DNA from: Hydrogenophaga sp.
GTDB lineage: Bacteria; Pseudomonadota; Gammaproteobacteria; Burkholderiales; Burkholderiaceae_C
Length of the DNA stretch: 64,000 bases
Direction of reading: 5' to 3'
Assembly: GCA_020723845.1 (NCBI GenBank)
Contig: DYIC01000002.1
Coordinates: 1 to 64,000 of the forward strand
Positions 1 through 64,000 of the stretch are shown here, one piece after another (position 1 is the stretch's first letter; each line of letters begins with the position of its first letter). Under the pieces are notes generated by a model, which was not told where the DNA came from, made no database searches, and was given only the letters and a program-made list of their open reading frames with translations. A program made the translations under genes and the position numbers.

Positions 1-890
1 TTGCGGTCGATCACCGCGTGCATCGCGCGGTGCACGTGCAGCAGCATGCCGTTGTCGCGGCACCAATTGGCCAGCCCCGTGTGCGCACAAAAACCACCGG
101 TCAGGTAGTCGTGCATGATAATGGGCGCGCCGATCGACTTCGCGTACTCCGCGCGCTTGAACATTTCGTCCGGCGTGGGCGCGGTCACGTTCAGGTAGTG
201 GCCCTTGCGCTCACCGGTCTCGCGCTCGGCCTTCTCGGTGGCCTCTTGCACGAAGTCGAAGCGCTGCTTCCAGCGCATGAACGGCTGGCTGTTGACGTTC
301 TCGTCGTCCTTGGTGAAGTCCAGCCCCCCGCGCAGCGCCTCGTACACCGCGCGGCCGTAGTTTTTGGCCGACAGTCCCAGCTTGGGCTTGATGGTGCAGC
401 CCAGCAGCGGACGGCCGTACTTGTTCATGATGTCGCGCTCGACCTGAATACCGTTGGGCGGCCCGCCGCAGGTCTTGACGTAGGCGATGGGGAAGCGCAC
501 GTCCTCCAGGCGCAGCGAGCGCACGGCCTTGAAGCCGAACACGTTGCCCACCAGCGAGGTGAACACGTTGACCACCGAACCCTCTTCGAACAGGTCGATC
601 GGGTACGCGATGAAGGCGTAGAACGCGGTGTCGTCACCGGGCACGTCCTCGATACGGTAAGCGCGGCCCTTGTAGTAGTCCAGGTCGGTCAGCAAGTCGG
701 TCCACACCGTCGTCCAGGTACCGGTGGACGACTCGGCCGCCACGGCGGCTGCCGCTTCCTCGCGATCTACCCCCGGCTGCGGCACGATCTTGAACACCGC
801 CAGCAGGTCGGTGTCCAAGGGGGTGTAGTCGGGCATCCAATAGGTCTGGCGGTATTCTTTGACGCCAGCGTTGTACGTTTTGACGGCCAT
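1..890 (-). CDS. cbbL: RuBisCO large subunit, form IA-like (3' part beyond window)
   Basis: Ribulose-1,5-bisphosphate carboxylase/oxygenase large chain, the CO2-fixing enzyme of the Calvin cycle. About 296 of the usual ~473 residues are present; the C-terminal part lies beyond base 1. Visible are the catalytic lysine in TIKPK (K168 here), the carbamylated lysine in DFTKDDEN (K194, followed by metal ligands D196 and E197) and the phosphate-binding HVHR segment at the truncated end. The N-terminus [14 protein letters not shown] matches the green-like form IA type rather than the red-like IC type. The start at 890 has a good ribosome site (aggag). Transcribed divergently from cbbR, from a promoter at 948-975. 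The small subunit is expected beyond the window edge. Confidence 0.97.
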
Positions 891-947
891 GCTCACTCCT
901 CGGATCTCATGGTGGTTGGGCGAACCCGTTGCCTCGGGGCTGTTCGG

Positions 948-975
948 ACTATAGGCGAGCGCCAAGGAAAGTCAA
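948..975 (-). promoter_or_regulatory. cbbL promoter
   Basis: On the minus strand TTGACT (970-975) and TATAGT (948-953) are separated by 16 bp, a near-consensus sigma-70 promoter. It would start transcription near 941 and leave a ~50-nt leader before cbbL. The CbbR inverted repeat begins inside the -35 element, as expected for an activator-dependent cbb promoter. Confidence 0.7.
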
Positions 976-1007
976 AGTAAAATATTCAAAGCCTAATCTT
1001 TTACTTT
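974..1007. promoter_or_regulatory. Probable CbbR operator (9-bp inverted repeat)
   Basis: AAAGTAAAA (974-982) and TTTTACTTT (999-1007) form a perfect inverted repeat with a 16-bp spacer. It lies about -33 to -66 from the inferred cbbL start and ends 9 bp before the cbbR start codon. LysR-type regulators usually bind such AT-rich dyads in the divergent intergenic region. One site could serve cbb activation and cbbR autorepression. The placement is read from sequence; the binding is inferred. Confidence 0.6.
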
Positions 1008-1016
1008 TATAAATTT

Positions 1017-1994
1017 ATGAACCCCCGTCACCTGACCCTGCATCAGCTGCGCATCTTCCACGCGGTCGCCACGCACGGCAGCTTCGCGCGCGCGGCCGAG
1101 GCGCTGCACCTAGCGCCGCCCACCCTGTCGCTGCAGGTCAAGCAGTTGGCCGAGACGGTGGGGCAGCCCTTGGTGGAACAGATCGGGCGACGCATCTACC
1201 TCACGGCCGCTGGGCGCATGCTGGCCGAGGCCGCCACGGATGTGGACGAGCGTCTGCGCCGCCTGGGGGAAGATCTGGCCGCGCTGCAAGGCATCGAAAA
1301 AGGGAGCGTTCGCCTGGCCATTCTGACGACGGTGAAATACGTGGTGCCCAAGTTGCTAGGCGGCTTTGCGGCCGCGCACCCCGGCATCGACGTGGCCATG
1401 GTGGTGGGCAACCGCGACGCCCTGCTGCAGCGGCTGGCCGCCAATCAGGACGATCTCTACATCCTCGGCCAACCCCCACAAGACTGGGACGTGCAGTGCG
1501 AGCCGTTCGCCGACAATCCGCTGGTGCTGGTGGCCCCGCCCCACCATCCGCTGGCGCGCGAGCGCCACATCGACCCCCGGCGCTTGGCCGACGAGCCCTT
1601 CATCCTGCGCGAGCCGGGCAGTGGCACGCGCGCCACGATGGAGCGTTTTTTCGAGGCGGTGGGCGTCACGCCGCGGGCGCGCCTCGAAGTCGGCAGCAAC
1701 GAGGCGATCAAGCAGACCGTCGCCGGTGGCCTGGGGCTGGCGGTGTTGTCGGCGCACACCGTGGTGGCCGAGCTGGCGCTGGGCGAGCTGGTGCAGCTGG
1801 ACGTGCAGGGCTTTCCACTGCTGCGGCAGTGGTACGTGGTCACGCCGCGCGGCAAGCGGCTGTCACCGGCCGCAGCCGCGTTCAAGGACTGGCTGTACGC
1901 GCATCGGGAGCAGGCGCTGGCCCAGGTTCGTCAGCCGGCAGCCGCTCGGCGCGCACGCGGTCGATCCGCCGGCCCTGCATCGACAGCACCGTGA
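1017..1994 (+). CDS. cbbR: LysR-type regulator of the cbb operon (CbbR)
   Basis: LysR-family transcription regulator of 325 aa with an N-terminal winged helix-turn-helix (about residues 5-64, LHQLRIFHAVATHGSFARAA) and a periplasmic-binding-protein-like effector domain. CbbR proteins activate Calvin-cycle operons in response to metabolites such as RuBP, PEP or NADPH. Divergence from cbbL and the operator between the two genes support this identity. No Shine-Dalgarno is visible before the ATG, so the mRNA may be translated inefficiently or be nearly leaderless. The 3' end overlaps the convergent CorC-like gene by 113 bp, and the C-terminal tail (about 15 Ala/Arg-rich residues) looks like an extension. 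Confidence 0.92.
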   Translation: MNPRHLTLHQLRIFHAVATHGSFARAAEALHLAPPTLSLQVKQLAETVGQPLVEQIGRRIYLTAAGRMLAEAATDVDERLRRLGEDLAALQGIEKGSVRLAILTTVKYVVPKLLGGFAAAHPGIDVAMVVGNRDALLQRLAANQDDLYILGQPPQDWDVQCEPFADNPLVLVAPPHHPLARERHIDPRRLADEPFILREPGSGTRATMERFFEAVGVTPRARLEVGSNEAIKQTVAGGLGLAVLSAHTVVAELALGELVQLDVQGFPLLRQWYVVTPRGKRLSPAAAAFKDWLYAHREQALAQVRQPAAARRARGRSAGPASTAP

Positions 1995-3216
1995 GGCGCC
2001 AGCCCGCCACGTCCACCGCGTCGCCTACCTGCAACAGCGCGCCGGCCACCGTTTGCATCAGCCCCGCCAACGTGGCGTAGCGGTCGTGTTCCTCGTCGGG
2101 CAGCGCCGCGATGTCCAGGCGCGACTTGAACTCGTGCGCTGGCATGGCGCCGTCGAACAACCACGACCCATCCGGCTGCGGCGTCGCCCACGCGTCGTGC
2201 GGCTCGGCGCTGAACAGCTCGCCCGTGATCGCCTCCAGCACGTCCAGCGGCGTCAGCAGCCCCTGCACCTCGCCGTACTCGTCCACCACGAATACCATGC
2301 GCATGGCGCGTGCGCGAAACTGCTCTAGCAGGTCCAGCGCGGTCAAGGTCTCCGGCACGAACACCGCCGGACGCGCATCCCGGTACCAGTCCTGCTCGCG
2401 TCCCCCCATCTCGTCCAACGCGATCAAATGCGACAAATGCACCACACCCGTGACGTCGTCCAGCCCGCCACGACACACTGGGTACCACGAATGCCCCCCA
2501 TGACGGGCCCGCTCCAGCACGACCGACAATGGCTGACCAGCGTCCAGCCAATCGATGTCCGAGCGCGGCACCATCAAACTGCTGAGCTGACGCTCGTCGA
2601 GCGCCAGCACGTTGCGCACCATGCGGTGCTCCTGCCGTTTGATCACACCCGCACCGAGCCCCTCGCGCAGGCTGGCGTGGATTTCTTCCTCGGTCACGGT
2701 TTGGGCAACGTCCGTGTCGATCCGCAGCAAACGCAGCACCCCCTGCGTGGTGGCTGAGAGCAACAGCACGAACGGCTTGGCCACCCGTGCCACGGCGGCC
2801 ATCGGCCGCGCGACCCACCGGGCAACCGCCTCTGGGTACAGCTGGCCAATTCGCTTGGGCACCAGCTCGCCGAATACGATGGTCAAAAACGTGATCGCCA
2901 CGACGACGATGGCCGTCGCCGACACCGACGCGGTCACCTCGGACCATCCCCAGCGCATCAGCCACGCCGCCAGGTCGTCGCTGAACGCGGCCTCTCCAAC
3001 GATGCCGTTGAGCATTCCGATGGAGGTAATGCCCACCTGCACCGAAGACAAGAACTGCGTCGGGTTGTCCAGCAGCTGCAGCGCGGTGCGTGCGCCCCGG
3101 TCGCCGGCCTCGGCCAACGTCGACAGCCGCGCCCGACGGCTGGCCGCCAGGGCCAGCTCCGACATCGCAAACGCCCCGTTGAGCAGCGTCAGGAAAACGA
3201 TCAGCAGGATGTCCAT
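1882..3216 (-). CDS. CorC/HlyC-family membrane protein (DUF21 + CBS pair)
   Basis: 444-aa inner-membrane protein. The N-terminal DUF21/CNNM domain has about four hydrophobic segments, beginning with a hydrophobic stretch right after MDILL. A CBS pair follows in the middle and a CorC_HlyC domain at the C-terminus (DGSWLFDGAMPAHEF region). The family is linked to Mg2+/Co2+ efflux or membrane repair; the old hemolysin name is not functionally reliable. It starts only 10 bp from the divergent apaH start, and its 3' end runs 113 bp into cbbR on the opposite strand. The last ~20 residues are Pro/Ala-rich and probably disordered. Confidence 0.88.
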   Translation of the reverse strand: MDILLIVFLTLLNGAFAMSELALAASRRARLSTLAEAGDRGARTALQLLDNPTQFLSSVQVGITSIGMLNGIVGEAAFSDDLAAWLMRWGWSEVTASVSATAIVVVAITFLTIVFGELVPKRIGQLYPEAVARWVARPMAAVARVAKPFVLLLSATTQGVLRLLRIDTDVAQTVTEEEIHASLREGLGAGVIKRQEHRMVRNVLALDERQLSSLMVPRSDIDWLDAGQPLSVVLERARHGGHSWYPVCRGGLDDVTGVVHLSHLIALDEMGGREQDWYRDARPAVFVPETLTALDLLEQFRARAMRMVFVVDEYGEVQGLLTPLDVLEAITGELFSAEPHDAWATPQPDGSWLFDGAMPAHEFKSRLDIAALPDEEHDRYATLAGLMQTVAGALLQVGDAVDVAGWRLTVLSMQGRRIDRVRAERLPADEPGPAPAPDARTASP

Positions 3217-3226
3217 AATCTGTCCG

Positions 3227-4081
3227 ATGGCACTTTACCTGATTGGCGATGTCCAGGGGTGTGACGCCGCGCTGGGGCTGCTGCTGGCGGAGGTGGGCTT
3301 TTCACCGAGCCGCGATCGCTTCGTCTTGCTGGGCGATGCGGTCAACCGCGGCCCCGACTCGCTGGCCGTGCTGCGGCGGCTGCGCGCGCTCGACGACGCG
3401 GCCGACACCCTGCTGGGCAACCACGACCTGCATCTGCTGGCAGTGGCGGCCGGGGTGCGCGTGCCGCACCGCAGCGACACGCTGGACGCCATCCTGAACG
3501 CCCCCGACCGTGCAGCGCTGCTGGACTGGCTGCGACAGCGGCCGTTGGCGTTGATGGAGCGCGGCTGGCTGCTGGTGCACGCGGGCGTGCTGCCCGCCTG
3601 GACGGCGCAGCAAGTGCTGGCACTGGCAGCCGAGGTGCAGCAGGTCTTGCGCGGTGCGGACGTGGCCGAGTGGCTGCGCCAAATGTATGGCAACACGCCC
3701 ACCGCCTGGGACGACACGCTGCACGGGCCCGCACGCTGGCGCGTCATCGTCAACGCGCTGACCCGGCTTCGTTTTTGTACGCCCGACGGACACATGGAGT
3801 TTGCGACCAAGGATGGCGCCGCCGACGCGCCCCCGGGCTATGTACCATGGTTCGACGTGCCGGGGCGGCGCAGCGCCGATACCCCAATCGCGTTCGGCCA
3901 CTGGTCCACGCTGGGCCTGCTGCAGCGGCCCGACCTACTGGCGCTGGACACGGGCTGTGTGTGGGGAGGTTCGTTGAGCGCCGCACGGCTGCCCGACGAC
4001 ACACCACCGGGAACCGCCGCTGGTGTGGAAATCATCCAGATACCGTGTCCGCAGGCGCGGGTGCCGGGGCGGGAGGGCTAG
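3227..4081 (+). CDS. apaH: Symmetrical bis(5'-nucleosyl)-tetraphosphatase (ApaH)
   Basis: Cytoplasmic metallophosphoesterase that hydrolyses Ap4A to two ADP and can also remove Np4 caps from RNA. The 284-aa sequence has the family motifs GDVQG (residues 7-11), GDAVNRGPDS, GNHDLHLL and HAGV, and the ApaH-specific segments GHWSTLG and DTGCVWGG near the end. The start at 3227 is set by alignment of MALYLIGDVQG with ApaH N-termini; an upstream open frame is antisense to the CorC-like gene. No strong ribosome site is seen. The 3' end overlaps rhlE antisense by 50 bp. Confidence 0.95.
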   Translation: MALYLIGDVQGCDAALGLLLAEVGFSPSRDRFVLLGDAVNRGPDSLAVLRRLRALDDAADTLLGNHDLHLLAVAAGVRVPHRSDTLDAILNAPDRAALLDWLRQRPLALMERGWLLVHAGVLPAWTAQQVLALAAEVQQVLRGADVAEWLRQMYGNTPTAWDDTLHGPARWRVIVNALTRLRFCTPDGHMEFATKDGAADAPPGYVPWFDVPGRRSADTPIAFGHWSTLGLLQRPDLLALDTGCVWGGSLSAARLPDDTPPGTAAGVEIIQIPCPQARVPGREG

Positions 4082-5537
4082 CGACTGCCTGCGGGACGCG
4101 CAACAGCGCTGCCACTTTGCGCTTGGGTCGGATGTACGCGGACAAACCCTTCGGCGCCGGTGCCTTGACGGGTTGTTCCCAATCCGGACGGACGTCCGGC
4201 GGCAGCGATGGCTCATAGGGCTGGTCGAGCAGCGGATCGGCGGGGGCACGGCGCGTCGACGCCGCACGCGCCGGGCGCGCGGCTGCCGGTCCAGACGTGG
4301 TCCTCTCGCGTGGCGGCTCCGCAGGAGCGGGCGCCGAGGCCGCTGCGCGCGCCCCCTCGGCACTGCGCGGCGGCCGCGCACGGGAGCGGCGCTCGTCGTC
4401 GATGTCCAGCGGCTCGACCTCGACCTTGCGGCCGATGAGTTTTTCGATCTCGGCCAGCAGACGGGCATCCTTGGCACTCACGAACGACACCGCCAACCCC
4501 GAGGCACCGGCGCGACCCGTGCGGCCGATACGGTGAACGTAATCTTCCGCGTTGAACGGGATGTCGACGTTGAACACCGCCGGCACATCCTTGATGTCGA
4601 GCCCGCGCGCGGCGACGTCGGTACACACCAACAGATCGACCTGCCCCTGCTTGAACGCGTCCAGCGCCTTGAGGCGCTCGTCCTGGCTCTTGTCGCCGTG
4701 CAGTGCGGCCACCCGCAACCCGTCGCGCTCCAACGCACGCGCCAGTCGCGCGCAGCCCAGCTTGCTGTTGACGAAGACAAACGCTTGCGTCACCTGGTGC
4801 TCGCGCAAGAGCTGCTTGAGCGCCTGGCGTTTGTCCTCTTCCTCGACGCGGAAAAAGCGTTGCTCCACGGTCGAGGCCGTGGTGTTGGCACGCGCGACCT
4901 CGATGACCACCGGGTCTTGCAGGTAGCTGGCCGCCAGGCGCTTGATCTCCGGCGAAAAGGTGGCCGAAAACAGCAACGTCGTGCGCTGCTTGGGCAGGTA
5001 CGACAAGATGCGCTGCAGATCAGGCAAAAACCCGATGTCGAGCATCCGGTCCGCCTCGTCCAGCACCACATACTCGACTTGGTTGAGTACGGCCGTCTTG
5101 GCCTCGATGTGGTCGAGCAAGCGGCCAGGCGTGGCCACCAAGACCTCTACGCCCTTGCGCAGCTCTTCCACCTGTGGCTTCATGTCCATGCCGCCGAACA
5201 CCACGGCGCAGCGCAGCGGGGTGTATTTGGCGTAGAGCTTGATCTGCTGCGCCACCTGGTCAGCCAGCTCGCGCGTGGGCAGCAGCACCAGCGCGCGCAC
5301 CGGATGGCGCGCCGGCGATGTGGAGGTGTTGGCATGGCGCAACAGCCGCTGCAGCAACGGCAGCGAAAACGCCGCCGTCTTGCCGGTGCCGGTCTGCGCG
5401 GCGCCCATGACGTCGCGCCCTTGCAGCACGACGGGAATGGCCTGCGCCTGGATGGGCGTCATCGCCGTATAGCCCATCTCGGCCACGGCGCGCGCCAGGG
5501 GATCGGCCAGATTCAATTCGGAAAAAGCGTGCGTCAT
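4032..5537 (-). CDS. rhlE: DEAD-box RNA helicase RhlE
   Basis: 501-aa ATP-dependent RNA helicase implicated in ribosome assembly and RNA turnover. Motifs appear in order: Q motif TPIQAQAIP, Walker A AQTGTGKT (47-54), PTRELADQV, DEAD within VLDEADRML, SAT, HGDKSQDERLKAL, TDVAARGLDI and HRIGRTGRAG. A basic, Pro/Ala-rich C-terminal tail of about 120 residues follows the helicase core and is typical of RhlE. The N-terminus MTHAFSELNL fits the RhlE group better than SrmB or DeaD. Its end overlaps apaH antisense by 50 bp. Confidence 0.93.
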   Translation of the reverse strand: MTHAFSELNLADPLARAVAEMGYTAMTPIQAQAIPVVLQGRDVMGAAQTGTGKTAAFSLPLLQRLLRHANTSTSPARHPVRALVLLPTRELADQVAQQIKLYAKYTPLRCAVVFGGMDMKPQVEELRKGVEVLVATPGRLLDHIEAKTAVLNQVEYVVLDEADRMLDIGFLPDLQRILSYLPKQRTTLLFSATFSPEIKRLAASYLQDPVVIEVARANTTASTVEQRFFRVEEEDKRQALKQLLREHQVTQAFVFVNSKLGCARLARALERDGLRVAALHGDKSQDERLKALDAFKQGQVDLLVCTDVAARGLDIKDVPAVFNVDIPFNAEDYVHRIGRTGRAGASGLAVSFVSAKDARLLAEIEKLIGRKVEVEPLDIDDERRSRARPPRSAEGARAAASAPAPAEPPRERTTSGPAAARPARAASTRRAPADPLLDQPYEPSLPPDVRPDWEQPVKAPAPKGLSAYIRPKRKVAALLRVPQAVASPPAPAPAPADTVSG

Positions 5538-5648
5538 CGGGCGCTATTGTCGCACCGCATCACAGGCGGCGCCAAATGCGCCATGCCATGGCGGCCGGCG
5601 CCCCCGTGGCCGATGGCTGCTGCGCAGCGACAACGTCCGGCCCACCAC

Positions 5649-6758
5649 TCAGGCGTACGATGGTGCAGGATCGCTGGTGGGGCGGCCCTGGAAGTCGGTC
5701 CAGCAGCGGCGCGTAAAGTCGTACAGCTTGCAGCGGCGTGCCGTATCGAAGTACCAGCGCCAGCTGAAGCGCTGAATGATGATGCGGCCGGGCAGCATGT
5801 CCTCCAGCTTCTTCTGGGCCTGCTTGAGCTTGTACAGCGGTACGCTCATGTCCACGTGGTGCGCCGTGTGCTCCATGATGTGGTGCATCAGCGCACCGAC
5901 GCGTAGCGGGAACTCCAGGTGCACCGTGGTGGACACGAACGGCGCCGCCTTGGCCCAGGCGGCCTTGTCGTCATGCCATTGCACGGCGGGGTGGGTGTGG
6001 TGCACGTACACCACGAAGCCGATCATCGCGTTCCAGAACACGAAGGGCACCACGAAGCCCATGACCACCTGCAGCCACACCGACTGCCCCGTGGCCAGCG
6101 CCGCCCAGACCATGCCGCCGATCCACAGCAGCCCGACGCCGAGCACGAACACGCCATCCCAGAAGAACTCAGGCCGGCGCGTGCCCATATAGGTCTTGCG
6201 CGGGAAGAACATGCGCAGCCACCACATCTCGATGAAGTAGTACAGCGCGGGGCCCCAGCCGCTGCGGTAGATACGCTCCAGCAGACGGCGGCCGGGCGAC
6301 AGCGCGTCGAACTCGGCCTTGGTCAGCGGCGCCCAGACGAAGTCCACTCCCTTGAGGTTGGTGTAGCCGTGGTGCACCACGTTGTGGCCGACCTCCCACA
6401 GGCTGTAGGGCGTCAGCGACGGAATCATCGCGATGCGACCCAGCACCTTGTTCAAGCCGCGGTGCGGCGTGTAGCTCTGGTGGCAGGCGTCGTGCCCGAT
6501 GATGAACAGCCGCCCGATGACGAAGCCCGCAGCCAACCCGCACAACAGCTTGGCCCACCACGCCTCAAACACGATCGTCCCCGCGATCAACGCCGCGAAG
6601 ATGGCCCAATCCAGCAGCAACAAGGCGATGGCGATGGCCGTGCGGCGCTCGCCGAGCGGTGTGATCCAGCTGCGGATGACCTTGCGGTGGGGCAGCGGCT
6701 GCCCCGGAGGAATGGGTTGGGACGCCTCGGGCGCGGACACGTTGGGGGTCACAGACAT
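5649..6758 (-). CDS. Acyl-lipid fatty acid desaturase
   Basis: 369-aa integral membrane di-iron desaturase that introduces a double bond into acyl chains of membrane lipids. The three histidine boxes are present: HDACHQ, HNVVHH and HHIMEHTAHH, with two pairs of hydrophobic segments between them. The sequence resembles the delta-12/omega-6 group, but regiospecificity cannot be read from sequence. The start at 6758 (MSVTPN) is chosen because the upstream open frame is antisense to the rpsT promoter region. Desaturases of this type adjust membrane fluidity with temperature. Confidence 0.88.
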   Translation of the reverse strand: MSVTPNVSAPEASQPIPPGQPLPHRKVIRSWITPLGERRTAIAIALLLLDWAIFAALIAGTIVFEAWWAKLLCGLAAGFVIGRLFIIGHDACHQSYTPHRGLNKVLGRIAMIPSLTPYSLWEVGHNVVHHGYTNLKGVDFVWAPLTKAEFDALSPGRRLLERIYRSGWGPALYYFIEMWWLRMFFPRKTYMGTRRPEFFWDGVFVLGVGLLWIGGMVWAALATGQSVWLQVVMGFVVPFVFWNAMIGFVVYVHHTHPAVQWHDDKAAWAKAAPFVSTTVHLEFPLRVGALMHHIMEHTAHHVDMSVPLYKLKQAQKKLEDMLPGRIIIQRFSWRWYFDTARRCKLYDFTRRCWTDFQGRPTSDPAPSYA

Positions 6759-6875
6759 GGCGAAATCGGAAAACGCAAACGATGGACGAACCGGATCTCG
6801 GGCGGCACGGCACGCACCGGCCACTCTCGCGATCCACGCGCGCGTCCGAGTATGCCCGAACAAGCTTGCACCCAC

Positions 6876-6916
6876 TTGACTTCGGTCAATCGATGAATGC
6901 TTGCGCTTCGGCGCAA
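6876..6916. repeat. Two tandem TTCG-loop stem-loops
   Basis: TTGAC-TTCG-GTCAA (6876-6889) and TTGCGC-TTCG-GCGCAA (6901-6916) are perfect inverted repeats. On the plus strand both would close on an exceptionally stable UUCG tetraloop. They lie between the desaturase start and the rpsT -10 element. Their role is unknown; they could end antisense transcription, bind protein, or be a small dispersed repeat. Confidence 0.5.
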
Positions 6917-6946
6917 ATGCCAGCCCCAAGAAATTCTTGCGCGCCT

Positions 6947-6970
6947 TATAATGGCGGGCTTTGCTGGCAA
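6947..6970 (+). promoter_or_regulatory. rpsT promoter -10 and conserved initial leader
   Basis: A perfect TATAAT (6947-6952) is followed by a GC-rich discriminator GGCGGG and then CTTTGCTGGCAA (6959-6970). No clear -35 is seen. The same TATAAT-N6-CTTTGCTGGCAA arrangement occurs before rpsU (12066-12089), so transcription would begin at or just before an identical 12-nt sequence in both genes. A GC-rich discriminator is typical of stringently controlled promoters. Confidence 0.7.
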
Positions 6971-6998
6971 CATCCACCAACCCCACAGGAAACGATTC

Positions 6999-7295
6999 AT
7001 GGCAAGCAAATCCAAAAAGTCCCCGCGCCTGGCCTCCGGCCGCAAGCGCGCCCGTCAAGACACCAAGCTGAACGCGCACAACAGCTCGCTGCGCTCGCGC
7101 TACCGCACCGCGATCAAGAAGGTCGAGAAGGCCGTCGCCGCTGGCGACAAGGCCCAGGCGACCGCGCTGTTCGCCCAGATGCAGTCGATCGTCGACACCA
7201 TCGCCGACAAAGGCATCTTCCACAAAAACAAGGCCGCCCGCGACAAGAGCCGCCTGTCGGCGAAGGTCAAGGCCCTGGCCACCGCTGCCGCCTGA
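6999..7295 (+). CDS. rpsT: 30S ribosomal protein bS20
   Basis: 98-aa basic primary-binding protein of the small ribosomal subunit that binds the bottom of 16S rRNA helix 44. The complete family sequence is present ([20 protein letters not shown], later [24 protein letters not shown]). The ATG at 6999 has an AGGAAA ribosome site. It is monocistronic, with its own promoter at 6947 and a terminator at 7387-7421. The 3' untranslated region contains a stem-loop antisense to the 5' leader (see 7361-7385). In E. coli bS20 is autoregulated post-transcriptionally; whether that holds here is unknown. Confidence 0.98.
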
Positions 7296-7360
7296 CGGCG
7301 ACACACCCCCCGCCCGGATGCCGGTGGCCGCCAGCCACCGCCCATCCGCCGTTTGGACCG

Positions 7361-7385
7361 GGTGCGCTGCCAGCAAAGCCGCACC
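7361..7385 (+). ncRNA. rpsT 3'-UTR stem-loop with loop antisense to rpsT/rpsU leaders
   Basis: GGTGCG (7361-7366) pairs with CGCACC (7380-7385) and exposes the 13-nt loop CTGCCAGCAAAGC. Bases 7368-7380 are the exact reverse complement of 6957-6969 in the rpsT leader. Eleven of these bases also match the rpsU leader (CUUUGCUGGCA). The hairpin is followed one base later by the rpsT terminator, so the segment has the layout of a 3'-UTR-derived regulatory RNA. A smaller hairpin GGTGGC/GCCACC (7323-7339) lies upstream. Structure is read from sequence; function is inferred. Confidence 0.5.
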
Positions 7386-7386
7386 G

Positions 7387-7421
7387 AACAGGCCGCCGAG
7401 GCGACAGCCCGGCGGCCTGTT
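7387..7421 (+). terminator. rpsT intrinsic terminator
   Basis: A perfect 12-bp stem AACAGGCCGCCG (7387-7398) / CGGCGGCCTGTT (7410-7421) with an 11-nt loop, followed by a short T stretch. It ends the rpsT transcript 92 bp after the stop codon and precedes the end of the convergent DUF3579 gene. Confidence 0.8.
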
Positions 7422-7479
7422 TCCATTGGGAGGGTCGCTCGCGCACCCGCCGCCGCGGCGCGCATCCCCCACGCCCGCG

Positions 7480-7824
7480 TCAGCGCGAACGACCCGCCGA
7501 CGACTCGGTCGACGGCGCCTCGGGCAGCAGGCACGCCTCGGTCACGACCAAGTCGTTGTCGCGCGCGAACCCCATCACGAAGTCCCATGCCCGCACGTCG
7601 TAATCGCGCAACGCCCGGTCGACGACCACGCACTTGATGCCATTGACGACGGTGGGAATCACCCACGGCGAATAGCGCAGGTGCCCGCCAGGCCCCTGGC
7701 CGGCTTGGGGATGAAACGGGCTCATGACACCCGCCAGCCGCTCGGCCCAATCGCTGGGACGAAACGTCCGGCCACTGCGGGTGACCCCCTGGATGAAGAC
7801 TTGTTGGGCGTTGGGCGTGACCAT
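7480..7824 (-). CDS. DUF3579 protein
   Basis: Small cytoplasmic protein, 114 aa from the ATG at 7824 (MVTPNAQQVFIQG). It matches the betaproteobacterial DUF3579 family, with conserved RPSDWAERLAGVM, YSPWVIP, GIKCVVVD and DFVMGFARDNDLVV blocks. No biochemical function is known to me. The rpsT-DUF3579-argD order is common in Burkholderiales. The open frame extends upstream to 7989, with a second possible ATG at 7863; conservation favours 7824. The upstream region holds the perfect palindrome TCTTATATAAGA (7941-7952) on a candidate -10. Confidence 0.82.
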   Translation of the reverse strand: MVTPNAQQVFIQGVTRSGRTFRPSDWAERLAGVMSPFHPQAGQGPGGHLRYSPWVIPTVVNGIKCVVVDRALRDYDVRAWDFVMGFARDNDLVVTEACLLPEAPSTESSAGRSR

Positions 7825-7940
7825 CGCGCTGAATGGGCCCCGTGCCGGTGGGCAAGCGGCCATGGTTGGGGTGGGCTTCGGCTCCCGCGCGGGGGCCGCG
7901 GCAACGCGAGGATCGCTCCCGTCGCCTGACAAGTATTGTA

Positions 7941-7952
7941 TCTTATATAAGA
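7941..7952. promoter_or_regulatory. Perfect 12-bp palindrome, candidate operator
   Basis: TCTTATATAAGA is an AT-rich perfect palindrome in a GC-rich intergenic region between the divergent DUF3579 gene and argD. On the minus strand TTGCCG (7967-7972) and TATAAG (7945-7950) have 16-bp spacing, so the palindrome would cover the -10 of the DUF3579 promoter. A repressor dimer, for example of the GntR family, is a plausible ligand. The regulator is not identified. Confidence 0.5.
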
Positions 7953-8050
7953 CTTGACGCACCCGACGGCAACCCCGCTGCAGAGACAAGAACTAGAATC
8001 CAGCGTTGGCCCGCTGGCATTTCTCACCCCAAATCAAAACCCGCACGCCC

Positions 8051-9247
8051 ATGAACGCTCCTGCCGAACCCCACGTGATGTCCACCTACGCCCGCGTGCC
8101 CATCATGCTGTCGCATGGGCGCGGCTGTCGTGTCTGGGACGTGGAGGGCCGCGAGTACCTCGACGCGCTGGCGGGTATCGCGGTCAACACGCTGGGCCAC
8201 GCCCACCCGCGCCTGGTCAAGGCGTTGCAAGAGCAAGTCGAGCGACTCATCCACATCAGCAACTACTACCACCACCCGCTGACCGAGCCGCTGGCCGCCG
8301 CGCTGTGCGAGCGCAGCGGGCTGGACAAGGTGTTCTTCTGCTCCACTGGGCTGGAGGCCAACGAGGCGGCGCTGAAACTCGCGCGCAAGTTCGGCCACGA
8401 CAAGGGCATCGATCGCCCCCAAATCGTCGTATACGAAAAAGCCTTCCACGGCCGCTCGATCGCCACCCTGTCGGCCACGGGCAACCCCAAGGTGCAAGCG
8501 GGCTTCGAGCCGCTGGTCGAGGGCTTTATCCGCGTGCCCATCAACGACCTTGATGCCCTGCGCGCGGCCACCGCGGGCAACCCCAACGTGGTGGCGGTGT
8601 TTTTCGAGGCGATCCAGGGCGAAGGCGGTGTCCACCCGCTGTCGCCGGAATACATGGCCGGCGTGCGCGCGCTGTGCGACGAGCACGACTGGCTGCTCAT
8701 GATCGACGAGGTTCAGTGCGGCATGGGGCGCACGGGCAAATGGTTCGCGCACCAATGGGCCGGCATCCGGCCCGATGTCATGCCGCTGGCCAAAGGGCTG
8801 GGCTCGGGTGTGCCCATCGGCGCGGTGGTTGCGGGCCCCAAGGCAGCCCACATTTTTCAGCCGGGCAACCACGGCACCACGTTCGGCGGCAACCCGCTGG
8901 CCATGCGCGCGGGGCTGGAGACGATCCGCATCATGGAAGACGAGGGGCTGCTGGACAACGCGGCCAAGGTCGGCACCCATCTGCACACCCAACTGTGGGC
9001 GGCGCTGCACGGGGTGCCGGGCGTGCGCGAGATCCGCGGCAAAGGGCTGATGCTGGGCATCGAGTTGGACCGCCCGTGCGGCGACTTGGTGCAGCGGTGT
9101 GCGCGGGCCGGCCTGTTGCTGTCGGTCACGGCCGAGCGGGTGATCCGCCTCGTGCCGCCGTTGATTCTGACGCACGCCGAAGCCGACGAAATCGTGGCCA
9201 AACTGGTGCCGCAGGTGCGGGCCTTCCTGAACGAGACGAGCGCATGA
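8051..9247 (+). CDS. argD: Acetylornithine aminotransferase
   Basis: 398-aa PLP-dependent class III aminotransferase that converts N-acetylglutamate semialdehyde and glutamate to N-acetylornithine in arginine synthesis. The PLP lysine is K248 in PLAKGLG; the cofactor-binding segments STGLEANEAALKLAR and LMIDEVQCGMGRTGKW are intact. The start at 8051 (MNAPAEPHVMSTYARVPI) is preferred over an ATG 45 bp upstream. A possible -10 TAGAAT lies at 7994-7999. The stop overlaps the argF start as ATGA, suggesting translational coupling. Confidence 0.96.
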   Translation: MNAPAEPHVMSTYARVPIMLSHGRGCRVWDVEGREYLDALAGIAVNTLGHAHPRLVKALQEQVERLIHISNYYHHPLTEPLAAALCERSGLDKVFFCSTGLEANEAALKLARKFGHDKGIDRPQIVVYEKAFHGRSIATLSATGNPKVQAGFEPLVEGFIRVPINDLDALRAATAGNPNVVAVFFEAIQGEGGVHPLSPEYMAGVRALCDEHDWLLMIDEVQCGMGRTGKWFAHQWAGIRPDVMPLAKGLGSGVPIGAVVAGPKAAHIFQPGNHGTTFGGNPLAMRAGLETIRIMEDEGLLDNAAKVGTHLHTQLWAALHGVPGVREIRGKGLMLGIELDRPCGDLVQRCARAGLLLSVTAERVIRLVPPLILTHAEADEIVAKLVPQVRAFLNETSA

Positions 9248-10191
9248 AACACTACCTGCAGTTCAAGGACTTGACCGCCGACGAATACGCGTATTTGTTC
9301 GTGCGCGCGGCGTTCGTCAAGCACAAGTTCAAGGCGGTCGAACGCTACCAGCCATTTGCCGACCCCGACCGCACGTTGGCCATGATCTTCGAGAAGGCGA
9401 GCACGCGCACGCGCGTGAGCTTCGAGGCGGGCATGTACCAGATGGGTGGCTCCGTCGTGCACCTGACCACGGGCGACAGCCAGCTTGGCCGCAGCGAGCC
9501 CATCGAGGACACCGCGCGCGTCATCAGCCGCATGGTCGACCTCGTCATGATCCGTACCTTCGAGCAAAGCAAGATCGAGCGCTTTGCCGCACACTCGCGC
9601 GTGCCCGTCATCAACGGGCTGACCAACGAGTTTCACCCCTGCCAGATCCTGGCCGATCTGTTCACCTGGCTGGAGTACCGCGGCCGACGTGCCGACGGCT
9701 CGATCGACCCCGCGGCGCTGCGCGGCATCACCGTGGCCTGGGTGGGCGACGGCAACAACATGGCCAACACCTGGCTGCAAGCGGCGCAGATTCTGGGCTT
9801 TCGCGTGCACATCAGCACGCCCCGCGGCTATGAGGTCGACCCCGCGGTGGCCGGTGTGCCGCCGGGCGACTTCTGGCAGGTGTTCGACGACCCGATGGAC
9901 GCCTGCCGTGGCGCCGACCTGGTCACCACCGACGTGTGGACGAGCATGGGCTTCGAGGCCGAAAACGAGGTGCGCAAGCAAGCGTTTGCCGCCTGGTGCG
10001 TGACCCCGGCCATGATGGCGGTGGCGAAGCCGGACGCCTTGTTCATGCACTGCCTGCCCGCCCACCGCGGCGAAGAGGTCGCGGCCGAGGTGATCGATGG
10101 ACCTCAGTCCGTCGTCTGGGACGAAGCCGAAAACCGCATGCACGTGCAAAAGGCCTTGATGGAGTATTTGCTGCTGGGCCGCCTGGCCTGA
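9244..10191 (+). CDS. argF: Ornithine carbamoyltransferase
   Basis: 315-aa cytosolic enzyme that makes citrulline from ornithine and carbamoyl phosphate. The carbamoyl-phosphate loop STRTR (53-57), HPCQ with the following LADLFT segment, and the ornithine-site HCLPAHR (H269-C270) are all present. Length is normal. It is the second gene of an argD-argF operon, overlapping argD by 4 bp. In many relatives argG follows; here a YkgJ-like gene follows instead. Confidence 0.97.
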   Translation: MKHYLQFKDLTADEYAYLFVRAAFVKHKFKAVERYQPFADPDRTLAMIFEKASTRTRVSFEAGMYQMGGSVVHLTTGDSQLGRSEPIEDTARVISRMVDLVMIRTFEQSKIERFAAHSRVPVINGLTNEFHPCQILADLFTWLEYRGRRADGSIDPAALRGITVAWVGDGNNMANTWLQAAQILGFRVHISTPRGYEVDPAVAGVPPGDFWQVFDDPMDACRGADLVTTDVWTSMGFEAENEVRKQAFAAWCVTPAMMAVAKPDALFMHCLPAHRGEEVAAEVIDGPQSVVWDEAENRMHVQKALMEYLLLGRLA

Positions 10192-10218
10192 AACACCCGT
10201 CGCCCCCATCGGACGCCC

Positions 10219-10533
10219 ATGAGCGACTGCCTGCGCTGCGGCGCGTGCTGCGCCCATTTTCGCGTCGACTTCTCCGTTTACGAAACCGCCTCGTGCGGCG
10301 GCAGTGTCCCCGATGGCTTGGTGGTGGAGGTGGCAGGTGCCACGGTGCGCATGCGCGGCACCGATCACTGGCCACCGCGCTGTGCGGCGCTGACGGGCAC
10401 ACTCGGCGAGCGCGTCGCCTGTGCCATCTACGAGTGGCGCCCGTCACCGTGCCGCGAGTTCGAGGCCGGCAGCGACGCGTGCGCGCGGGCCCGCGCGCGG
10501 CATGGCTTGCCCGCCCTGGCTGCGGACGGCTAG
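10219..10533 (+). CDS. YkgJ-like cysteine-cluster protein
   Basis: 104-aa protein of the YkgJ/FliB Zn- or Fe-S-binding cysteine-cluster group. The N-terminal CLRCGACCAHF (C4, C7, C10, C11) and the distal CREF and CARARARHG segments supply the conserved cysteines. It sits 27 bp after argF and is probably cotranscribed. The molecular role is not established. Its stop codon overlaps that of the convergent PPK2-type gene by 3 bp. Confidence 0.85.
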   Translation: MSDCLRCGACCAHFRVDFSVYETASCGGSVPDGLVVEVAGATVRMRGTDHWPPRCAALTGTLGERVACAIYEWRPSPCREFEAGSDACARARARHGLPALAADG

Positions 10534-12032
10534 ACCCCGTGCTTGCGCGGCTGCCGCTGCAACGCCGCCTCGACCTGCTGACACAGCGTGCGCAGCACCT
10601 CGATGCGTGACCACAGCTTGTCGTCCGACGCCACGATGTGCCATGGCGCCACCCGGGTCGAGGTGCGATCCACCATGTCCTGCACCGCGCGCTCGTAGGC
10701 GGGCCACTTTTCCCGGTTGCGCCAATCCTCGGGGGTGATCTTGAACTGCTTGTGCGGTGTCGTCTCGCGCTCGCGAAAGCGCCGAAGCTGCTCCTCAGGC
10801 GTGATGGCCAGCCAGAACTTGACGATGATCACGCCCGCCTCGGCCAGCTCCTCCTCGTAGGCATTGATCTCGCCGTAAGCGCGCATCCAGTCGGCCTCGC
10901 TGCAAAAGCCCTCCACCCGCTCCACCAATACCCGGCCGTACCAGGAGCGGTCGAAGATGACCGCCCGACCATGGGGCGGAATGTAGCGCCAGAAGCGCCA
11001 CAGATAGGGCTGGGCGCGCTCGTTTTCGTTCGGCGCGGCCACCGGCACCACCCGATAAAAGCGTGCATCGAGCGCTTGCGTGATGCGCCGGATGGTGCTG
11101 CCCTTGCCCGCCGCGTCCATGCCTTCGAACACCACCACCAGCGAGCGCTCGCGCAGGCGCGCGTCGCGGCTGAGCAGATTCAAGCGGCTCTGCCAGCGCT
11201 CGAGCAACCGGTCGTAGCGCTCGCGCGGCAGGCGCCGGCTGTAGTCTTGCGCCCGCAGCAACGTCACGTCATCCGTGCCCGTCTCGATCACGCTGGGCGG
11301 CAGGGGCGGCGTGGGCGGGGCTGGCTTGGCCGTGTGCTGCAGCACCGACAGCAGATGCCGCCCGGCGGTCAGCTCGCGATAGCACACGTCACTGCCCTCG
11401 ATCACGATCCAGGGTGCCTCGCCCAGGCTTGTCTTGCGCAACGCTTCGTCGCTGGCCTCGATGAATTCGTCGTAGTGCTTCAGGTGCTCGCGCTCGCGCG
11501 GGCCAATGCGCCACGCCGTGCGAGGGTCGGCCGCCAAATCCTTCAAGCGCCGCCTGGCTGCTTTCTTGGACAGATGGAACCAGAACTTGACCAGCACCAC
11601 CCCCTCGGCCACCAGCATGCGCTCGAACTGGCGAATGCGCTCGAGCCGGTGCACAAACCGGTCGGCGTCGTCGTCACCCATCACCCGTGCTAGGATGGGG
11701 TCGGTGTACCATGAGCCGAACAGCATGGCGATGCGCCCTTTGGGCGGCAACACCTGCCAAAAGCGCCACATCTCGGGCCAGCGGCGCTCCTCCGGCGTCA
11801 TGGCATCGAACGCCTCCGTGCGGATGTGGCGCGGGTCCATCCAGGCATTGAGCGTGTTGACCGTCTCGCTGCGCCCTGCCCCATCGACACCGTTGATGAG
11901 CACCACCACCGCCCGATCGGCACGGCGCAACAGCTCATATTGGGCGTCGAGCAATGCGGCGCGCAAGGCCGGCACCTCTGCCTTGTAGGTCGCGCGATCG
12001 ATGCGGTGACCGATCTCGGCCGAATCGAACAT
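10530..12032 (-). CDS. pap: Polyphosphate:AMP phosphotransferase (two-domain PPK2, class II)
   Basis: 500-aa enzyme made of two tandem PPK2 domains. It transfers phosphate from polyphosphate to AMP, making ADP. The N-terminal domain (about 1-240) has a degenerate P-loop, GVDGAGRSE. The C-terminal domain (about 270-500) has an intact GMDAAGKGST and the lid/Walker B region VIFDRSWYGRVLVERV. This pairing of an inactive and an active half is normal for class II PPK2. The start at 12032 has a strong GAGGAGGG ribosome site. It diverges from rpsU across 170 bp. Confidence 0.92.
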   Translation of the reverse strand: MFDSAEIGHRIDRATYKAEVPALRAALLDAQYELLRRADRAVVVLINGVDGAGRSETVNTLNAWMDPRHIRTEAFDAMTPEERRWPEMWRFWQVLPPKGRIAMLFGSWYTDPILARVMGDDDADRFVHRLERIRQFERMLVAEGVVLVKFWFHLSKKAARRRLKDLAADPRTAWRIGPREREHLKHYDEFIEASDEALRKTSLGEAPWIVIEGSDVCYRELTAGRHLLSVLQHTAKPAPPTPPLPPSVIETGTDDVTLLRAQDYSRRLPRERYDRLLERWQSRLNLLSRDARLRERSLVVVFEGMDAAGKGSTIRRITQALDARFYRVVPVAAPNENERAQPYLWRFWRYIPPHGRAVIFDRSWYGRVLVERVEGFCSEADWMRAYGEINAYEEELAEAGVIIVKFWLAITPEEQLRRFRERETTPHKQFKITPEDWRNREKWPAYERAVQDMVDRTSTRVAPWHIVASDDKLWSRIEVLRTLCQQVEAALQRQPRKHGV

Positions 12033-12065
12033 CCTCGAGCCCTCCTCTGCCCAAATGGATCTTGC

Positions 12066-12202
12066 TATAATACTGGTCTTTGCTGGCAAAGCCTCGTCTG
12101 CCGTGATCACCTTGTCGACGAGGAACCCTTGCCAGGCAAGCCCCGTCGGGTCTGATCTTCCCCACGTGCGGCCCCTGGCGCACTTTCGGAAACCATTGGC
12201 CA
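12066..12202 (+). promoter_or_regulatory. rpsU promoter and structured ~125-nt leader
   Basis: An extended -10, TGCTATAAT (TATAAT at 12066-12071), precedes CTTTGCTGGCAA (12078-12089), the block shared with rpsT at the same 6-nt spacing. The leader can form CTTTG-CTGG-CAAAG (12078-12091), a 7-bp inverted repeat CCTCGTC/GACGAGG (12092-12098 with 12117-12123) and CTTGCC-A-GGCAAG (12128-12140). Only a weak ribosome site precedes the rpsU ATG. A long folded leader suggests post-transcriptional control, possibly by bS21 itself. Confidence 0.6.
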
Positions 12203-12415
12203 ATGACCACCATCCGCGTTAAAGACAACGAACCGTTCGACGTCGCCCTGCGCCGCTTCAAGCGCACGATCGAAAAGCTGGGCCTGCTCAACGAGCTGCG
12301 CGCCCGCGAGTTCTACGAAAAGCCCACCGCCGAGCGCAAGCGCAAAAAGGCAGCCGCTATCAAGCGCCACCTCAAGCGTGTGCGCTCGCAACAGCTGCCG
12401 CAGCGCCTGTACTGA
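12203..12415 (+). CDS. rpsU: 30S ribosomal protein bS21
   Basis: 70-aa highly basic small-subunit protein near the anti-Shine-Dalgarno end of 16S rRNA. The family core is complete: [34 protein letters not shown] and a basic C-terminal helix. bS21 helps mRNA engagement during initiation. It lies upstream of yqeY, as in many proteobacteria, but the usual dnaG-rpoD genes do not follow. A hairpin at 12452-12481 separates it from yqeY. Confidence 0.97.
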
Positions 12416-12451
12416 ACGGGGCGCCACCCCACTCGGCTTGCGCCGACCCCC

Positions 12452-12481
12452 AAGCCCGCCCGAGGACGCTCCGGCGGGCTT
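12452..12481 (+). terminator. Hairpin between rpsU and yqeY
   Basis: AAGCCCGCC (12452-12460) and GGCGGGCTT (12473-12481) form a perfect 9-bp stem with a 12-nt loop. The following TTGCGTATT is only weakly T-rich, so this may be an attenuating rather than a full terminator between rpsU and yqeY. Confidence 0.55.
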
Positions 12482-12522
12482 GCGTATTGGTATCGACACC
12501 GCTGATACGGAGCGACCCTGCC

Positions 12523-12984
12523 ATGTCTATGAAAGACCGCATCACCGACGACATGAAAGCCGCCATGCGCGCCAAAGACAGCGCGCGCCTGGGCGCCATC
12601 CGACTGCTGCTGGCCGCCATCAAGCAGAAGGAAGTGGACGAGCGCACCACGCTGGATGACGCCGGCGTCGTCGCGGTGGTGGACAAGTTGCTCAAGCAGC
12701 GCCGCGACTCGATAGCCGCCTACGAACAAGCAGGCCGCACCGATCTGGCGGACCAAGAACGCGCCGAAGCCGCCGTGCTGGAAGCCTATCTGCCCGCACG
12801 ACTGGATGCCGCGGCGATTGCCGCCGCCGTCCAGAACATCGTCGCCCGTGTCGCGGCCGATTTGGGCCGCGCGCCCACGCCCACGGACATGGGCAAAGTC
12901 ATGGCGCTGGCCAAAGCCGAGCTCGCCGGGCAGGCCGACATGGCGCAGGTATCCGCTGCGGTCAAGGGCGCGCTGGCTGGCTGA
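12523..12984 (+). CDS. YqeY/GatB-tail domain protein
   Basis: 153-aa cytoplasmic helical protein of the YqeY family, related to the tail domain of the GatB amidotransferase subunit. Conserved segments are MKDRITDDMKAAMRAKD, LGAIRLLLAAIK and LPTDMGKVMA-like TPTDMGKVMALAK. It may bind RNA or tRNA, but no function is proven. The start at 12523 is preceded by GGAG; the ATG at 12529 is an alternative. It lies between rpsU and murI and is read in the same direction. Confidence 0.88.
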   Translation: MSMKDRITDDMKAAMRAKDSARLGAIRLLLAAIKQKEVDERTTLDDAGVVAVVDKLLKQRRDSIAAYEQAGRTDLADQERAEAAVLEAYLPARLDAAAIAAAVQNIVARVAADLGRAPTPTDMGKVMALAKAELAGQADMAQVSAAVKGALAG

Positions 12985-13005
12985 ACCGCCCGCCCCCCAC
13001 CGTCC

Positions 13006-13842
13006 ATGACGACGGCTCCCGACCTCGCGCCCGCCGAGGCCCCGATTGGCGTCTTCGACTCCGGCGTCGGTGGCTTGTCGGTACTGCGCGAAATCCACCG
13101 CCTGCTGCCCGGCGAAGACCTCATCTACGTCGCCGACTCGGGCCATGCGCCCTATGGCGACAAGCCTCCAGCTTTCGTACAGGCGCGGGCTGAACACATC
13201 CTGCGGCAACTGCGGCGTGCGGGGTGCAAGGCGGTCGTGGTGGCCTGCAACACCGTCACGGGCCTGTCCATTCAGGCCCTGCGCGCGCAGCACCCCGGGT
13301 GGCCATTGGTGGCCATCGAGCCGGCCGTCAAACCCGCGGCTGCGCTGACGCGCAGCGGCGTCATTGGCGTGCTGGCCACGCGCAACACGGTCGCCAGCCC
13401 AGGGCTGACCCGCCTCATCGCCGAGTACGCGGCGGGTGTGCAGGTACTGCGCCAAGCCTGTCCCGGCTGGGTCGAGCGCGTCGAGCGCGGCGAACTGGAC
13501 GGTCCCGATACCGAAGCGGCCGTGGCCGACCGCGTGCAACCGCTGCTGGATGCCGGTGCCGACGTCCTGGTGCTAGGCTGCACCCACTACCCGTTCTTGC
13601 TGCCCGTCATTCAACGCATCGCGGGTCCGTCCGTCGCGATCCTCGACCCCGCCCCCGCCGTGGCGCGTGAACTGGCGCGCCGGCTGACCGAAGCCGGGCT
13701 ACTCAACTCCCGCCCACGAGGGGGAATGGTGCGCTTTTGGACCAGCGGGGACCTCACGCAGACCGGCACTGTGATCGCCCGGCTGTGGGGCAGCGACACA
13801 CAGCCCGAGCGCTTGGTGGGGGAGAATACGGCCGAGCCCTGA
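13006..13842 (+). CDS. murI: Glutamate racemase
   Basis: 278-aa enzyme that interconverts L- and D-glutamate and supplies D-Glu to peptidoglycan. The two catalytic cysteines are C81 in VACNTVTG and C192 in LGCTHYPFLL; the N-terminal GVFDSGVGGLSVLREI is typical. The motif after the first cysteine (TVTG) differs slightly from the common TASA but keeps the Cys-Asn-Thr. It starts 21 bp after yqeY and is probably cotranscribed. Confidence 0.95.
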   Translation: MTTAPDLAPAEAPIGVFDSGVGGLSVLREIHRLLPGEDLIYVADSGHAPYGDKPPAFVQARAEHILRQLRRAGCKAVVVACNTVTGLSIQALRAQHPGWPLVAIEPAVKPAAALTRSGVIGVLATRNTVASPGLTRLIAEYAAGVQVLRQACPGWVERVERGELDGPDTEAAVADRVQPLLDAGADVLVLGCTHYPFLLPVIQRIAGPSVAILDPAPAVARELARRLTEAGLLNSRPRGGMVRFWTSGDLTQTGTVIARLWGSDTQPERLVGENTAEP

Positions 13843-13924
13843 GCGGATCTTTCTGGGATCTGACCTTCACGGCAGCAACCAATTCACCCGGGTAAACAGG
13901 GCGTCGGTCACAGCTTGGACACGC

Positions 13925-13945
13925 AAGAAACCCGCAGCCGACGGG
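13925..13945 (-). terminator. Possible tRNA-Lys terminator
   Basis: On the minus strand CCCGT and GCGGG form a short stem (one G-U pair) followed by TTTCTT, about 30 bp downstream of the tRNA 3' end. The stem is short, so the call is tentative. The 130 bp between murI and the tRNA hold nothing else I recognise. Confidence 0.4.
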
Positions 13946-13972
13946 AAACGTTGCGCAACCCTATGATATCGT

Positions 13973-14048
13973 TGGTGGGTCGTGCAGGATTCGAACCTGC
14001 GACCAACGGATTAAAAGTCCGCTGCTCTACCGACTGAGCTAACGACCC
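13973..14048 (-). tRNA. tRNA-Lys (UUU)
   Basis: Complete cloverleaf of 76 nt including an encoded CCA end. The acceptor stem pairs GGGTCGT with ACGACCC, the anticodon loop CTTTTAA gives anticodon UUU, and the T arm reads GGTTCGAATCC. A TATAAT -10 element lies upstream at 14091-14096 on the same strand, preceded by TGC as an extended -10, giving a short leader of about 35 nt. Confidence 0.97.
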
Positions 14049-14090
14049 CTCATTCGCGACAGCTCTCTACTGCACCGCGCGAAAGCTCAC

Positions 14091-14096
14091 ATTATA
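14091..14096 (-). promoter_or_regulatory. tRNA-Lys promoter -10
   Basis: A perfect TATAAT on the minus strand with an extended TGC just upstream. It is followed by GTGAGC and then CTTTCGC. The predicted start is about 35 nt before the mature tRNA. Confidence 0.65.
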
Positions 14097-14131
14097 GCAA
14101 CAATTTCAAGCGTTTTTGCCGCGTAAGGCGC

Positions 14132-14950
14132 TCAGGCATCGCTAGCGATGGCATCCATCACCCAACCCGCGGCGCACAGGCCAAAGGTAGCGGTGACCGC
14201 CACGCTAGAGCCGTAGCCGTGGCAGTTGAGCGAGCCGTCCGGCATCCCTGCCGCCATGCAGGCAGCATCGGGTGGCCGCACGGCCTCGCGGCTAAAAACC
14301 GCGGTCACCCCGATGGCACCCTGGCGCGGCGCGCCGTGCGCCTTGCGCAGGCGTTGCCGCAGCTGCGCCAGCAGGGGGTCGTGGGTGGCGAACGCGATGT
14401 CGGCGATTTCGACCTGCTCGCCCCGACGCTTGCCGCCGGCCGCGCCCACGGTCACGAACCGCACGTGCTCATCCCGGCTCCAGGCGGCCAGCGTGACTTT
14501 GGCCGCCATCTGATCGCAGGCATCGATGACGGCCAGCGGCCCCTGCATGCCTTGCTGCGCACGAGCGTGCGCCAGCAACGAGAGCCAGTTGTCGGGCGTG
14601 ACGAAGTCGTCGATCGCCAGCACGTGGCAGCCGGGGTGAATGGCGGCGATACGCGCGCGCATGGCCTCGACCTTGGCCTGACCGTAGCTGCCCTCGAGCG
14701 CATGGATCTGGCGGTTGGTGTTCGACTCGGCGATGTGATCCAGATCGATGAGGGTGATGCGCCCCACCCCACTGCGCGCGAGTGCCTCCGCGGCCCAAGA
14801 ACCGACACCGCCGATGCCGACGACGATCACGTGGGCGTCGAAGATGCGCTGCGCCCCACCCGGCCCGTACAGTCGACGCAAGCCGCCAAAGCGGCGTTCG
14901 AAGTCAGCCGCGCCCTGTCCGATCTCGGTGGCAGACGGCTCGGCGCTCAC
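14132..14950 (-). CDS. tcdA: tRNA threonylcarbamoyladenosine dehydratase (TcdA/CsdL)
   Basis: 272-aa E1-like enzyme that cyclises t6A37 to ct6A in ANN-decoding tRNAs, using ATP. The Rossmann segment VVGIGGVGSWAAEALARSG, the Arg-rich SNTNRQ motif and the segment GSLNCHGYGSS are characteristic. The start is GTG at 14950, overlapping the YeeE stop as GTGA, so the two genes are probably translationally coupled. TcdA works with the cysteine desulfurase pair CsdA-CsdE in E. coli. A tRNA-Lys(UUU), a t6A-bearing tRNA, lies immediately downstream. Confidence 0.9.
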   Translation of the reverse strand: MSAEPSATEIGQGAADFERRFGGLRRLYGPGGAQRIFDAHVIVVGIGGVGSWAAEALARSGVGRITLIDLDHIAESNTNRQIHALEGSYGQAKVEAMRARIAAIHPGCHVLAIDDFVTPDNWLSLLAHARAQQGMQGPLAVIDACDQMAAKVTLAAWSRDEHVRFVTVGAAGGKRRGEQVEIADIAFATHDPLLAQLRQRLRKAHGAPRQGAIGVTAVFSREAVRPPDAACMAAGMPDGSLNCHGYGSSVAVTATFGLCAAGWVMDAIASDA

Positions 14951-16059
14951 TCGCGTTCCAACAACCACAGCTGGAGCCGCAGACCCGCGACGGCACCCAG
15001 CAGGATACCTGCGAAGGCCACGACACTGGTCAGGCTCAGCGTCGAGACACCGGACAAGCCCTGCCCAATGGTGCAGCCCATGGCGGTGACACCGCCCACC
15101 CCCATGCACAGCGCCCCCACCAGATGCAGCGCGGTGTCACGCGTGCCCGCGAAGCCCTCCCAACGGAAGGTGCGCGTGGCCAGTGCGTGTGCCAGCGCCC
15201 CGGCCACCACACCCAGAACCGAGACCACGCCGAGACTCAGCACCTTGTTTTGGTCGCTGAAATAGATCAACCAGTCCAGCGTATAGGCCATGGGGGCGGT
15301 GAAGGTGAGCGCCTCCATGCGACCGCTGTTGGTGGCCACGAAGACGGGCTCCAGCGTCTCGGGGTGTTCGGGCACGAAGCCCAAATGTCCCGTCACCCAC
15401 CACATGGCCACGACGGTCGCGCCGATGCCCAGACCGGCGAGCCACGCCTGGGACGAGCGGCGCACGCCGTCATCCCAAGCCGCCCAAACGATGAGCGCAA
15501 ACCCCACACCGACACCGATCCAAAGGGCTGCCGTGGCCGACCAACCCAGGTGCGCTGCCAGCCAGAGTGACAGCGGACTGCCGGGCTGCATCTCGAACGC
15601 GACCCGATCCACCGTGCGATCCCGCAGCACGGCGGTGATGCCGCGCAGCGTCGCAAACGCCGCCACGCCCATGACGAAAAACACGACGACGGACTTCAGG
15701 CTCCCCCCGCCGATGCGCACCAGCGTCTTGCTACCGCACCCAGACCCCAGCACCATCCCAAAGCCGAACAGCGCGCCACCGACGAGGGCCGACAGCCAAA
15801 TCACGCGCCCGCTGTAGTAAATGGTTTGTGTGGGGTCGATCCACCCGAGTGCGGCCATGCCATGAAACCCCACCATGGCCACGCCAATGGCCATGATCCA
15901 CATGCGCATGCGCGTCCAGTCGCCCATGTTGACGATGTCGCTGACCGCGCCCATGGTGCAAAAGTGGGTGCGGTGCGCGATGGCACCAAACAGGGCCGAG
16001 ACGGCGAACGCTGCCCCGAGAACGGTGTGATACAGGGATTGAAAAGCCGCGGAATCCAT
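14947..16059 (-). CDS. YeeE/YedE-family sulfur-compound transporter
   Basis: 370-aa polytopic inner-membrane protein made of two related halves with about nine hydrophobic segments. The conserved cysteines of the thiosulfate transporter TsuA/YeeE are visible in HFCTMGAVSD, GSGCGSKTLV and MGCTIGQGLSG. The family imports thiosulfate or related sulfur compounds. Here it is coupled to tcdA through a GTGA overlap rather than to a TusA-like gene. Thiosulfate is the probable substrate but is not proven by sequence. Confidence 0.88.
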   Translation of the reverse strand: MDSAAFQSLYHTVLGAAFAVSALFGAIAHRTHFCTMGAVSDIVNMGDWTRMRMWIMAIGVAMVGFHGMAALGWIDPTQTIYYSGRVIWLSALVGGALFGFGMVLGSGCGSKTLVRIGGGSLKSVVVFFVMGVAAFATLRGITAVLRDRTVDRVAFEMQPGSPLSLWLAAHLGWSATAALWIGVGVGFALIVWAAWDDGVRRSSQAWLAGLGIGATVVAMWWVTGHLGFVPEHPETLEPVFVATNSGRMEALTFTAPMAYTLDWLIYFSDQNKVLSLGVVSVLGVVAGALAHALATRTFRWEGFAGTRDTALHLVGALCMGVGGVTAMGCTIGQGLSGVSTLSLTSVVAFAGILLGAVAGLRLQLWLLERE

Positions 16060-16143
16060 GGTGTTGCGCTCGGTAGAGGGCCAGATTCTACGGCCCCACG
16101 TCCGGCGCCGCGCTGCGCCATGGCCGCGCGGGCGGCAAGGGCG

Positions 16144-16971
16144 TCAGCGCAGACGCGCCAAGCGGTCGCGTGCGGTGGCCGCGGCCTCGGAGTCGGGGTA
16201 GCGCGCGACGAGTGCCTGCCACGTGGCGCGCGCCGCTTTCGCGTCCTTGAGCTCGAGCTGGCAGCTGGCCACGGCCAGCATCGCCTCGGGCGCCCGCGGG
16301 TGTTTGGGAAACTGCTCCAGCAGCCGCTGATAGCTCTGGATGGCGGCGGCGTAGTCGCGTGCCGCATACAGCGCATTGCCGCGCCAGTACAGGGCCAGGG
16401 GAGCGTAGCCGCTGTCGGGATAGCGTGCCAGAAAGCTCGCGTAGGCCTGCGCCGCGCGGGCGAACTCGGAGGCCCGCAGGGCGGCCATCGCGGCCTCGAA
16501 CGCCGCCTTCTCGTCCGGGCGGGCGGTGAACTCGACCCCCTCGACGCTGACCTTGATGGGCTCCAGTGCGCGCAGCCGCTCATCGAACGCCGCTAGGGCG
16601 TCGCGCTGCTGGCGCTGGACGTCGGCCACGTCGCGCGCCAGGCGCTCCTGCTGGCCGCGCAGTTCGGCCAACTCGCGCCGCAGCGCCTCGATTTGGTTGA
16701 CCACGTCGAGCGTGCCCCGCCGCGCGGCGTCGCCACCGGCGCGCAGCTCCTGCAACTGGCGCTCGGCGGCTTCGAGCGCTTGGCGTTGGGTCTCCAGCGT
16801 CTGGCGCTGTGCCTCGAGCCGAGCGCGCAAATCCAGAATGGCGCGCCGCGCCTCGTCGTCGCTGAAAATCGCATGGGCGGGCGTGGCGACGGCGAGCCAA
16901 ACCGCGGCCAGCGCACCCGCCGCGGCACCGCGCAGGCCGCAACCCGAAAAGCGCGAACGCATCATGGCCAT
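16144..16971 (-). CDS. cpoB: Cell division coordinator CpoB (YbgF)
   Basis: 275-aa periplasmic protein of the Tol-Pal system that links peptidoglycan synthesis and outer-membrane constriction. It has a signal peptide ending near ATPAHA, an Arg/Gln/Glu-rich coiled coil (about 45-125) that trimerises the family, and C-terminal TPR repeats (about 150-275). The start at 16971 is 2 bp after the pal stop; ATGs at 16965 and 16962 are alternatives. Third gene of tolB-pal-cpoB. Confidence 0.9.
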   Translation of the reverse strand: MAMMRSRFSGCGLRGAAAGALAAVWLAVATPAHAIFSDDEARRAILDLRARLEAQRQTLETQRQALEAAERQLQELRAGGDAARRGTLDVVNQIEALRRELAELRGQQERLARDVADVQRQQRDALAAFDERLRALEPIKVSVEGVEFTARPDEKAAFEAAMAALRASEFARAAQAYASFLARYPDSGYAPLALYWRGNALYAARDYAAAIQSYQRLLEQFPKHPRAPEAMLAVASCQLELKDAKAARATWQALVARYPDSEAAATARDRLARLR

Positions 16972-16973
16972 CT

Positions 16974-17564
16974 TCACCGGTATTGCAGCTCGACGCGGCG
17001 GTTGCGGCTCCACACCGCTTCACCGCTACCCTCGACCGCGGGTTTTTCTTTGCCGTAGCTGACCGCCTCCATCTGCGACTCTTGCACACCGAGCAGCGCG
17101 AGAGCACGGCGCACGGCGTCGGCGCGTTTTTGGCCCAGGGCCAGGTTGTATTCGCGTGTGCCGCGCTCGTCGGTGTGGCCTTCCAGCACCACGCGGCGCT
17201 GGCGGTCGGCATTGAGGAAACGCGCGTGCGCCTCCAGCGTCGCCATGTACTCCGGCTTGACCGTGTACGAGTCGAAGTCGAAGTAGATGACGCGCTCGAC
17301 GTTGGCGGGCGGCTGGGCCTGTCCGGGCTGTGAGGTTTGCACCGGCACCACGGTGCGGCCGTCCACGGAGGCACCCGCCGCGCCCGAGCCCGCGCCTGCA
17401 CCCGCCGCACCGGCCGGACTCACGGGCGTTGGCGTGCGGTCGGTGACCGGCGCTGCTTCATCAAGCTTGACGCTGGAGCAGCCCGCCAGTACGGCAGCCG
17501 CCAGCAGGGCGGCGCCCAGACGGGGAATCGGGAAAAGACGAACCGTGGTGGACAGAGATTTCAT
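16974..17564 (-). CDS. pal: Peptidoglycan-associated lipoprotein Pal
   Basis: 196-aa outer-membrane lipoprotein with a lipobox LAGC near residue 29, a Pro/Ala/Gly-rich linker (about 40-85) and an OmpA-like peptidoglycan-binding domain. That domain includes YFDFDSYTVKPEY, EGHTDERGTREYNLALGQKR and SYGKEKP. It anchors the outer membrane to the cell wall and partners TolB. Located between tolB and cpoB on the same strand. The linker is longer than in E. coli Pal. Confidence 0.96.
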   Translation of the reverse strand: MKSLSTTVRLFPIPRLGAALLAAAVLAGCSSVKLDEAAPVTDRTPTPVSPAGAAGAGAGSGAAGASVDGRTVVPVQTSQPGQAQPPANVERVIYFDFDSYTVKPEYMATLEAHARFLNADRQRRVVLEGHTDERGTREYNLALGQKRADAVRRALALLGVQESQMEAVSYGKEKPAVEGSGEAVWSRNRRVELQYR

Positions 17565-17617
17565 GGCCGAAACAGTGGATGGGAAGGGAACAAGTGAAAC
17601 GGAAAAAAATCAGCAGA

Positions 17618-18970
17618 TCACGCGGGGAACGGCCCCCAGTCGGGCTCACGCACGTTGCCGCTGGCAGCCAGTCGCGTTTTGATGCGACCGTCGAGCGTGG
17701 TCGTCATCAGCGACTCGCGGCCCTGCACCCGGGTGGCATACATGATGAGGCGTCCGTTGGGGGCAAAGCTCGGGCTCTCGTCGGCGGCGGTGTCGGTCAA
17801 CGACGTGACGGTACCGCTGGACAGGTCCATGAGCCGCAGCCGGAAAGCGTCCCCGATGCGAGAAACGAATGCCAAGTGCCGCCCGTCGGGGCTGACCGCG
17901 GGCGAGACGTTGTAGCTGCCGTCGAAGGTGACGCGCGTGACCTCGCGTCCGTCGGGGGTCATGCGGTAGATCTGCGGCGAGCCCCCGCGGTCGCTGACGA
18001 AATAGACCGCCTTGCCGTCGGGCGCGAACGCGGGTTCGGTGTCGATGCCGCCCGTTTGCGTGATGCGTTGCGGCGCGCCGCCGTCGAGGTCGAGCGCGTA
18101 GATCTGCGAGCTCCCGGCCAGCGTGAGCGTGGCGTACAGCCGACGCCCGTCGGGCGACCAGGCGGGCGCGCTGTTGGAGCCCCGAAAACTCGCCAACAGC
18201 CGCCGGCGACCGGTGGCGATGTCGTGCGCATAAATCACGGGCTTGAGCGCCTCGAAAGAGACGTACGCCAACTGCGCGCCATTGGGCGACCAGGCGGGCG
18301 AGATGATGGGCTCACGGCTCGTCAAGGCGGGCTGGGCGTTCTCGCCGTCGGCATCGGCCACCCAGAGCTGGTGGCGCTCGCCGTTTTTGCTGACATAGGC
18401 GATGCGGGTGGAAAAGACCCCACGCTCGCCCGTGAGCTTCTCGTACACGTAGTCGGCGATGCGGTGCGCGGCCAGGCGCAGGTCGGCCGCGCCCACGGGA
18501 TAGCTCAGTCCCCCCAGGTCGGTGCCGCGCACCGCGTCCCACAACCGGAACCGCACGTCGAACCGTCCGTCGGCCAGCCGACGCACGCTGCCAGTGAGCA
18601 GGGCATCCACTCCCTGACTACGCCAGGGCGCGAGATCGGGCCGGGCCATCTCGTCCAGCACCGTGGTGCCACCCGGCAATTGGCGCAACTGCCCACTGCG
18701 CACCAGATCGGCCGCGACGATGGCCGCCACGTCCTGCGGCAGGCCAGCGGGCACGGCAAATGGCGCCACCGCAAATGGAATCTGCGGCACGCCCACGCCG
18801 GTGACCTCGACACGAAACTGGGCGCGTGCCAAGCCGCTGACGGCCGCCAGCGTACCGGCGGCAGTCATGGCCAACCAACGGCGGCGCGTGGGCCCCAGGC
18901 AGCAGGACGGCAGCGGGCTTGCCGGTGGGCGAAACGACGCTCCAACGAACGAGGAATGGATGGACGTCAT
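17618..18970 (-). CDS. tolB: Tol-Pal system beta-propeller protein TolB
   Basis: 450-aa periplasmic protein with an N-terminal TolB domain (about 50-170) and a C-terminal beta-propeller with repeated SPDG/APDG-type WD-like motifs such as [13 protein letters not shown] and [14 protein letters not shown]. It connects TolA with Pal. The ATG at 18970 gives a long N-terminal region in which [12 protein letters not shown] precedes the hydrophobic core and the ARAQF cleavage region, a twin-arginine-like signal. An internal start is possible. tolQRA are not adjacent. Confidence 0.93.
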
Positions 18971-19184
18971 GAACAAGCAAACGAAGCTAAAAAACGACGG
19001 CCCGCGTGCCTGCGGCGCGCAGAGGCGAGGCCACGGTCGATAATACCGGAACGCGGATGACGATCCTGGGTGGGTCGCACCGCCAAGAAAGTTCCCGCCC
19101 CTGCCTGGGCATCCGATCCGCTCGACCTTGCCGAACCCGACTCCGGACCCCCAAACCACCGTGCCCCCTGCGGCCTCGCAAACC

Positions 19185-20939
19185 ATGGCGCGGCGCCTGT
19201 GGCGGCTGTGGCCATACTTCCGCCCGGCGCGCGCAGGGCTGGTCATGGCGGTCGTGGGCGCGCTGCTGGCGGCGTTGACCGAACCGGCCATCCCTGCGCT
19301 GCTCAAGCTGCTACTCGACGAGGGTTTCATCGGCGGCGGTCTGCCCCTGTGGTCGGTACCAGTGGCCCTCATCGGTCTGTTTGCGGTGCGCGGGGTAGCC
19401 ACGTTCGTGGCGCAATACGGCCTGGCCTACACCGCCAACGGCGGCATGCTGGCGCTGCGGCAAGCGATGTTCGAGCGCCTGGGCGAGGCCGACTTGCGCC
19501 TGTTTGCGGATCAAAACGCCAGCCGTCTTTCCAACACCGTGGTCTACGAAGTGCAAAACGGCGCGGCGCAATTGGTCGGCGCGCTGCTGACGCTGGTGCG
19601 CACGGTGTTGACGATCGCCGCGCTGCTGGCCTATTTGCTGTGGCTCAACTGGCAGCTCACGCTGATCGTGCTGGCGATGTTTCCGCCCCTGTCGTGGGGC
19701 ATGAAGGCGCTGTCGCGGCGGCTGTACCAAGTCACGCGGCGCAGCCAGCAAGCCACCGACGAGTTGGCCTACGTGGTGGAAGAAAACGTGCTGGCGCACC
19801 GCATGGTGCGGCTGCATGGCGCCCAAGCGCAGCAAGAGCGCCGCTTTGCCGGGCTCAACCGGGCGCTGCGTTCGCTGGCGCTCAAGAGCACGGTGGCCGC
19901 CGCGGCCATGACGCCGCTGTCGCAAATCCTGGCTGCCACGGCTCTGTCGGCCGTCATCATGGTGGCGCTGCACCAGGCCGCCGGCGGCGTGTCGGTGGGC
20001 AGCTTCGTCGGGTTCGTGACGGCGATGCTGATGCTCATCACCCCGATCCGGCAGTTGGCCGACATCGCGACCCCGATCACGCGCGGGCTGGCGGCGCTGG
20101 AGCGCGGCATCGAACTCATCGAGTACGCGCCGGCCCAGCACGGCGGCGGCCACGATGGCGGACGCGCGCGCGGTCGCCTCACGCTGGAGGGGGTGTGGGT
20201 GCGGTTTGCGGGGCGGCCGGGGGCGGCGCTGCGCGGCGTGTCGCTGGACATCGCGCCCGGTGAGGTGGTGGCACTGGTTGGCCCCTCCGGGGCGGGCAAG
20301 ACGACGCTGGTCAACCTGTTGCCGCGCTTCGTGTCCCCCAGCCGGGGGGTGGTCCGGCTGGACGGCGTGGATGTGCGCGACTGGGACTTGCGCAGCCTGC
20401 GTCGACAGTTTGCGATGGTCAGCCAGGACGTCGTCATGTTCAACGACACGGTGCTGGCCAACGTGGCGCTGGGCGACGACCATCCCGACGAGCAACGCGC
20501 ACGGGCGGCGCTGGAGGCGGCCAACCTGGGCGACTGGTGGACGACGCTGCCACAGGGCCTGCATACGGTGGTGGGCCACAACGCGGCGCAACTCTCCGGC
20601 GGGCAGCGTCAGCGGCTGGCGATTGCGCGCGCCCTCTACAAAGATGCCCCGGTACTGATTTTGGACGAAGCGACCTCGGCCCTGGATAACGAATCCGAAC
20701 GCCTGGTGCAGGAGGCGCTGGCCCGCCTGATGGCGGGCCGCACGACATTGGTCATCGCGCACCGCCTCTCGACCATCGAGCACGCCGACCGCATCGTCGT
20801 GCTGGAAGAGGGCCGCATCGTCGAGCAGGGTACCCACACCGAGCTGCTGGCCACCGGGGGCCTGTACGCGCGGCTGCATGCGCGGGGGCGTGCGGGCTGG
20901 ATCGACGACGGCGAGAGCGGGACCGAACCCGAAACCTGA
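19185..20939 (+). CDS. msbA: Lipid A export permease/ATP-binding protein MsbA
   Basis: 584-aa ABC half-transporter that flips lipid A-core across the inner membrane as a homodimer. A six-helix transmembrane domain (about 1-310) is followed by an ATPase domain with Walker [10 protein letters not shown], signature [10 protein letters not shown], Walker [13 protein letters not shown] and the H-loop AHRLS. The ATG at 19185 ([12 protein letters not shown]) gives the usual family length; GTG 19161 or TTG 19128 would add 8 or 19 residues. It diverges from tolB and converges on rng. Confidence 0.93.
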
Positions 20940-20967
20940 CCCCGCCGCGACCGGGTGCGGGCAGCGC

Positions 20968-22455
<1,488 letters not shown>

Positions 22456-22466
22456 GGCGCATCAGC

Positions 22467-23105
22467 TTACAGCAGGCGCAGGCCAGCGCGGCGCAGCAGT
22501 TCGGCGGTTTCGTAGGCGGGCAGGCCCATGATGCCGGTGTAGCTGCCCTGGATGCGCCGCACCCACAGACCAGCCAGCCCCTGGATGCCGTAGGCGCCCG
22601 CTTTGCCGAACGGCTCCCCCGTCGCGACGTAGGCGTCGATTTCCTCGGCCGACAAGGGCTTGAAGGTGACCGTGGAGCGGTTCACGGCGAGCGCCTCGCG
22701 CCCCGCCCAGGCGAGCGCCACCGCGGTGAGTACCTGGTGACGGCGCCCCGACAGGCGCTGCAACAGGCGCGTCGCGTCGGCGGCATCCGCAGGCTTGCCC
22801 AAAATGTCGCCGCCATCGGCCACGGTGGTGTCGGCGCACAGCACCACACCGGGCGGCCAGCCGCGCTGGCGGCGCCGCGCCTCGGCCGCGCGCAGCTTCA
22901 GCCGGGTGACCCGGCGCACGTACGCCAGCGGGGCCTCGCCGGGCAAGACACCTTCGAGCACCTCGGCGTCTTCGCTGGCGTCGGGCAACAGCGGCACGCA
23001 GGTCACCCCCCACTGTTCGAGCAGCGCCCGCCGTCGCGGGCTTTGCGAAGCGAGATAGACCCAGGGCCGACCGTCGGCGGGAAGCGAGGGAGGGACGTGG
23101 CTCAT
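22467..23105 (-). CDS. maf: Maf-family nucleotide pyrophosphatase
   Basis: 212-aa house-cleaning enzyme that hydrolyses non-canonical nucleoside triphosphates. The N-terminal [16 protein letters not shown], the central [16 protein letters not shown] and the distal SYTGIMGLP are the family signature. Subfamily choice (YhdE-like dTTPase/UTPase or YceF-like) is uncertain; the SQSPRR and DTTV residues suggest the YhdE type. The start overlaps the rlmH stop as ATGA. Confidence 0.92.
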
Positions 23106-23572
23106 TCGCGGTGGTAGGGGTGTCCGGTGTTGATGGACCAGGCCCGGTAGAACTGCTCGATGAGCAGCACGCGCGCCAGGGCATGCGGTAACGTCAGGTC
23201 CGACAGGCGCAGCCGCCAGCGGGCGGCCTGCCGCAGCCCCGGGTCCAGCCCGTCGGGGCCGCCGATGACGAACGCGACGTCGATGCCGTCGAGTTGCCAC
23301 TGGCGCAGGCGCGCGGCCAGCTCGACCGTGGTGCAGCGCTCGCCGCGCTCATCCAGCACGACCAGCCGGGCCCCCTTGGGGCAGGCCGCCTCCAGCCGCT
23401 GGCGCTCGGCCGCCATCAGGGCCTCGGGGGCCTTGCCGCCGCCGCGCGGCTCTGCCTTGACAGTGCGCAGGTGCATGCGCACCTCGGGTGGCAAGCGCCG
23501 GGCGTAGTCCTCATAGGCCGCTTCGGCCCAGTCCGGCAGGCGCTGTCCCACCGCCAGCAGGTGCCACTTCAT
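23102..23572 (-). CDS. rlmH: 23S rRNA pseudouridine-1915 N3-methyltransferase
   Basis: 156-aa SPOUT methyltransferase that methylates pseudouridine 1915 in helix 69 of 23S rRNA at a late stage of assembly. The SAM-binding knot is visible as FVIGGPDGL and [23 protein letters not shown], with the C-terminal GHPYHRE. Its start overlaps the rsfS stop and its stop overlaps the maf start, each by ATGA, indicating coupled translation. Confidence 0.97.
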
Positions 23573-24021
23573 GCCGCGTCGTCGGCCACCCGGCGGCGGC
23601 GCCGAGGCGCTGCGGCAGGGGTGGCTTCGGCCGCGGCCCGCGGCGCCGCCGACGGCGGCGCCTTGCGCAGGCGCACCGGCTTGCCGCCCCAGATTTCCTC
23701 CAGCCGGTAATACTGCCGGATGGCGGGCTGCATCACGTGCACCACGGCCTGGCCACAGTCCACGATGATCCACTCGCCATTGTCCTCCCCTTCGACGCGG
23801 GGTTTGGCAAACCCGGCTTCGGCCACCTTGTCGCGCACGCTCGCGGCCAGCGCCTTGGTTTGGCGATTGGACGTGCCGCTGGCGATGATGACGCGCTCGA
23901 ACAGCGGCGTGATGGCTTCGGTGTTGAACACCTGGATGTCTTGCGCCTTGACATCTTCGAGGCCATCGACGATGGCGCGCTGGAGTTTGCGAATCTGGCG
24001 TTGGGCAGCGGTTTCGGTCAT
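23569..24021 (-). CDS. rsfS: Ribosome silencing factor RsfS
   Basis: 150-aa protein that binds uL14 and blocks subunit joining under nutrient limitation. The conserved core includes [24 protein letters not shown] and [15 protein letters not shown]. Beyond the usual ~115-residue core there is a Pro/Ala/Arg-rich tail ending in [11 protein letters not shown], probably disordered. It sits 4 bp after nadD, the pairing found in most bacteria. Confidence 0.95.
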
Positions 24022-24025
24022 GGAG

Positions 24026-24679
24026 TCAAGCAGTGGAGTCGGACGGCCCGCCCGTGGCGCGGTAGAGCCCGTGTTCGGAAATATACCGCGCCACGGCGGG
24101 CAGCACCAGCGCCGCGGCCGCGTTCCCCGCGTCACCCGCCTGCCAGCGGGCGCGCAGCGCCGTGGCGCTGAGGTCGATGGGGGGCAAGCGCAGCGGCACG
24201 AATGGCAGGCCCACAGCCGCCAGGTCGGGCAAGGCCGCCCCAACCCCCGCCAGCGGCCGGTTGGCCACCGCCACGGTGGCCAGGCGCAGAATGTCTTCCC
24301 AACGGTGCCAAGTGCGCAGGGCCAACCACTGGTCGGCCCCGACCACCAGATACAACTGTGCCTGCGGGTATTCGGCGTGCAGCCCGCACAGCGTGTCGAT
24401 GGTGTAGGTGGGGCCGCTGCGCCGGGTTTCGCGCGCATCGATGGACACCCGCGCCAGGTCGCCGAAGGCCAGCTCGCACATCGCCAGCCGGTGCTCGGCC
24501 GCCGTTAGCGGCCGCGTCTTGTGCCACGCCTGCCCGGTCGGCACGATCAGCAGCCGATCCAGCGCCAACTGCTGCAACGCCGCCTCGGCCACCGCGCGGT
24601 GGGCACGGTGCGGCGGGTCGAACGCGCCGCCAAACACGCCGATGCGCGGCGGCGCGGGCGCTGCGTCGGCGGCCGTCAC
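24026..24679 (-). CDS. nadD: Nicotinate-nucleotide adenylyltransferase
   Basis: 217-aa enzyme that adenylates nicotinate mononucleotide to deamido-NAD in NAD synthesis. The nucleotidyltransferase motif [14 protein letters not shown] is present, with the C-terminal [10 protein letters not shown] corresponding to the ISST-R motif. The start is GTG at 24679, overlapping the hemF stop as GTGA. Length is typical. Confidence 0.95.
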
Positions 24680-25596
24680 AGCCAGTCTCGGCGCACCAAG
24701 AATTCGGTCAGCAACCGGTGCTCGGGCGTACCGGGCTGCGGCCGCTCGTCATACGCCCAGCGCACCAGCGGCGGCATGGACAGCAGAATCGATTCGGTGC
24801 GCCCGCCCGACTGCAGGCCAAAGTGCGTGCCGCGGTCCCACACCAGGTTGAACTCGACATAGCGGCCGCGCCGGTAGAGCTGGTGCTGGCGCTCGCGCTC
24901 GCCCCAGGGCATGTCCTTGCGCCGCTGCACGATGGGCAGGTAGGCGTGCAAAAAGGCGTCGCCGACGGCGCGCGTCATGGCAAAGCCGCCCTCGAAGCCG
25001 AGTTCCGAGAAGTCGTCGTAGAAGATACCGCCGATGCCGCGCTGCTCGCCGCGGTGGCGCAGGCAGAAGTAGTCGTCGCACCAGGCTTTGAAGCGCGGGT
25101 ACTTGTCGGCACCGAACGGCGCCAGCGCCTGCGCGCAGATACGGTGGAAATGCCGCGCGTCCTCTTCAAAACCGTAGTAAGGCGTGAGGTCCATGCCGCC
25201 GCCAAACCAGCTCACCGGCTCGCCGCCGCCCACGGGGCGGGCGGTGATCATGCGCACGTTCATGTGCACCGTGGGCACGTAAGGGTTGCGCGGGTGAAAG
25301 ACCAACGACACGCCCAGTGCCTCGAACGGCGCGCCCGCCAGTTCGGGCCGGTGCTGCGTGGCCGAGGGTGGCAATTTCGGGCCACTGACATGCGAGAACC
25401 CGCAGCCCGCGCGCTCGAATACCGCGCCACCCTCCAGAATCTGGGTCACGCCATTGCCCTGCAGCGGCTCGCCGGGCGCTTTCTCCCAGGCGTCGGACAG
25501 AAAGGATCGGCCATCGATCTCCGCGATGGCGCTGGTGATGCGCTGCTGCAATCCGAGCAGGTATTCGCGCATCTGGGAAACGGGCTCGAGGGCCAT
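24676..25596 (-). CDS. hemF: Oxygen-dependent coproporphyrinogen-III oxidase
   Basis: 306-aa cytosolic enzyme converting coproporphyrinogen III to protoporphyrinogen IX with O2. Conserved blocks include [51 protein letters not shown]-like [17 protein letters not shown] and [12 protein letters not shown]. It has a strong AGGAGG site before the ATG at 25596. It is read between purD and nadD. Its O2 dependence indicates aerobic haem synthesis. Confidence 0.97.
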
Positions 25597-25637
25597 GGAT
25601 TTGCCTCCTGCCGACGGCGACGCGCCGGCGCTTGCCT

Positions 25638-26939
25638 TCAGCCGACCGCGCGCGCCAGCGCCCGGTGGCCGATGTCACGGCGGTACTGCATGCCGTCGAA
25701 GGCGACCCCGCGCACCAAGGCGTAGGCGCGCTCGCGCGCCGCGGCGACGTCCGCGCCCAGCGCCGTCGCGCACAGCACCCGCCCACCGCTGGTCACCAAC
25801 CGGTCGCCTTGCAGCGCGGTGCCGGCGTGAAACACCACCGCATCGTCCGTGTCGACGGGCAGCGCGGTGATCGCGTCGCCCTTGCGCGGCGCCTGCGGAT
25901 ACCCCGCCGCAGCCACCACGACGCCCAGGGCGACGCGCGGATCCCACTCCAGCGTCACCGTGTCGAGCCGCCCTTCGGTCGCGGCGAGCAGTGCCTCGAC
26001 CAAATCGGTGCGCAGCCGCATCAGAATGGGCTGCGTCTCGGGGTCACCCATGCGGCAGTTGAACTCCAGCGTCTTGACCGAGCCGTCGGGCGCGACCATC
26101 AACCCGGCGTAGAGGAAGCCGGTGTATGGCACGCCCTCGGCCGCCATCGCGCGCACCGTGGGCTCGATGACCTCGCGCAGGGCGCGCTCGTGCACCGCGG
26201 GCGTGACCACGGGCGCGGGCGAGTACGCCCCCATGCCACCCGTGTTGGGCCCAGCGTCACCGTCGAGCAGGCGCTTGTGGTCCTGGCTGGTGGCCAGCGG
26301 CAGCACGTGTTCGCCGTCCACCAGCACGATGAAGCTGGCTTCCTCGCCGATCAGGTATTCCTCGATAACGACGCGCGCGCCCTCGGCGTTGTGCTGCACG
26401 CCCAGCCGGTTGTCCACCAGCATGAAGTCGATCGCCTCGTGCGCCTCGGCGGCGGTCATGGCCACCACCACGCCCTTGCCCGCGGCCAGGCCATCGGCCT
26501 TGACGACGATGGGCGCACCCACACGATCCACATAGGCGTGCGCCGCCGCAGGGTCGGAGAAGGTTTCGTGCCGCGCCGTGGGAATGCCGTGGCGCTGCAT
26601 GAACGCCTTGGCGAACGCCTTGGAGCTCTCCAGCCGCGCAGCCGCTTGCGTCGGACCAAAGATGCGCAGGCCTGCGGCCCGAAACGCATCGACGATGCCA
26701 GCGGCCAGCGGCGCCTCGGGGCCGACGACCGTCAGGCCGATGCGGTTGGCCAGCGCCCAATCGCGCAAGGCCGCCACGTCGGTGAGGGGCACGTTGACCA
26801 GTTGCGCGTCGCGGGCGGTACCCCCGTTGCCCGGGGCCACGTACACCTGCTCGACACGCGGCGATTGCTTGAGTTTCCACGCCAGGGCGTGCTCGCGGCC
26901 GCCACTGCCGACGACCAAGACCCGAATCCGTTCGCTCAT
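25638..26939 (-). CDS. purD: Phosphoribosylamine-glycine ligase
   Basis: 433-aa ATP-grasp enzyme forming glycinamide ribonucleotide in purine synthesis. The N-terminal [17 protein letters not shown], the ATP-grasp [14 protein letters not shown] and the segment [14 protein letters not shown] are characteristic. Its start overlaps the yebC stop by 4 bp (ATGA). It lies in the yebC-purD-hemF order common in Burkholderiales. Confidence 0.97.
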
Positions 26940-27661
26940 TCCGGCAATTCCGCGTTGTGGAAGACGTCCTGCACGTCGTCCAGGTCTTCCAGGGCGTCGA
27001 GGAGTTTTTGCATGCGCACCGCGTCTTCACCCGTGAGCACGACGGTGTTGGTGGGGCGCCAAGTGACTTCGGCCATGGCCGGGGTGAGACCCGCGGCCCG
27101 CAGCGCATCGCGCACCGCTTCGAACTGACCGGGCGCGGTCAGCACCTCGATCGAGCCGTCGTCCTGCGTCAGCACATCGTCCGCACCGGCTTCGATGGCC
27201 ACCTCCATCACCTTGTCCTCGGACGTGCCAGGCTCGAACACCAGTTGGCCACAGTGCTGGAACTGAAACGCCACCGATCCCTCGGTGCCCAGATTGCCGC
27301 CGTGCTTGGAAAAGGCGTGCCGCACCTCGGCCACCGTGCGCACGCGGTTGTCGGTCATGCAGTCGACGATGACGGCCGCGCCACCGATGCCGTAGCCCTC
27401 GTAGCGCACCTCCTCGTAGCTGACCCCCTCCAGGTTGCCAGTGGCCTTGTCGATGTTGCGCTTGATGGTGTCGGCCGGCATGTTGGCGGCCTTGGCCTTT
27501 TCGATCGCCAGCCGCAGGCGCGGATTGGCGGCCGGGTCGCCGCCGCCCTGGCGGGCGGCGATCATGATTTCACGCACCACCCGCGTCCAGATGCGCTGGC
27601 GCTTCTCGTCCTGGCGCGCCTTGCGGTGCTGGATATTGGCCCACTTGGAATGTCCTGCCAT
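26936..27661 (-). CDS. YebC/PmpR-family protein
   Basis: 241-aa cytoplasmic protein starting [18 protein letters not shown], diagnostic of the YebC family, with the three-domain length typical for it. Family members have been described as transcription regulators and, more recently, as factors easing ribosome stalling at proline stretches. First gene of a leftward cluster of eight (yebC to rng). Confidence 0.95.
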
Positions 27662-27784
27662 GCAAACCTCGTTGGTTCCGTCTCGGTGACCGGCTCGGGC
27701 GCCGGTCGTCCTCCTGCGGTATTCTACGCGCCGGGGTCCGTGTGGCCCACTACCCCTCTTCGCTCCCCCCTGCCCCGCTGCACC

Positions 27785-29284
27785 ATGACCGATACCATCC
27801 TGCTTGCCCGCCGCGACGCCATCGAATGCCACCTGCGTCTGGACAAAGCCAACCGCCACGGTTTGGTCACCGGCGCGACTGGCACCGGCAAGACCGTCAC
27901 GCTGCAAACGCTGGCGGAAGGGTTTTCTCGCCACGGCGTGCCCGTCTTCATGGCCGATGTCAAGGGCGACCTGACCGGCATCAGTCAGCCCGGACGCATC
28001 GAGGGCAAGCTGGCGCAGGTGCTGGCCGAACGCGGCATCCCGGCGCCCGAACCGGCCGCGTGCCCGGTGACGCTGTGGGACGTCTTCGGCCAGCAGGGCC
28101 ACCCGGTGCGCGCCACCATTTCGGACATGGGCCCGCTGCTGCTGGCGCGCATGCTGGGCCTCAACGAGACGCAGACCGGGGTGCTCAACCTGGTGTTCAA
28201 AATCGCCGACGACCAGGGCCTGCTGTTGCTGGACCTGAAAGACCTGCGTGCCATGTTGCAACACGTGGGCGACCACGCGCGCCAGTACACCACGCAGTAT
28301 GGCAACATCAGCGCCGCCAGCGTGGGCGCCATCCAGCGCGGGTTGCTGGCGCTGGAGCAGCAGGGCGCAGACCGCTTCTTCGGCGAGCCGATGCTCGATA
28401 TCGCCGACCTGATGCAGACGGTGGATGGCCGCGGCGTGGTCAACATCCTGGCGGCCGATCAACTGCTGCACGCGCCGCGCCTGTATGGCACCTTCTTGCT
28501 GTGGCTGCTGTCGGAGCTGTTCGAGACGCTGCCCGAGGTGGGCGACGTCGACAAACCCAAGCTGGTGTTCTTTTTCGACGAAGCGCACCTGCTGTTCGAC
28601 GACGCGCCCAAGGTGCTGGTCGAGCGCATCGAGCTGGTCGTGCGACTGATCCGCTCCAAAGGCGTCGGGGTGTTTTTCGTCACCCAGAATCCGCTCGACA
28701 TCCCAGACAGCATCCTGGGCCAGTTGGGCAACCGGGTGCAGCACGCGCTGCGCGCTTTCACCCCGCGCGATCAAAAGGCGGTCAAGGCGGCCGCGCAAAC
28801 CATGCGCCCCAAACCCGGGTTGGACCTCGAGGCTGCCATCACGGAACTGGGCGTGGGCGAGGCGCTGGTCAGCCTGCTCGACGCCAAGGGCCGCCCCAGC
28901 GAGACCGAGCGCGTCTGGGTGCTGCCCCCCGCCAGCCGCCTGGGCCCGGTGACGCCGCCGGAGCGACAAGCGTTGCTACGCAGCTCGCTGGTGGCCGGCG
29001 TGTACGAGCAAACCATCGACCGCGAAAGTGCGTACGAGCGCTTGCGCGCAACCCATGCAGCCCCCGCCGCCGATGCGCCAGCAGCCGCCAGCGCCACGGG
29101 AGGGCTTGGCGGCGCGGTCGGCGAGCTGCTGTTTGGGCGCACCGGGCCACGCGGTGGCCAGACCGATGGCCTGGTACAGACGGTGGTCAAGACCGCGGTG
29201 CGTCAAGTCGGGGCACAACTCGGGCGGCAACTGGTGCGCGGCTTGCTGGGCGGCCTGGTCGGCGGCAGCACGCGGCGACGTTGA
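27785..29284 (+). CDS. HerA-like ATPase (DUF853/YjgR family)
   Basis: 499-aa P-loop ATPase of the HerA/FtsK superfamily, YjgR type. Walker A is GATGTGKT (30-37); Walker B appears as [15 protein letters not shown]; the sensor-like [11 protein letters not shown] and the Arg-containing [21 protein letters not shown] follow. The C-terminal ~60 residues are Ala/Gly-rich with repeated hydrophobic G-L motifs. The role is unknown; relatives act on DNA ends, but no NurA-like nuclease is adjacent. It diverges from yebC. Confidence 0.87.
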
Positions 29285-29300
29285 GCCGTGCAACAGCGTG

Positions 29301-29324
29301 GGGCTGCGGGTTTGTGCGCAGCCC
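29301..29324 (+). terminator. Hairpin after the HerA-like gene
   Basis: GGGCTGCG (29301-29308) pairs with CGCAGCCC (29317-29324), loop 8 nt, 17 bp after the stop codon. No T run follows, so termination may be weak or factor-dependent. Confidence 0.4.
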
Positions 29325-29390
29325 GCACCGGTGGGCGGGGCCGTACACTCGGGAGGTGCGCATTTCCACACGACGAGGAGACCCCCACCC

Positions 29391-32054
29391 ATGACTGGCT
29401 GGCTGACCTGGATCGGTTGGACTCTGGCCGCCATTCTGGGTGTCGGCTGGTGGCGTGCCCGGCAAGCACAGCAAAGCACGCAACGGCTGTTGGCGCAGGA
29501 GCGGCAATGGGCCCTCGACCTGTTCGACCGGCTCGGTATCGCGCACTGGCGCCGCAACCTCGACACGCAGGAGCTGTGGTGGTCGGCCGTTTTTCGGCGC
29601 ATGCACGGCATCGCCCCGGACGAACCTGCGGAGCGCCAGCGGTCGCTGCGCCAACTGGTGCCCGAGGACCGCGCCCGGGTCAACCAGGCACTGGAAGACG
29701 CCTATGCCGCAGGCGGCGGCGAGACCGGCTATCGCATCCAGCAACCCGACGGGCGCATCACCCACCACATGCTGCGCATCGTCGTCACGCAGGAGCCCGC
29801 CACGGGGCAGCGCATCGCGTTTGGCGTCAATCTCGACATCACCGAGCGCGTGCGGCTGGAGGCCGAATTGCGCGAGCGTACCGCCTACTTGGAAGCGATC
29901 GTGCAGCACCTGCCCATGGGCTTGAGTGTTTTCGACCGCGACCTGCGTCTGCGTGTGTGGAACCAGGCTTTCGGGCAGGTGCTCGGCCTGCCGCCCGCAT
30001 TGCTGCGCGAAGGCGTGGATTTCGCCGACCTGATCCGCGTGCCGGCTCAGCGCGGCGAGTACCCGGGAGAGGACCCCGAGGCCGCCGTAGCCCGGCGGCG
30101 CGAGCTGGCGCTGGAATTTCGCCCCCACCGACTAGAGCGCACCCGCCCCAATGGACGCACGCACCTGGTCATTGGTGAGCCGATCGTGCGCGACGGCCAA
30201 ACCGTGGGTTTCGTGACCACCTATACCGACATTACCGAACAAAAGCAGGAGCGCGAACGCCTGGCACAGGCGCTCGATATCCTGCGCACCCTGGTGGACA
30301 ACATTCCTGCCGGGGTATCGATGGTCGACCGTGAGTTGCGTATGCAAGTCTGGAACGAGCGGCTACTAGAGCTGTTGGATCTTCCGCGCGAGCTGATGCA
30401 GCAGCCCGGCGTGACATTGGTCGACGTGCTGCGCTACAACATCGAACGCGGCGAATACGGTCCGCAGCCCGACCCCGAAGCCGCCCTGGCCCAGATGCGC
30501 GAACGCGCGCTGCGCTTCGAGCCGCATGAGTTCGAGCGCGTACGCCCCAACGGACGCGTGCTGCACATCCGCGGCCAGCCGCTGGCCACGGGCGGCTTTG
30601 TGACCATCTATACCGACGTCACCGAGCGACGCGCGGCGCAAGACGCGATCGAGCGCCTGGCACGCACCGACGCGCTGACTGGCCTGACCAACCGGCACGC
30701 GCTGCCGGTGGCCCTGGAGCAGGCGCTGCGCGGTGCCGAGCGCGACGGGCGGCCGCTGGCGGTATTGTTCATCGACCTGGATCGCTTCAAGGCGGTCAAC
30801 GACTCACTTGGCCACGAGGCCGGCGACCAAGTGCTGATGGAAGCGGCGCGGCGCTTGCGCGCGCGGGTGCGGGCCAGCGATGTCGTCGCACGCATCGGCG
30901 GCGACGAGTTCGTCGTCGTGCTCACCGGCATGCAGGACGAAGCGGACGGCGCACAAGTGGCGCTGCAAATCGTGCAAACCCTGTCCGAGCCGTTCGTCGT
31001 GCCCGATGGCGCGGGCGGGACGCAGCGCGCCTACCTGACCCCCTCGATCGGTATCGCGCTGGCACCACGCGACAGCCGCGAGCCCGGTGAACTGCTGCGC
31101 CTGGCCGATATCGCGATGTACCACGCCAAGCACGACGGCGGGGCGGGCTGGTGCTACTTCACGCCCTCGATGAACGAGTCGGTGCGGCACCGCATCGAGC
31201 TGGAAGGTCGGCTGCGCGAGGCCATCGCGCACGACACGCTGGAGCTGCACTACCAGCCCATCCACGGTTTGCGCCCCGGGCTGCCGTTGCTAGGCTTCGA
31301 GGCCCTGCTGCGCTGGCCGCAGGCCAATGGCGAGCAGCTACCACCCGCCACGTTCGTCCCGGTGGCCGAACAGTCGGCCGATCTCATCGAGGCGCTCGGC
31401 CGCTGGGTGTGCACGACCGTGGCCCGCCAGCGCCGGCGCTGGCGGCAACACCACCCCGAGCTGGCGCTGACCTGGAGCATCAACCTCTCGGCAAGGCAGT
31501 TCGACCGCCCAGGGCTGGCCGAGCGTATCCGCGATGCCATCACCGCTGGCGACCCCGACCCCGCCGATCCCGACCAGCCCCTGCGGGGCTTCGAGTTCGA
31601 GATCACCGAGGGCGCGATGATGCGCGACCCAGTGCGCGCCGAGGCCGAACTGTCGCGCCTGCGGACCTGGGGTGCGCACGTGGCGATCGACGATTTCGGC
31701 ACCGGCTACTCGTCGCTGGCATACCTGAAACACTTGCCGATCGACCGCCTCAAGATCGACCGTGCCTTTGTGCGTGACCTGGACCGCGACAGCGACGACG
31801 CGGCCATCGTCGCCGCCGCCATCACCATGGCGCGGCAGCTGGGTCGGCAATCCGTGGCCGAGGGCGTCGAAACCCCCGCCCAGCTGCGCGCCTTGCACGC
31901 CTTGGGGTGCGACGCGGTGCAAGGGTTCGGCCTGGCGCGGCCCATGCCGGCGCTGCACGCCTGGGCGTATGTGCAGCAGTGCGCCGGCGGCATGCACGCG
32001 GACCTGTGGGGCACGGTGGATCAGGCGTCTTCCGCCGCCAACGACGCAGCGTAG
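29391..32054 (+). CDS. PAS-PAS-PAS-GGDEF-EAL c-di-GMP protein
   Basis: 887-aa signalling protein. One N-terminal hydrophobic segment (about 3-22) is followed by a PAS domain (about 40-150) and two tandem related PAS-7-type domains (about 160-275 and 280-395). A GGDEF domain (GGDEF at 503-507) and an EAL domain (E637-A-L, later DDFGTGYSS) follow. Both catalytic signatures look intact. An RxxD inhibitory site (R494-D497) lies the usual 5 residues before GGDEF. It could synthesise and degrade cyclic di-GMP; the net activity cannot be told. The ATG at 29391 follows a GAGGAG site. Confidence 0.92.
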   Translation: MTGWLTWIGWTLAAILGVGWWRARQAQQSTQRLLAQERQWALDLFDRLGIAHWRRNLDTQELWWSAVFRRMHGIAPDEPAERQRSLRQLVPEDRARVNQALEDAYAAGGGETGYRIQQPDGRITHHMLRIVVTQEPATGQRIAFGVNLDITERVRLEAELRERTAYLEAIVQHLPMGLSVFDRDLRLRVWNQAFGQVLGLPPALLREGVDFADLIRVPAQRGEYPGEDPEAAVARRRELALEFRPHRLERTRPNGRTHLVIGEPIVRDGQTVGFVTTYTDITEQKQERERLAQALDILRTLVDNIPAGVSMVDRELRMQVWNERLLELLDLPRELMQQPGVTLVDVLRYNIERGEYGPQPDPEAALAQMRERALRFEPHEFERVRPNGRVLHIRGQPLATGGFVTIYTDVTERRAAQDAIERLARTDALTGLTNRHALPVALEQALRGAERDGRPLAVLFIDLDRFKAVNDSLGHEAGDQVLMEAARRLRARVRASDVVARIGGDEFVVVLTGMQDEADGAQVALQIVQTLSEPFVVPDGAGGTQRAYLTPSIGIALAPRDSREPGELLRLADIAMYHAKHDGGAGWCYFTPSMNESVRHRIELEGRLREAIAHDTLELHYQPIHGLRPGLPLLGFEALLRWPQANGEQLPPATFVPVAEQSADLIEALGRWVCTTVARQRRRWRQHHPELALTWSINLSARQFDRPGLAERIRDAITAGDPDPADPDQPLRGFEFEITEGAMMRDPVRAEAELSRLRTWGAHVAIDDFGTGYSSLAYLKHLPIDRLKIDRAFVRDLDRDSDDAAIVAAAITMARQLGRQSVAEGVETPAQLRALHALGCDAVQGFGLARPMPALHAWAYVQQCAGGMHADLWGTVDQASSAANDAA

Positions 32055-33481
32055 TCCGCCACGGCCCGCAAAATGCCCGTGGCGCGCGGATCGCCCCGTG
32101 CGGCGGCCTCTTGCGCCAGCCGTTCGACACGTTGCTGGTAGCCGGGCAAAGGCACGACACAGCGCGTACGACAATGCGCGCGCCAGCACTCGCGCTCAGC
32201 GGCATCCAATGTCGTGGGGTGGTTGCGCGCGCGAAAGCGAAATACCAGCTCCGGCAGGCGTGGGTCGTCGAATCCCGCCCGGCGCCACGCGGGGTCGGCC
32301 GGGTCGAGCGCGCGCAGCCGCTCGAGTCGCCGCCGATCCTCGTCCCCGACGAAGCCGTCGTAGAGCGCAGCGTCCACGTCGGGCGGGTCGCTCGGGGCCT
32401 CGTCGCGCGCATACAGCGCGGACCACAGCGGCCCCAAATCGGGCAGCGCGGCGGCATAGTCGGCATGGCGCTCGATCGCACCCAGATCCAACCCGAAGCG
32501 CTCCGCCGGCCCGTCGCGCAGCACGGCCACGTTGGCAATGACCATCGGCGAACGGTTGAGGTGCACGCTCTTGAGCGGCAAGCGCTGCATGCCGTCGGGC
32601 AAATCGGCCTGGCGGGTGAAAAGGCGTCGGCGCGCCTCGTCGGGGCGCAGATCGGCCAGCTCGCGCGGGTCGAACGCCAAATCCCACGCCAGCAGCTCGT
32701 TGCGGTTGCGCGGGTGGCTGGCCAACGGCCACATCACCGCGAGGCAGCCGCGCTCGGGCGAAAACCGCCCCGAAATATGCACGAACGGCCTGCCTTGCCC
32801 CGCCAGCGCCGGCAAGCCCAACACCTGCAGGACACGGTCTTTGCGGTGCAGCGACAGCGCATAGTCGAACAGGCGTGGCTGGTGCTGGCGGATCAGCCGC
32901 GCCAGCGCCACGGTGGCCTGCACGTCCGACAGCGCGTCGTGGGCGTGGTCGTGGCCCAGCCCGTTGGCAGCCGTGAGGTGCTCCAGCCGAAAGCTCGGTT
33001 TGCCGTCGCCGTTGCGCGGCCATTCGATGCCCTGCGGCCGCAGGGCCCAGGTCATGCGTACCACGTCCAGCAAGTCCCAGCGCCCACAACCGTTGCGCCA
33101 CTCGCGGCCATAAGGGTCGAGCAAGTTGCGCCACAGCAGGTGGCGGGTGAACTCGTCGTCGAAGCGGATCGAGTTGTAGCCCACGCCGATCGTGCCTGGG
33201 CGCGCCAGCTCGGCCAGGATCGACTCGGCAAAGACCCGCTCCGTCACGCCTCGGGCCAGGCAATCTTGAGGCGTGATGCCGGTGATCAGGCAACTCTCCG
33301 GGTCCGGCAGATAGTCTAGGGTCGGCTGGCAATACCAGACCACGGGCTCGCCGATCGGTTGCAGCTGCGCATCGGTGCGCAGACCGGCAAACTGCGCCGG
33401 ACGGTCGCGGCGGGGATCGGCACCGAAGGTTTCGTAGTCGTGCCAGAGGAAGGTGGGGGTCGCGGTCGTCACACGTCGCAT
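32021..33481 (-). CDS. sbcB: Exodeoxyribonuclease I
   Basis: 486-aa 3'-5' single-strand DNA exonuclease of the DEDDh superfamily, acting in mismatch repair and recombination. ExoI features include FLWHDYETFGADPRRDRPAQF, GYNSIRFDDEFTRHLLWRNL and HDALSDVQATVALARL, containing the acidic residues and catalytic histidine. An exonuclease-specific C-terminal domain follows. The start at 33481 (MRRVTTATPTFLW) is preferred to upstream frames that run antisense through ogt. Its 3' end overlaps the GGDEF-EAL gene by 34 bp. Confidence 0.93.
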   Translation of the reverse strand: MRRVTTATPTFLWHDYETFGADPRRDRPAQFAGLRTDAQLQPIGEPVVWYCQPTLDYLPDPESCLITGITPQDCLARGVTERVFAESILAELARPGTIGVGYNSIRFDDEFTRHLLWRNLLDPYGREWRNGCGRWDLLDVVRMTWALRPQGIEWPRNGDGKPSFRLEHLTAANGLGHDHAHDALSDVQATVALARLIRQHQPRLFDYALSLHRKDRVLQVLGLPALAGQGRPFVHISGRFSPERGCLAVMWPLASHPRNRNELLAWDLAFDPRELADLRPDEARRRLFTRQADLPDGMQRLPLKSVHLNRSPMVIANVAVLRDGPAERFGLDLGAIERHADYAAALPDLGPLWSALYARDEAPSDPPDVDAALYDGFVGDEDRRRLERLRALDPADPAWRRAGFDDPRLPELVFRFRARNHPTTLDAAERECWRAHCRTRCVVPLPGYQQRVERLAQEAAARGDPRATGILRAVADYAASLAAEDA

Positions 33482-33545
33482 CCTACCCGCAGTTGATCGC
33501 CGCATGGTCCCCCGCAGGTCGGCATTCCGGCGTAGACTGCGGGCC

Positions 33546-34115
33546 ATGACCCCGCAGCACGCCGCCCCCACCCCGCCCGACCACCCTGCCCCGCGCCGAG
33601 GGACGCCCTTGGCTCCCCGATACGTGCAGTCCGCAGCCACCACCTGCTGGCTGGGTTGGGTGCGCATCGCAGCGACGCCTGCCGGACTGTGCGCCCTCCT
33701 GCTCGGCGACGACGATGACACCCTGCTGGCCGAGCTACGGCATCGGTTCCCGCGTGCCACCATGGCCGCTGCCAGTCCCGCGGTGCAGGGATGGGCCGCC
33801 CAGATCGCCGCTTGGTTGGATGACCCGCGCGCCGAGCTGCCCCTGCCACTCGACGTGCATGGCACGCCGTTCCAGCGCCGGGTGTGGGAGGCACTGCGAA
33901 CCATCCCGCCGGGACAGACCATCGGCTATGGCGAACTGGCGCAGCGGTTGGGGATGCCGCGTGCGGCCCGCGCGGTGGCGCAGGCCTGCGCGGCCAATCC
34001 GCTGGCCGTGGCCATTCCGTGCCACCGGGTGGTGTCCGCCAACGGCAGCCTGTGCGGCTACCGCTGGGGCCTGGCGCGCAAACAAGCCTTGCTCAAACGC
34101 GAAGCCGGGATCTAA
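33546..34115 (+). CDS. ogt: Methylated-DNA--protein-cysteine methyltransferase
   Basis: 189-aa suicide repair protein that removes methyl groups from O6-methylguanine. The acceptor cysteine is C159 in IPCHRVV; FQRRVWEALRTIPPGQTIGYGELA is the helix-turn-helix DNA-binding region. There is no AdaA methyl-phosphotriester domain, so it is Ogt-like or an Ada C-terminal homologue. Divergent from sbcB, 64 bp apart. A hairpin containing the stop codon (34101-34127) probably ends transcription. Confidence 0.9.
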   Translation: MTPQHAAPTPPDHPAPRRGTPLAPRYVQSAATTCWLGWVRIAATPAGLCALLLGDDDDTLLAELRHRFPRATMAAASPAVQGWAAQIAAWLDDPRAELPLPLDVHGTPFQRRVWEALRTIPPGQTIGYGELAQRLGMPRAARAVAQACAANPLAVAIPCHRVVSANGSLCGYRWGLARKQALLKREAGI

Positions 34116-34127
34116 GGCCCCGGCTTC
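34101..34127 (+). terminator. Hairpin spanning the ogt stop codon
   Basis: GAAGCCGGG (34101-34109) pairs with CCCGGCTTC (34119-34127), loop 9 nt. The ogt stop codon lies in the loop, so the terminator overlaps the gene end. It could also act on the convergent clpA transcript. Confidence 0.5.
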
Positions 34128-34180
34128 GCGCCTACTCGCGCCTACACGGACGACATCCGCCCCACGAGGGGACAGGCGCC

Positions 34181-36514
<2,334 letters not shown>

Positions 36515-36596
36515 GGGGCACTTCCTTCGCTTCGGGTTTCAAGAGTAGCACGCTGCATCCAACGGCTCCATGGGGGTAAGTGGGGCAGATCCGCCG

Positions 36597-36944
36597 TTAT
36601 TCAACCGGTTCCGCCACGCACTGCAGGGGATGCCCCGCGGCACGCGCCGCTTGGGTGACCTGTTCGACCTTGGTGGTGGCGATGTCGCGGGTATAGACCC
36701 CGCACACCCCACGCCCGTGCACATGCACCTTGAGCATGATCTGCGTCGCCGTCTCCCGGTCCTTGTTGAAAAACTCCTGCAGCACACGCACGACGAACTC
36801 CATCGGCGTGAAATCGTCGTTGAGCAGCACCACCTGATACATCTTGGGCGGCTGCAGGCGCTGGCGGCGACGCTCCACCACCACCGCGTCGCCGCCAGCG
36901 GGCACGCTCGGCGTCAGATCGGGTTGTTTGGGTGTCGTGGCCAT
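36597..36944 (-). CDS. clpS: ClpS adaptor
   Basis: 115-aa N-end-rule adaptor that delivers substrates with bulky N-terminal residues to ClpAP. The core [18 protein letters not shown] and the pocket residues around [16 protein letters not shown] are intact. ATG 36944 (MATTPKQ) matches relatives; an ATG at 36953 would add three residues. Read just upstream of clpA in the same direction. Confidence 0.95.
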
Positions 36945-37016
36945 GGCAATCATTCTGCAATAAATCGGGCATCCCCGCAGGACGTGCGGATGCGCCGTCC
37001 GTCGGGCCTAAATGGC

Positions 37017-37067
37017 ACCGCCGCCCCTGGGGGCGGCGGTACGGCAGCGGGGCCGACAGGCGCTGCC
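37017..37067 (-). terminator. Two hairpins after icd
   Basis: On the minus strand the icd transcript meets GGCAGCG/CGCTGCC (37043-37049 with 37061-37067) and then a very strong ACCGCCGCCCC/GGGGCGGCGGT stem (37017-37027 with 37030-37040). The downstream T content is low. They probably mark the icd 3' end. The 155 bp between clpS and icd hold nothing else I recognise. Confidence 0.55.
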
Positions 37068-37099
37068 CCGGAAAGCAGGTCGGGCCCGCCTCTGCGCAC

Positions 37100-38353
<1,254 letters not shown>

Positions 38354-38451
38354 GAGCGGGGTCTCCGTTGGTCTGAATGGTCCGCCGCGCCTGATGAGCG
38401 CCGCAGTCTACAATCGATTCTATCGAGAAAACCTGCGCGGACCTGACAGCG

Positions 38452-38949
38452 ATGCGCCACCTCTTTCATTGGCCCAAGCGTGCAACTCCGCGTCGTCGAA
38501 CGTGGCTGGTGCTGTTTGCGCTCATTCCCTTGGGCGTGAGCAGCGCGCCGCCTGCCAGCGAAGGGCAACCGCAAACCAACCTGCCCCGCGTGACGCTGCG
38601 CGCGGGTCTACACCTCATCCACGCACAGGTGGCCGCCACGCCCGAGCAGCGGGCGATCGGACTGATGTGGCGGCGCGAGCTGCCCGCCAACGAGGGCATG
38701 CTGTTCGTCTTTGAGCGCCCAGCCGTGCAGTGTTTCTGGATGAAAAATACGTACGTGCCGCTGACGGCCGCGTTCATTGCCGACGATGGGCGCATCGTCA
38801 ACCTGGTCGACATGCGCCCGCTGGACGAAACCAGCCACTGCTCCCGCGAGCCGGTGCGCTACGTGCTGGAGATGACCCAGGGTTGGTTCGCACAACGCGG
38901 CATCGCCTCCGGCTTTCGCCTGGCGGGCGGCCCTTTTGGCGGCCGCTGA
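38452..38949 (+). CDS. DUF192 exported protein
   Basis: 165-aa protein with a basic N-terminus and a hydrophobic signal segment (about 15-33) followed by a DUF192 domain. Conserved parts are RAIGLMWRRELPANEGMLFVF and CFWMKNTYVPLTAAFI. The domain has a small barrel fold of unknown activity and is common in periplasmic proteins. A TACAAT -10 (38409-38414) lies upstream. It is convergent with sodB. Confidence 0.85.
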   Translation: MRHLFHWPKRATPRRRTWLVLFALIPLGVSSAPPASEGQPQTNLPRVTLRAGLHLIHAQVAATPEQRAIGLMWRRELPANEGMLFVFERPAVQCFWMKNTYVPLTAAFIADDGRIVNLVDMRPLDETSHCSREPVRYVLEMTQGWFAQRGIASGFRLAGGPFGGR

Positions 38950-38981
38950 CGCCAGCGCCGCCCTCGTCTCGACCTTCCTTC

Positions 38982-39008
38982 GGCCGACGCCCGCCAATGG
39001 CGTCGGCC
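38982..39008. terminator. Bidirectional hairpin between the DUF192 gene and sodB
   Basis: GGCCGACGCC (38982-38991) and GGCGTCGGCC (38999-39008) form a perfect 10-bp stem with a 7-nt loop between two convergent genes. No long T run is seen on either side. Confidence 0.55.
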
Positions 39009-39018
39009 ACCGCCGTGA

Positions 39019-39606
39019 TCAGGCGAAGTTGGCCTGCGCAAAGTCCCAGTTGACCAGTTTGTCGAGGAAGGTCTCGACGAACTTCTGGCGCAGGTTGCGG
39101 TAGTCGATGTAGTAGGCGTGCTCCCACACGTCCACCGTCAACAGTGCCTTGTCGGCCGTGGTCAATGGGGTGCCCGCGGCGCCGGTGTTGACGATGTCCA
39201 CGCTGCCGTCGGGCTTCTTGACCAGCCAAGTCCAGCCCGAGCCGAAGTTGCCGACCGCGCTCTTGACGAAGGCGTCCCGGAAGGCGGCGTAGCTGCCCCA
39301 TTTGGCGTTGATCGCATCGGCCAGCGGCCCGGTGGGCTCGCCACCACCGCCCGGCTTCATGCAGTGCCAGAAGAAGGTGTGGTTCCACACTTGGGCGGCG
39401 TTGTTGTAGATCGGGCTGGGGTTGGGTGCGCGGCGCACGATGTCTTCCAGCGCCATCGACTCGTACTCGGTGCCTTTTTGCAGGTTGTTCAGGTTGACCA
39501 CATAGGCGTTGTGGTGCTTGCCGTGGTGGTACTCGAGCGTCTCTTTGGAGTAGTGCGGCTCCAGAGCGTCGATGGCGAAAGGCAGGGGAGGTAGGGTGTG
39601 TTCCAT
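39019..39606 (-). CDS. sodB: Superoxide dismutase (Fe/Mn)
   Basis: 195-aa enzyme that converts superoxide to H2O2 and O2. The metal ligands fall in YHHGKHHNAYV (H27), NHTFFWHCM (H) and DVWEHAYYIDYRN (D and H). AQVWNHTFFW and FGSGWTWLV suggest the iron type. The start is ATG 39606 with a GAGGA site. A TACAAT -10 at 39645-39650 and a leader hairpin with a U-rich loop (39622-39641) precede it. Confidence 0.95.
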   Translation of the reverse strand: MEHTLPPLPFAIDALEPHYSKETLEYHHGKHHNAYVVNLNNLQKGTEYESMALEDIVRRAPNPSPIYNNAAQVWNHTFFWHCMKPGGGGEPTGPLADAINAKWGSYAAFRDAFVKSAVGNFGSGWTWLVKKPDGSVDIVNTGAAGTPLTTADKALLTVDVWEHAYYIDYRNLRQKFVETFLDKLVNWDFAQANFA

Positions 39607-39621
39607 GGCGTTGTCCTCGTT

Positions 39622-39650
39622 GCAGTCAAAAAACCGACTGCCGCATTGTA
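39622..39650 (-). promoter_or_regulatory. sodB -10 element and leader hairpin
   Basis: TACAAT on the minus strand (39645-39650) is followed by GCAGTC-GGTTTTTT-GACTGC (39622-39641), a 6-bp stem with an 8-nt U-rich loop, just before the ribosome site. sodB mRNAs are sRNA-regulated in other bacteria, and this hairpin is a plausible control point. The role is inferred. Confidence 0.45.
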
Positions 39651-39707
39651 GGGAAGACGCCGGACATCGCACAGGCGGGCCGCACGCACCCCCGCCGAGC
39701 GTGGGGA

Positions 39708-41021
39708 TCAGGCCGGCTCGGTGGGGGATGGCTCCACGCCCGTCACGCGCACCTGCAGTCGCCCCTGCGAGAGGGCCACGCGCAGCGGTGCCCCCTCGTG
39801 GACCTGCGCTGTCGAGGTGACGACGCGGCCAACTTCATCGGTGACCAAGGCATAGCCGCGCTCCAATACCCGGTGCGGATCGAGCAGCGCCAGCTGCGCC
39901 TGCCAGCGCGCCAGCCGCAGCCGGTGGCGCTCCAGCGTGCGACTGACGGCCGAATGCCAACCCTGCTCCAGCCGCAGCCCGTGTTGGCGCCGGCGGTCGA
40001 TGCCCATGACCAGCGCGCGCTGCAAGCGATGTTCGAGCGCCTGCACGCGCGCGCGCTCGCGGGCCGTGAGCGCCGAAGGGCGCCCCAGGCGCTGCGCCAG
40101 TCGGTCCAGGTGCTGAGCGTGGCCGTCGAGTCGGCGCCAGACAGCGCTGCGCAGCCGCTCCGCCTGCCGCTGCAGGCCGTCGAGCAGGGTCTGCCGGTCC
40201 GGTGCGCACAGCTCGGCGGCCGCCGTCGGCGTGGGGGCGCGCACATCGGCCGCAAACTCAGCCAGCGTAAAATCCGTCTCGTGCCCAACCCCACAGATCA
40301 CGGGCATGGGTGCCTGCGCGACGGTGCGCACCACGTCCGGGTCGTTGAAGGCCCACAGGTCTTCCAGCGAGCCCCCACCCCGCACGAGCAACAGCACCGC
40401 GGGCTGGCCGTGGGTCTCGTGATCCTGATACGCCCGCCGCAACGCCGCGCACAGTTGCGCGGGCGCATCCGCCCCCTGCACCGCCGAGGGGTAGAGCCGA
40501 ACCGGCAGGTACGGGGCCCGGCGCGCGAGAGTGGTGGCCACGTCGCGCAACGCCGCCGCATCCAGCGAGGTGACGACGCCGATACTCGACGGCCACGCAG
40601 GCAGCGCGCGCTTGCGCGCCCCATCGAACCACCCTTCGGCCTGCAATTGCGCCTTCAGGCGCAAAAACTGCTCGTAGAGCTGACCTTGGCCTGCAAGCCG
40701 CACGCGCTCGACGATGAGCTGCAAATCGCCGCGCGCGGCATAAACGTCGAGGCGGCCAAGCACTTCCACCTGGAGGCCGTCGCGCAGCGCCACCGCGCTG
40801 GCCTCGGCGGCGCGGCGAAAGAATGCACAGCGCAGTTGCCCCTGCGCGTCCTTGAGCGTGAAGTAGGCATGCCCGCTGCCCGCGCGCAGGTAGCCGCTGA
40901 CCTCACCGCGCACGCGCACGGGGTTGAAGCGCGCACGCAACGCGTCGCCGACCGCGGTCACCAAGGCACCAACCGACCAAGTGGGTTCGTCAGCCGTCGC
41001 AGGCCAGGAAAGGTCATGCAT
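39708..41021 (-). CDS. xseA: Exodeoxyribonuclease VII large subunit
   Basis: 437-aa subunit of a bidirectional single-strand DNA exonuclease. The N-terminal OB fold (about 15-110, VRVRGEVSGYLRAGSGHAYFTLKD) is followed by the catalytic core (SSIGVVTSLDAAALRD, LLLVRGGGSLEDLWAFND, ICGVGHETDFTLAEFAAD). An Arg/Leu-rich coiled-coil region and a C-terminal domain (DPHRVLERGYALV) complete it. Start ATG 41021. xseB is not adjacent. Divergent from exbB. Confidence 0.94.
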   Translation of the reverse strand: MHDLSWPATADEPTWSVGALVTAVGDALRARFNPVRVRGEVSGYLRAGSGHAYFTLKDAQGQLRCAFFRRAAEASAVALRDGLQVEVLGRLDVYAARGDLQLIVERVRLAGQGQLYEQFLRLKAQLQAEGWFDGARKRALPAWPSSIGVVTSLDAAALRDVATTLARRAPYLPVRLYPSAVQGADAPAQLCAALRRAYQDHETHGQPAVLLLVRGGGSLEDLWAFNDPDVVRTVAQAPMPVICGVGHETDFTLAEFAADVRAPTPTAAAELCAPDRQTLLDGLQRQAERLRSAVWRRLDGHAQHLDRLAQRLGRPSALTARERARVQALEHRLQRALVMGIDRRRQHGLRLEQGWHSAVSRTLERHRLRLARWQAQLALLDPHRVLERGYALVTDEVGRVVTSTAQVHEGAPLRVALSQGRLQVRVTGVEPSPTEPA

Positions 41022-41138
41022 GATCGATGCGAAGATGGTCCCGTAGGTGGCCCGATACCGGTGGCGGGCCGCGCGGGGCCAGTGACCGACTCGGTGCCCG
41101 ATAATGCGCGGATCGCACCGCTGCACAGGAGATTGCCC

Positions 41139-41774
41139 TTGCTGTCGATCATACAGGCCGCCGGCTGGCCCATCTGGACGCTGATCGTGTGCTCGGTCCT
41201 CGGACTGGCCCTCGTCATCGAGCGCGCGTGGAGCCTGCGCACCACGCGCATCGTGCCGCCGCGGCTGCTGGACGAGGCCGTGCAGGCGAGCCGCCACGGC
41301 GTGCCGCCGCCTGCCGTCGTGGAACAGCTGGCCGACAACTCGGTGCTGGGCTCGGTGCTGGCCAGCGGACTGCGCGCCCTGCACGCCAACCCGCGTGCCA
41401 CCGAAGCCGAGCTGCGCAGCGCGCTCGAATCCGCGGGACGCTTGGCGGCCGCGCAGTTGCAGCGCTACCTGGGGGCGCTGGCCACCGTCGCGTCGGCCGC
41501 TCCCTTGCTCGGACTGTTGGGCACGGTCATCGGCATGATCGAGATCTTTGGCTCGCAGGCCGGGCCGGGCGGACTGATGCCCGGCGGCGGCAACCCCGCA
41601 CAACTGGCACACGGTATCTCGGTGGCGTTATATAACACCGCGTTCGGGCTGATGATCGCGATTCCAGCGCTCATTTTCTGGCGCTACTACCGCGCGCGGG
41701 TGGACGGTTTTTTGCTGCAGCTGGAGGTGGCGGCCGAGGCGTTTTTACACCACCTGCTGACACTGCGCCGCTGA
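41139..41774 (+). CDS. exbB: ExbB/TolQ-type proton channel subunit
   Basis: 211-aa inner-membrane protein of the MotA/TolQ/ExbB family with three hydrophobic segments (about 8-28, 110-140, 150-172), including ASAAPLLGLLGTVIGMIEIF. With ExbD it uses the proton gradient to energise outer-membrane import or Tol-like functions. The start is a TTG at 41139, 7 nt after a perfect AGGAG; no ATG exists near it. First gene of the exbB-exbD-lpxK run. TonB is not in the window. Confidence 0.9.
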   Translation: MLSIIQAAGWPIWTLIVCSVLGLALVIERAWSLRTTRIVPPRLLDEAVQASRHGVPPPAVVEQLADNSVLGSVLASGLRALHANPRATEAELRSALESAGRLAAAQLQRYLGALATVASAAPLLGLLGTVIGMIEIFGSQAGPGGLMPGGGNPAQLAHGISVALYNTAFGLMIAIPALIFWRYYRARVDGFLLQLEVAAEAFLHHLLTLRR

Positions 41775-41799
41775 CTCTCGACTCCCCAGCGAGGCGTGC

Positions 41800-42228
41800 A
41801 TGAACTTTCGACACGGCGACCGCGAAGAACCCGAGATCAACCTGATCCCGTTCATCGACATCCTGTTGGTGGTGCTGATCTTTCTGATGCTCACCACCAC
41901 GTTCAGCCAAGCCACGGCGCTGCAGGTGAATCTGCCCGTGGCCAGCGACGAGCAGCCGCCGCGGGCACCTGCAGAAATCGTGGTGATGGTGGGCCCTGAC
42001 GGACGCTATGCGGTCGCCAACCGCGTGCTGGAACAACACGGCGTGGACGCGCTCATTGAGGCGCTGCGCGCCGCGCGGCCGATCGGCCAACCAGGCAGCG
42101 ATCCCATTTTGGTCATCCAGGCCGACGCCGCCGCCAGCCACCAGTCGGTCATCAACGTCATGGACGCGGCGCGCCAAGTGGGCCTGGTGCAAATCACCTT
42201 TGCCACCCAGCGCAGCCAGGGGCGCTGA
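41800..42228 (+). CDS. exbD: ExbD/TolR-type proton channel subunit
   Basis: 142-aa protein with one transmembrane segment (about 15-37) after the conserved EINLIPFIDILLVVLIF, which carries the proton-relaying Asp at residue 20. A periplasmic domain follows. It pairs with the upstream exbB. Its stop codon overlaps the lpxK start as TGATG. GAGG 5 nt before the ATG is the ribosome site. Confidence 0.92.
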   Translation: MNFRHGDREEPEINLIPFIDILLVVLIFLMLTTTFSQATALQVNLPVASDEQPPRAPAEIVVMVGPDGRYAVANRVLEQHGVDALIEALRAARPIGQPGSDPILVIQADAAASHQSVINVMDAARQVGLVQITFATQRSQGR

Positions 42229-43331
42229 TGGCGCTGCCGGACCTGAGCGCCACCTGGAACGGGCGCGGTCCGCTGGCCGTTGGCCTGTTGCCCCTGGCCC
42301 TGCTCTACCGCGGTGCGCTGGCCCTGCGCGCCCTGCCCTGGCAGCTTGGCTGGCGCTGGCCCGCCCCGCTGCCGGTCCCGGTGGTGGTGGTGGGCAACGT
42401 GGTGGCCGGGGGGGCGGGCAAGACGCCAACGGTGATCGCCCTCGTCCAGCACCTGCAAGCCGCGGGCTGGCGGCCCGGCGTCGTCTCGCGCGGCCACGGG
42501 CGCACGGATCGCGCGGCCGTGCGCGTCTGCGACGACGCCACGGGCGACCCCGCACGGCTCGGCGACGAGCCGGCGCTGATTGTGCGCCGCACCGGCGCAC
42601 CGTTGGCCGTGGGTTACGAGCGACCGGCCGCCGTGCGTGCGCTGCTGCAACGCCACCCGACGGTGGACATCGTGGTCAGCGATGACGGCCTGCAACACTG
42701 GGCGCTGGCGCGCGATCTGTCGATCATCGTGTTCGACGAGCGCGATGTCGGCAACGGCTGGCTGCTGCCCGCCGGTCCCTTGCGCGAGCCCTGGCCCGCG
42801 CCCGTCTGGGGCGGCGGGCCGGCGCTGGTGCTGCGCACCGGCAAGCCAAGCGCGCCGCCCCGGCCGCACCCATACCCCGAATACCGAGCCACGCGCGCCC
42901 TGGCCGATGCGGCGCTGCCCGTCCCCGCTCCTGACGAGCCTCCCCTCCGTGCCTCGCAGCCCTTGGCCGACTGGGCCGCCGCGCGCACCCCGCTGGGTGC
43001 CCTGGCAGGCATCGCGCGGCCGAACGCGTTTTTTGCCATGCTGCGCGCGCGGGGGCTGACGCTGGTGCACACACTGGCGCTGCCCGATCACGCCCCGGCA
43101 GCCGCGCTGGGTGCCGCACTGCAGGCCGCAGCCACCACGGCCGGTGCCCCCCGGCATTGGCTGTGCACCGAAAAGGATGCCGTCAAGCTGCACGGCCAGC
43201 CGCTGCCCGATGGGGTAACGCTGTGGCAGGTGCCGCTGGTGCTGACGCCCGAGCCCGCGTGGTACGCCGCCATCGACCGTCACCTCCAGGCCTGGCGCCG
43301 CGCTCGCGCAGCCGACCGTGGCGCGCTATGA
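42228..43331 (+). CDS. lpxK: Tetraacyldisaccharide 4'-kinase
   Basis: 367-aa inner-membrane-associated P-loop kinase that phosphorylates the lipid A precursor at the 4' position. The Walker A-type sequence is [14 protein letters not shown] near residue 60, and the catalytic aspartates are in [14 protein letters not shown]. One N-terminal hydrophobic stretch anchors it. It overlaps exbD by one base and overlaps the start region of the Trm112 gene. The exbBD-lpxK order is common in Burkholderiales. Confidence 0.94.
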
Positions 43332-43339
43332 TGCCCGCC

Positions 43340-43549
43340 ATGGATCCCAAGCTGCTCGAACTGCTGGTCTGCCCGGTCACGAAGGGACCGTTGGTCTATG
43401 TGCGCGAAACCCAGGAACTGGTCTCGCGCGGCGCACGACTGGCCTACCCCATCCGCGACGGCATCCCCATCATGCTCGAAAACGAGGCCCGCGCGCTGGA
43501 CGAGGCCGAACTCGACCGGCTGGCCCCGCCACGACCCGCCGTCGGCTGA
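43340..43549 (+). CDS. Trm112-family small protein
   Basis: 69-aa protein of the Trm112/YcaR family beginning [18 protein letters not shown]. Bacterial members are found next to lpxK and kdsB; some activate methyltransferases. The first zinc motif CPxC is CPVT here, so one cysteine is missing and zinc binding is doubtful. The start may also be ATG 43328 or 43331, overlapping the lpxK stop; family alignment favours 43340. Confidence 0.85.
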
Positions 43550-43561
43550 GGGTGCCGGGCC

Positions 43562-44347
43562 ATGCACGACGGGTTTCACGTCATCATTCCCGCGCGCCGC
43601 GCCTCGACGCGGCTGCCAGACAAGCCATTGGCCGACATCGGCGGCGCGCCCATGGTCGTGCGCGTGGCCCAGCGTGCGCAGGCCAGCGGGGCGCTGTCGT
43701 GCACCGTGGCCACGGACGACACCGAGATCGCGCGCGTCTGCCAGGACGCCGGCATCGCGGCGCTGCTGACCCGCGCCGACCACCCCAGCGGCAGCGATCG
43801 GCTGGCCGAGGCCGTGCAGCAGCTGGGCTTGCCGGACGACGCACTGGTGGTCAACGTGCAGGGCGACGAGCCCCTGATCGACCCGGCGCTGATTCGTGAC
43901 GTCGCGCACGTACTGCGCGCGCGGCCCGATTGCGTCATGGGCACGGCCGCCCACCCCATCGCCACGGCGCAGGAGCTGTTCAATCCCAACGTCGTCAAGG
44001 TGGTGCTGGACCGGCAACACACCGCGCTGCTGTTCAGCCGCGCGCCGCTGCCGTGGTGGCGCGATGCCCCGCGCCACGACACCGTGCTGTCCCTCGACGA
44101 TTGGCCGACCGACGCCCGGCCCCTGCGCCACATCGGGCTCTACGCGTACCGGGCCGGTTTTCTGCGGCGCTTTCCGTCGCTGCCGCCCGCGCCGCTGGAG
44201 CGCTGCGAGTCCCTGGAGCAGCTGCGCGTGCTGTGGCACGGCGAGCGCATCGCGGTGACGGTGAGCGACCGCGCGCCCGGCCCCGGCGTCGATACGCCGG
44301 AGGACCTGGCGCGCGTGCGCGCTCTATGGCAGCGCGACCACACCTGA
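43562..44347 (+). CDS. kdsB: 3-deoxy-manno-octulosonate cytidylyltransferase
   Basis: 261-aa enzyme that makes CMP-Kdo for the lipopolysaccharide inner core. The nucleotide site is [21 protein letters not shown], with [10 protein letters not shown] and [15 protein letters not shown] as further signatures. It starts 12 bp after the Trm112 gene and belongs to the lpxK-kdsB group. Length is normal. Confidence 0.96.
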
Positions 44348-44497
44348 GGACAACCCCGCACGGTATCGCACCCCCTGTAAGCCTGTGTCGGGATGTGCAT
44401 GCTATTCTTGGGCGCTGGCCCCGTGCCAGCCGCCGCCGTCGGCCCAACGAGGAGACTCCGCGGCGTTGCGGCCCCATGACACGATCGCGACGAGTAA

Positions 44498-45163
<666 letters not shown>

Positions 45164-45177
45164 GAAACGCGGCGGTC

Positions 45178-45210
45178 CGGCGGGCCCGCACCCTCACGCC
45201 AGGCCCGCCG
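45178..45210. terminator. Hairpin between adk and ansA
   Basis: CGGCGGGCC (45178-45186) and GGCCCGCCG (45202-45210) form a perfect 9-bp stem with a 15-nt loop containing the ansA stop codon. It lies between convergent genes and may stop both transcripts. No T run is evident. Confidence 0.5.
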
Positions 45211-46255
45211 CCTGCCACAACAGCTGCAGCGACAGCGACACGCGCGCCTTGGGCGGCGGCAAATCGGTGACGGCGAAACGCCGCTCGGCGCGGCCGCCCT
45301 CACCCGGCACAACTTCACCCTGGGGGCAGCGCGTCGTCACCCATACCGCAACGCCCTCGTCCTGCGCCTGGGCCAGCGCGGCCGCCAGCTGCTCGTGCAA
45401 CGATCCGTTGCCCGTTCCCGCGACCACCAGCCCGGCCAGCGCATCGTCGGCATCGCGCCCCGCCATCGCCTCGCGGCGCTGACGTAGCAAGGCGCGCACC
45501 AGCGCCCCATCCGCGCCGCCATGGCTGGCCAGCCACTCCACCCGTGGCCAGCGTGGTGCGGCCAGCACGGCCTGCATCCGTGCGGCCTGCCGCGGATCAG
45601 CCGCCTCACCTGCCAGCGGTGCAGGCGGCGCCACCCAGCGCACGCGCCCCGCCTCCACCCAAGCGGCGGGGCCCGCATCGCCACCGCCAAACGCATCGGC
45701 GCGGGTGGGGTGCACTTTGGTCACCGTGCGCGCCGCAAAGACGCGCCCGGCCAGCGTCACCCACACGCCACCGGCGGCGCGCAGGCGGCCATCGACGGCC
45801 AGTGTCAGCGCATCGGCCAGGTTTTGCGGGCCATCGGGCGCCAGTGCCGACGCGGGCCGCATGGCGCCAACCAGCACCACCGGCCGCGCCGGCTGCAGCA
45901 CCGTTTGCAGCAGCCAAGCCGTCTCCTCTAGGGTGTCGGTGCCGTGCGTGACGACGATGGCCCCCACCTCGGGCTGCTGCAGCTGCGCGTGCACCGCGCC
46001 CAACAGCGCCTGCCACAGCGCCACCGTCATGTCCTTGCTGTCGACGTTGGCCACCTGCTGCGCCTGCACCCGCCAGCCCACGGGCGGCGCCATCCCCGCC
46101 ACCAGATCGGCCACCGGTACCACCCCGGCCTGGTAGCCCACCACGTCGTGCGGCGAGGCCGCTCGCCCCGCGATCGTGCCGCCCATGCCCAGCACCGCGA
46201 GCACCGGTGCGGCGGCGCTGGGGTGGCCGCCGTCGATAGAAAATACGGGTTGCAT
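45194..46255 (-). CDS. ansA: L-asparaginase
   Basis: 353-aa asparaginase with the two threonine motifs GMGGTIAG and VVTHGTDTLEETAWLL; the nucleophile threonine is in GGTIAG. No clear signal peptide is present, so a cytoplasmic enzyme is likely. The start is ATG 46255, preceded by GGAGGTGA; an in-frame GTG at 46261 is part of this ribosome site and is rejected as start. It converges with adk and follows tRNA-Ser and its terminator. Confidence 0.9.
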   Translation of the reverse strand: MQPVFSIDGGHPSAAAPVLAVLGMGGTIAGRAASPHDVVGYQAGVVPVADLVAGMAPPVGWRVQAQQVANVDSKDMTVALWQALLGAVHAQLQQPEVGAIVVTHGTDTLEETAWLLQTVLQPARPVVLVGAMRPASALAPDGPQNLADALTLAVDGRLRAAGGVWVTLAGRVFAARTVTKVHPTRADAFGGGDAGPAAWVEAGRVRWVAPPAPLAGEAADPRQAARMQAVLAAPRWPRVEWLASHGGADGALVRALLRQRREAMAGRDADDALAGLVVAGTGNGSLHEQLAAALAQAQDEGVAVWVTTRCPQGEVVPGEGGRAERRFAVTDLPPPKARVSLSLQLLWQAAGLA

Positions 46256-46270
46256 CGTCACCTCCCGAGC

Positions 46271-46307
46271 GCCAAAAAACGAAACCCGACCGGCTAGGGT
46301 CGGGTTT
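46271..46307 (-). terminator. tRNA-Ser intrinsic terminator
   Basis: The stem pairs 46282-46291 with 46298-46307 (10 bp, AAACCCGACC type) around a 6-nt loop. On the minus strand it is followed by a T-rich tail (TTTCGTTTTTT region). It sits 26 bp after the tRNA 3' end and just before ansA. Confidence 0.85.
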
Positions 46308-46333
46308 TTCGTCTGCAGGACCAGCCAGAATGC

Positions 46334-46427
46334 TGGCGGAGTGAGAGGGATTCGAACCCTCGATGCGGGTTTTGGCCCGCATACTCCCTTAGCAGGGGAG
46401 CACCTTCGGCCTCTCGGTCATCACTCC
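46334..46427 (-). tRNA. tRNA-Ser (GCU)
   Basis: A 94-nt class II tRNA with a long variable arm and encoded CCA. The acceptor stem pairs GGAGTGA with TCACTCC; the anticodon loop CTGCTAA gives GCU; the variable stem is built on GCGGG/CCCGC; the T arm is GGTTCGAATCC. A CATAAT -10 (46439-46444) lies just upstream. Confidence 0.97.
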
Positions 46428-46482
46428 GAAGAACCGCCATTATGCCCCAAGTCGAGGCGTCTGCGCGGCGGCGTGTGCAAAA

Positions 46483-47766
46483 TCAGGCCCCTTGCAGCGT
46501 GTCCTCGGGCTGATCGAGGTCGAACTCGCGGTGCAGTGCGCGCACGGCCAGCTCCATGTATTTCTCGTCGATGACGACCGAGATCTTGATCTCCGACGTG
46601 GAGATCATTTGGATGTTGATGCCCTCGGCCGCCAAGCAGCGGAACATGCGGCTGGCCACGCCGACATGGCTGCGCATGCCGATGCCCACCACGCTGACCT
46701 TGCAGATGCGCGCGTCACCGACCACGTCGGTGGCGCCGAGCGCGGGCACCACCTGGCCTTTTAGCACGTCCAGCGCGCGCGCCAAGTCGTTGCGGTGCAC
46801 GGTGAAGCTGAAGTCGGTGCGCCCGTCCTTGCCGACGTTTTGGATGATGACGTCGACGTCGATGTTGGCATCGGCCACCGCGCCCAGGATCTGGGCCGCG
46901 ATGCCGGGTTTGTCGGGCACGCCCAGCACCGAGACCTTGGCCTCGTCACGGTTGAATGCGATGCCGGAGACGACGGCTTGTTCCATGGATTCGCCTTCCT
47001 CGAAAGTGATCAGGGTGCCGCTGCGGGCCTCTTCGTCGATGGGAATGTCCCAGGGGGTGAAGCTGGAGAGCACGCGGATGGGCACGCGGTACTTGCCGGC
47101 AAACTCCACGGAGCGGATTTGCAGCACTTTGGAGCCCATGCTGGCCATCTCCAGCATTTCCTCGAAGCTGATGCGCTCAAGGCGCCGCGCTTCGGGCACG
47201 ACGCGCGGGTCGGTGGTGTAGACGCCGTCCACGTCGGTGTAGATCAGGCACTCGTCAGCCTTGATGGCCGCTGCCACCGCCACGGCGGAGGTATCGGAGC
47301 CGCCCCGGCCCAGCGTCGTGATATTGCCGCCCGCATCCACGCCCTGAAAGCCGGTGATGATGACGACCTTGCCCGCGGCCAGGTCGGCGCGGATGCGCTG
47401 GTCGTCGATGGCTTCGATGCGGGCCTTGGTGTAGGCACTGTTGGTGCGGATGGGCACCTGCCAGCCACAGTACGAGATGGCGTCGATGCCTTCGGCCTGC
47501 AAGGCGATGGCGAGCAGCCCCACCGACACTTGCTCGCCCGTGGCGGCGAGCTGGTCGAGCTCGCGGTAGTAGGCGGTACCCGGTTTTTCTGGCGCCACTT
47601 CTTTGGCCAAGCCGAGCAGGCGGTTGGTCTCGCCGCTCATCGCGCTGGGCACCACGACCATCTGGTGGCCGGCGCGCACCCATTTGGCCACCCGCTTGGC
47701 GACGTTGCGGATGCGCTCGGTGGAACCCATGCTGGTGCCACCGTACTTGTGAACGATCAGTGCCAT
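46483..47766 (-). CDS. lysC: Aspartokinase
   Basis: 427-aa enzyme making aspartyl phosphate, the entry to lysine, threonine and methionine synthesis. The kinase domain begins MALIVHKYGGTSMGS and includes GRGGSDTSAVAVAAAIKA. Two C-terminal ACT domains (about 265-420) mediate feedback inhibition. An internal alternative start for a beta subunit, as in B. subtilis LysC, is possible but not evident. Promoter -10 TATAAT lies at 47814-47819. Confidence 0.97.
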   Translation of the reverse strand: MALIVHKYGGTSMGSTERIRNVAKRVAKWVRAGHQMVVVPSAMSGETNRLLGLAKEVAPEKPGTAYYRELDQLAATGEQVSVGLLAIALQAEGIDAISYCGWQVPIRTNSAYTKARIEAIDDQRIRADLAAGKVVIITGFQGVDAGGNITTLGRGGSDTSAVAVAAAIKADECLIYTDVDGVYTTDPRVVPEARRLERISFEEMLEMASMGSKVLQIRSVEFAGKYRVPIRVLSSFTPWDIPIDEEARSGTLITFEEGESMEQAVVSGIAFNRDEAKVSVLGVPDKPGIAAQILGAVADANIDVDVIIQNVGKDGRTDFSFTVHRNDLARALDVLKGQVVPALGATDVVGDARICKVSVVGIGMRSHVGVASRMFRCLAAEGINIQMISTSEIKISVVIDEKYMELAVRALHREFDLDQPEDTLQGA

Positions 47767-47785
47767 GGAATCGTCTGATGAAGGG

Positions 47786-47819
47786 GCCCGCGCGGATGCG
47801 GGCAAACCTTGGCATTATA
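47786..47819 (-). promoter_or_regulatory. lysC promoter -10 and leader hairpin
   Basis: TATAAT (47814-47819, minus strand) is followed by GCCAAGG and TTTGCCCGC. The ~40-nt leader contains GCCCGC-ATCCGC-GCGGGC (47786-47803). The TATAAT-N7-TTTGC arrangement resembles that of rpsT and rpsU. Confidence 0.5.
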
Positions 47820-47826
47820 GGTGGCC

Positions 47827-48027
47827 ATGCAACGCTTTCTGATCGCAACCGGTGCCCTGCTGCTGCTGGCGGGTCTGCTGTGGCCATGGCTGTCCAAACT
47901 GCCCTGGGGGCGACTGCCCGGCGATATCGCCATCGAACGCGAGGGCTTCAGTTTTTACTTTCCCCTGGGCACGAGTCTGCTGGTGTCGGGGCTGCTGTCG
48001 CTGCTGTTGTGGTGGTGGCGGCGCTAG
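47827..48027 (+). CDS. DUF2905 small membrane protein
   Basis: 66-aa protein with two hydrophobic segments (about 5-24 and 44-62) separated by [19 protein letters not shown], the DUF2905 signature. No function is known. ATG 47827 is chosen; an in-frame GTG lies 6 bp upstream. The start is 60 bp from the divergent lysC start, and the 3' end overlaps tilS antisense by 80 bp. Confidence 0.82.
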   Translation: MQRFLIATGALLLLAGLLWPWLSKLPWGRLPGDIAIEREGFSFYFPLGTSLLVSGLLSLLLWWWRR

Positions 48028-49039
48028 CCGCATCGGGCTGCCACTGCAGGGTGTCGCCACAGCGGCGGATGCGTCCAGGCCCCAGACGTAGCTCGATGCG
48101 CTGCGCGCGCGTGCGCGCAGCAGCGATCTGCCGCGCCAGCGCCTGCCACTGGGCATCGCTGGCCTGCGCACCGTGCGCCTCGCGCAGCCACAGGCGCAGC
48201 GCGTTGATCAAGCGCGGCGGCGACAGGGCACGCAAAACGGGCAGCGCTGGGGGCACGCCGATGCGGGCCAGGTCTTCTTGGGCCAGTGTTTGCAGCAGCG
48301 CCTGCGCGCTGGCGGCATGGCGGGCGCTGCGGGCCACGGTCTGCGTCACCTGCGGAAAGGCTTGCAGCAGCGCCGGCAGCACCTGCTGCCGCAAGCGGTT
48401 GCGGGTGGGATGGGGGTCGGCGTTGGTCGGGTCCTCGACCCACGGCACGCGCGCCGCCGCCAGCTGGGCGCGCAGCTCGCGCCCGTCGGCGGTCAGCAGC
48501 GGGCGCGCCCATGTAACGCCATCGCGCTCCACACGCTCGGGCATGGCCGCGAGCCCCGGCAAACCCGCACCGCGCGTCAGCGCCAGCAGCACGGTCTCGA
48601 TCTGGTCCAGCGCGTGATGTCCCAGCAGCACTGCTGCCGCGCGGCGCCCACGCGCCACCTGGGCCAGCACCGCGTAGCGGGCGGCACGGGCCGCCTCCTC
48701 GGGACTGCGGCCCGGGGGCAGGGCCACTTGCACCCGCACGCCCTGCCACGCCACGCCCCAGGCGGCACAACACTGCTCGGTGTGCGCGGCAAAGGCATCG
48801 GCCGCCGCCTGCAGGCCGTGGTGTACATGCACCGCCACCACCCGCGTCCCCCAGCGCGCCAGCGCCGCCAACAACAGGGCGGTGGAATCGGCCCCACCGC
48901 TGAAAGCGACCAGCAACGGCGCGTCCCCCCGGTCGAGGTCCGGGTGGCGCAGCGCCCAGTCGGCCAACGCCCGTGCCGCGGCGTCAGGCGCGGGCGGCCT
49001 TGGTGTCGGTAAAGCGCCCGTAGGCGTTGAGCCGGGCAT
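47948..49039 (-). CDS. tilS: tRNA(Ile)-lysidine synthase
   Basis: 363-aa PP-loop enzyme that adds lysine to C34 of tRNA-Ile(CAU), allowing AUA decoding. The ATP site is SGGADS (47-52), with [13 protein letters not shown] and [15 protein letters not shown] as family motifs. The start at 49039 lies 56 bp inside accA; no better ATG exists downstream. The last ~30 residues are Ala/Thr-rich and are encoded antisense to the DUF2905 gene. Confidence 0.9.
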
Positions 49040-49961
49040 GGCGGCGCGCGATCAACTCGGCCGGATCCAGGTCGGCCACCTGCCGCAGCGCCTCGGCCAG
49101 CGCCCGCTTGAGCATGGCCGCCATCTGCTGCGGGTCGCGGTGCGCCCCGCCGACGGGTTCGTTGACGATTTTGTCGATCAGGCCCAGCGCCTTGAGTCGG
49201 TGCGCGGTCAGCCCTAGCGCTTCGGCGGCTTCTGGGGCCTTGTCGGCGGTCTTCCACAAGATGGAGGCACAACCCTCGGGGCTGATGACGGAGTACACGG
49301 CGTACTGCAGCATCAGCACCTGATCGGCCACGGCGATCGCGAGCGCCCCGCCCGAGCCGCCCTCGCCGATGATGGTGCTGATGATGGGCACCTCGAGCTG
49401 CGCCATCTCGTAGATGTTGCGGCCGATGGCCTCGGACTGGTTGCGCTCCTCGGCGTCGATGCCGGGATACGCGCCCGGCGTGTCGACGAAGGTAAACACC
49501 GGCAGGCGGAACTTTTCGGCCAGCTTCATGACGCGCAGCGCCTTGCGGTAGCCCTCGGGCTTGCTCATGCCGAAGTTGCGCAGCGCGCGCTCCTTGGTGT
49601 CGCGGCCCTTTTGGTGGCCGATGACCACACAGGGTTGCCCCTGAAAGCGCGCCAGACCCGCGACGATGCTGAGGTCGTCGGCAAAGTGGCGGTCACCGTG
49701 CAGCTCCGTCCAGTGGGTGAAGATTTCGCGCACATAGTCCAGCGTGTACGGCCGGTCGCTGTGGCGCGCAATCTTGGTCACCTGCCACGGGGTGAGCTTG
49801 CTGTAGATGTCTTTGGTGAGCTGCAGGCTCTTTTGGCTCAGGCGCTCGATCTCTTCCGAGATATCGACCGCCGACTCGGTCTGCACATAGCGCAGCTCTT
49901 CGATCTTGGCTTCGAGTTCCGCGATCGGCTGCTCGAAATCCAGAAAATTGCGTTTGGCCAA
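48984..49961 (-). CDS. accA: Acetyl-CoA carboxylase carboxyltransferase subunit alpha
   Basis: 325-aa subunit of the carboxyltransferase that makes malonyl-CoA. [20 protein letters not shown] at the N-terminus and [23 protein letters not shown] are diagnostic. The start is a TTG at 49961, preceded by GGAGA at a good distance; the sequence [11 protein letters not shown] then matches the family. Its 3' end overlaps the tilS start. accD is elsewhere. Confidence 0.95.
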
Positions 49962-50041
49962 GGTGTCTCTCCACGGGCGCTCGCGGCCCTAGTGTCACCG
50001 ACTCGGGGGCACACCCACCACCGGTCCGGGGGGTTGGGGTT

Positions 50042-50721
50042 TTAGTACGCCACCGGCACCGGGTCCAGCGAGCGCCAAATATACCAAGTCGCCACGCTGC
50101 GGTACGGGGCCCAGGCGGCCGCCACCTCACGCGCGTCGCTGCGGCTGACGGGCTCGCCCGAAAAATAGCATTGGCTGATGCCGCGCAGCAAACCCACGTC
50201 GTCCAGCGGCAACACGTCCGGCCGCATCAGGTGGAAGATGAGAAACATCTCCGCCGTCCAGCGACCGACGCCGCGAATCGCCACCAGCTCACGGATGATG
50301 GCCTCGTCGTCCATGGCGTGCCACGCCGCCGGGTCGATCCGGCCCTCGGCAAAGTGGCGCGCGAGGTCATGCAGATACTCGACCTTGCGCGCGCTCAGCC
50401 CCGCGGCGCGCAGCGTGTCGTCGGGGCACGCCAGCACCGCATGCGGCGTGCAGTCACCCACGCAGGCCAGCAGCCGCTCCCACACCGACTGCGCGGCTTT
50501 GACCGAGATCTGCTGGCCCACAACGCTGCGCGCGAGCGTACCGAACGGATCGCCGCGCGACTGCAGGCAAGCGCCGGCAAACTGCGGGATCAGGCGCGCC
50601 ATGACGCGGTCGCGACCGACCAGGTGCGTGCACGCCTCGCCCCAGTAGGGGGGCACGACACCGCCTGCCGCCGGGGGATCCCGGTCCAGCGCGGCCCCGC
50701 GACGTTGTCCGGCGGCGGCAG

Positions 50722-50725
<4 letters not shown>
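50042..50725 (-). CDS. DNA-3-methyladenine glycosylase II (AlkA-like)
   Basis: 227-aa HhH-GPD base-excision enzyme that removes alkylated purines. The helix-hairpin-helix and catalytic aspartate lie in [17 protein letters not shown] and [12 protein letters not shown]. There is no N-terminal Ada-like or AlkA beta-domain, and no Fe-S cluster. The start is GTG at 50725, overlapping the cysS stop as GTGA. Coupling with cysS is a convenience of packing rather than an obvious pathway. Confidence 0.88.
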
Positions 50726-52095
<1,370 letters not shown>

Positions 52096-52132
52096 GGCAA
52101 AACGGGGCCCAGCGAGTCATGAACCCGCGGGC

Positions 52133-52138
52133 TACAAT
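52133..52138 (+). promoter_or_regulatory. -10 element for the TPR-cyclophilin-lpxH-mtfA run
   Basis: TACAAT 28 bp before the TPR gene start. It is the only good -10 seen before a run of four closely spaced rightward genes. A CACAAT on the other strand (52155-52160) may serve cysS. Confidence 0.45.
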
Positions 52139-52165
52139 CAGTGCAAAGGCGCGTATTGTGCACCG

Positions 52166-52765
52166 ATGCCCGAGTTGATTCATCCCCCCTCCCCCACCAC
52201 CCAGCGGCCCCCCCGCCGGCCGCGTGTGCCACGCCTGGGTGCGCTCGCGCTGCTGAGTCTGGCACTGGGCGTGTTGTCGCCTGCGCTGGCGCAATCCGCA
52301 TCACCGGCCGCGCCGTACGCCGACGTCCAGCGCCTCATCGCCACCCAGTCCTGGCCGCTGGCGCAGCAGCGCCTGCAGCAGTGGCTGCAGGATCATCCCG
52401 GCGACCCGCAGGCCCGCCTGCTGCTGGGCGTGGTGCTGGCCGGCCAGGGCGACGTCGACGCGGCGCGCCAGGTGTACGAAGCGCTGATCCAGGCCTACCC
52501 CGAACTGCCCGAACCGCACAACAACCTGGCGGTGTTGCACGCGGCGCACGGTCGGCTGGCCGAGGCACGCGCAGCGCTCGAAGACGCCATTCGCGCCAAC
52601 CCCGACTACGCCACGGCCCACCGCAACCTGGGCGACGTATACGCCCGGCTGGCGCTGGGCCACTGGCAGCGCGCGCTGGCGCTACAACCCGACATGCCCG
52701 AGTTGCGCGAGCGCGCGCAGGCGCTGCGCTCGCTGCTGCAGCCGCCTGTCCCGGCCACTCGTTGA
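52166..52765 (+). CDS. Exported TPR-repeat protein
   Basis: 199-aa protein with a signal peptide (hydrophobic core about 24-42, cleavage near ALAQS) and tetratricopeptide repeats (about 50-165, for example PEPHNNLAVLHAAHGRLAEA and YATAHRNLGDVYARLA). It probably acts as a periplasmic scaffold. It is first in a run with a cyclophilin and lpxH. No catalytic motif is visible. Confidence 0.82.
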   Translation: MPELIHPPSPTTQRPPRRPRVPRLGALALLSLALGVLSPALAQSASPAAPYADVQRLIATQSWPLAQQRLQQWLQDHPGDPQARLLLGVVLAGQGDVDAARQVYEALIQAYPELPEPHNNLAVLHAAHGRLAEARAALEDAIRANPDYATAHRNLGDVYARLALGHWQRALALQPDMPELRERAQALRSLLQPPVPATR

Positions 52766-52786
52766 CCCTCGACCGCTTTGCTTGCC

Positions 52787-53443
52787 ATGCATCGTCCGAC
52801 ACCACCCGTGCACCGCCGCGCCCTGCTGGGCCTGCTGGCCTGCGGCGCCGCCGTGGGCTGGACCGCCGCGCGCGCCCAAGCCGCGCCCACCCCGTCCGGG
52901 GCGAAAAGCCCCTCCTCCACCGGAGCCCGTTCCATGAACCCCCAAGTCGAACTCCACATCGCCGGCCACGGCGTCATCACGCTCGAACTCGACGCCGCCA
53001 AGGCGCCCAAGACGGTCGAAAACTTTTTGCAATACGTGCGCGACGGGCATTACGACGGCACGATCTTTCACCGCGTCATCGATGGCTTCATGATCCAGGG
53101 CGGCGGCTTTGAGCCGGGCATGAAGCAAAAGCCCACGCGCGCGCCGATCGAAAACGAAGCCACCAACGGCCTGAAAAACGACCGCTACACGATCGCGATG
53201 GCGCGCACGCAAGCCCCGCACTCGGCCACGGCGCAGTTTTTCATCAATGTTGCCGACAACGGGTTTTTGAACCACACCGCCCCCACCCTGCAGGGCTGGG
53301 GCTACGCGGTGTTCGGCAAGGTCAAATCCGGCACCGAGGTGGTCGACGCCATCCGCAAGGTGGCCACCGGACGCCGGGGCTTCCACGACGACGTGCCGCT
53401 GCAAGACGTGGTGATCACCAAGGCCGTTGTCGTCAACCCCTGA
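52787..53443 (+). CDS. ppiB: Cyclophilin-type peptidyl-prolyl isomerase, possible dual start
   Basis: Cyclophilin with catalytic-core motifs [31 protein letters not shown] and GYAVFGKV. From ATG 52787 it is 218 aa with an N-terminal signal-like region ([20 protein letters not shown], cleavage near RAQA). From ATG 52934, which has its own GGAG site, it is a 169-aa form like cytoplasmic PpiB. The two starts are in frame, so one gene may give exported and cytosolic enzymes. It follows the TPR gene by 21 bp. Confidence 0.9.
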
Positions 53444-53462
53444 CGGCGCACCGGCGCCTGCC

Positions 53463-54281
53463 ATGGACGGCCCCACGCTGCGCGACCGCATCGATGCGCC
53501 GACCACTTGGCGCCGCGTCGACTGCGTGTCGGATGTGCACTTGCACGCCCAAGACCCAGCAACCGCACGCGCTTGGTTGTCGTACCTGGCTGCCGCCCCG
53601 TTCGATGCGCTGCTGATTCTGGGTGACCTGTTCGAGGTATGGGTGGGCGACGACGTGCTGACGGCCGACCCGGCCCTCGACCCCGAGATCGCCTTCGCAC
53701 AGGCGCAGGCGGGCGCGATCGGCGCCCTGGCGCGTCGGCGGCCCGTGTACGTGATGCACGGCAACCGTGACTTCTTGTTGGGTGCCGCCTTTGCCGCCGC
53801 CACGGGTGTCGAGCGGCTGGCCGACCCGACCCGGCTCGAGTGGGGCGGCGTGCGTTGGCTGCTCAGCCACGGCGACGCCTGGTGCCTGGACGACGGCGAC
53901 TATCAGGCGTTTCGCGCCGAGGTGCGCGCCGCGCCTTGGCAGGCGGCGTTTTTGGCACAACCCCTGCCGCAGCGGCTGCAGCAGGCCCGCGCCCTGCGCG
54001 AACGCAGCCAAGCGCACCAGGCCCGGCAACGGGCCAGCGGACGCCCGCCCACCGACGTCGATGCCGCCACGGCCGCGCGCGCCGTGGCCGACGCGGGCGC
54101 GGCGGGGCTGATCCATGGACACACCCACCGCCCTGGCGCGCACCGCCTGCCGGGCGGCGCCTGGCGCTTGGTGCTCAGCGACTGGGACGCGGCAGCCCAC
54201 CCGGCGCGACTGCAGGTGCTCAGCCTGGATGCGCAGGGCGGCTGGCAGGCGCGCGCCCTGCCCGACGCCCTGGCCCCATGA
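53463..54281 (+). CDS. lpxH: UDP-2,3-diacylglucosamine diphosphatase
   Basis: 272-aa peripheral-membrane metallophosphoesterase of lipid A synthesis that cleaves UMP from UDP-diacylglucosamine. Metal-site motifs are SDVHLHA, LGDLFEVWVGDD, HGNRDFLLG, SHGDAWCLDD and HGHTHRPGAH. Start ATG 53463; a TTG 36 bp upstream is within the cyclophilin gene. Its stop overlaps the mtfA start as ATGA. Confidence 0.94.
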   Translation: MDGPTLRDRIDAPTTWRRVDCVSDVHLHAQDPATARAWLSYLAAAPFDALLILGDLFEVWVGDDVLTADPALDPEIAFAQAQAGAIGALARRRPVYVMHGNRDFLLGAAFAAATGVERLADPTRLEWGGVRWLLSHGDAWCLDDGDYQAFRAEVRAAPWQAAFLAQPLPQRLQQARALRERSQAHQARQRASGRPPTDVDAATAARAVADAGAAGLIHGHTHRPGAHRLPGGAWRLVLSDWDAAAHPARLQVLSLDAQGGWQARALPDALAP

Positions 54282-55237
54282 GCGTCACCGCCCCCACACC
54301 AGACCCGGATTGGATGCGTGGACTGCGGCGGCTCGCCCGCACATGGCGGCGCTGGCTGCAGCGCTGGCAGCGCCGTCGGCGTGCCCAGCGCGGCGACGGC
54401 AGCGCCATCCCGGACGCCTTGTGGAACCCCGTGGTGGCGGCATTGCCGCCGCTGCAGGCGCTCGACGCCAACGAGCGCGCACGCCTGCGCGACCTGTGCG
54501 CCGCCTTTTTGGCGCGCAAAGAGTTCAGCGGCGCACACGGGCTGGTCGTCGACGATCGCATGGCGCTGCTGGTGGCCGCGCAGGCGTGCCTGCCGCTGCG
54601 CCACCGCGGGCTGGCGGCGCTGGCGTGGTACGACGATTTCGTCGGTATCGTCTTGCACCCGGACGAGGTGGTGGCCCCCCGCCGCGTGCGCGACGACGCG
54701 GGTGTGGAACACATTTACGAAGAAGAACTGGCCGGCGAGGCCATGCAGGGTGGCCCCATCGTGCTGGCGTGGCCGCGCGTGCAGGGCGCCAGCCCCACCG
54801 CGCCGGGAGTCGGCCACAACTTGGTGATCCACGAATTCGCGCACGCGATCGATCTGCACGGCAAACCACTGGGCCAGCCCGCTGATGGTTGCCCGCTGCT
54901 GCCGCCCGGTTTTTTGGGGCTGTCCGACGCGCAGGCGCGGCGCCATTGGCACGACGTGCTGCACGAGGCGCTGGCGGTGCACCGCGAGCGCGTGGCCCTG
55001 CACGAGCGCTTCGGCGGCCCAGCCCCCTGGCTGGACGCGTATGGCGCCGAGTCACCGGCGGAGTTCTTTGCCGTCGCGTGCGAGGCGTATTGCGTGGCGC
55101 GCGAACGGCTGGCAGCCGAGCATCCGCGGCTGGTCGAGCTGTTCGATGCGTTTTTCGGCCGCCCACCCGATGCGACCACGGGCACGGGCGCGGGCGGGTT
55201 GGGTGACCGCAGCGTCAGCGGCGCAGCAACACCCTGA
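54278..55237 (+). CDS. mtfA: Zinc-dependent peptidase MtfA
   Basis: 319-aa M90-family metallopeptidase. The zinc site is H185-E-F-A-H189, with a downstream Glu in ESPAEFFAVACEAYC. In E. coli MtfA interacts with the Mlc repressor and affects glucose transport; that link is not certain here. It is coupled to lpxH by ATGA and overlaps the DUF349 gene antisense by 23 bp. Confidence 0.88.
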   Translation: MSVTAPTPDPDWMRGLRRLARTWRRWLQRWQRRRRAQRGDGSAIPDALWNPVVAALPPLQALDANERARLRDLCAAFLARKEFSGAHGLVVDDRMALLVAAQACLPLRHRGLAALAWYDDFVGIVLHPDEVVAPRRVRDDAGVEHIYEEELAGEAMQGGPIVLAWPRVQGASPTAPGVGHNLVIHEFAHAIDLHGKPLGQPADGCPLLPPGFLGLSDAQARRHWHDVLHEALAVHRERVALHERFGGPAPWLDAYGAESPAEFFAVACEAYCVARERLAAEHPRLVELFDAFFGRPPDATTGTGAGGLGDRSVSGAATP

Positions 55238-57755
55238 GCGCGGCCTGCAGACGCCGCTCGGCCGCCGGGTCGTGCGCACTGGCCAGCACCTGCGCCACGT
55301 CCTGCGTCCAGGTCTCGGCGGGGCCGGGCTCGTGTCGGCGCGTCAGCAGCTGCAACTGCAATTGGCGCCGGGCGTCCAGGTGCTCGGCTGGGGTCGGCAC
55401 CTCGGCCGCGATCTCCAGCCGCAGCAAGGCCTGCATCGCCTGGGCCGCATCGGCGGGGGGGCGCTGCAAGGCTTGCACCCAGGCGCTGCGCGCCGCCGCG
55501 GCCTGGCGCCCGCCCAACTGCTGCGCCGCGGGTATGCGGGCCGGGTCGCGCGTCGCCCAGGCGGCCAGCAGCGCCGACAACGCCTCGCCCTGGGTACGGG
55601 CGGCCAACTGGCGCAGCTTTGCCTCTGCCTGCTCGAGGGCCTGCCGCTGGGCTCGAAACGCCGCATCCCCCAAACGCGGGCGTGGCGCCACATCGCTGCG
55701 CGCAGGGCGCGGCGGCCGCTGCGCGCGCAGCGACGCGCCCTTGTCTGCGGGCCCACTGCGCGCCGCCACCGGGGCAGCACCGGGGCGATCGTCACCCCGG
55801 CGCGCGACCACGGGCCGTGGCCCGGCACCCGCCGCTTCGGGCGTGGCGGCACTGGCATCCGGCGCCGACTCGGCCGGGGCAGCCGCCGCGCTCACCGGGT
55901 CCTCGTCGGCCACCCCTTCGCCCTCGGCGGCCGCGCGCAAGGCCGCCATGGCGGCGCGGATCTGCTGCGCGTCGTCGCTGGCGCACGCTGCCTCCAGCGC
56001 CCGGGCCGCGTCGAGCACGGCGGCGTCGAGCCGGCTGGTGACGGCCTGCGCCTTGTCGCGCTCGGCGCTCTTGCGGGCAAAGGCGGCGTCGATGGGCTGG
56101 CGGAATGCCTCCCACAGCTTTTGTTCCTTGCGGCGATCCAGGGGCACGCGGTGCGCCTCTTCCTGCCAGCGCTGCTGCAGCGCTTTGACGGCATCGAGCC
56201 GCAGGCGCGGCTCGGCAGCCAGCGCCTGGGCCTCAGCAATGAGCGCCTGCCGCCGCGCCACGCTGTCGGCCTGCGCCGCCTCGATCCGCTCGTGGGCCGC
56301 GGCCATCGCCGCTTTCCACAGCGGCTGCAGCTCGGCAAAGGTCTTTTCACTCACGTGGCCGCCCTGGCGCCAGCGTTCGGCAAAGGCATGCAAATCGCGC
56401 AGCTGCGCGCGCCAGTCGTCGCTGTCGGCGTGGGCGGCCGTCCAAGCCTTGACCTCCTCGATGAGGGCCAAGCGCGCCTGGCGCGCAGCTTCGTTTTGCG
56501 CTTTGAGCTCGCGCCGCCAGGCCTCCACCGCCTGATACGCCTGGTTGCATGCCTCGTCGAAGCGCTTCCACAGCGCGTGGTTCGAGGTGCCCCCCTGGTC
56601 GATTTGCTTCCACTGCTCGCGCAGCTGCCGGATCGTTTCCTGCAGCTTGCGCCCGGTGGGGCGCTCGGTCTCCGGCCCCTGGGTCAGGGCCAGCGCCTGG
56701 GCCAGCAGCCCCTCGCGCAACTGGTCGGCGCGCCAGCGCTGCCAGTCTTCCAACTCTTTGGCCTTGGCCAACGCCGCTTGGGCGCGTGCCTCGAGCTCGG
56801 GGCCCGCATGGCGACCGTGCACTTTGACCGCATGGCGCAGTTCACCGGCGTAGCGCCCCATCGCCTTGGTGTGGCCCTCGGCCAGCTCACGCTCCAGCGC
56901 CTCGATGGCCGGCAGCAACACCGACTGCGCCAACGCCTGCACCGCCTTCGGCACGGGCACAGCGCTTTCCTCGCGCGCGGGCGATGGCTCGCCGCGCGCG
57001 GCGCGAATCTCGTCGGCCCAGACCGGCACGCCGGGCAGGGGCGCTTGGCCGTCGGCCAGCGCCGCCACCGCCTGCGCCAGCGCGGCATCGAAAGCTTGCC
57101 ACACCGCCTCGAGCTGCTGGCGTGCGCCGTCGAGCTGGGCCGGGTAGCGCGGATCAAGATCCGCCCAGCCGGGCGACTCGACCAACGCCGCTGCGCGCTG
57201 CTGCCAGTCCTGCACGTCTTGGGCCAGCGCGTCGCGCGCGGCCTGCGCATCAGCCACCGGTTTGGTCGACAGCAGGTCGATGCGCTGCACGAGCAGCCCC
57301 GCCGCTTCGCGTTCGACCTGGATGCGGGTTTGTAAATCTTCGATCGCCTTCATGCGTTCACTCAGGCGCTGGCGCAGGCCCGCCAGCGGCTCGCGCGACA
57401 GCGGCGCACCGGCCTTGGCAGCGTCGCGCTGCCAGGCCATGGCGTCGGCCAGATTCAGGCGCGGCGCGGCCAGCAAGGCCTCGGCACGGGCCGCCCACTC
57501 GGCGGCAATGGCGTCTTGTGCACGCGCGCGGCGCCGCTCGTCGAGGCGCTCGCGCACCAGCTTGGCCGCCCCTTTGTCGCGCCCCGCGAGTTCGCGGTAG
57601 ACCTCGGACAACGCCTCGATCGAGGGGTCGGTCGCCAGCCAGTCGCGCAGGCGGGCCGCACGCTCGCCGGAGGTGGGCGCGGTGAAGGCGCCGCCGGTGC
57701 GCTGGTCGAGTTCGGACAAAGTGGCTTTCGCGGAGGAAGATTCGGACGCGTTCAC
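55215..57755 (-). CDS. DUF349 repeat protein
   Basis: 846-aa largely helical, Ala/Arg/Glu-rich protein with several DUF349-type repeats in its middle (around Trp-rich EQWKQIDQGGTSNHALWKRFD, RWQEEAHRVPLDRRKEQKLWEAF). A long acidic, Ala/Pro-rich linker (about 610-690) divides two helical parts. The GTG at 57755 is chosen because relatives start near this point; GTG 57860, overlapping the CBS-gene stop, is an alternative. Function unknown. Confidence 0.78.
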   Translation of the reverse strand: MNASESSSAKATLSELDQRTGGAFTAPTSGERAARLRDWLATDPSIEALSEVYRELAGRDKGAAKLVRERLDERRRARAQDAIAAEWAARAEALLAAPRLNLADAMAWQRDAAKAGAPLSREPLAGLRQRLSERMKAIEDLQTRIQVEREAAGLLVQRIDLLSTKPVADAQAARDALAQDVQDWQQRAAALVESPGWADLDPRYPAQLDGARQQLEAVWQAFDAALAQAVAALADGQAPLPGVPVWADEIRAARGEPSPAREESAVPVPKAVQALAQSVLLPAIEALERELAEGHTKAMGRYAGELRHAVKVHGRHAGPELEARAQAALAKAKELEDWQRWRADQLREGLLAQALALTQGPETERPTGRKLQETIRQLREQWKQIDQGGTSNHALWKRFDEACNQAYQAVEAWRRELKAQNEAARQARLALIEEVKAWTAAHADSDDWRAQLRDLHAFAERWRQGGHVSEKTFAELQPLWKAAMAAAHERIEAAQADSVARRQALIAEAQALAAEPRLRLDAVKALQQRWQEEAHRVPLDRRKEQKLWEAFRQPIDAAFARKSAERDKAQAVTSRLDAAVLDAARALEAACASDDAQQIRAAMAALRAAAEGEGVADEDPVSAAAAPAESAPDASAATPEAAGAGPRPVVARRGDDRPGAAPVAARSGPADKGASLRAQRPPRPARSDVAPRPRLGDAAFRAQRQALEQAEAKLRQLAARTQGEALSALLAAWATRDPARIPAAQQLGGRQAAAARSAWVQALQRPPADAAQAMQALLRLEIAAEVPTPAEHLDARRQLQLQLLTRRHEPGPAETWTQDVAQVLASAHDPAAERRLQAALRVLLRR

Positions 57756-57856
57756 GGTTGGGGCGCGGTCTGGCCGCTGGGCAAGACGGGTGACGAAAAA
57801 GAAAACGAGGATGGCGGCATCGCGCGTGCGTGCCGGTGCCAACGCCTTATTGTCGC

Positions 57857-58552
57857 TCACCCGGCCCACAGGTCGAGCGGCGGGTCGTGCACCACGGCCT
57901 TGAGCACGTCGCTGCGCGAGACGAAGCCGATCAATCCGCCCGCCTCGCTGACCACCGGCAGCCCCGGCAATCCCGTGACCAGCAGCGCCAACGCCAGGCG
58001 CCGCAGCGGGGTTTCGGGGGTGACGGCGGGCACCGGGGTGATCATGATGGCCGCCAGAGGCTGCGCCAGAAAGCTGCGCCAGACCAGGACGCTGTCCTCC
58101 GGGCGGGGCAGGCGCTCCGGGCTGAGCAGCTGGCCACGGGTAAACAAGCCCACCAGCCGCCCCTGCGCATCGAGCACCGGGGCCTGTCCCACGTCCTGCT
58201 CCGCCAGGCGGCGCCAGCCATCGGCCACCGTCATGCTCTCGTCGACCGTGACGGTCTGCGCCGCCATCACGTCCCGCACATGCTCCAGCGGGTGGCGCTG
58301 CGGCGCGGGGTGCTGCACCTCGCCATACGCCTGCACGGCCGCGGCGGCGGGCCGCGGCAGGGGCGGCGCCGCACCGTCGCGCGCGTGCGCCCGCTCCGCC
58401 AGCAACGAATAGCCACTGTCGGCAAAATCAGGCCGGTCCACCGGCGTCGACAGCGCCCGCACGCGCGCGGACTGCAGCGTGGGCAACACGCGCCGCAGAT
58501 CTTCGATCGGGCCGCGGTACATCAGGCCCGAGGTGCCGTAGATGGCCAGCAT
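57857..58552 (-). CDS. CBS-domain protein
   Basis: 231-aa protein with an N-terminal region of about 90 residues and two CBS domains (about 95-150, VRDVMAAQTVTVDESMTVAD, and 165-225, IMITPVPAVTPETPLRRLA). CBS pairs bind adenosyl ligands and sense energy state. The start is ATG 58552 behind GGAGGG; an in-frame GTG 6 bp upstream is inside that ribosome site. It lies just upstream of the DUF349 gene and is probably cotranscribed. Confidence 0.83.
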   Translation of the reverse strand: MLAIYGTSGLMYRGPIEDLRRVLPTLQSARVRALSTPVDRPDFADSGYSLLAERAHARDGAAPPLPRPAAAAVQAYGEVQHPAPQRHPLEHVRDVMAAQTVTVDESMTVADGWRRLAEQDVGQAPVLDAQGRLVGLFTRGQLLSPERLPRPEDSVLVWRSFLAQPLAAIMITPVPAVTPETPLRRLALALLVTGLPGLPVVSEAGGLIGFVSRSDVLKAVVHDPPLDLWAG

Positions 58553-58610
58553 GTTCACCCTCCAGTGCGCAGCGCCGCCGCGTGGCTGCCCCGACTGCGG
58601 GGAGAGGCCG

Positions 58611-59837
58611 TCAGTCGGGCAGGAACAGCGCCTGCAGATCGCTCAACCAGTCGAACCCCAGCGCGCTGGGTGCCACCCAGCCGTCGTCACGCACGACCAG
58701 CCAGCCGCGCTCGCGCGCCTGTTCGATCGTCGCCGATACCGCCTTCATCGGCAAGCCCGTGCGTTCACTAAAGGTGCGCAGCGCAAAGCCGTCGCGCAAG
58801 CGCAGCGCGTTGAGCATGAATTCGAAGGGCAGGTCGCGCGCCGTGACCTCGTGTTGCTGCGCCACCGGCTGGCCCGCCAGCGCCTGCTCGACATAGCGCG
58901 CCGGGTCACGCCAGCGCACCTGGCGCATGATGCGCTCGGCAAAGCTGAGTTTGCCGTGCGCCCCGGCGCCGATGCCCAGGTAGTCGCCAAACTGCCAGTA
59001 GTTGAGGTTGTGCCGACAGCGATGCCCGCGCCGGGCATAGGCAGAGACCTCGTAGCGCTGCAGACCGGCGGCCGCCGTGCGCTCGGTGATCGCGTCCAGC
59101 ATGGCCGCTGCCGTGTCGTCGTCCGGCAGCACCGGCGGCTGGTGCGCAAACGCGGTGTTGCGCTCGATCGTCAGGTGATAGACCGACAGGTGCGGCGGCG
59201 CCACCGCCAACGCCACGTCCAGGTCGCGCTGCAGGTCGGGCAAGGTCTGCCCGGGCAGCGCGTACATCAGGTCGAGGTTGAAGGTCTCGAAGTGGCGCGC
59301 CGCCTCCTCGACGGCCGCGCGGGCCTGCGCCGCGTCATGCACGCGTCCGAGCGCGCGCAAAAAGCGGTCGTCGAAGCTTTGCACCCCGATGCTCAGCCGC
59401 GTCACGCCAGCGGCGCGAAAGGCAGCGAAGCGCGCGCGCTCGAACGTACCCGGGTTGGCCTCCAGCGTGACCTCGGCATCCGGCTCCAGCGGCAGGCGCG
59501 CGCGCACCTGCGACAGCAGCTCGCCGATGACCTCGGGGTCGAACAGGCTGGGCGTGCCGCCGCCGATGAAGACGCTGACCACCGGCCGCCCCCACACCTG
59601 CGGCAGGCTCGCCTCCAGATCGACCAGCAGCGCGCGCACATAGTCGCGCTGAGGCAGCGGCCCGCGCTGGTGCTTGGCCGCCCCCCACTCGTGCGAGTTG
59701 AAGTCGCAGTACGGACACTTGCGCAGGCACCACGGCAGATGGATGTACAGCGCCAGCGGCGGCAGGTGCGTCAGACGGAGCTGACCCGGGCGCTGCCACT
59801 GCAGCACCGCCTCGGCAGCGACCGGCGTCGGGCTCAT
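58611..59837 (-). CDS. hemW: Haem chaperone HemW (radical SAM)
   Basis: 408-aa radical SAM protein related to HemN that delivers haem rather than oxidising coproporphyrinogen. The cluster cysteines are C37, C41 and C44 in PWCLRKCPYCDF. IGGGTPSLF and RLSIGVQSFDD are further family blocks, and a C-terminal HemN_C domain (about 300-400) is present. The start overlaps the rdgB stop as ATGA. End of the rph-rdgB-hemW group. Confidence 0.93.
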   Translation of the reverse strand: MSPTPVAAEAVLQWQRPGQLRLTHLPPLALYIHLPWCLRKCPYCDFNSHEWGAAKHQRGPLPQRDYVRALLVDLEASLPQVWGRPVVSVFIGGGTPSLFDPEVIGELLSQVRARLPLEPDAEVTLEANPGTFERARFAAFRAAGVTRLSIGVQSFDDRFLRALGRVHDAAQARAAVEEAARHFETFNLDLMYALPGQTLPDLQRDLDVALAVAPPHLSVYHLTIERNTAFAHQPPVLPDDDTAAAMLDAITERTAAAGLQRYEVSAYARRGHRCRHNLNYWQFGDYLGIGAGAHGKLSFAERIMRQVRWRDPARYVEQALAGQPVAQQHEVTARDLPFEFMLNALRLRDGFALRTFSERTGLPMKAVSATIEQARERGWLVVRDDGWVAPSALGFDWLSDLQALFLPD

Positions 59838-60463
59838 GGCTGCGGCCACGCGCGCTCCTGCATCAACGCCAGCATCGCACGTGCAGCACGTCCGCGGTGG
59901 CTGTGCGCATTCTTGACGTCAGTGGGCAGCTGGGCGAAGGTGCAGCCGAACGTGGGCAGAAACATGACCGGATCGAAACCGAAGCCGCCCTCACCCACTG
60001 GCTCGTGGGTGATCACCCCCTCGACCCGGCCCGTGGCCACCAGCGGCTCGGGGTCGTCCGCGTGGCGCAGCGCCACCAGGGTACTGACCATGGCGGCGCG
60101 CCGGTCGGTCACGCCACGCATTTGCTCCAGCAGCGCGCGCACGTTGTTGGCGTCGCTCTTGGGGTAGCCGAACTGCGTGCAGAAATGCGCGGTGTCGACG
60201 CCCGGCCGCCCCCCCCAGGCCGCGACGCACAGGCCGGCGTCGTCGGCCAGCGCGGGCAGGCCGCTGGCCGCGGCCGCATGGCGCGCCTTGGCCAGCGCGT
60301 TTTCTAGAAACGTGCGGTGCGGCTCGGGCGCCTCGGGAATGCCCAGACTGCCCTGCGTGACCAGCTCCAGCCCCAGCGGCGCGAACAAGGCCTGCAACTC
60401 CGCCAGCTTGCCCGCGTTGTTGGACGCCAGCACCAGACGGCGCGGTATGACCGGTGCGGTCAT
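59834..60463 (-). CDS. rdgB: XTP/dITP diphosphatase
   Basis: 209-aa Ham1-family enzyme that removes XTP and dITP from the nucleotide pool. SNNAGKLAELQALF, ENALAKARHAA, DDAGLCVAAW and GFGFDPVMFLP are the family motifs. It is 4 bp downstream of rph and overlaps hemW. The standard rph-rdgB-hemW order is kept. Confidence 0.96.
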   Translation of the reverse strand: MTAPVIPRRLVLASNNAGKLAELQALFAPLGLELVTQGSLGIPEAPEPHRTFLENALAKARHAAAASGLPALADDAGLCVAAWGGRPGVDTAHFCTQFGYPKSDANNVRALLEQMRGVTDRRAAMVSTLVALRHADDPEPLVATGRVEGVITHEPVGEGGFGFDPVMFLPTFGCTFAQLPTDVKNAHSHRGRAARAMLALMQERAWPQP

Positions 60464-60467
60464 CGCC

Positions 60468-61232
60468 TCACCCCACCTCGGCGCCCGCCAGCACCGCACG
60501 CTGCAGGGCGATGAGTTGCTGGATGCCGCGCTCGGCCAGCTCGAGCAGACGCTGCAACGCCTCACGGCCAAAAGGCTCGCCCTCGGCCGTGCCCTGCACC
60601 TCGACATACTGCCCGGCCCCGGTCATGACGACGTTCATGTCGGTCGCGCAGCCCGCGTCCTCCACGTAGTCCAGATCGAGCACCGGCACGCCGTCCACGA
60701 TGCCCACCGACACCGCCGCCACCGGGTGCCGGATCGGGTTGCGCTCGAGCTTGCCTTCCGCCAGCAGGCGCTGCACCGCATCGTGCGCGGCCACGTAGGC
60801 GCCGGTGATGGCGGCGGTGCGCGTGCCGCCATCGGCCTGCAGCACGTCGCAGTCCAGCGTCAGGGTGCGCTCGCCCAACGCCGCCAGGTCGAATACCGCA
60901 CGCAGCGAGCGGCCAATGAGGCGCTGGATCTCCTGCGTGCGGCCGCTTTGTTTGCCGCGCGCCGCCTCGCGCTCGCTGCGGGTGTGGGTCGAGCGCGGCA
61001 GCATGCCGTACTCCGCCGTCACCCAGCCCTCGCCGCTGCCTTTTTTGTGCGGCGGCACGCGCTCTTCCACCGACGCCGTGCACAGCACGCGCGTGCGGCC
61101 GAACTCGATCAACACCGATCCCTCGGCGTGGACGGTGTAGCCGCGGGTGATGCGCACCGGGCGCAATTCGTCGGGGGCGCGGCCGTCGTGGCGGCGCTGG
61201 GCACTGGCTGTCAGAAACGTGTCGTCGGTCAT
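60468..61232 (-). CDS. rph: Ribonuclease PH
   Basis: 254-aa phosphorolytic 3'-5' exonuclease that trims tRNA precursors. The phosphate site [35 protein letters not shown] and the C-terminal [11 protein letters not shown] are present. The gene is intact, unlike the frameshifted rph of E. coli K-12. It is 15 bp downstream of the PP2C gene. Confidence 0.97.
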
Positions 61233-61247
61233 GGAAAGGGTCGAAGT

Positions 61248-62189
61248 TCAAGAGGGGCGCTTGCGCTCCGGTCGCGTCGGCACCTGGGCCGGGGGTGTCT
61301 GGCGCCGGGTGCGACGGATGGCGTCGTTGATTTCGGCAATGGTACGCTCGATCTCGGCGTCGTCGAGCTCGGCAGCGGGCAATCCCTCAGCCGGCAGCGG
61401 GGCGGGTGCAGCCGCCGCGTGCGCCAGCCACGCCGGCTCGAGCACCTGAGTGGAGGGAAATCCATCGTCGGCCTGCCACTCCAGCCCGATGAGCGAGACG
61501 TTGTCACCGTGCCGCCCGCCCCGCCGCACGGCCAGCTCGGACAGCTGCGCCACCGCATCGGCCAGCGGCACCCCATACAGGCCGGCGGCCAGGTCGTCGT
61601 CGTCCATCACTGCCCACAGCCCGTCGGAGCACAACAGCACGCGATCGCCATGCCGCAACGCCACCGGCCCCAGCACATCGTACAGCGGCGGCGTGTCCGA
61701 TCCCAGACAGGTGAACAACACGCTGCGGGACACGCTGGCGGGCCGCGTGGCGAACAGCTCCGGCTTGTCGTGGTAGCTGTGGTCGCGCGTGCGCGCGACC
61801 AACCGCCCGTCCCGCGCCCAGTACAGGCGCGAGTCGCCGCTGTGCAGCGCGGTCAGCTCGCCGTCCTGCACCACGGCAGCCACGACCGTCGTGCGGGGAT
61901 GCTCGGTGCGGTGATGCGCGTGGGCAAAATCGACGATGGCCTGGCTGGCTTGCATCACGGTCGCCTCCAGAAACGCCCGGGGGTCGGCCAGCTTCGGGAC
62001 GGCTTGCCCGACGAAAGCTTGCACGAAGGTGCGCACCGCGATGTCCGCCGCCTGGTCCCCGTCGGGATGCCCCCCCATGCCGTCGGCCAGCACCAGCAGC
62101 ACGGCCTGTCGGGTGTAGGTGTAGCCCACGCGGTCTTCGTTGCGCGCCCGCCCGCCGATGTGGCTGGCCTGGTAGACGGAAAACTTCAC
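61248..62189 (-). CDS. PP2C-type Ser/Thr protein phosphatase
   Basis: 313-aa metal-dependent phosphatase. Motifs are RNEDRVG (E18-D19), LADGMGGHPDGD, LHSGDSRLYW, LCSDGLW and GDNVSLI. There is no transmembrane segment. The C-terminal ~60 residues are Ala/Pro/Arg-rich. The start is GTG at 62189, overlapping the kinase stop as GTGA. It is the natural antagonist of the adjacent kinase. Placement upstream of rph links the pair with RNA processing only by position. Confidence 0.9.
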   Translation of the reverse strand: MKFSVYQASHIGGRARNEDRVGYTYTRQAVLLVLADGMGGHPDGDQAADIAVRTFVQAFVGQAVPKLADPRAFLEATVMQASQAIVDFAHAHHRTEHPRTTVVAAVVQDGELTALHSGDSRLYWARDGRLVARTRDHSYHDKPELFATRPASVSRSVLFTCLGSDTPPLYDVLGPVALRHGDRVLLCSDGLWAVMDDDDLAAGLYGVPLADAVAQLSELAVRRGGRHGDNVSLIGLEWQADDGFPSTQVLEPAWLAHAAAAPAPLPAEGLPAAELDDAEIERTIAEINDAIRRTRRQTPPAQVPTRPERKRPS

Positions 62190-63202
62190 GGCGGCTCCAG
62201 AAAGCTGGAACGCTGACTCTGCGGGGTGGCCGCCGACGCCGTGCGCGTCAGACCGAGACGGTCACGCCAGCGCTGCCACCACGGCGCCGCGACCGCCTCC
62301 TCGGGCGAGTCCTCGCGCGCCAGCTCGCGTTGCAGTGCAAACACCGACTGCGGCCGCGACAGGGGGTCGAGCGCCATGCACCACTGCACCACCTGGATCA
62401 GGTTGTCCGAGTACACCCCGCGCAAGCGGGCCAGCGAGGCCGGCAGCCGGTCCTTGTCCTGGCGCTGGGGCGCATCGTGCGGCGGATAGCCCTGCATGCA
62501 CGCGTACAGGCAGGCGCCGATGGCGTAGATGTCGGTCCACGGCCCCAACCCCGCTCCCCCGGTGCGGCGGTACATCTCGGGCGCGGCAAAGCCGGGGGTG
62601 TACATGGGCCGCACGAACGTGCCTTCGGTGTTGAGCACCTCGCGCGCCGCGCCGAAGTCGATCAGCACCGCGCGGTTGTCGTCCGTGATGAAAATGTTGG
62701 CCGGCTTGATGTCGAGGTGCAGCATCTTGTGCTGGTGCACGATGCGCAACCCGCGCAAAATCTCGTCGAAAAGCGAGCGTATGGTCGCTTCGCGCAGCAC
62801 CTTTTTGCGCTGCCGACTGCGTGCGGCGACGATGAACTCCTGCAGCGATGCGCCGCGCAGGTAGTCCATCACCATGTAGACAGTCTCGTTTTCGCGAAAG
62901 AAATTGAGGACGCCCACGACCGCCGGGTGCGAAATTTGCGCCAGTGCGCGGCCTTCCTCAAAAAAGCTGCGCAGGCCCAAGCGATACAAGGCTTGTTTGT
63001 CCGGCGCCACGACCGGCAGCAGCTCGCCGGGGGCTCGCATCGCGAGCGAGGCCGGCAGGTACTCCTTGATCGCGACCTCCTGGCCATGGGCGTCGAGGGC
63101 CAGATAGACCAGCCCGAAGCCACCGGCCGCTAGCAGGCGCACGATCCGGTAGCCGCCGATCACGGTGTCTGGCGGCAGGGGAGCTGGCTTGGTCTTTGAC
63201 AT
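62186..63202 (-). CDS. Hanks-type Ser/Thr protein kinase
   Basis: 338-aa kinase with the Gly-rich loop AAGGFGLVYLA, catalytic lysine K46 (VAIKEYLP), HLDIKPANIF (D164) and IDFGAARE (DFG 182-184), then APEMYRR. No transmembrane or sensor domain follows, so it is a soluble kinase with an unknown input. The start is ATG 63202. It is translationally coupled to the phosphatase gene and diverges from yicC (73 bp). Confidence 0.9.
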   Translation of the reverse strand: MSKTKPAPLPPDTVIGGYRIVRLLAAGGFGLVYLALDAHGQEVAIKEYLPASLAMRAPGELLPVVAPDKQALYRLGLRSFFEEGRALAQISHPAVVGVLNFFRENETVYMVMDYLRGASLQEFIVAARSRQRKKVLREATIRSLFDEILRGLRIVHQHKMLHLDIKPANIFITDDNRAVLIDFGAAREVLNTEGTFVRPMYTPGFAAPEMYRRTGGAGLGPWTDIYAIGACLYACMQGYPPHDAPQRQDKDRLPASLARLRGVYSDNLIQVVQWCMALDPLSRPQSVFALQRELAREDSPEEAVAAPWWQRWRDRLGLTRTASAATPQSQRSSFLEPP

Positions 63203-63275
63203 AATCGGTGCATGCGCAACCCCCGCCCCCAGCGACCGACGCCGCCCGCGGGGCCGCCCTCCATCTGAAATGCCA

Positions 63276-64000
63276 ATGCCAGTGTACAGCATGACCGGCT
63301 ATGCCACGGGGCAAACCGACCCCGCAGCGGCACGGGCCGACACCGATGCCCCCCAGCGCGCGATGGGCACCATCGGGTTAGAGGTGCGCGCCGTCAACAG
63401 CCGCTTTCTGGACCTGTCGCTGCGCCTGCCCGACGAGCTGCGTACTGCCGAGCCCGCCTTGCGCGAGTGTGTCGCGGCACGCGTACGGCGCGGCAAGGTG
63501 GAACTGCGCGCCTGGATCGAGCAACGGGGCGAGGCAGCGCTGCGCGCGCCCAGCGCGGTCGAGCTGCAGCGGCTGTCGGGCGTACAGGAGCAAGTGCAAG
63601 CCTGGCTGCCGCAGGCCCGGGGACTCTCGGTGGCCGAAGTGCTGCAGCTCGCCCAGCGCGGAAATGCCTCTGGTACGGATTGGCGTGAGCCGCTGCTTGC
63701 ACTGGCGCAGCGCGTGCTCGATGACTTCAACGCGGCGCGCGAGCGCGAAGGCGCCCGGCTGGTAGCGATGCTGAGGGACCGGGTGGCGCAACTGCGCGCG
63801 CTCGCCGAGCAGGCCGCCCCCCTCGTGCCGCAGGTCGTGGCACAGCAGCGGGAGCGCTTCTTGCAGCGTTTTCACGATGCGCTGGGTGCCACGCCAGCCG
63901 ACCCCGCCGCGCTGCAGGAGCGCGCGTTGGCCGAAGCGGCGGCCTTCGCCGTGCGGGTGGACGTGGCCGAGGAGCTTACCCGGCTGCAGTCACACCTGAC
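63276..64000 (+). CDS. yicC: YicC-family endoribonuclease (3' end beyond window)
   Basis: Partial protein, about 241 residues of the usual ~290, starting MPVYSMTGYATGQ. The N-terminal YicC domain (LEVRAVNSRFLDLSLRLPDEL) and the start of the helical middle are visible; the C-terminal DUF1732 domain is only begun. E. coli YicC is an endoribonuclease affecting the RyhB sRNA. ATGs at 63270 and 63291 are alternatives. Divergent from the kinase gene. Confidence 0.93.
   Translation, partial: MPVYSMTGYATGQTDPAAARADTDAPQRAMGTIGLEVRAVNSRFLDLSLRLPDELRTAEPALRECVAARVRRGKVELRAWIEQRGEAALRAPSAVELQRLSGVQEQVQAWLPQARGLSVAEVLQLAQRGNASGTDWREPLLALAQRVLDDFNAAREREGARLVAMLRDRVAQLRALAEQAAPLVPQVVAQQRERFLQRFHDALGATPADPAALQERALAEAAAFAVRVDVAEELTRLQSHL

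Follow-up and report, generated by a model that had tools for sequence, protein, structure and literature searches.

The window, a 64,000-nucleotide stretch of Hydrogenophaga sp. DNA that lies within a 2.27-Mb assembly, carries the small ribosomal protein genes rpsT and rpsU. Its rpsT message is approximately 470 nt long, and both of its untranslated ends contain segments that could pair with one another. The start of this message can be estimated from C. metallidurans, where mapped transcription start sites place the beginning of the −10 element of 48 housekeeping promoters, rpsT among them, at −11.7 ± 0.9 (PMC9045368). On the spacing given in that report the window's rpsT transcript would start at about 6957–6960, so that the 5′ pairing arm would lie approximately at the start of the message. 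A search of window positions 5000–14000 against Rfam 15 at gathering score returned no matches; a model of long-range pairing is not expected in Rfam. The features of the locus are listed below; class A is a sequence class of relatives defined further on.

6947–6952, + strand: −10 element of the rpsT promoter, TATAAT, read from the sequence
6957–6969, + strand: 5′ arm of helix 1, GGCUUUGCUGGCA, at the expected transcript start; perfect complement of 7368–7380, covarying in relatives
6971–6975, + strand: predicted 5′ arm of helix 2, CAUCC, following A6970, which forms the one-base side of a 1×3 internal loop (duplex prediction)
6977–6980, + strand: predicted 5′ arm of helix 3, CCAA (CARAC in many class A leaders; duplex prediction and local complementarity traces)
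6987–6990, + strand: Shine-Dalgarno (SD)-like AGGA of rpsT, outside the helices (sequence read; an SD-like 4-mer is present in 105 of 110 class A loci)
6999–7295, + strand: rpsT, ribosomal protein bS20 (Pfam PF01649, S20, E = 1.1e-27)
7316–7347, + strand: predicted 3′UTR hairpin between the rpsT stop codon and the pairing segment, outer stem GGAUG/CAUCC, inner stem GGUGGC/GCCACC (minimum-energy fold of the whole mRNA)
7353–7356, + strand: predicted 3′ arm of helix 3, UUGG, inside the UTR motif GCCGUUUG (duplex prediction; motif present in relatives)
7360–7364, + strand: predicted 3′ arm of helix 2, GGGUG (duplex prediction; per-pair counts in relatives)
7361–7385, + strand: alternative local hairpin GGUGCG/CGCACC (−12.8 kcal/mol), which would compete with the end pairing
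7365–7367, + strand: three-base side of the predicted internal loop, CGC, invariant across class A, which in part reflects use of the motif to locate the UTR segment
7368–7380, + strand: 3′ arm of helix 1, UGCCAGCAAAGCC, perfect complement of 6957–6969 with compensatory changes in relatives
7386–7422, + strand: rpsT terminator hairpin with a weak U tract (predicted fold and sequence; not called by a run-of-four-T rule)
12078–12088, + strand: rpsU leader match, CUUUGCUGGCA, judged to be shared start-of-transcript sequence and not a partner, as it shows no co-adaptation with the rpsT 3′UTR
12203–12415: rpsU (Pfam S21); the leader match is on the + strand

Direct reading of the sequence confirms both complementarities that had been described in the original prediction. 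The segment 7368–7380 (TGCCAGCAAAGCC) is the exact reverse complement of 6957–6969 (GGCTTTGCTGGCA) in the rpsT leader, and 11 of its bases match 12078–12088 (CTTTGCTGGCA) in the rpsU leader. The hairpin reported there is likewise present, with the stem GGTGCG at 7361–7366 and CGCACC at 7380–7385, a 13-nt loop at 7367–7379 and a local folding energy of −12.8 kcal/mol; the terminator hairpin starts at 7386, right after the stem. Duplex prediction carries the pairing of the two rpsT ends past these 13 bp. Across the 1×3 internal loop, CAUCC at 6971–6975 would pair with GGGUG at 7360–7364, and CCAA at 6977–6980 with UUGG at 7353–7356, giving three helices of 13, 5 and 4 bp between the 5′UTR and the 3′UTR and a predicted energy of −36.1 kcal/mol for the whole duplex. 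The predicted fold of the whole mRNA includes this 5′–3′ contact, its 13 pairs having a mean pair probability of 0.94.

An exposed hairpin loop had been put forward as the design of the element, a feature that proves not to be general. A self-hairpin of at least 5 bp that closes the arm is found in 3 of 107 class A loci, the window included. The GGTGCG/CGCACC hairpin is nearly confined to the window's species and was rejected as a conserved element.

Taken by itself, the match in the window's genome is modest. The 13-bp helix scores 34.0, close to the 99th percentile (34.5) of a background consisting of the best helix between the 60 nt upstream and the 120 nt downstream of each of 768 ORFs in 74 related loci (mean 21.4, sd 4.3, 95th percentile 29.5). 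In this longest-helix test the rpsT genes of relatives have a mean of 26.1; 15 of 74 pass the 95th percentile, no locus passes the 99th, and rpsT is the top gene in 34 of the 74 loci. The assembly holds 12 copies of CTTTGCTGGC and two of a reversed control. Of these 12 sites, those in the leaders of rpsT and rpsU alone have a TATAAT at the right upstream distance, with 6 of 6 bases matching, and none of the remaining sites reaches more than 3 of 6. Whole-duplex energies over 70 × 120 nt were also tried and dropped, as spurious pairs in GC-rich sequence and terminators dominated them; they were replaced with ungapped helix scores in the region before the terminator. Because longest-helix scores give just a modest excess over background ORFs, the claim rests on co-evolution, and it is the comparison among relatives that argues for more than chance.

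For this comparison 200 rpsT loci were parsed, of which 4 incomplete loci (truncated or without a start codon) and 5 duplicates were removed, leaving 191. A −10 element was called in 180 of these, 11 having no call, and one further locus with too short a leader was dropped, so that 179 were used. The window's GTDB family, or organisms named Comamonadaceae and similar, accounts for 170 of the 179; Tepidimonas, Comamonas, Acidovorax, Variovorax, Hydrogenophaga, Ramlibacter, and Limnohabitans are among the named relatives sampled. In 14 of the 170 family loci no terminator was called, and these are absent from the percentile and ensemble counts (n = 156). The window's own locus (L014) is one of them because its U tract is too short for the terminator rule. 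At 7386–7425 the window has a strong stem followed by a weak U tract (UUUCC), while many relatives have long U runs.

Family loci were sorted into three sequence classes. Class A comprises 110 loci, including named Comamonadaceae, with a typical leader GGCUUUGCUGRCA-W-CAUCC and a typical 3′UTR GGGUG-CGC-UGYCAGCAAAGC; three of its loci (L180, L182, and L233) are counted here merely since the class motif occurs past their terminator. The class A 3′UTR usually has GUUUG ahead of GGGUG, and GUUUG can pair with CARAC of the leader. Class B consists of 26 loci, with a typical leader CUUUGCACCA-W-CUGG and 3′UTR CCAG-nnn-UGGUGCAAAG. Class C is mixed and holds 34 family loci, the count of 43 at classification having included 9 loci from other families. 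Examples of class C arms are UUUGCUCAACCCG / CGGGUUGAGCAA at L177, GCUUUUCCACCGG / CCGGUGGAAAAGC at L189, and GAGCAGGCAA / UUGCCUGCUC at L231. Wholly different arm sequences are found in the same layout across classes and lineages, as class B, L177 and L189 illustrate. Loci with a continuous helix lack the 1×3 internal loop.

The two ends of the message change together. Among 52 disjoint pairs of closest relatives within the family whose 5′ ends differ, the own partner pairs better in 30, worse in 4 and equally well in 18 (p = 3e-6); with other families added, the counts are 30 better, 6 worse, and 18 ties. Five controls subjected to the same statistic were not significant: the reversed UTR (18:24), the start of the coding sequence (17:11), the region past the terminator (26:19), upstream DNA against the UTR (22:22), and the end of the coding sequence (25:14), the last of which comes near significance (p = 0.054). 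Within class A, 105 loci anchored on the internal loop yielded 67 distinct sequences. These contain 100 double-changed cells, part of which reflect a one-base deletion in both arms of one group, against 31 ± 7 on whole-UTR shuffling, and none of 500 shuffles reached 100. A MAFFT alignment of 36 sequences, picked for variety out of the 67, shows 10 of 17 pairs altered on both sides and 41 double-changed cells against 13.1 ± 4.6 (0 of 500 shuffles). In this alignment 91.9% of cells are paired, compared with no more than 50.4% after sliding of the partner, and the value rises to 98.9% for the 5′ arm of helix 2 (CAUCC). Of the 67 distinct class A sequences, 65 retain a central U-G wobble in helix 2. 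Class B adds little covariation (own partners 23.1, other class B partners 22.8), as would be expected of a class sharing one sequence; it differs from class A as a block.

Covariation between the loop segment and the rpsT leader had been suggested as a check, and the rpsT part of the original prediction passes it (30:4 with 18 ties; 0 of 500 shuffles). The cis contact between the 5′ and 3′ ends of rpsT mRNA that was also envisaged gains support from this covariation and from the whole-mRNA fold, although the comparison as such does not separate intramolecular from intermolecular contact. Taken together, the sequence comparisons indicate that the end pairing is very probably under selection as RNA.

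Pairing strength was evaluated between the first 25 nt of the transcript and the last 45 nt before the terminator, with cross-class partners as the null. Of 156 family loci, 137 have an own-partner score above the 95th percentile of the null and 125 a score above the 99th; the 95th percentile is passed by 103 of 107 class A, 22 of 24 class B, and 12 of 25 class C loci. Predicted ensembles of the full-length mRNA give a similar picture. When contact is defined as at least 30% of the first 25 nt being paired into the pre-terminator segment, it is predicted in 143 of 156 loci (A, 104/107; B, 23/24; C, 16/25), compared with 36 of 312 when the 3′UTR is taken from another class. The contrast is weaker for class C swaps (14 of 50), and support in class C is weaker by both the percentile and the ensemble measure. 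In most sampled family members the first 12–25 nt or so of the rpsT transcript is thus predicted to be able to pair with the stretch before the terminator.

The position of the arms is also regular. In the 125 loci with a helix above the 99th percentile of the null, the 5′ arm starts 5–8 nt past the −10 element in 98, and the 3′ arm ends at most 10 bases from the terminator stem in 103. A −10 element followed by a CUUU-like pattern is present in 166 of the 200 parsed rpsT loci, a set that includes duplicates and other families, with exactly 6 bases between the two in 160 of the 166. Nineteen of the 156 family loci lie at or below the 95th percentile of the null. Some of the low scores are scoring failures, caused by bulged helices (L108 and L120) or by a miscalled −10 (L191), whereas at L218, L222, L224, and L226 pairing is not visible.

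Beyond the GTDB family the end pairing is essentially absent from the loci tested. For the 29 class-level loci from other orders, own and swapped partners score alike (16.3 and 16.1), and 2 of 29 pass the 95th percentile. Among 48 loci that represent the order's other families 26 were testable, and again own partners (12.4) resemble swapped ones (12.0), with one locus above the threshold. This locus (L309; family f3, genome G365) has a possible end pairing of CUGCCCA with UGGGCAG and is the lone such case among testable order-level loci outside the family.

The leading proposal, which we favor by a slight margin over its being wrong, is that rpsT mRNA in this family forms a closed loop by pairing its ends and keeps its 5′ end hidden from decay, in the manner of Bacillus subtilis hbs. 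The first 12–25 nt, which start no more than one or two bases from where transcription is expected to begin, would pair with the segment just upstream of the terminator, so that both ends of the message are brought into one helix beside the terminator hairpin. Most likely this contact forms in cis, inside one molecule. A paired 5′ end may then be hidden from the 5′-end-sensing route of decay that involves RppH and RNase E, a step about as probable as its opposite, and the message would be long-lived until opened by ribosomes or nucleases. The longer life is suggested by analogy with E. coli rpsT mRNA, for which pairing of the extreme 5′ end, a 5′ stem-loop or circularization gives protection against RNase E, and whose half-life is approximately fourfold longer without RppH (Mackie and co-workers, as described in PMC2948425). 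By that analogy the end pairing probably shields the message from decay. The gene is the same and a hidden 5′ end is protective, but the circularized and 5′-paired E. coli RNAs described in that work are laboratory forms, whereas here the native sequence itself appears to pair.

Contacts between the two ends of one bacterial mRNA have been described in a few cases. In hbs of B. subtilis, a 14-nt contact between the 5′UTR and the 3′UTR protects the mRNA from an endonuclease (Braun et al., 2017, as cited in the review PMC7821165). The ends of one mRNA also pair in rpsT, where protection is proposed by analogy. The hbs system differs in belonging to Bacillus and involving RNase Y, while rpsT is a ribosomal-protein mRNA of Pseudomonadota; according to the same review the hbs 3′UTR is not conserved in close relatives, in contrast to the family-wide compensatory change in rpsT. 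The icaR mRNA of Staphylococcus aureus also pairs its 3′UTR with its own 5′UTR, and whether it does so in cis or in trans is left undecided there too (PMC3868564). Its pairing masks the SD region, blocks translation and feeds RNase III; the window's rpsT instead pairs its extreme 5′ end and leaves the SD free. The features that mark cis pairing of the hbs and icaR kind, complementarity and, as a stand-in, compensatory change, are both present in rpsT. RNAIII of S. aureus provides another long-range end-to-end contact in a short coding RNA, although it is a dual-function regulatory RNA and the contact spans about seven bases (PMC7821165).

The 2021 review names RNAIII, icaR, and hbs as mRNAs whose 3′UTR contacts their own 5′UTR and leaves application to other bacterial genes open (PMC7821165). 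A 2025 map of cleavage sites in B. subtilis calls long-range mRNA pairing common in that organism (PMC11780869). Among the open-licence matches listed for rpsT and rpsU leaders, rpsT sRNAs, RNase E, chimeras, and bacterial 5′–3′ UTR contacts, the element is not described in the text retrieved. On comparative sequence grounds, the rpsT end pairing is a real, selected, family-wide element of a rarely described kind, and the rpsU part is unsupported. The published bacterial 5′–3′ contacts found (hbs, icaR, and RNAIII) are single cases from Bacillus and Staphylococcus in the sources as available, to which rpsT adds a Pseudomonadota case with family-wide compensatory evolution. The mRNA is of further relevance as it has been a test substrate for the 5′-end dependence of RNase E (PMC2948425), and its natural variants with quite different helices form a ready set for compensatory tests. 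Screens for mRNAs with co-evolving ends could reveal more closed-loop messages.

The helix may alternatively act on translation, as an operator, possibly bound by bS20, or as a gate for the ribosome that represses initiation, or aids it in lineages without an SD. We consider this unlikely for the family as a whole. One point in its favor is the distribution of SD-like 4-mers, which occur in 1 of 26 class B and 5 of 34 class C loci compared with 105 of 110 class A loci and 26 of 29 loci from other orders. Median distances of the helix-1 arms to the AUG and to the stop codon are 18 and 11 nt in class B (18 loci) and 13 and 7 nt in class C (11 loci), and the helix would bring the stop codon near the AUG. 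Because the arms lie near both codons, a role in translation is at least as plausible in these two classes. In E. coli, autoregulation by bS20 is unproven, having been neither confirmed nor refuted, and the regulation of rpsU is described as unknown (PMC10931766). Against this reading, families of the order without pairing are SD-poor as well, with the 4-mer in 21 of 48 loci in a set with less careful start-codon assignment and in 6 of 9 in another count. Loss of the SD is therefore not tied to the helix. In class A neither the SD nor the AUG is covered by helix 1, whose arm is a median of 28 nt from the AUG, and the 4-mer is nearly always present. The window's AGGA (6987–6990) is clear of the helices, whose 5′ arms end at 6980, so that masking of the icaR type does not apply. 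Furthermore, loci with a continuous helix do without the 1×3 internal loop, and a shared protein-binding shape beyond the pairing is not evident.

A second alternative places the action in trans. RNase E would cut a short 3′-end RNA from rpsT mRNA, which would pair with the 5′ ends of other rpsT molecules and exert negative feedback on bS20, as OppZ and CarZ do for their operons. This is doubtful, although identical complementarity and covariation would be predicted, the 3′ arm in class A sits between an upstream hairpin and the terminator, and autoregulatory 3′UTR-derived sRNAs are established (PMC7398697). In OppZ and CarZ, as in rpsT, a 3′-end sequence is complementary to the transcript it comes from. 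They are processed sRNAs acting in trans as described there, whereas rpsT is known here from its sequence and its 3′UTRs are very short in classes B and C. The distance from stop codon to terminator has a median of approximately 26 nt in these classes, which leaves little room for a separate sRNA, and the class A arm is aimed at the extreme 5′ end rather than at the ribosome-binding site.

Nor does a search for further targets point to a trans-acting RNA, as no other clear leader target was seen. Among the 12 CTTTGCTGGC sites in the window's genome, a convincing leader target beyond rpsT and rpsU was not found. Four class B genomes contain 48 sites of the corresponding CTTTGCACCA, and the 30 loci that were read did not include a convincing further leader target; among them a −10-like match of at least 4 of 6 bases is found solely at rpsT (L300 and L301) and, as the one exception, at L283. 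An ORF test on these sites is non-discriminating in GC-rich DNA. One site seen by eye in a class B genome (L286, near position 1500; G108) lies approximately 10 nt after an apparent ATG and may be an additional target for the 3′ arm of rpsT.

Lineages without an SD allow a more specific reading, in which the end helix would hold the stop codon by the start codon and hand the finishing ribosome back to the start. It is improbable, slightly more so given that rpsT leaders poor in SD sequences are also found where families of the order lack the pairing. If true, such a ribosome-recycling helix would constitute a base-paired bacterial closed loop on a ribosomal-protein mRNA that replaces SD-led initiation. 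The loci concerned (L042, L043, and L174–L241; classes B and C) have rpsT leaders of approximately 30 nt, an SD-like 4-mer in 6 of 60, and end pairing.

The original prediction further suggested that the rpsT 3′ arm regulates rpsU in trans, linking bS20 to bS21. In its favor, the match spans 11 nt, and in the window's genome the rpsT 3′UTR and rpsU are predicted to form a duplex of −34.0 kcal/mol, which makes the pairing thermodynamically possible within the window's genus. The comparison argues in the other direction. Across 29 genomes the rpsU leader matches the rpsT 3′UTR of its own genome no better than that of others (means of 19.7 and 19.6), while the rpsT leader clearly prefers its own (23.2 compared with 18.5). 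Two genomes (G017 and G023) have rpsT of the CTTTGCACC type, yet their rpsU leaders keep CTTTGCTGGCAAACC, and CUUUGCUGGCAAA(C) is kept in most rpsU leaders examined regardless of the rpsT 3′UTR. With no co-adaptation between the two, the proposed link is not supported, and we regard regulation of rpsU by the rpsT 3′ arm as highly improbable.

Instead, the part shared by rpsT and rpsU is best explained, from the sequences compared, as a common start-of-transcript sequence, because a −10 element followed at the same distance by CUUU is also found at rpmE and CUUU starts the unpaired rpsT of several relatives. In the window's genome the rpmE leader (L247, 1501–1835) begins with GCUUUGC shortly after TATAAT, like those of rpsT and rpsU; clear end pairing was not seen there by eye.

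Finally, it is hardly conceivable that the complementarity has no RNA function and arises in the DNA, as an inverted repeat that gene conversion keeps alike, or by chance combined with a shared promoter start: the CUUU first bases may be kept for other reasons and significance in a single genome is modest, but the U-G wobble (65 of 67 class A sequences) and the unequal internal loop persist, the same-leader controls fail, and nearly all tested loci outside the family are unpaired although CUUU is often there.

A table of ribosomal leader candidates includes a leader upstream of rpsT in Deltaproteobacteria, labelled L20 (PMC7247131, as tabulated). The rpsU leader of the window (12077–12202) is a candidate bS21 leader that looks like a conserved structured RNA without an Rfam match. 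A second stem in it, like CCCCGUC/GACGGGG, is visible by eye and absent from the computed consensus. In that consensus of 17 aligned rpsU leaders, the stem around the loop GGCCYGAUCUUCC changes on both sides at several pairs.
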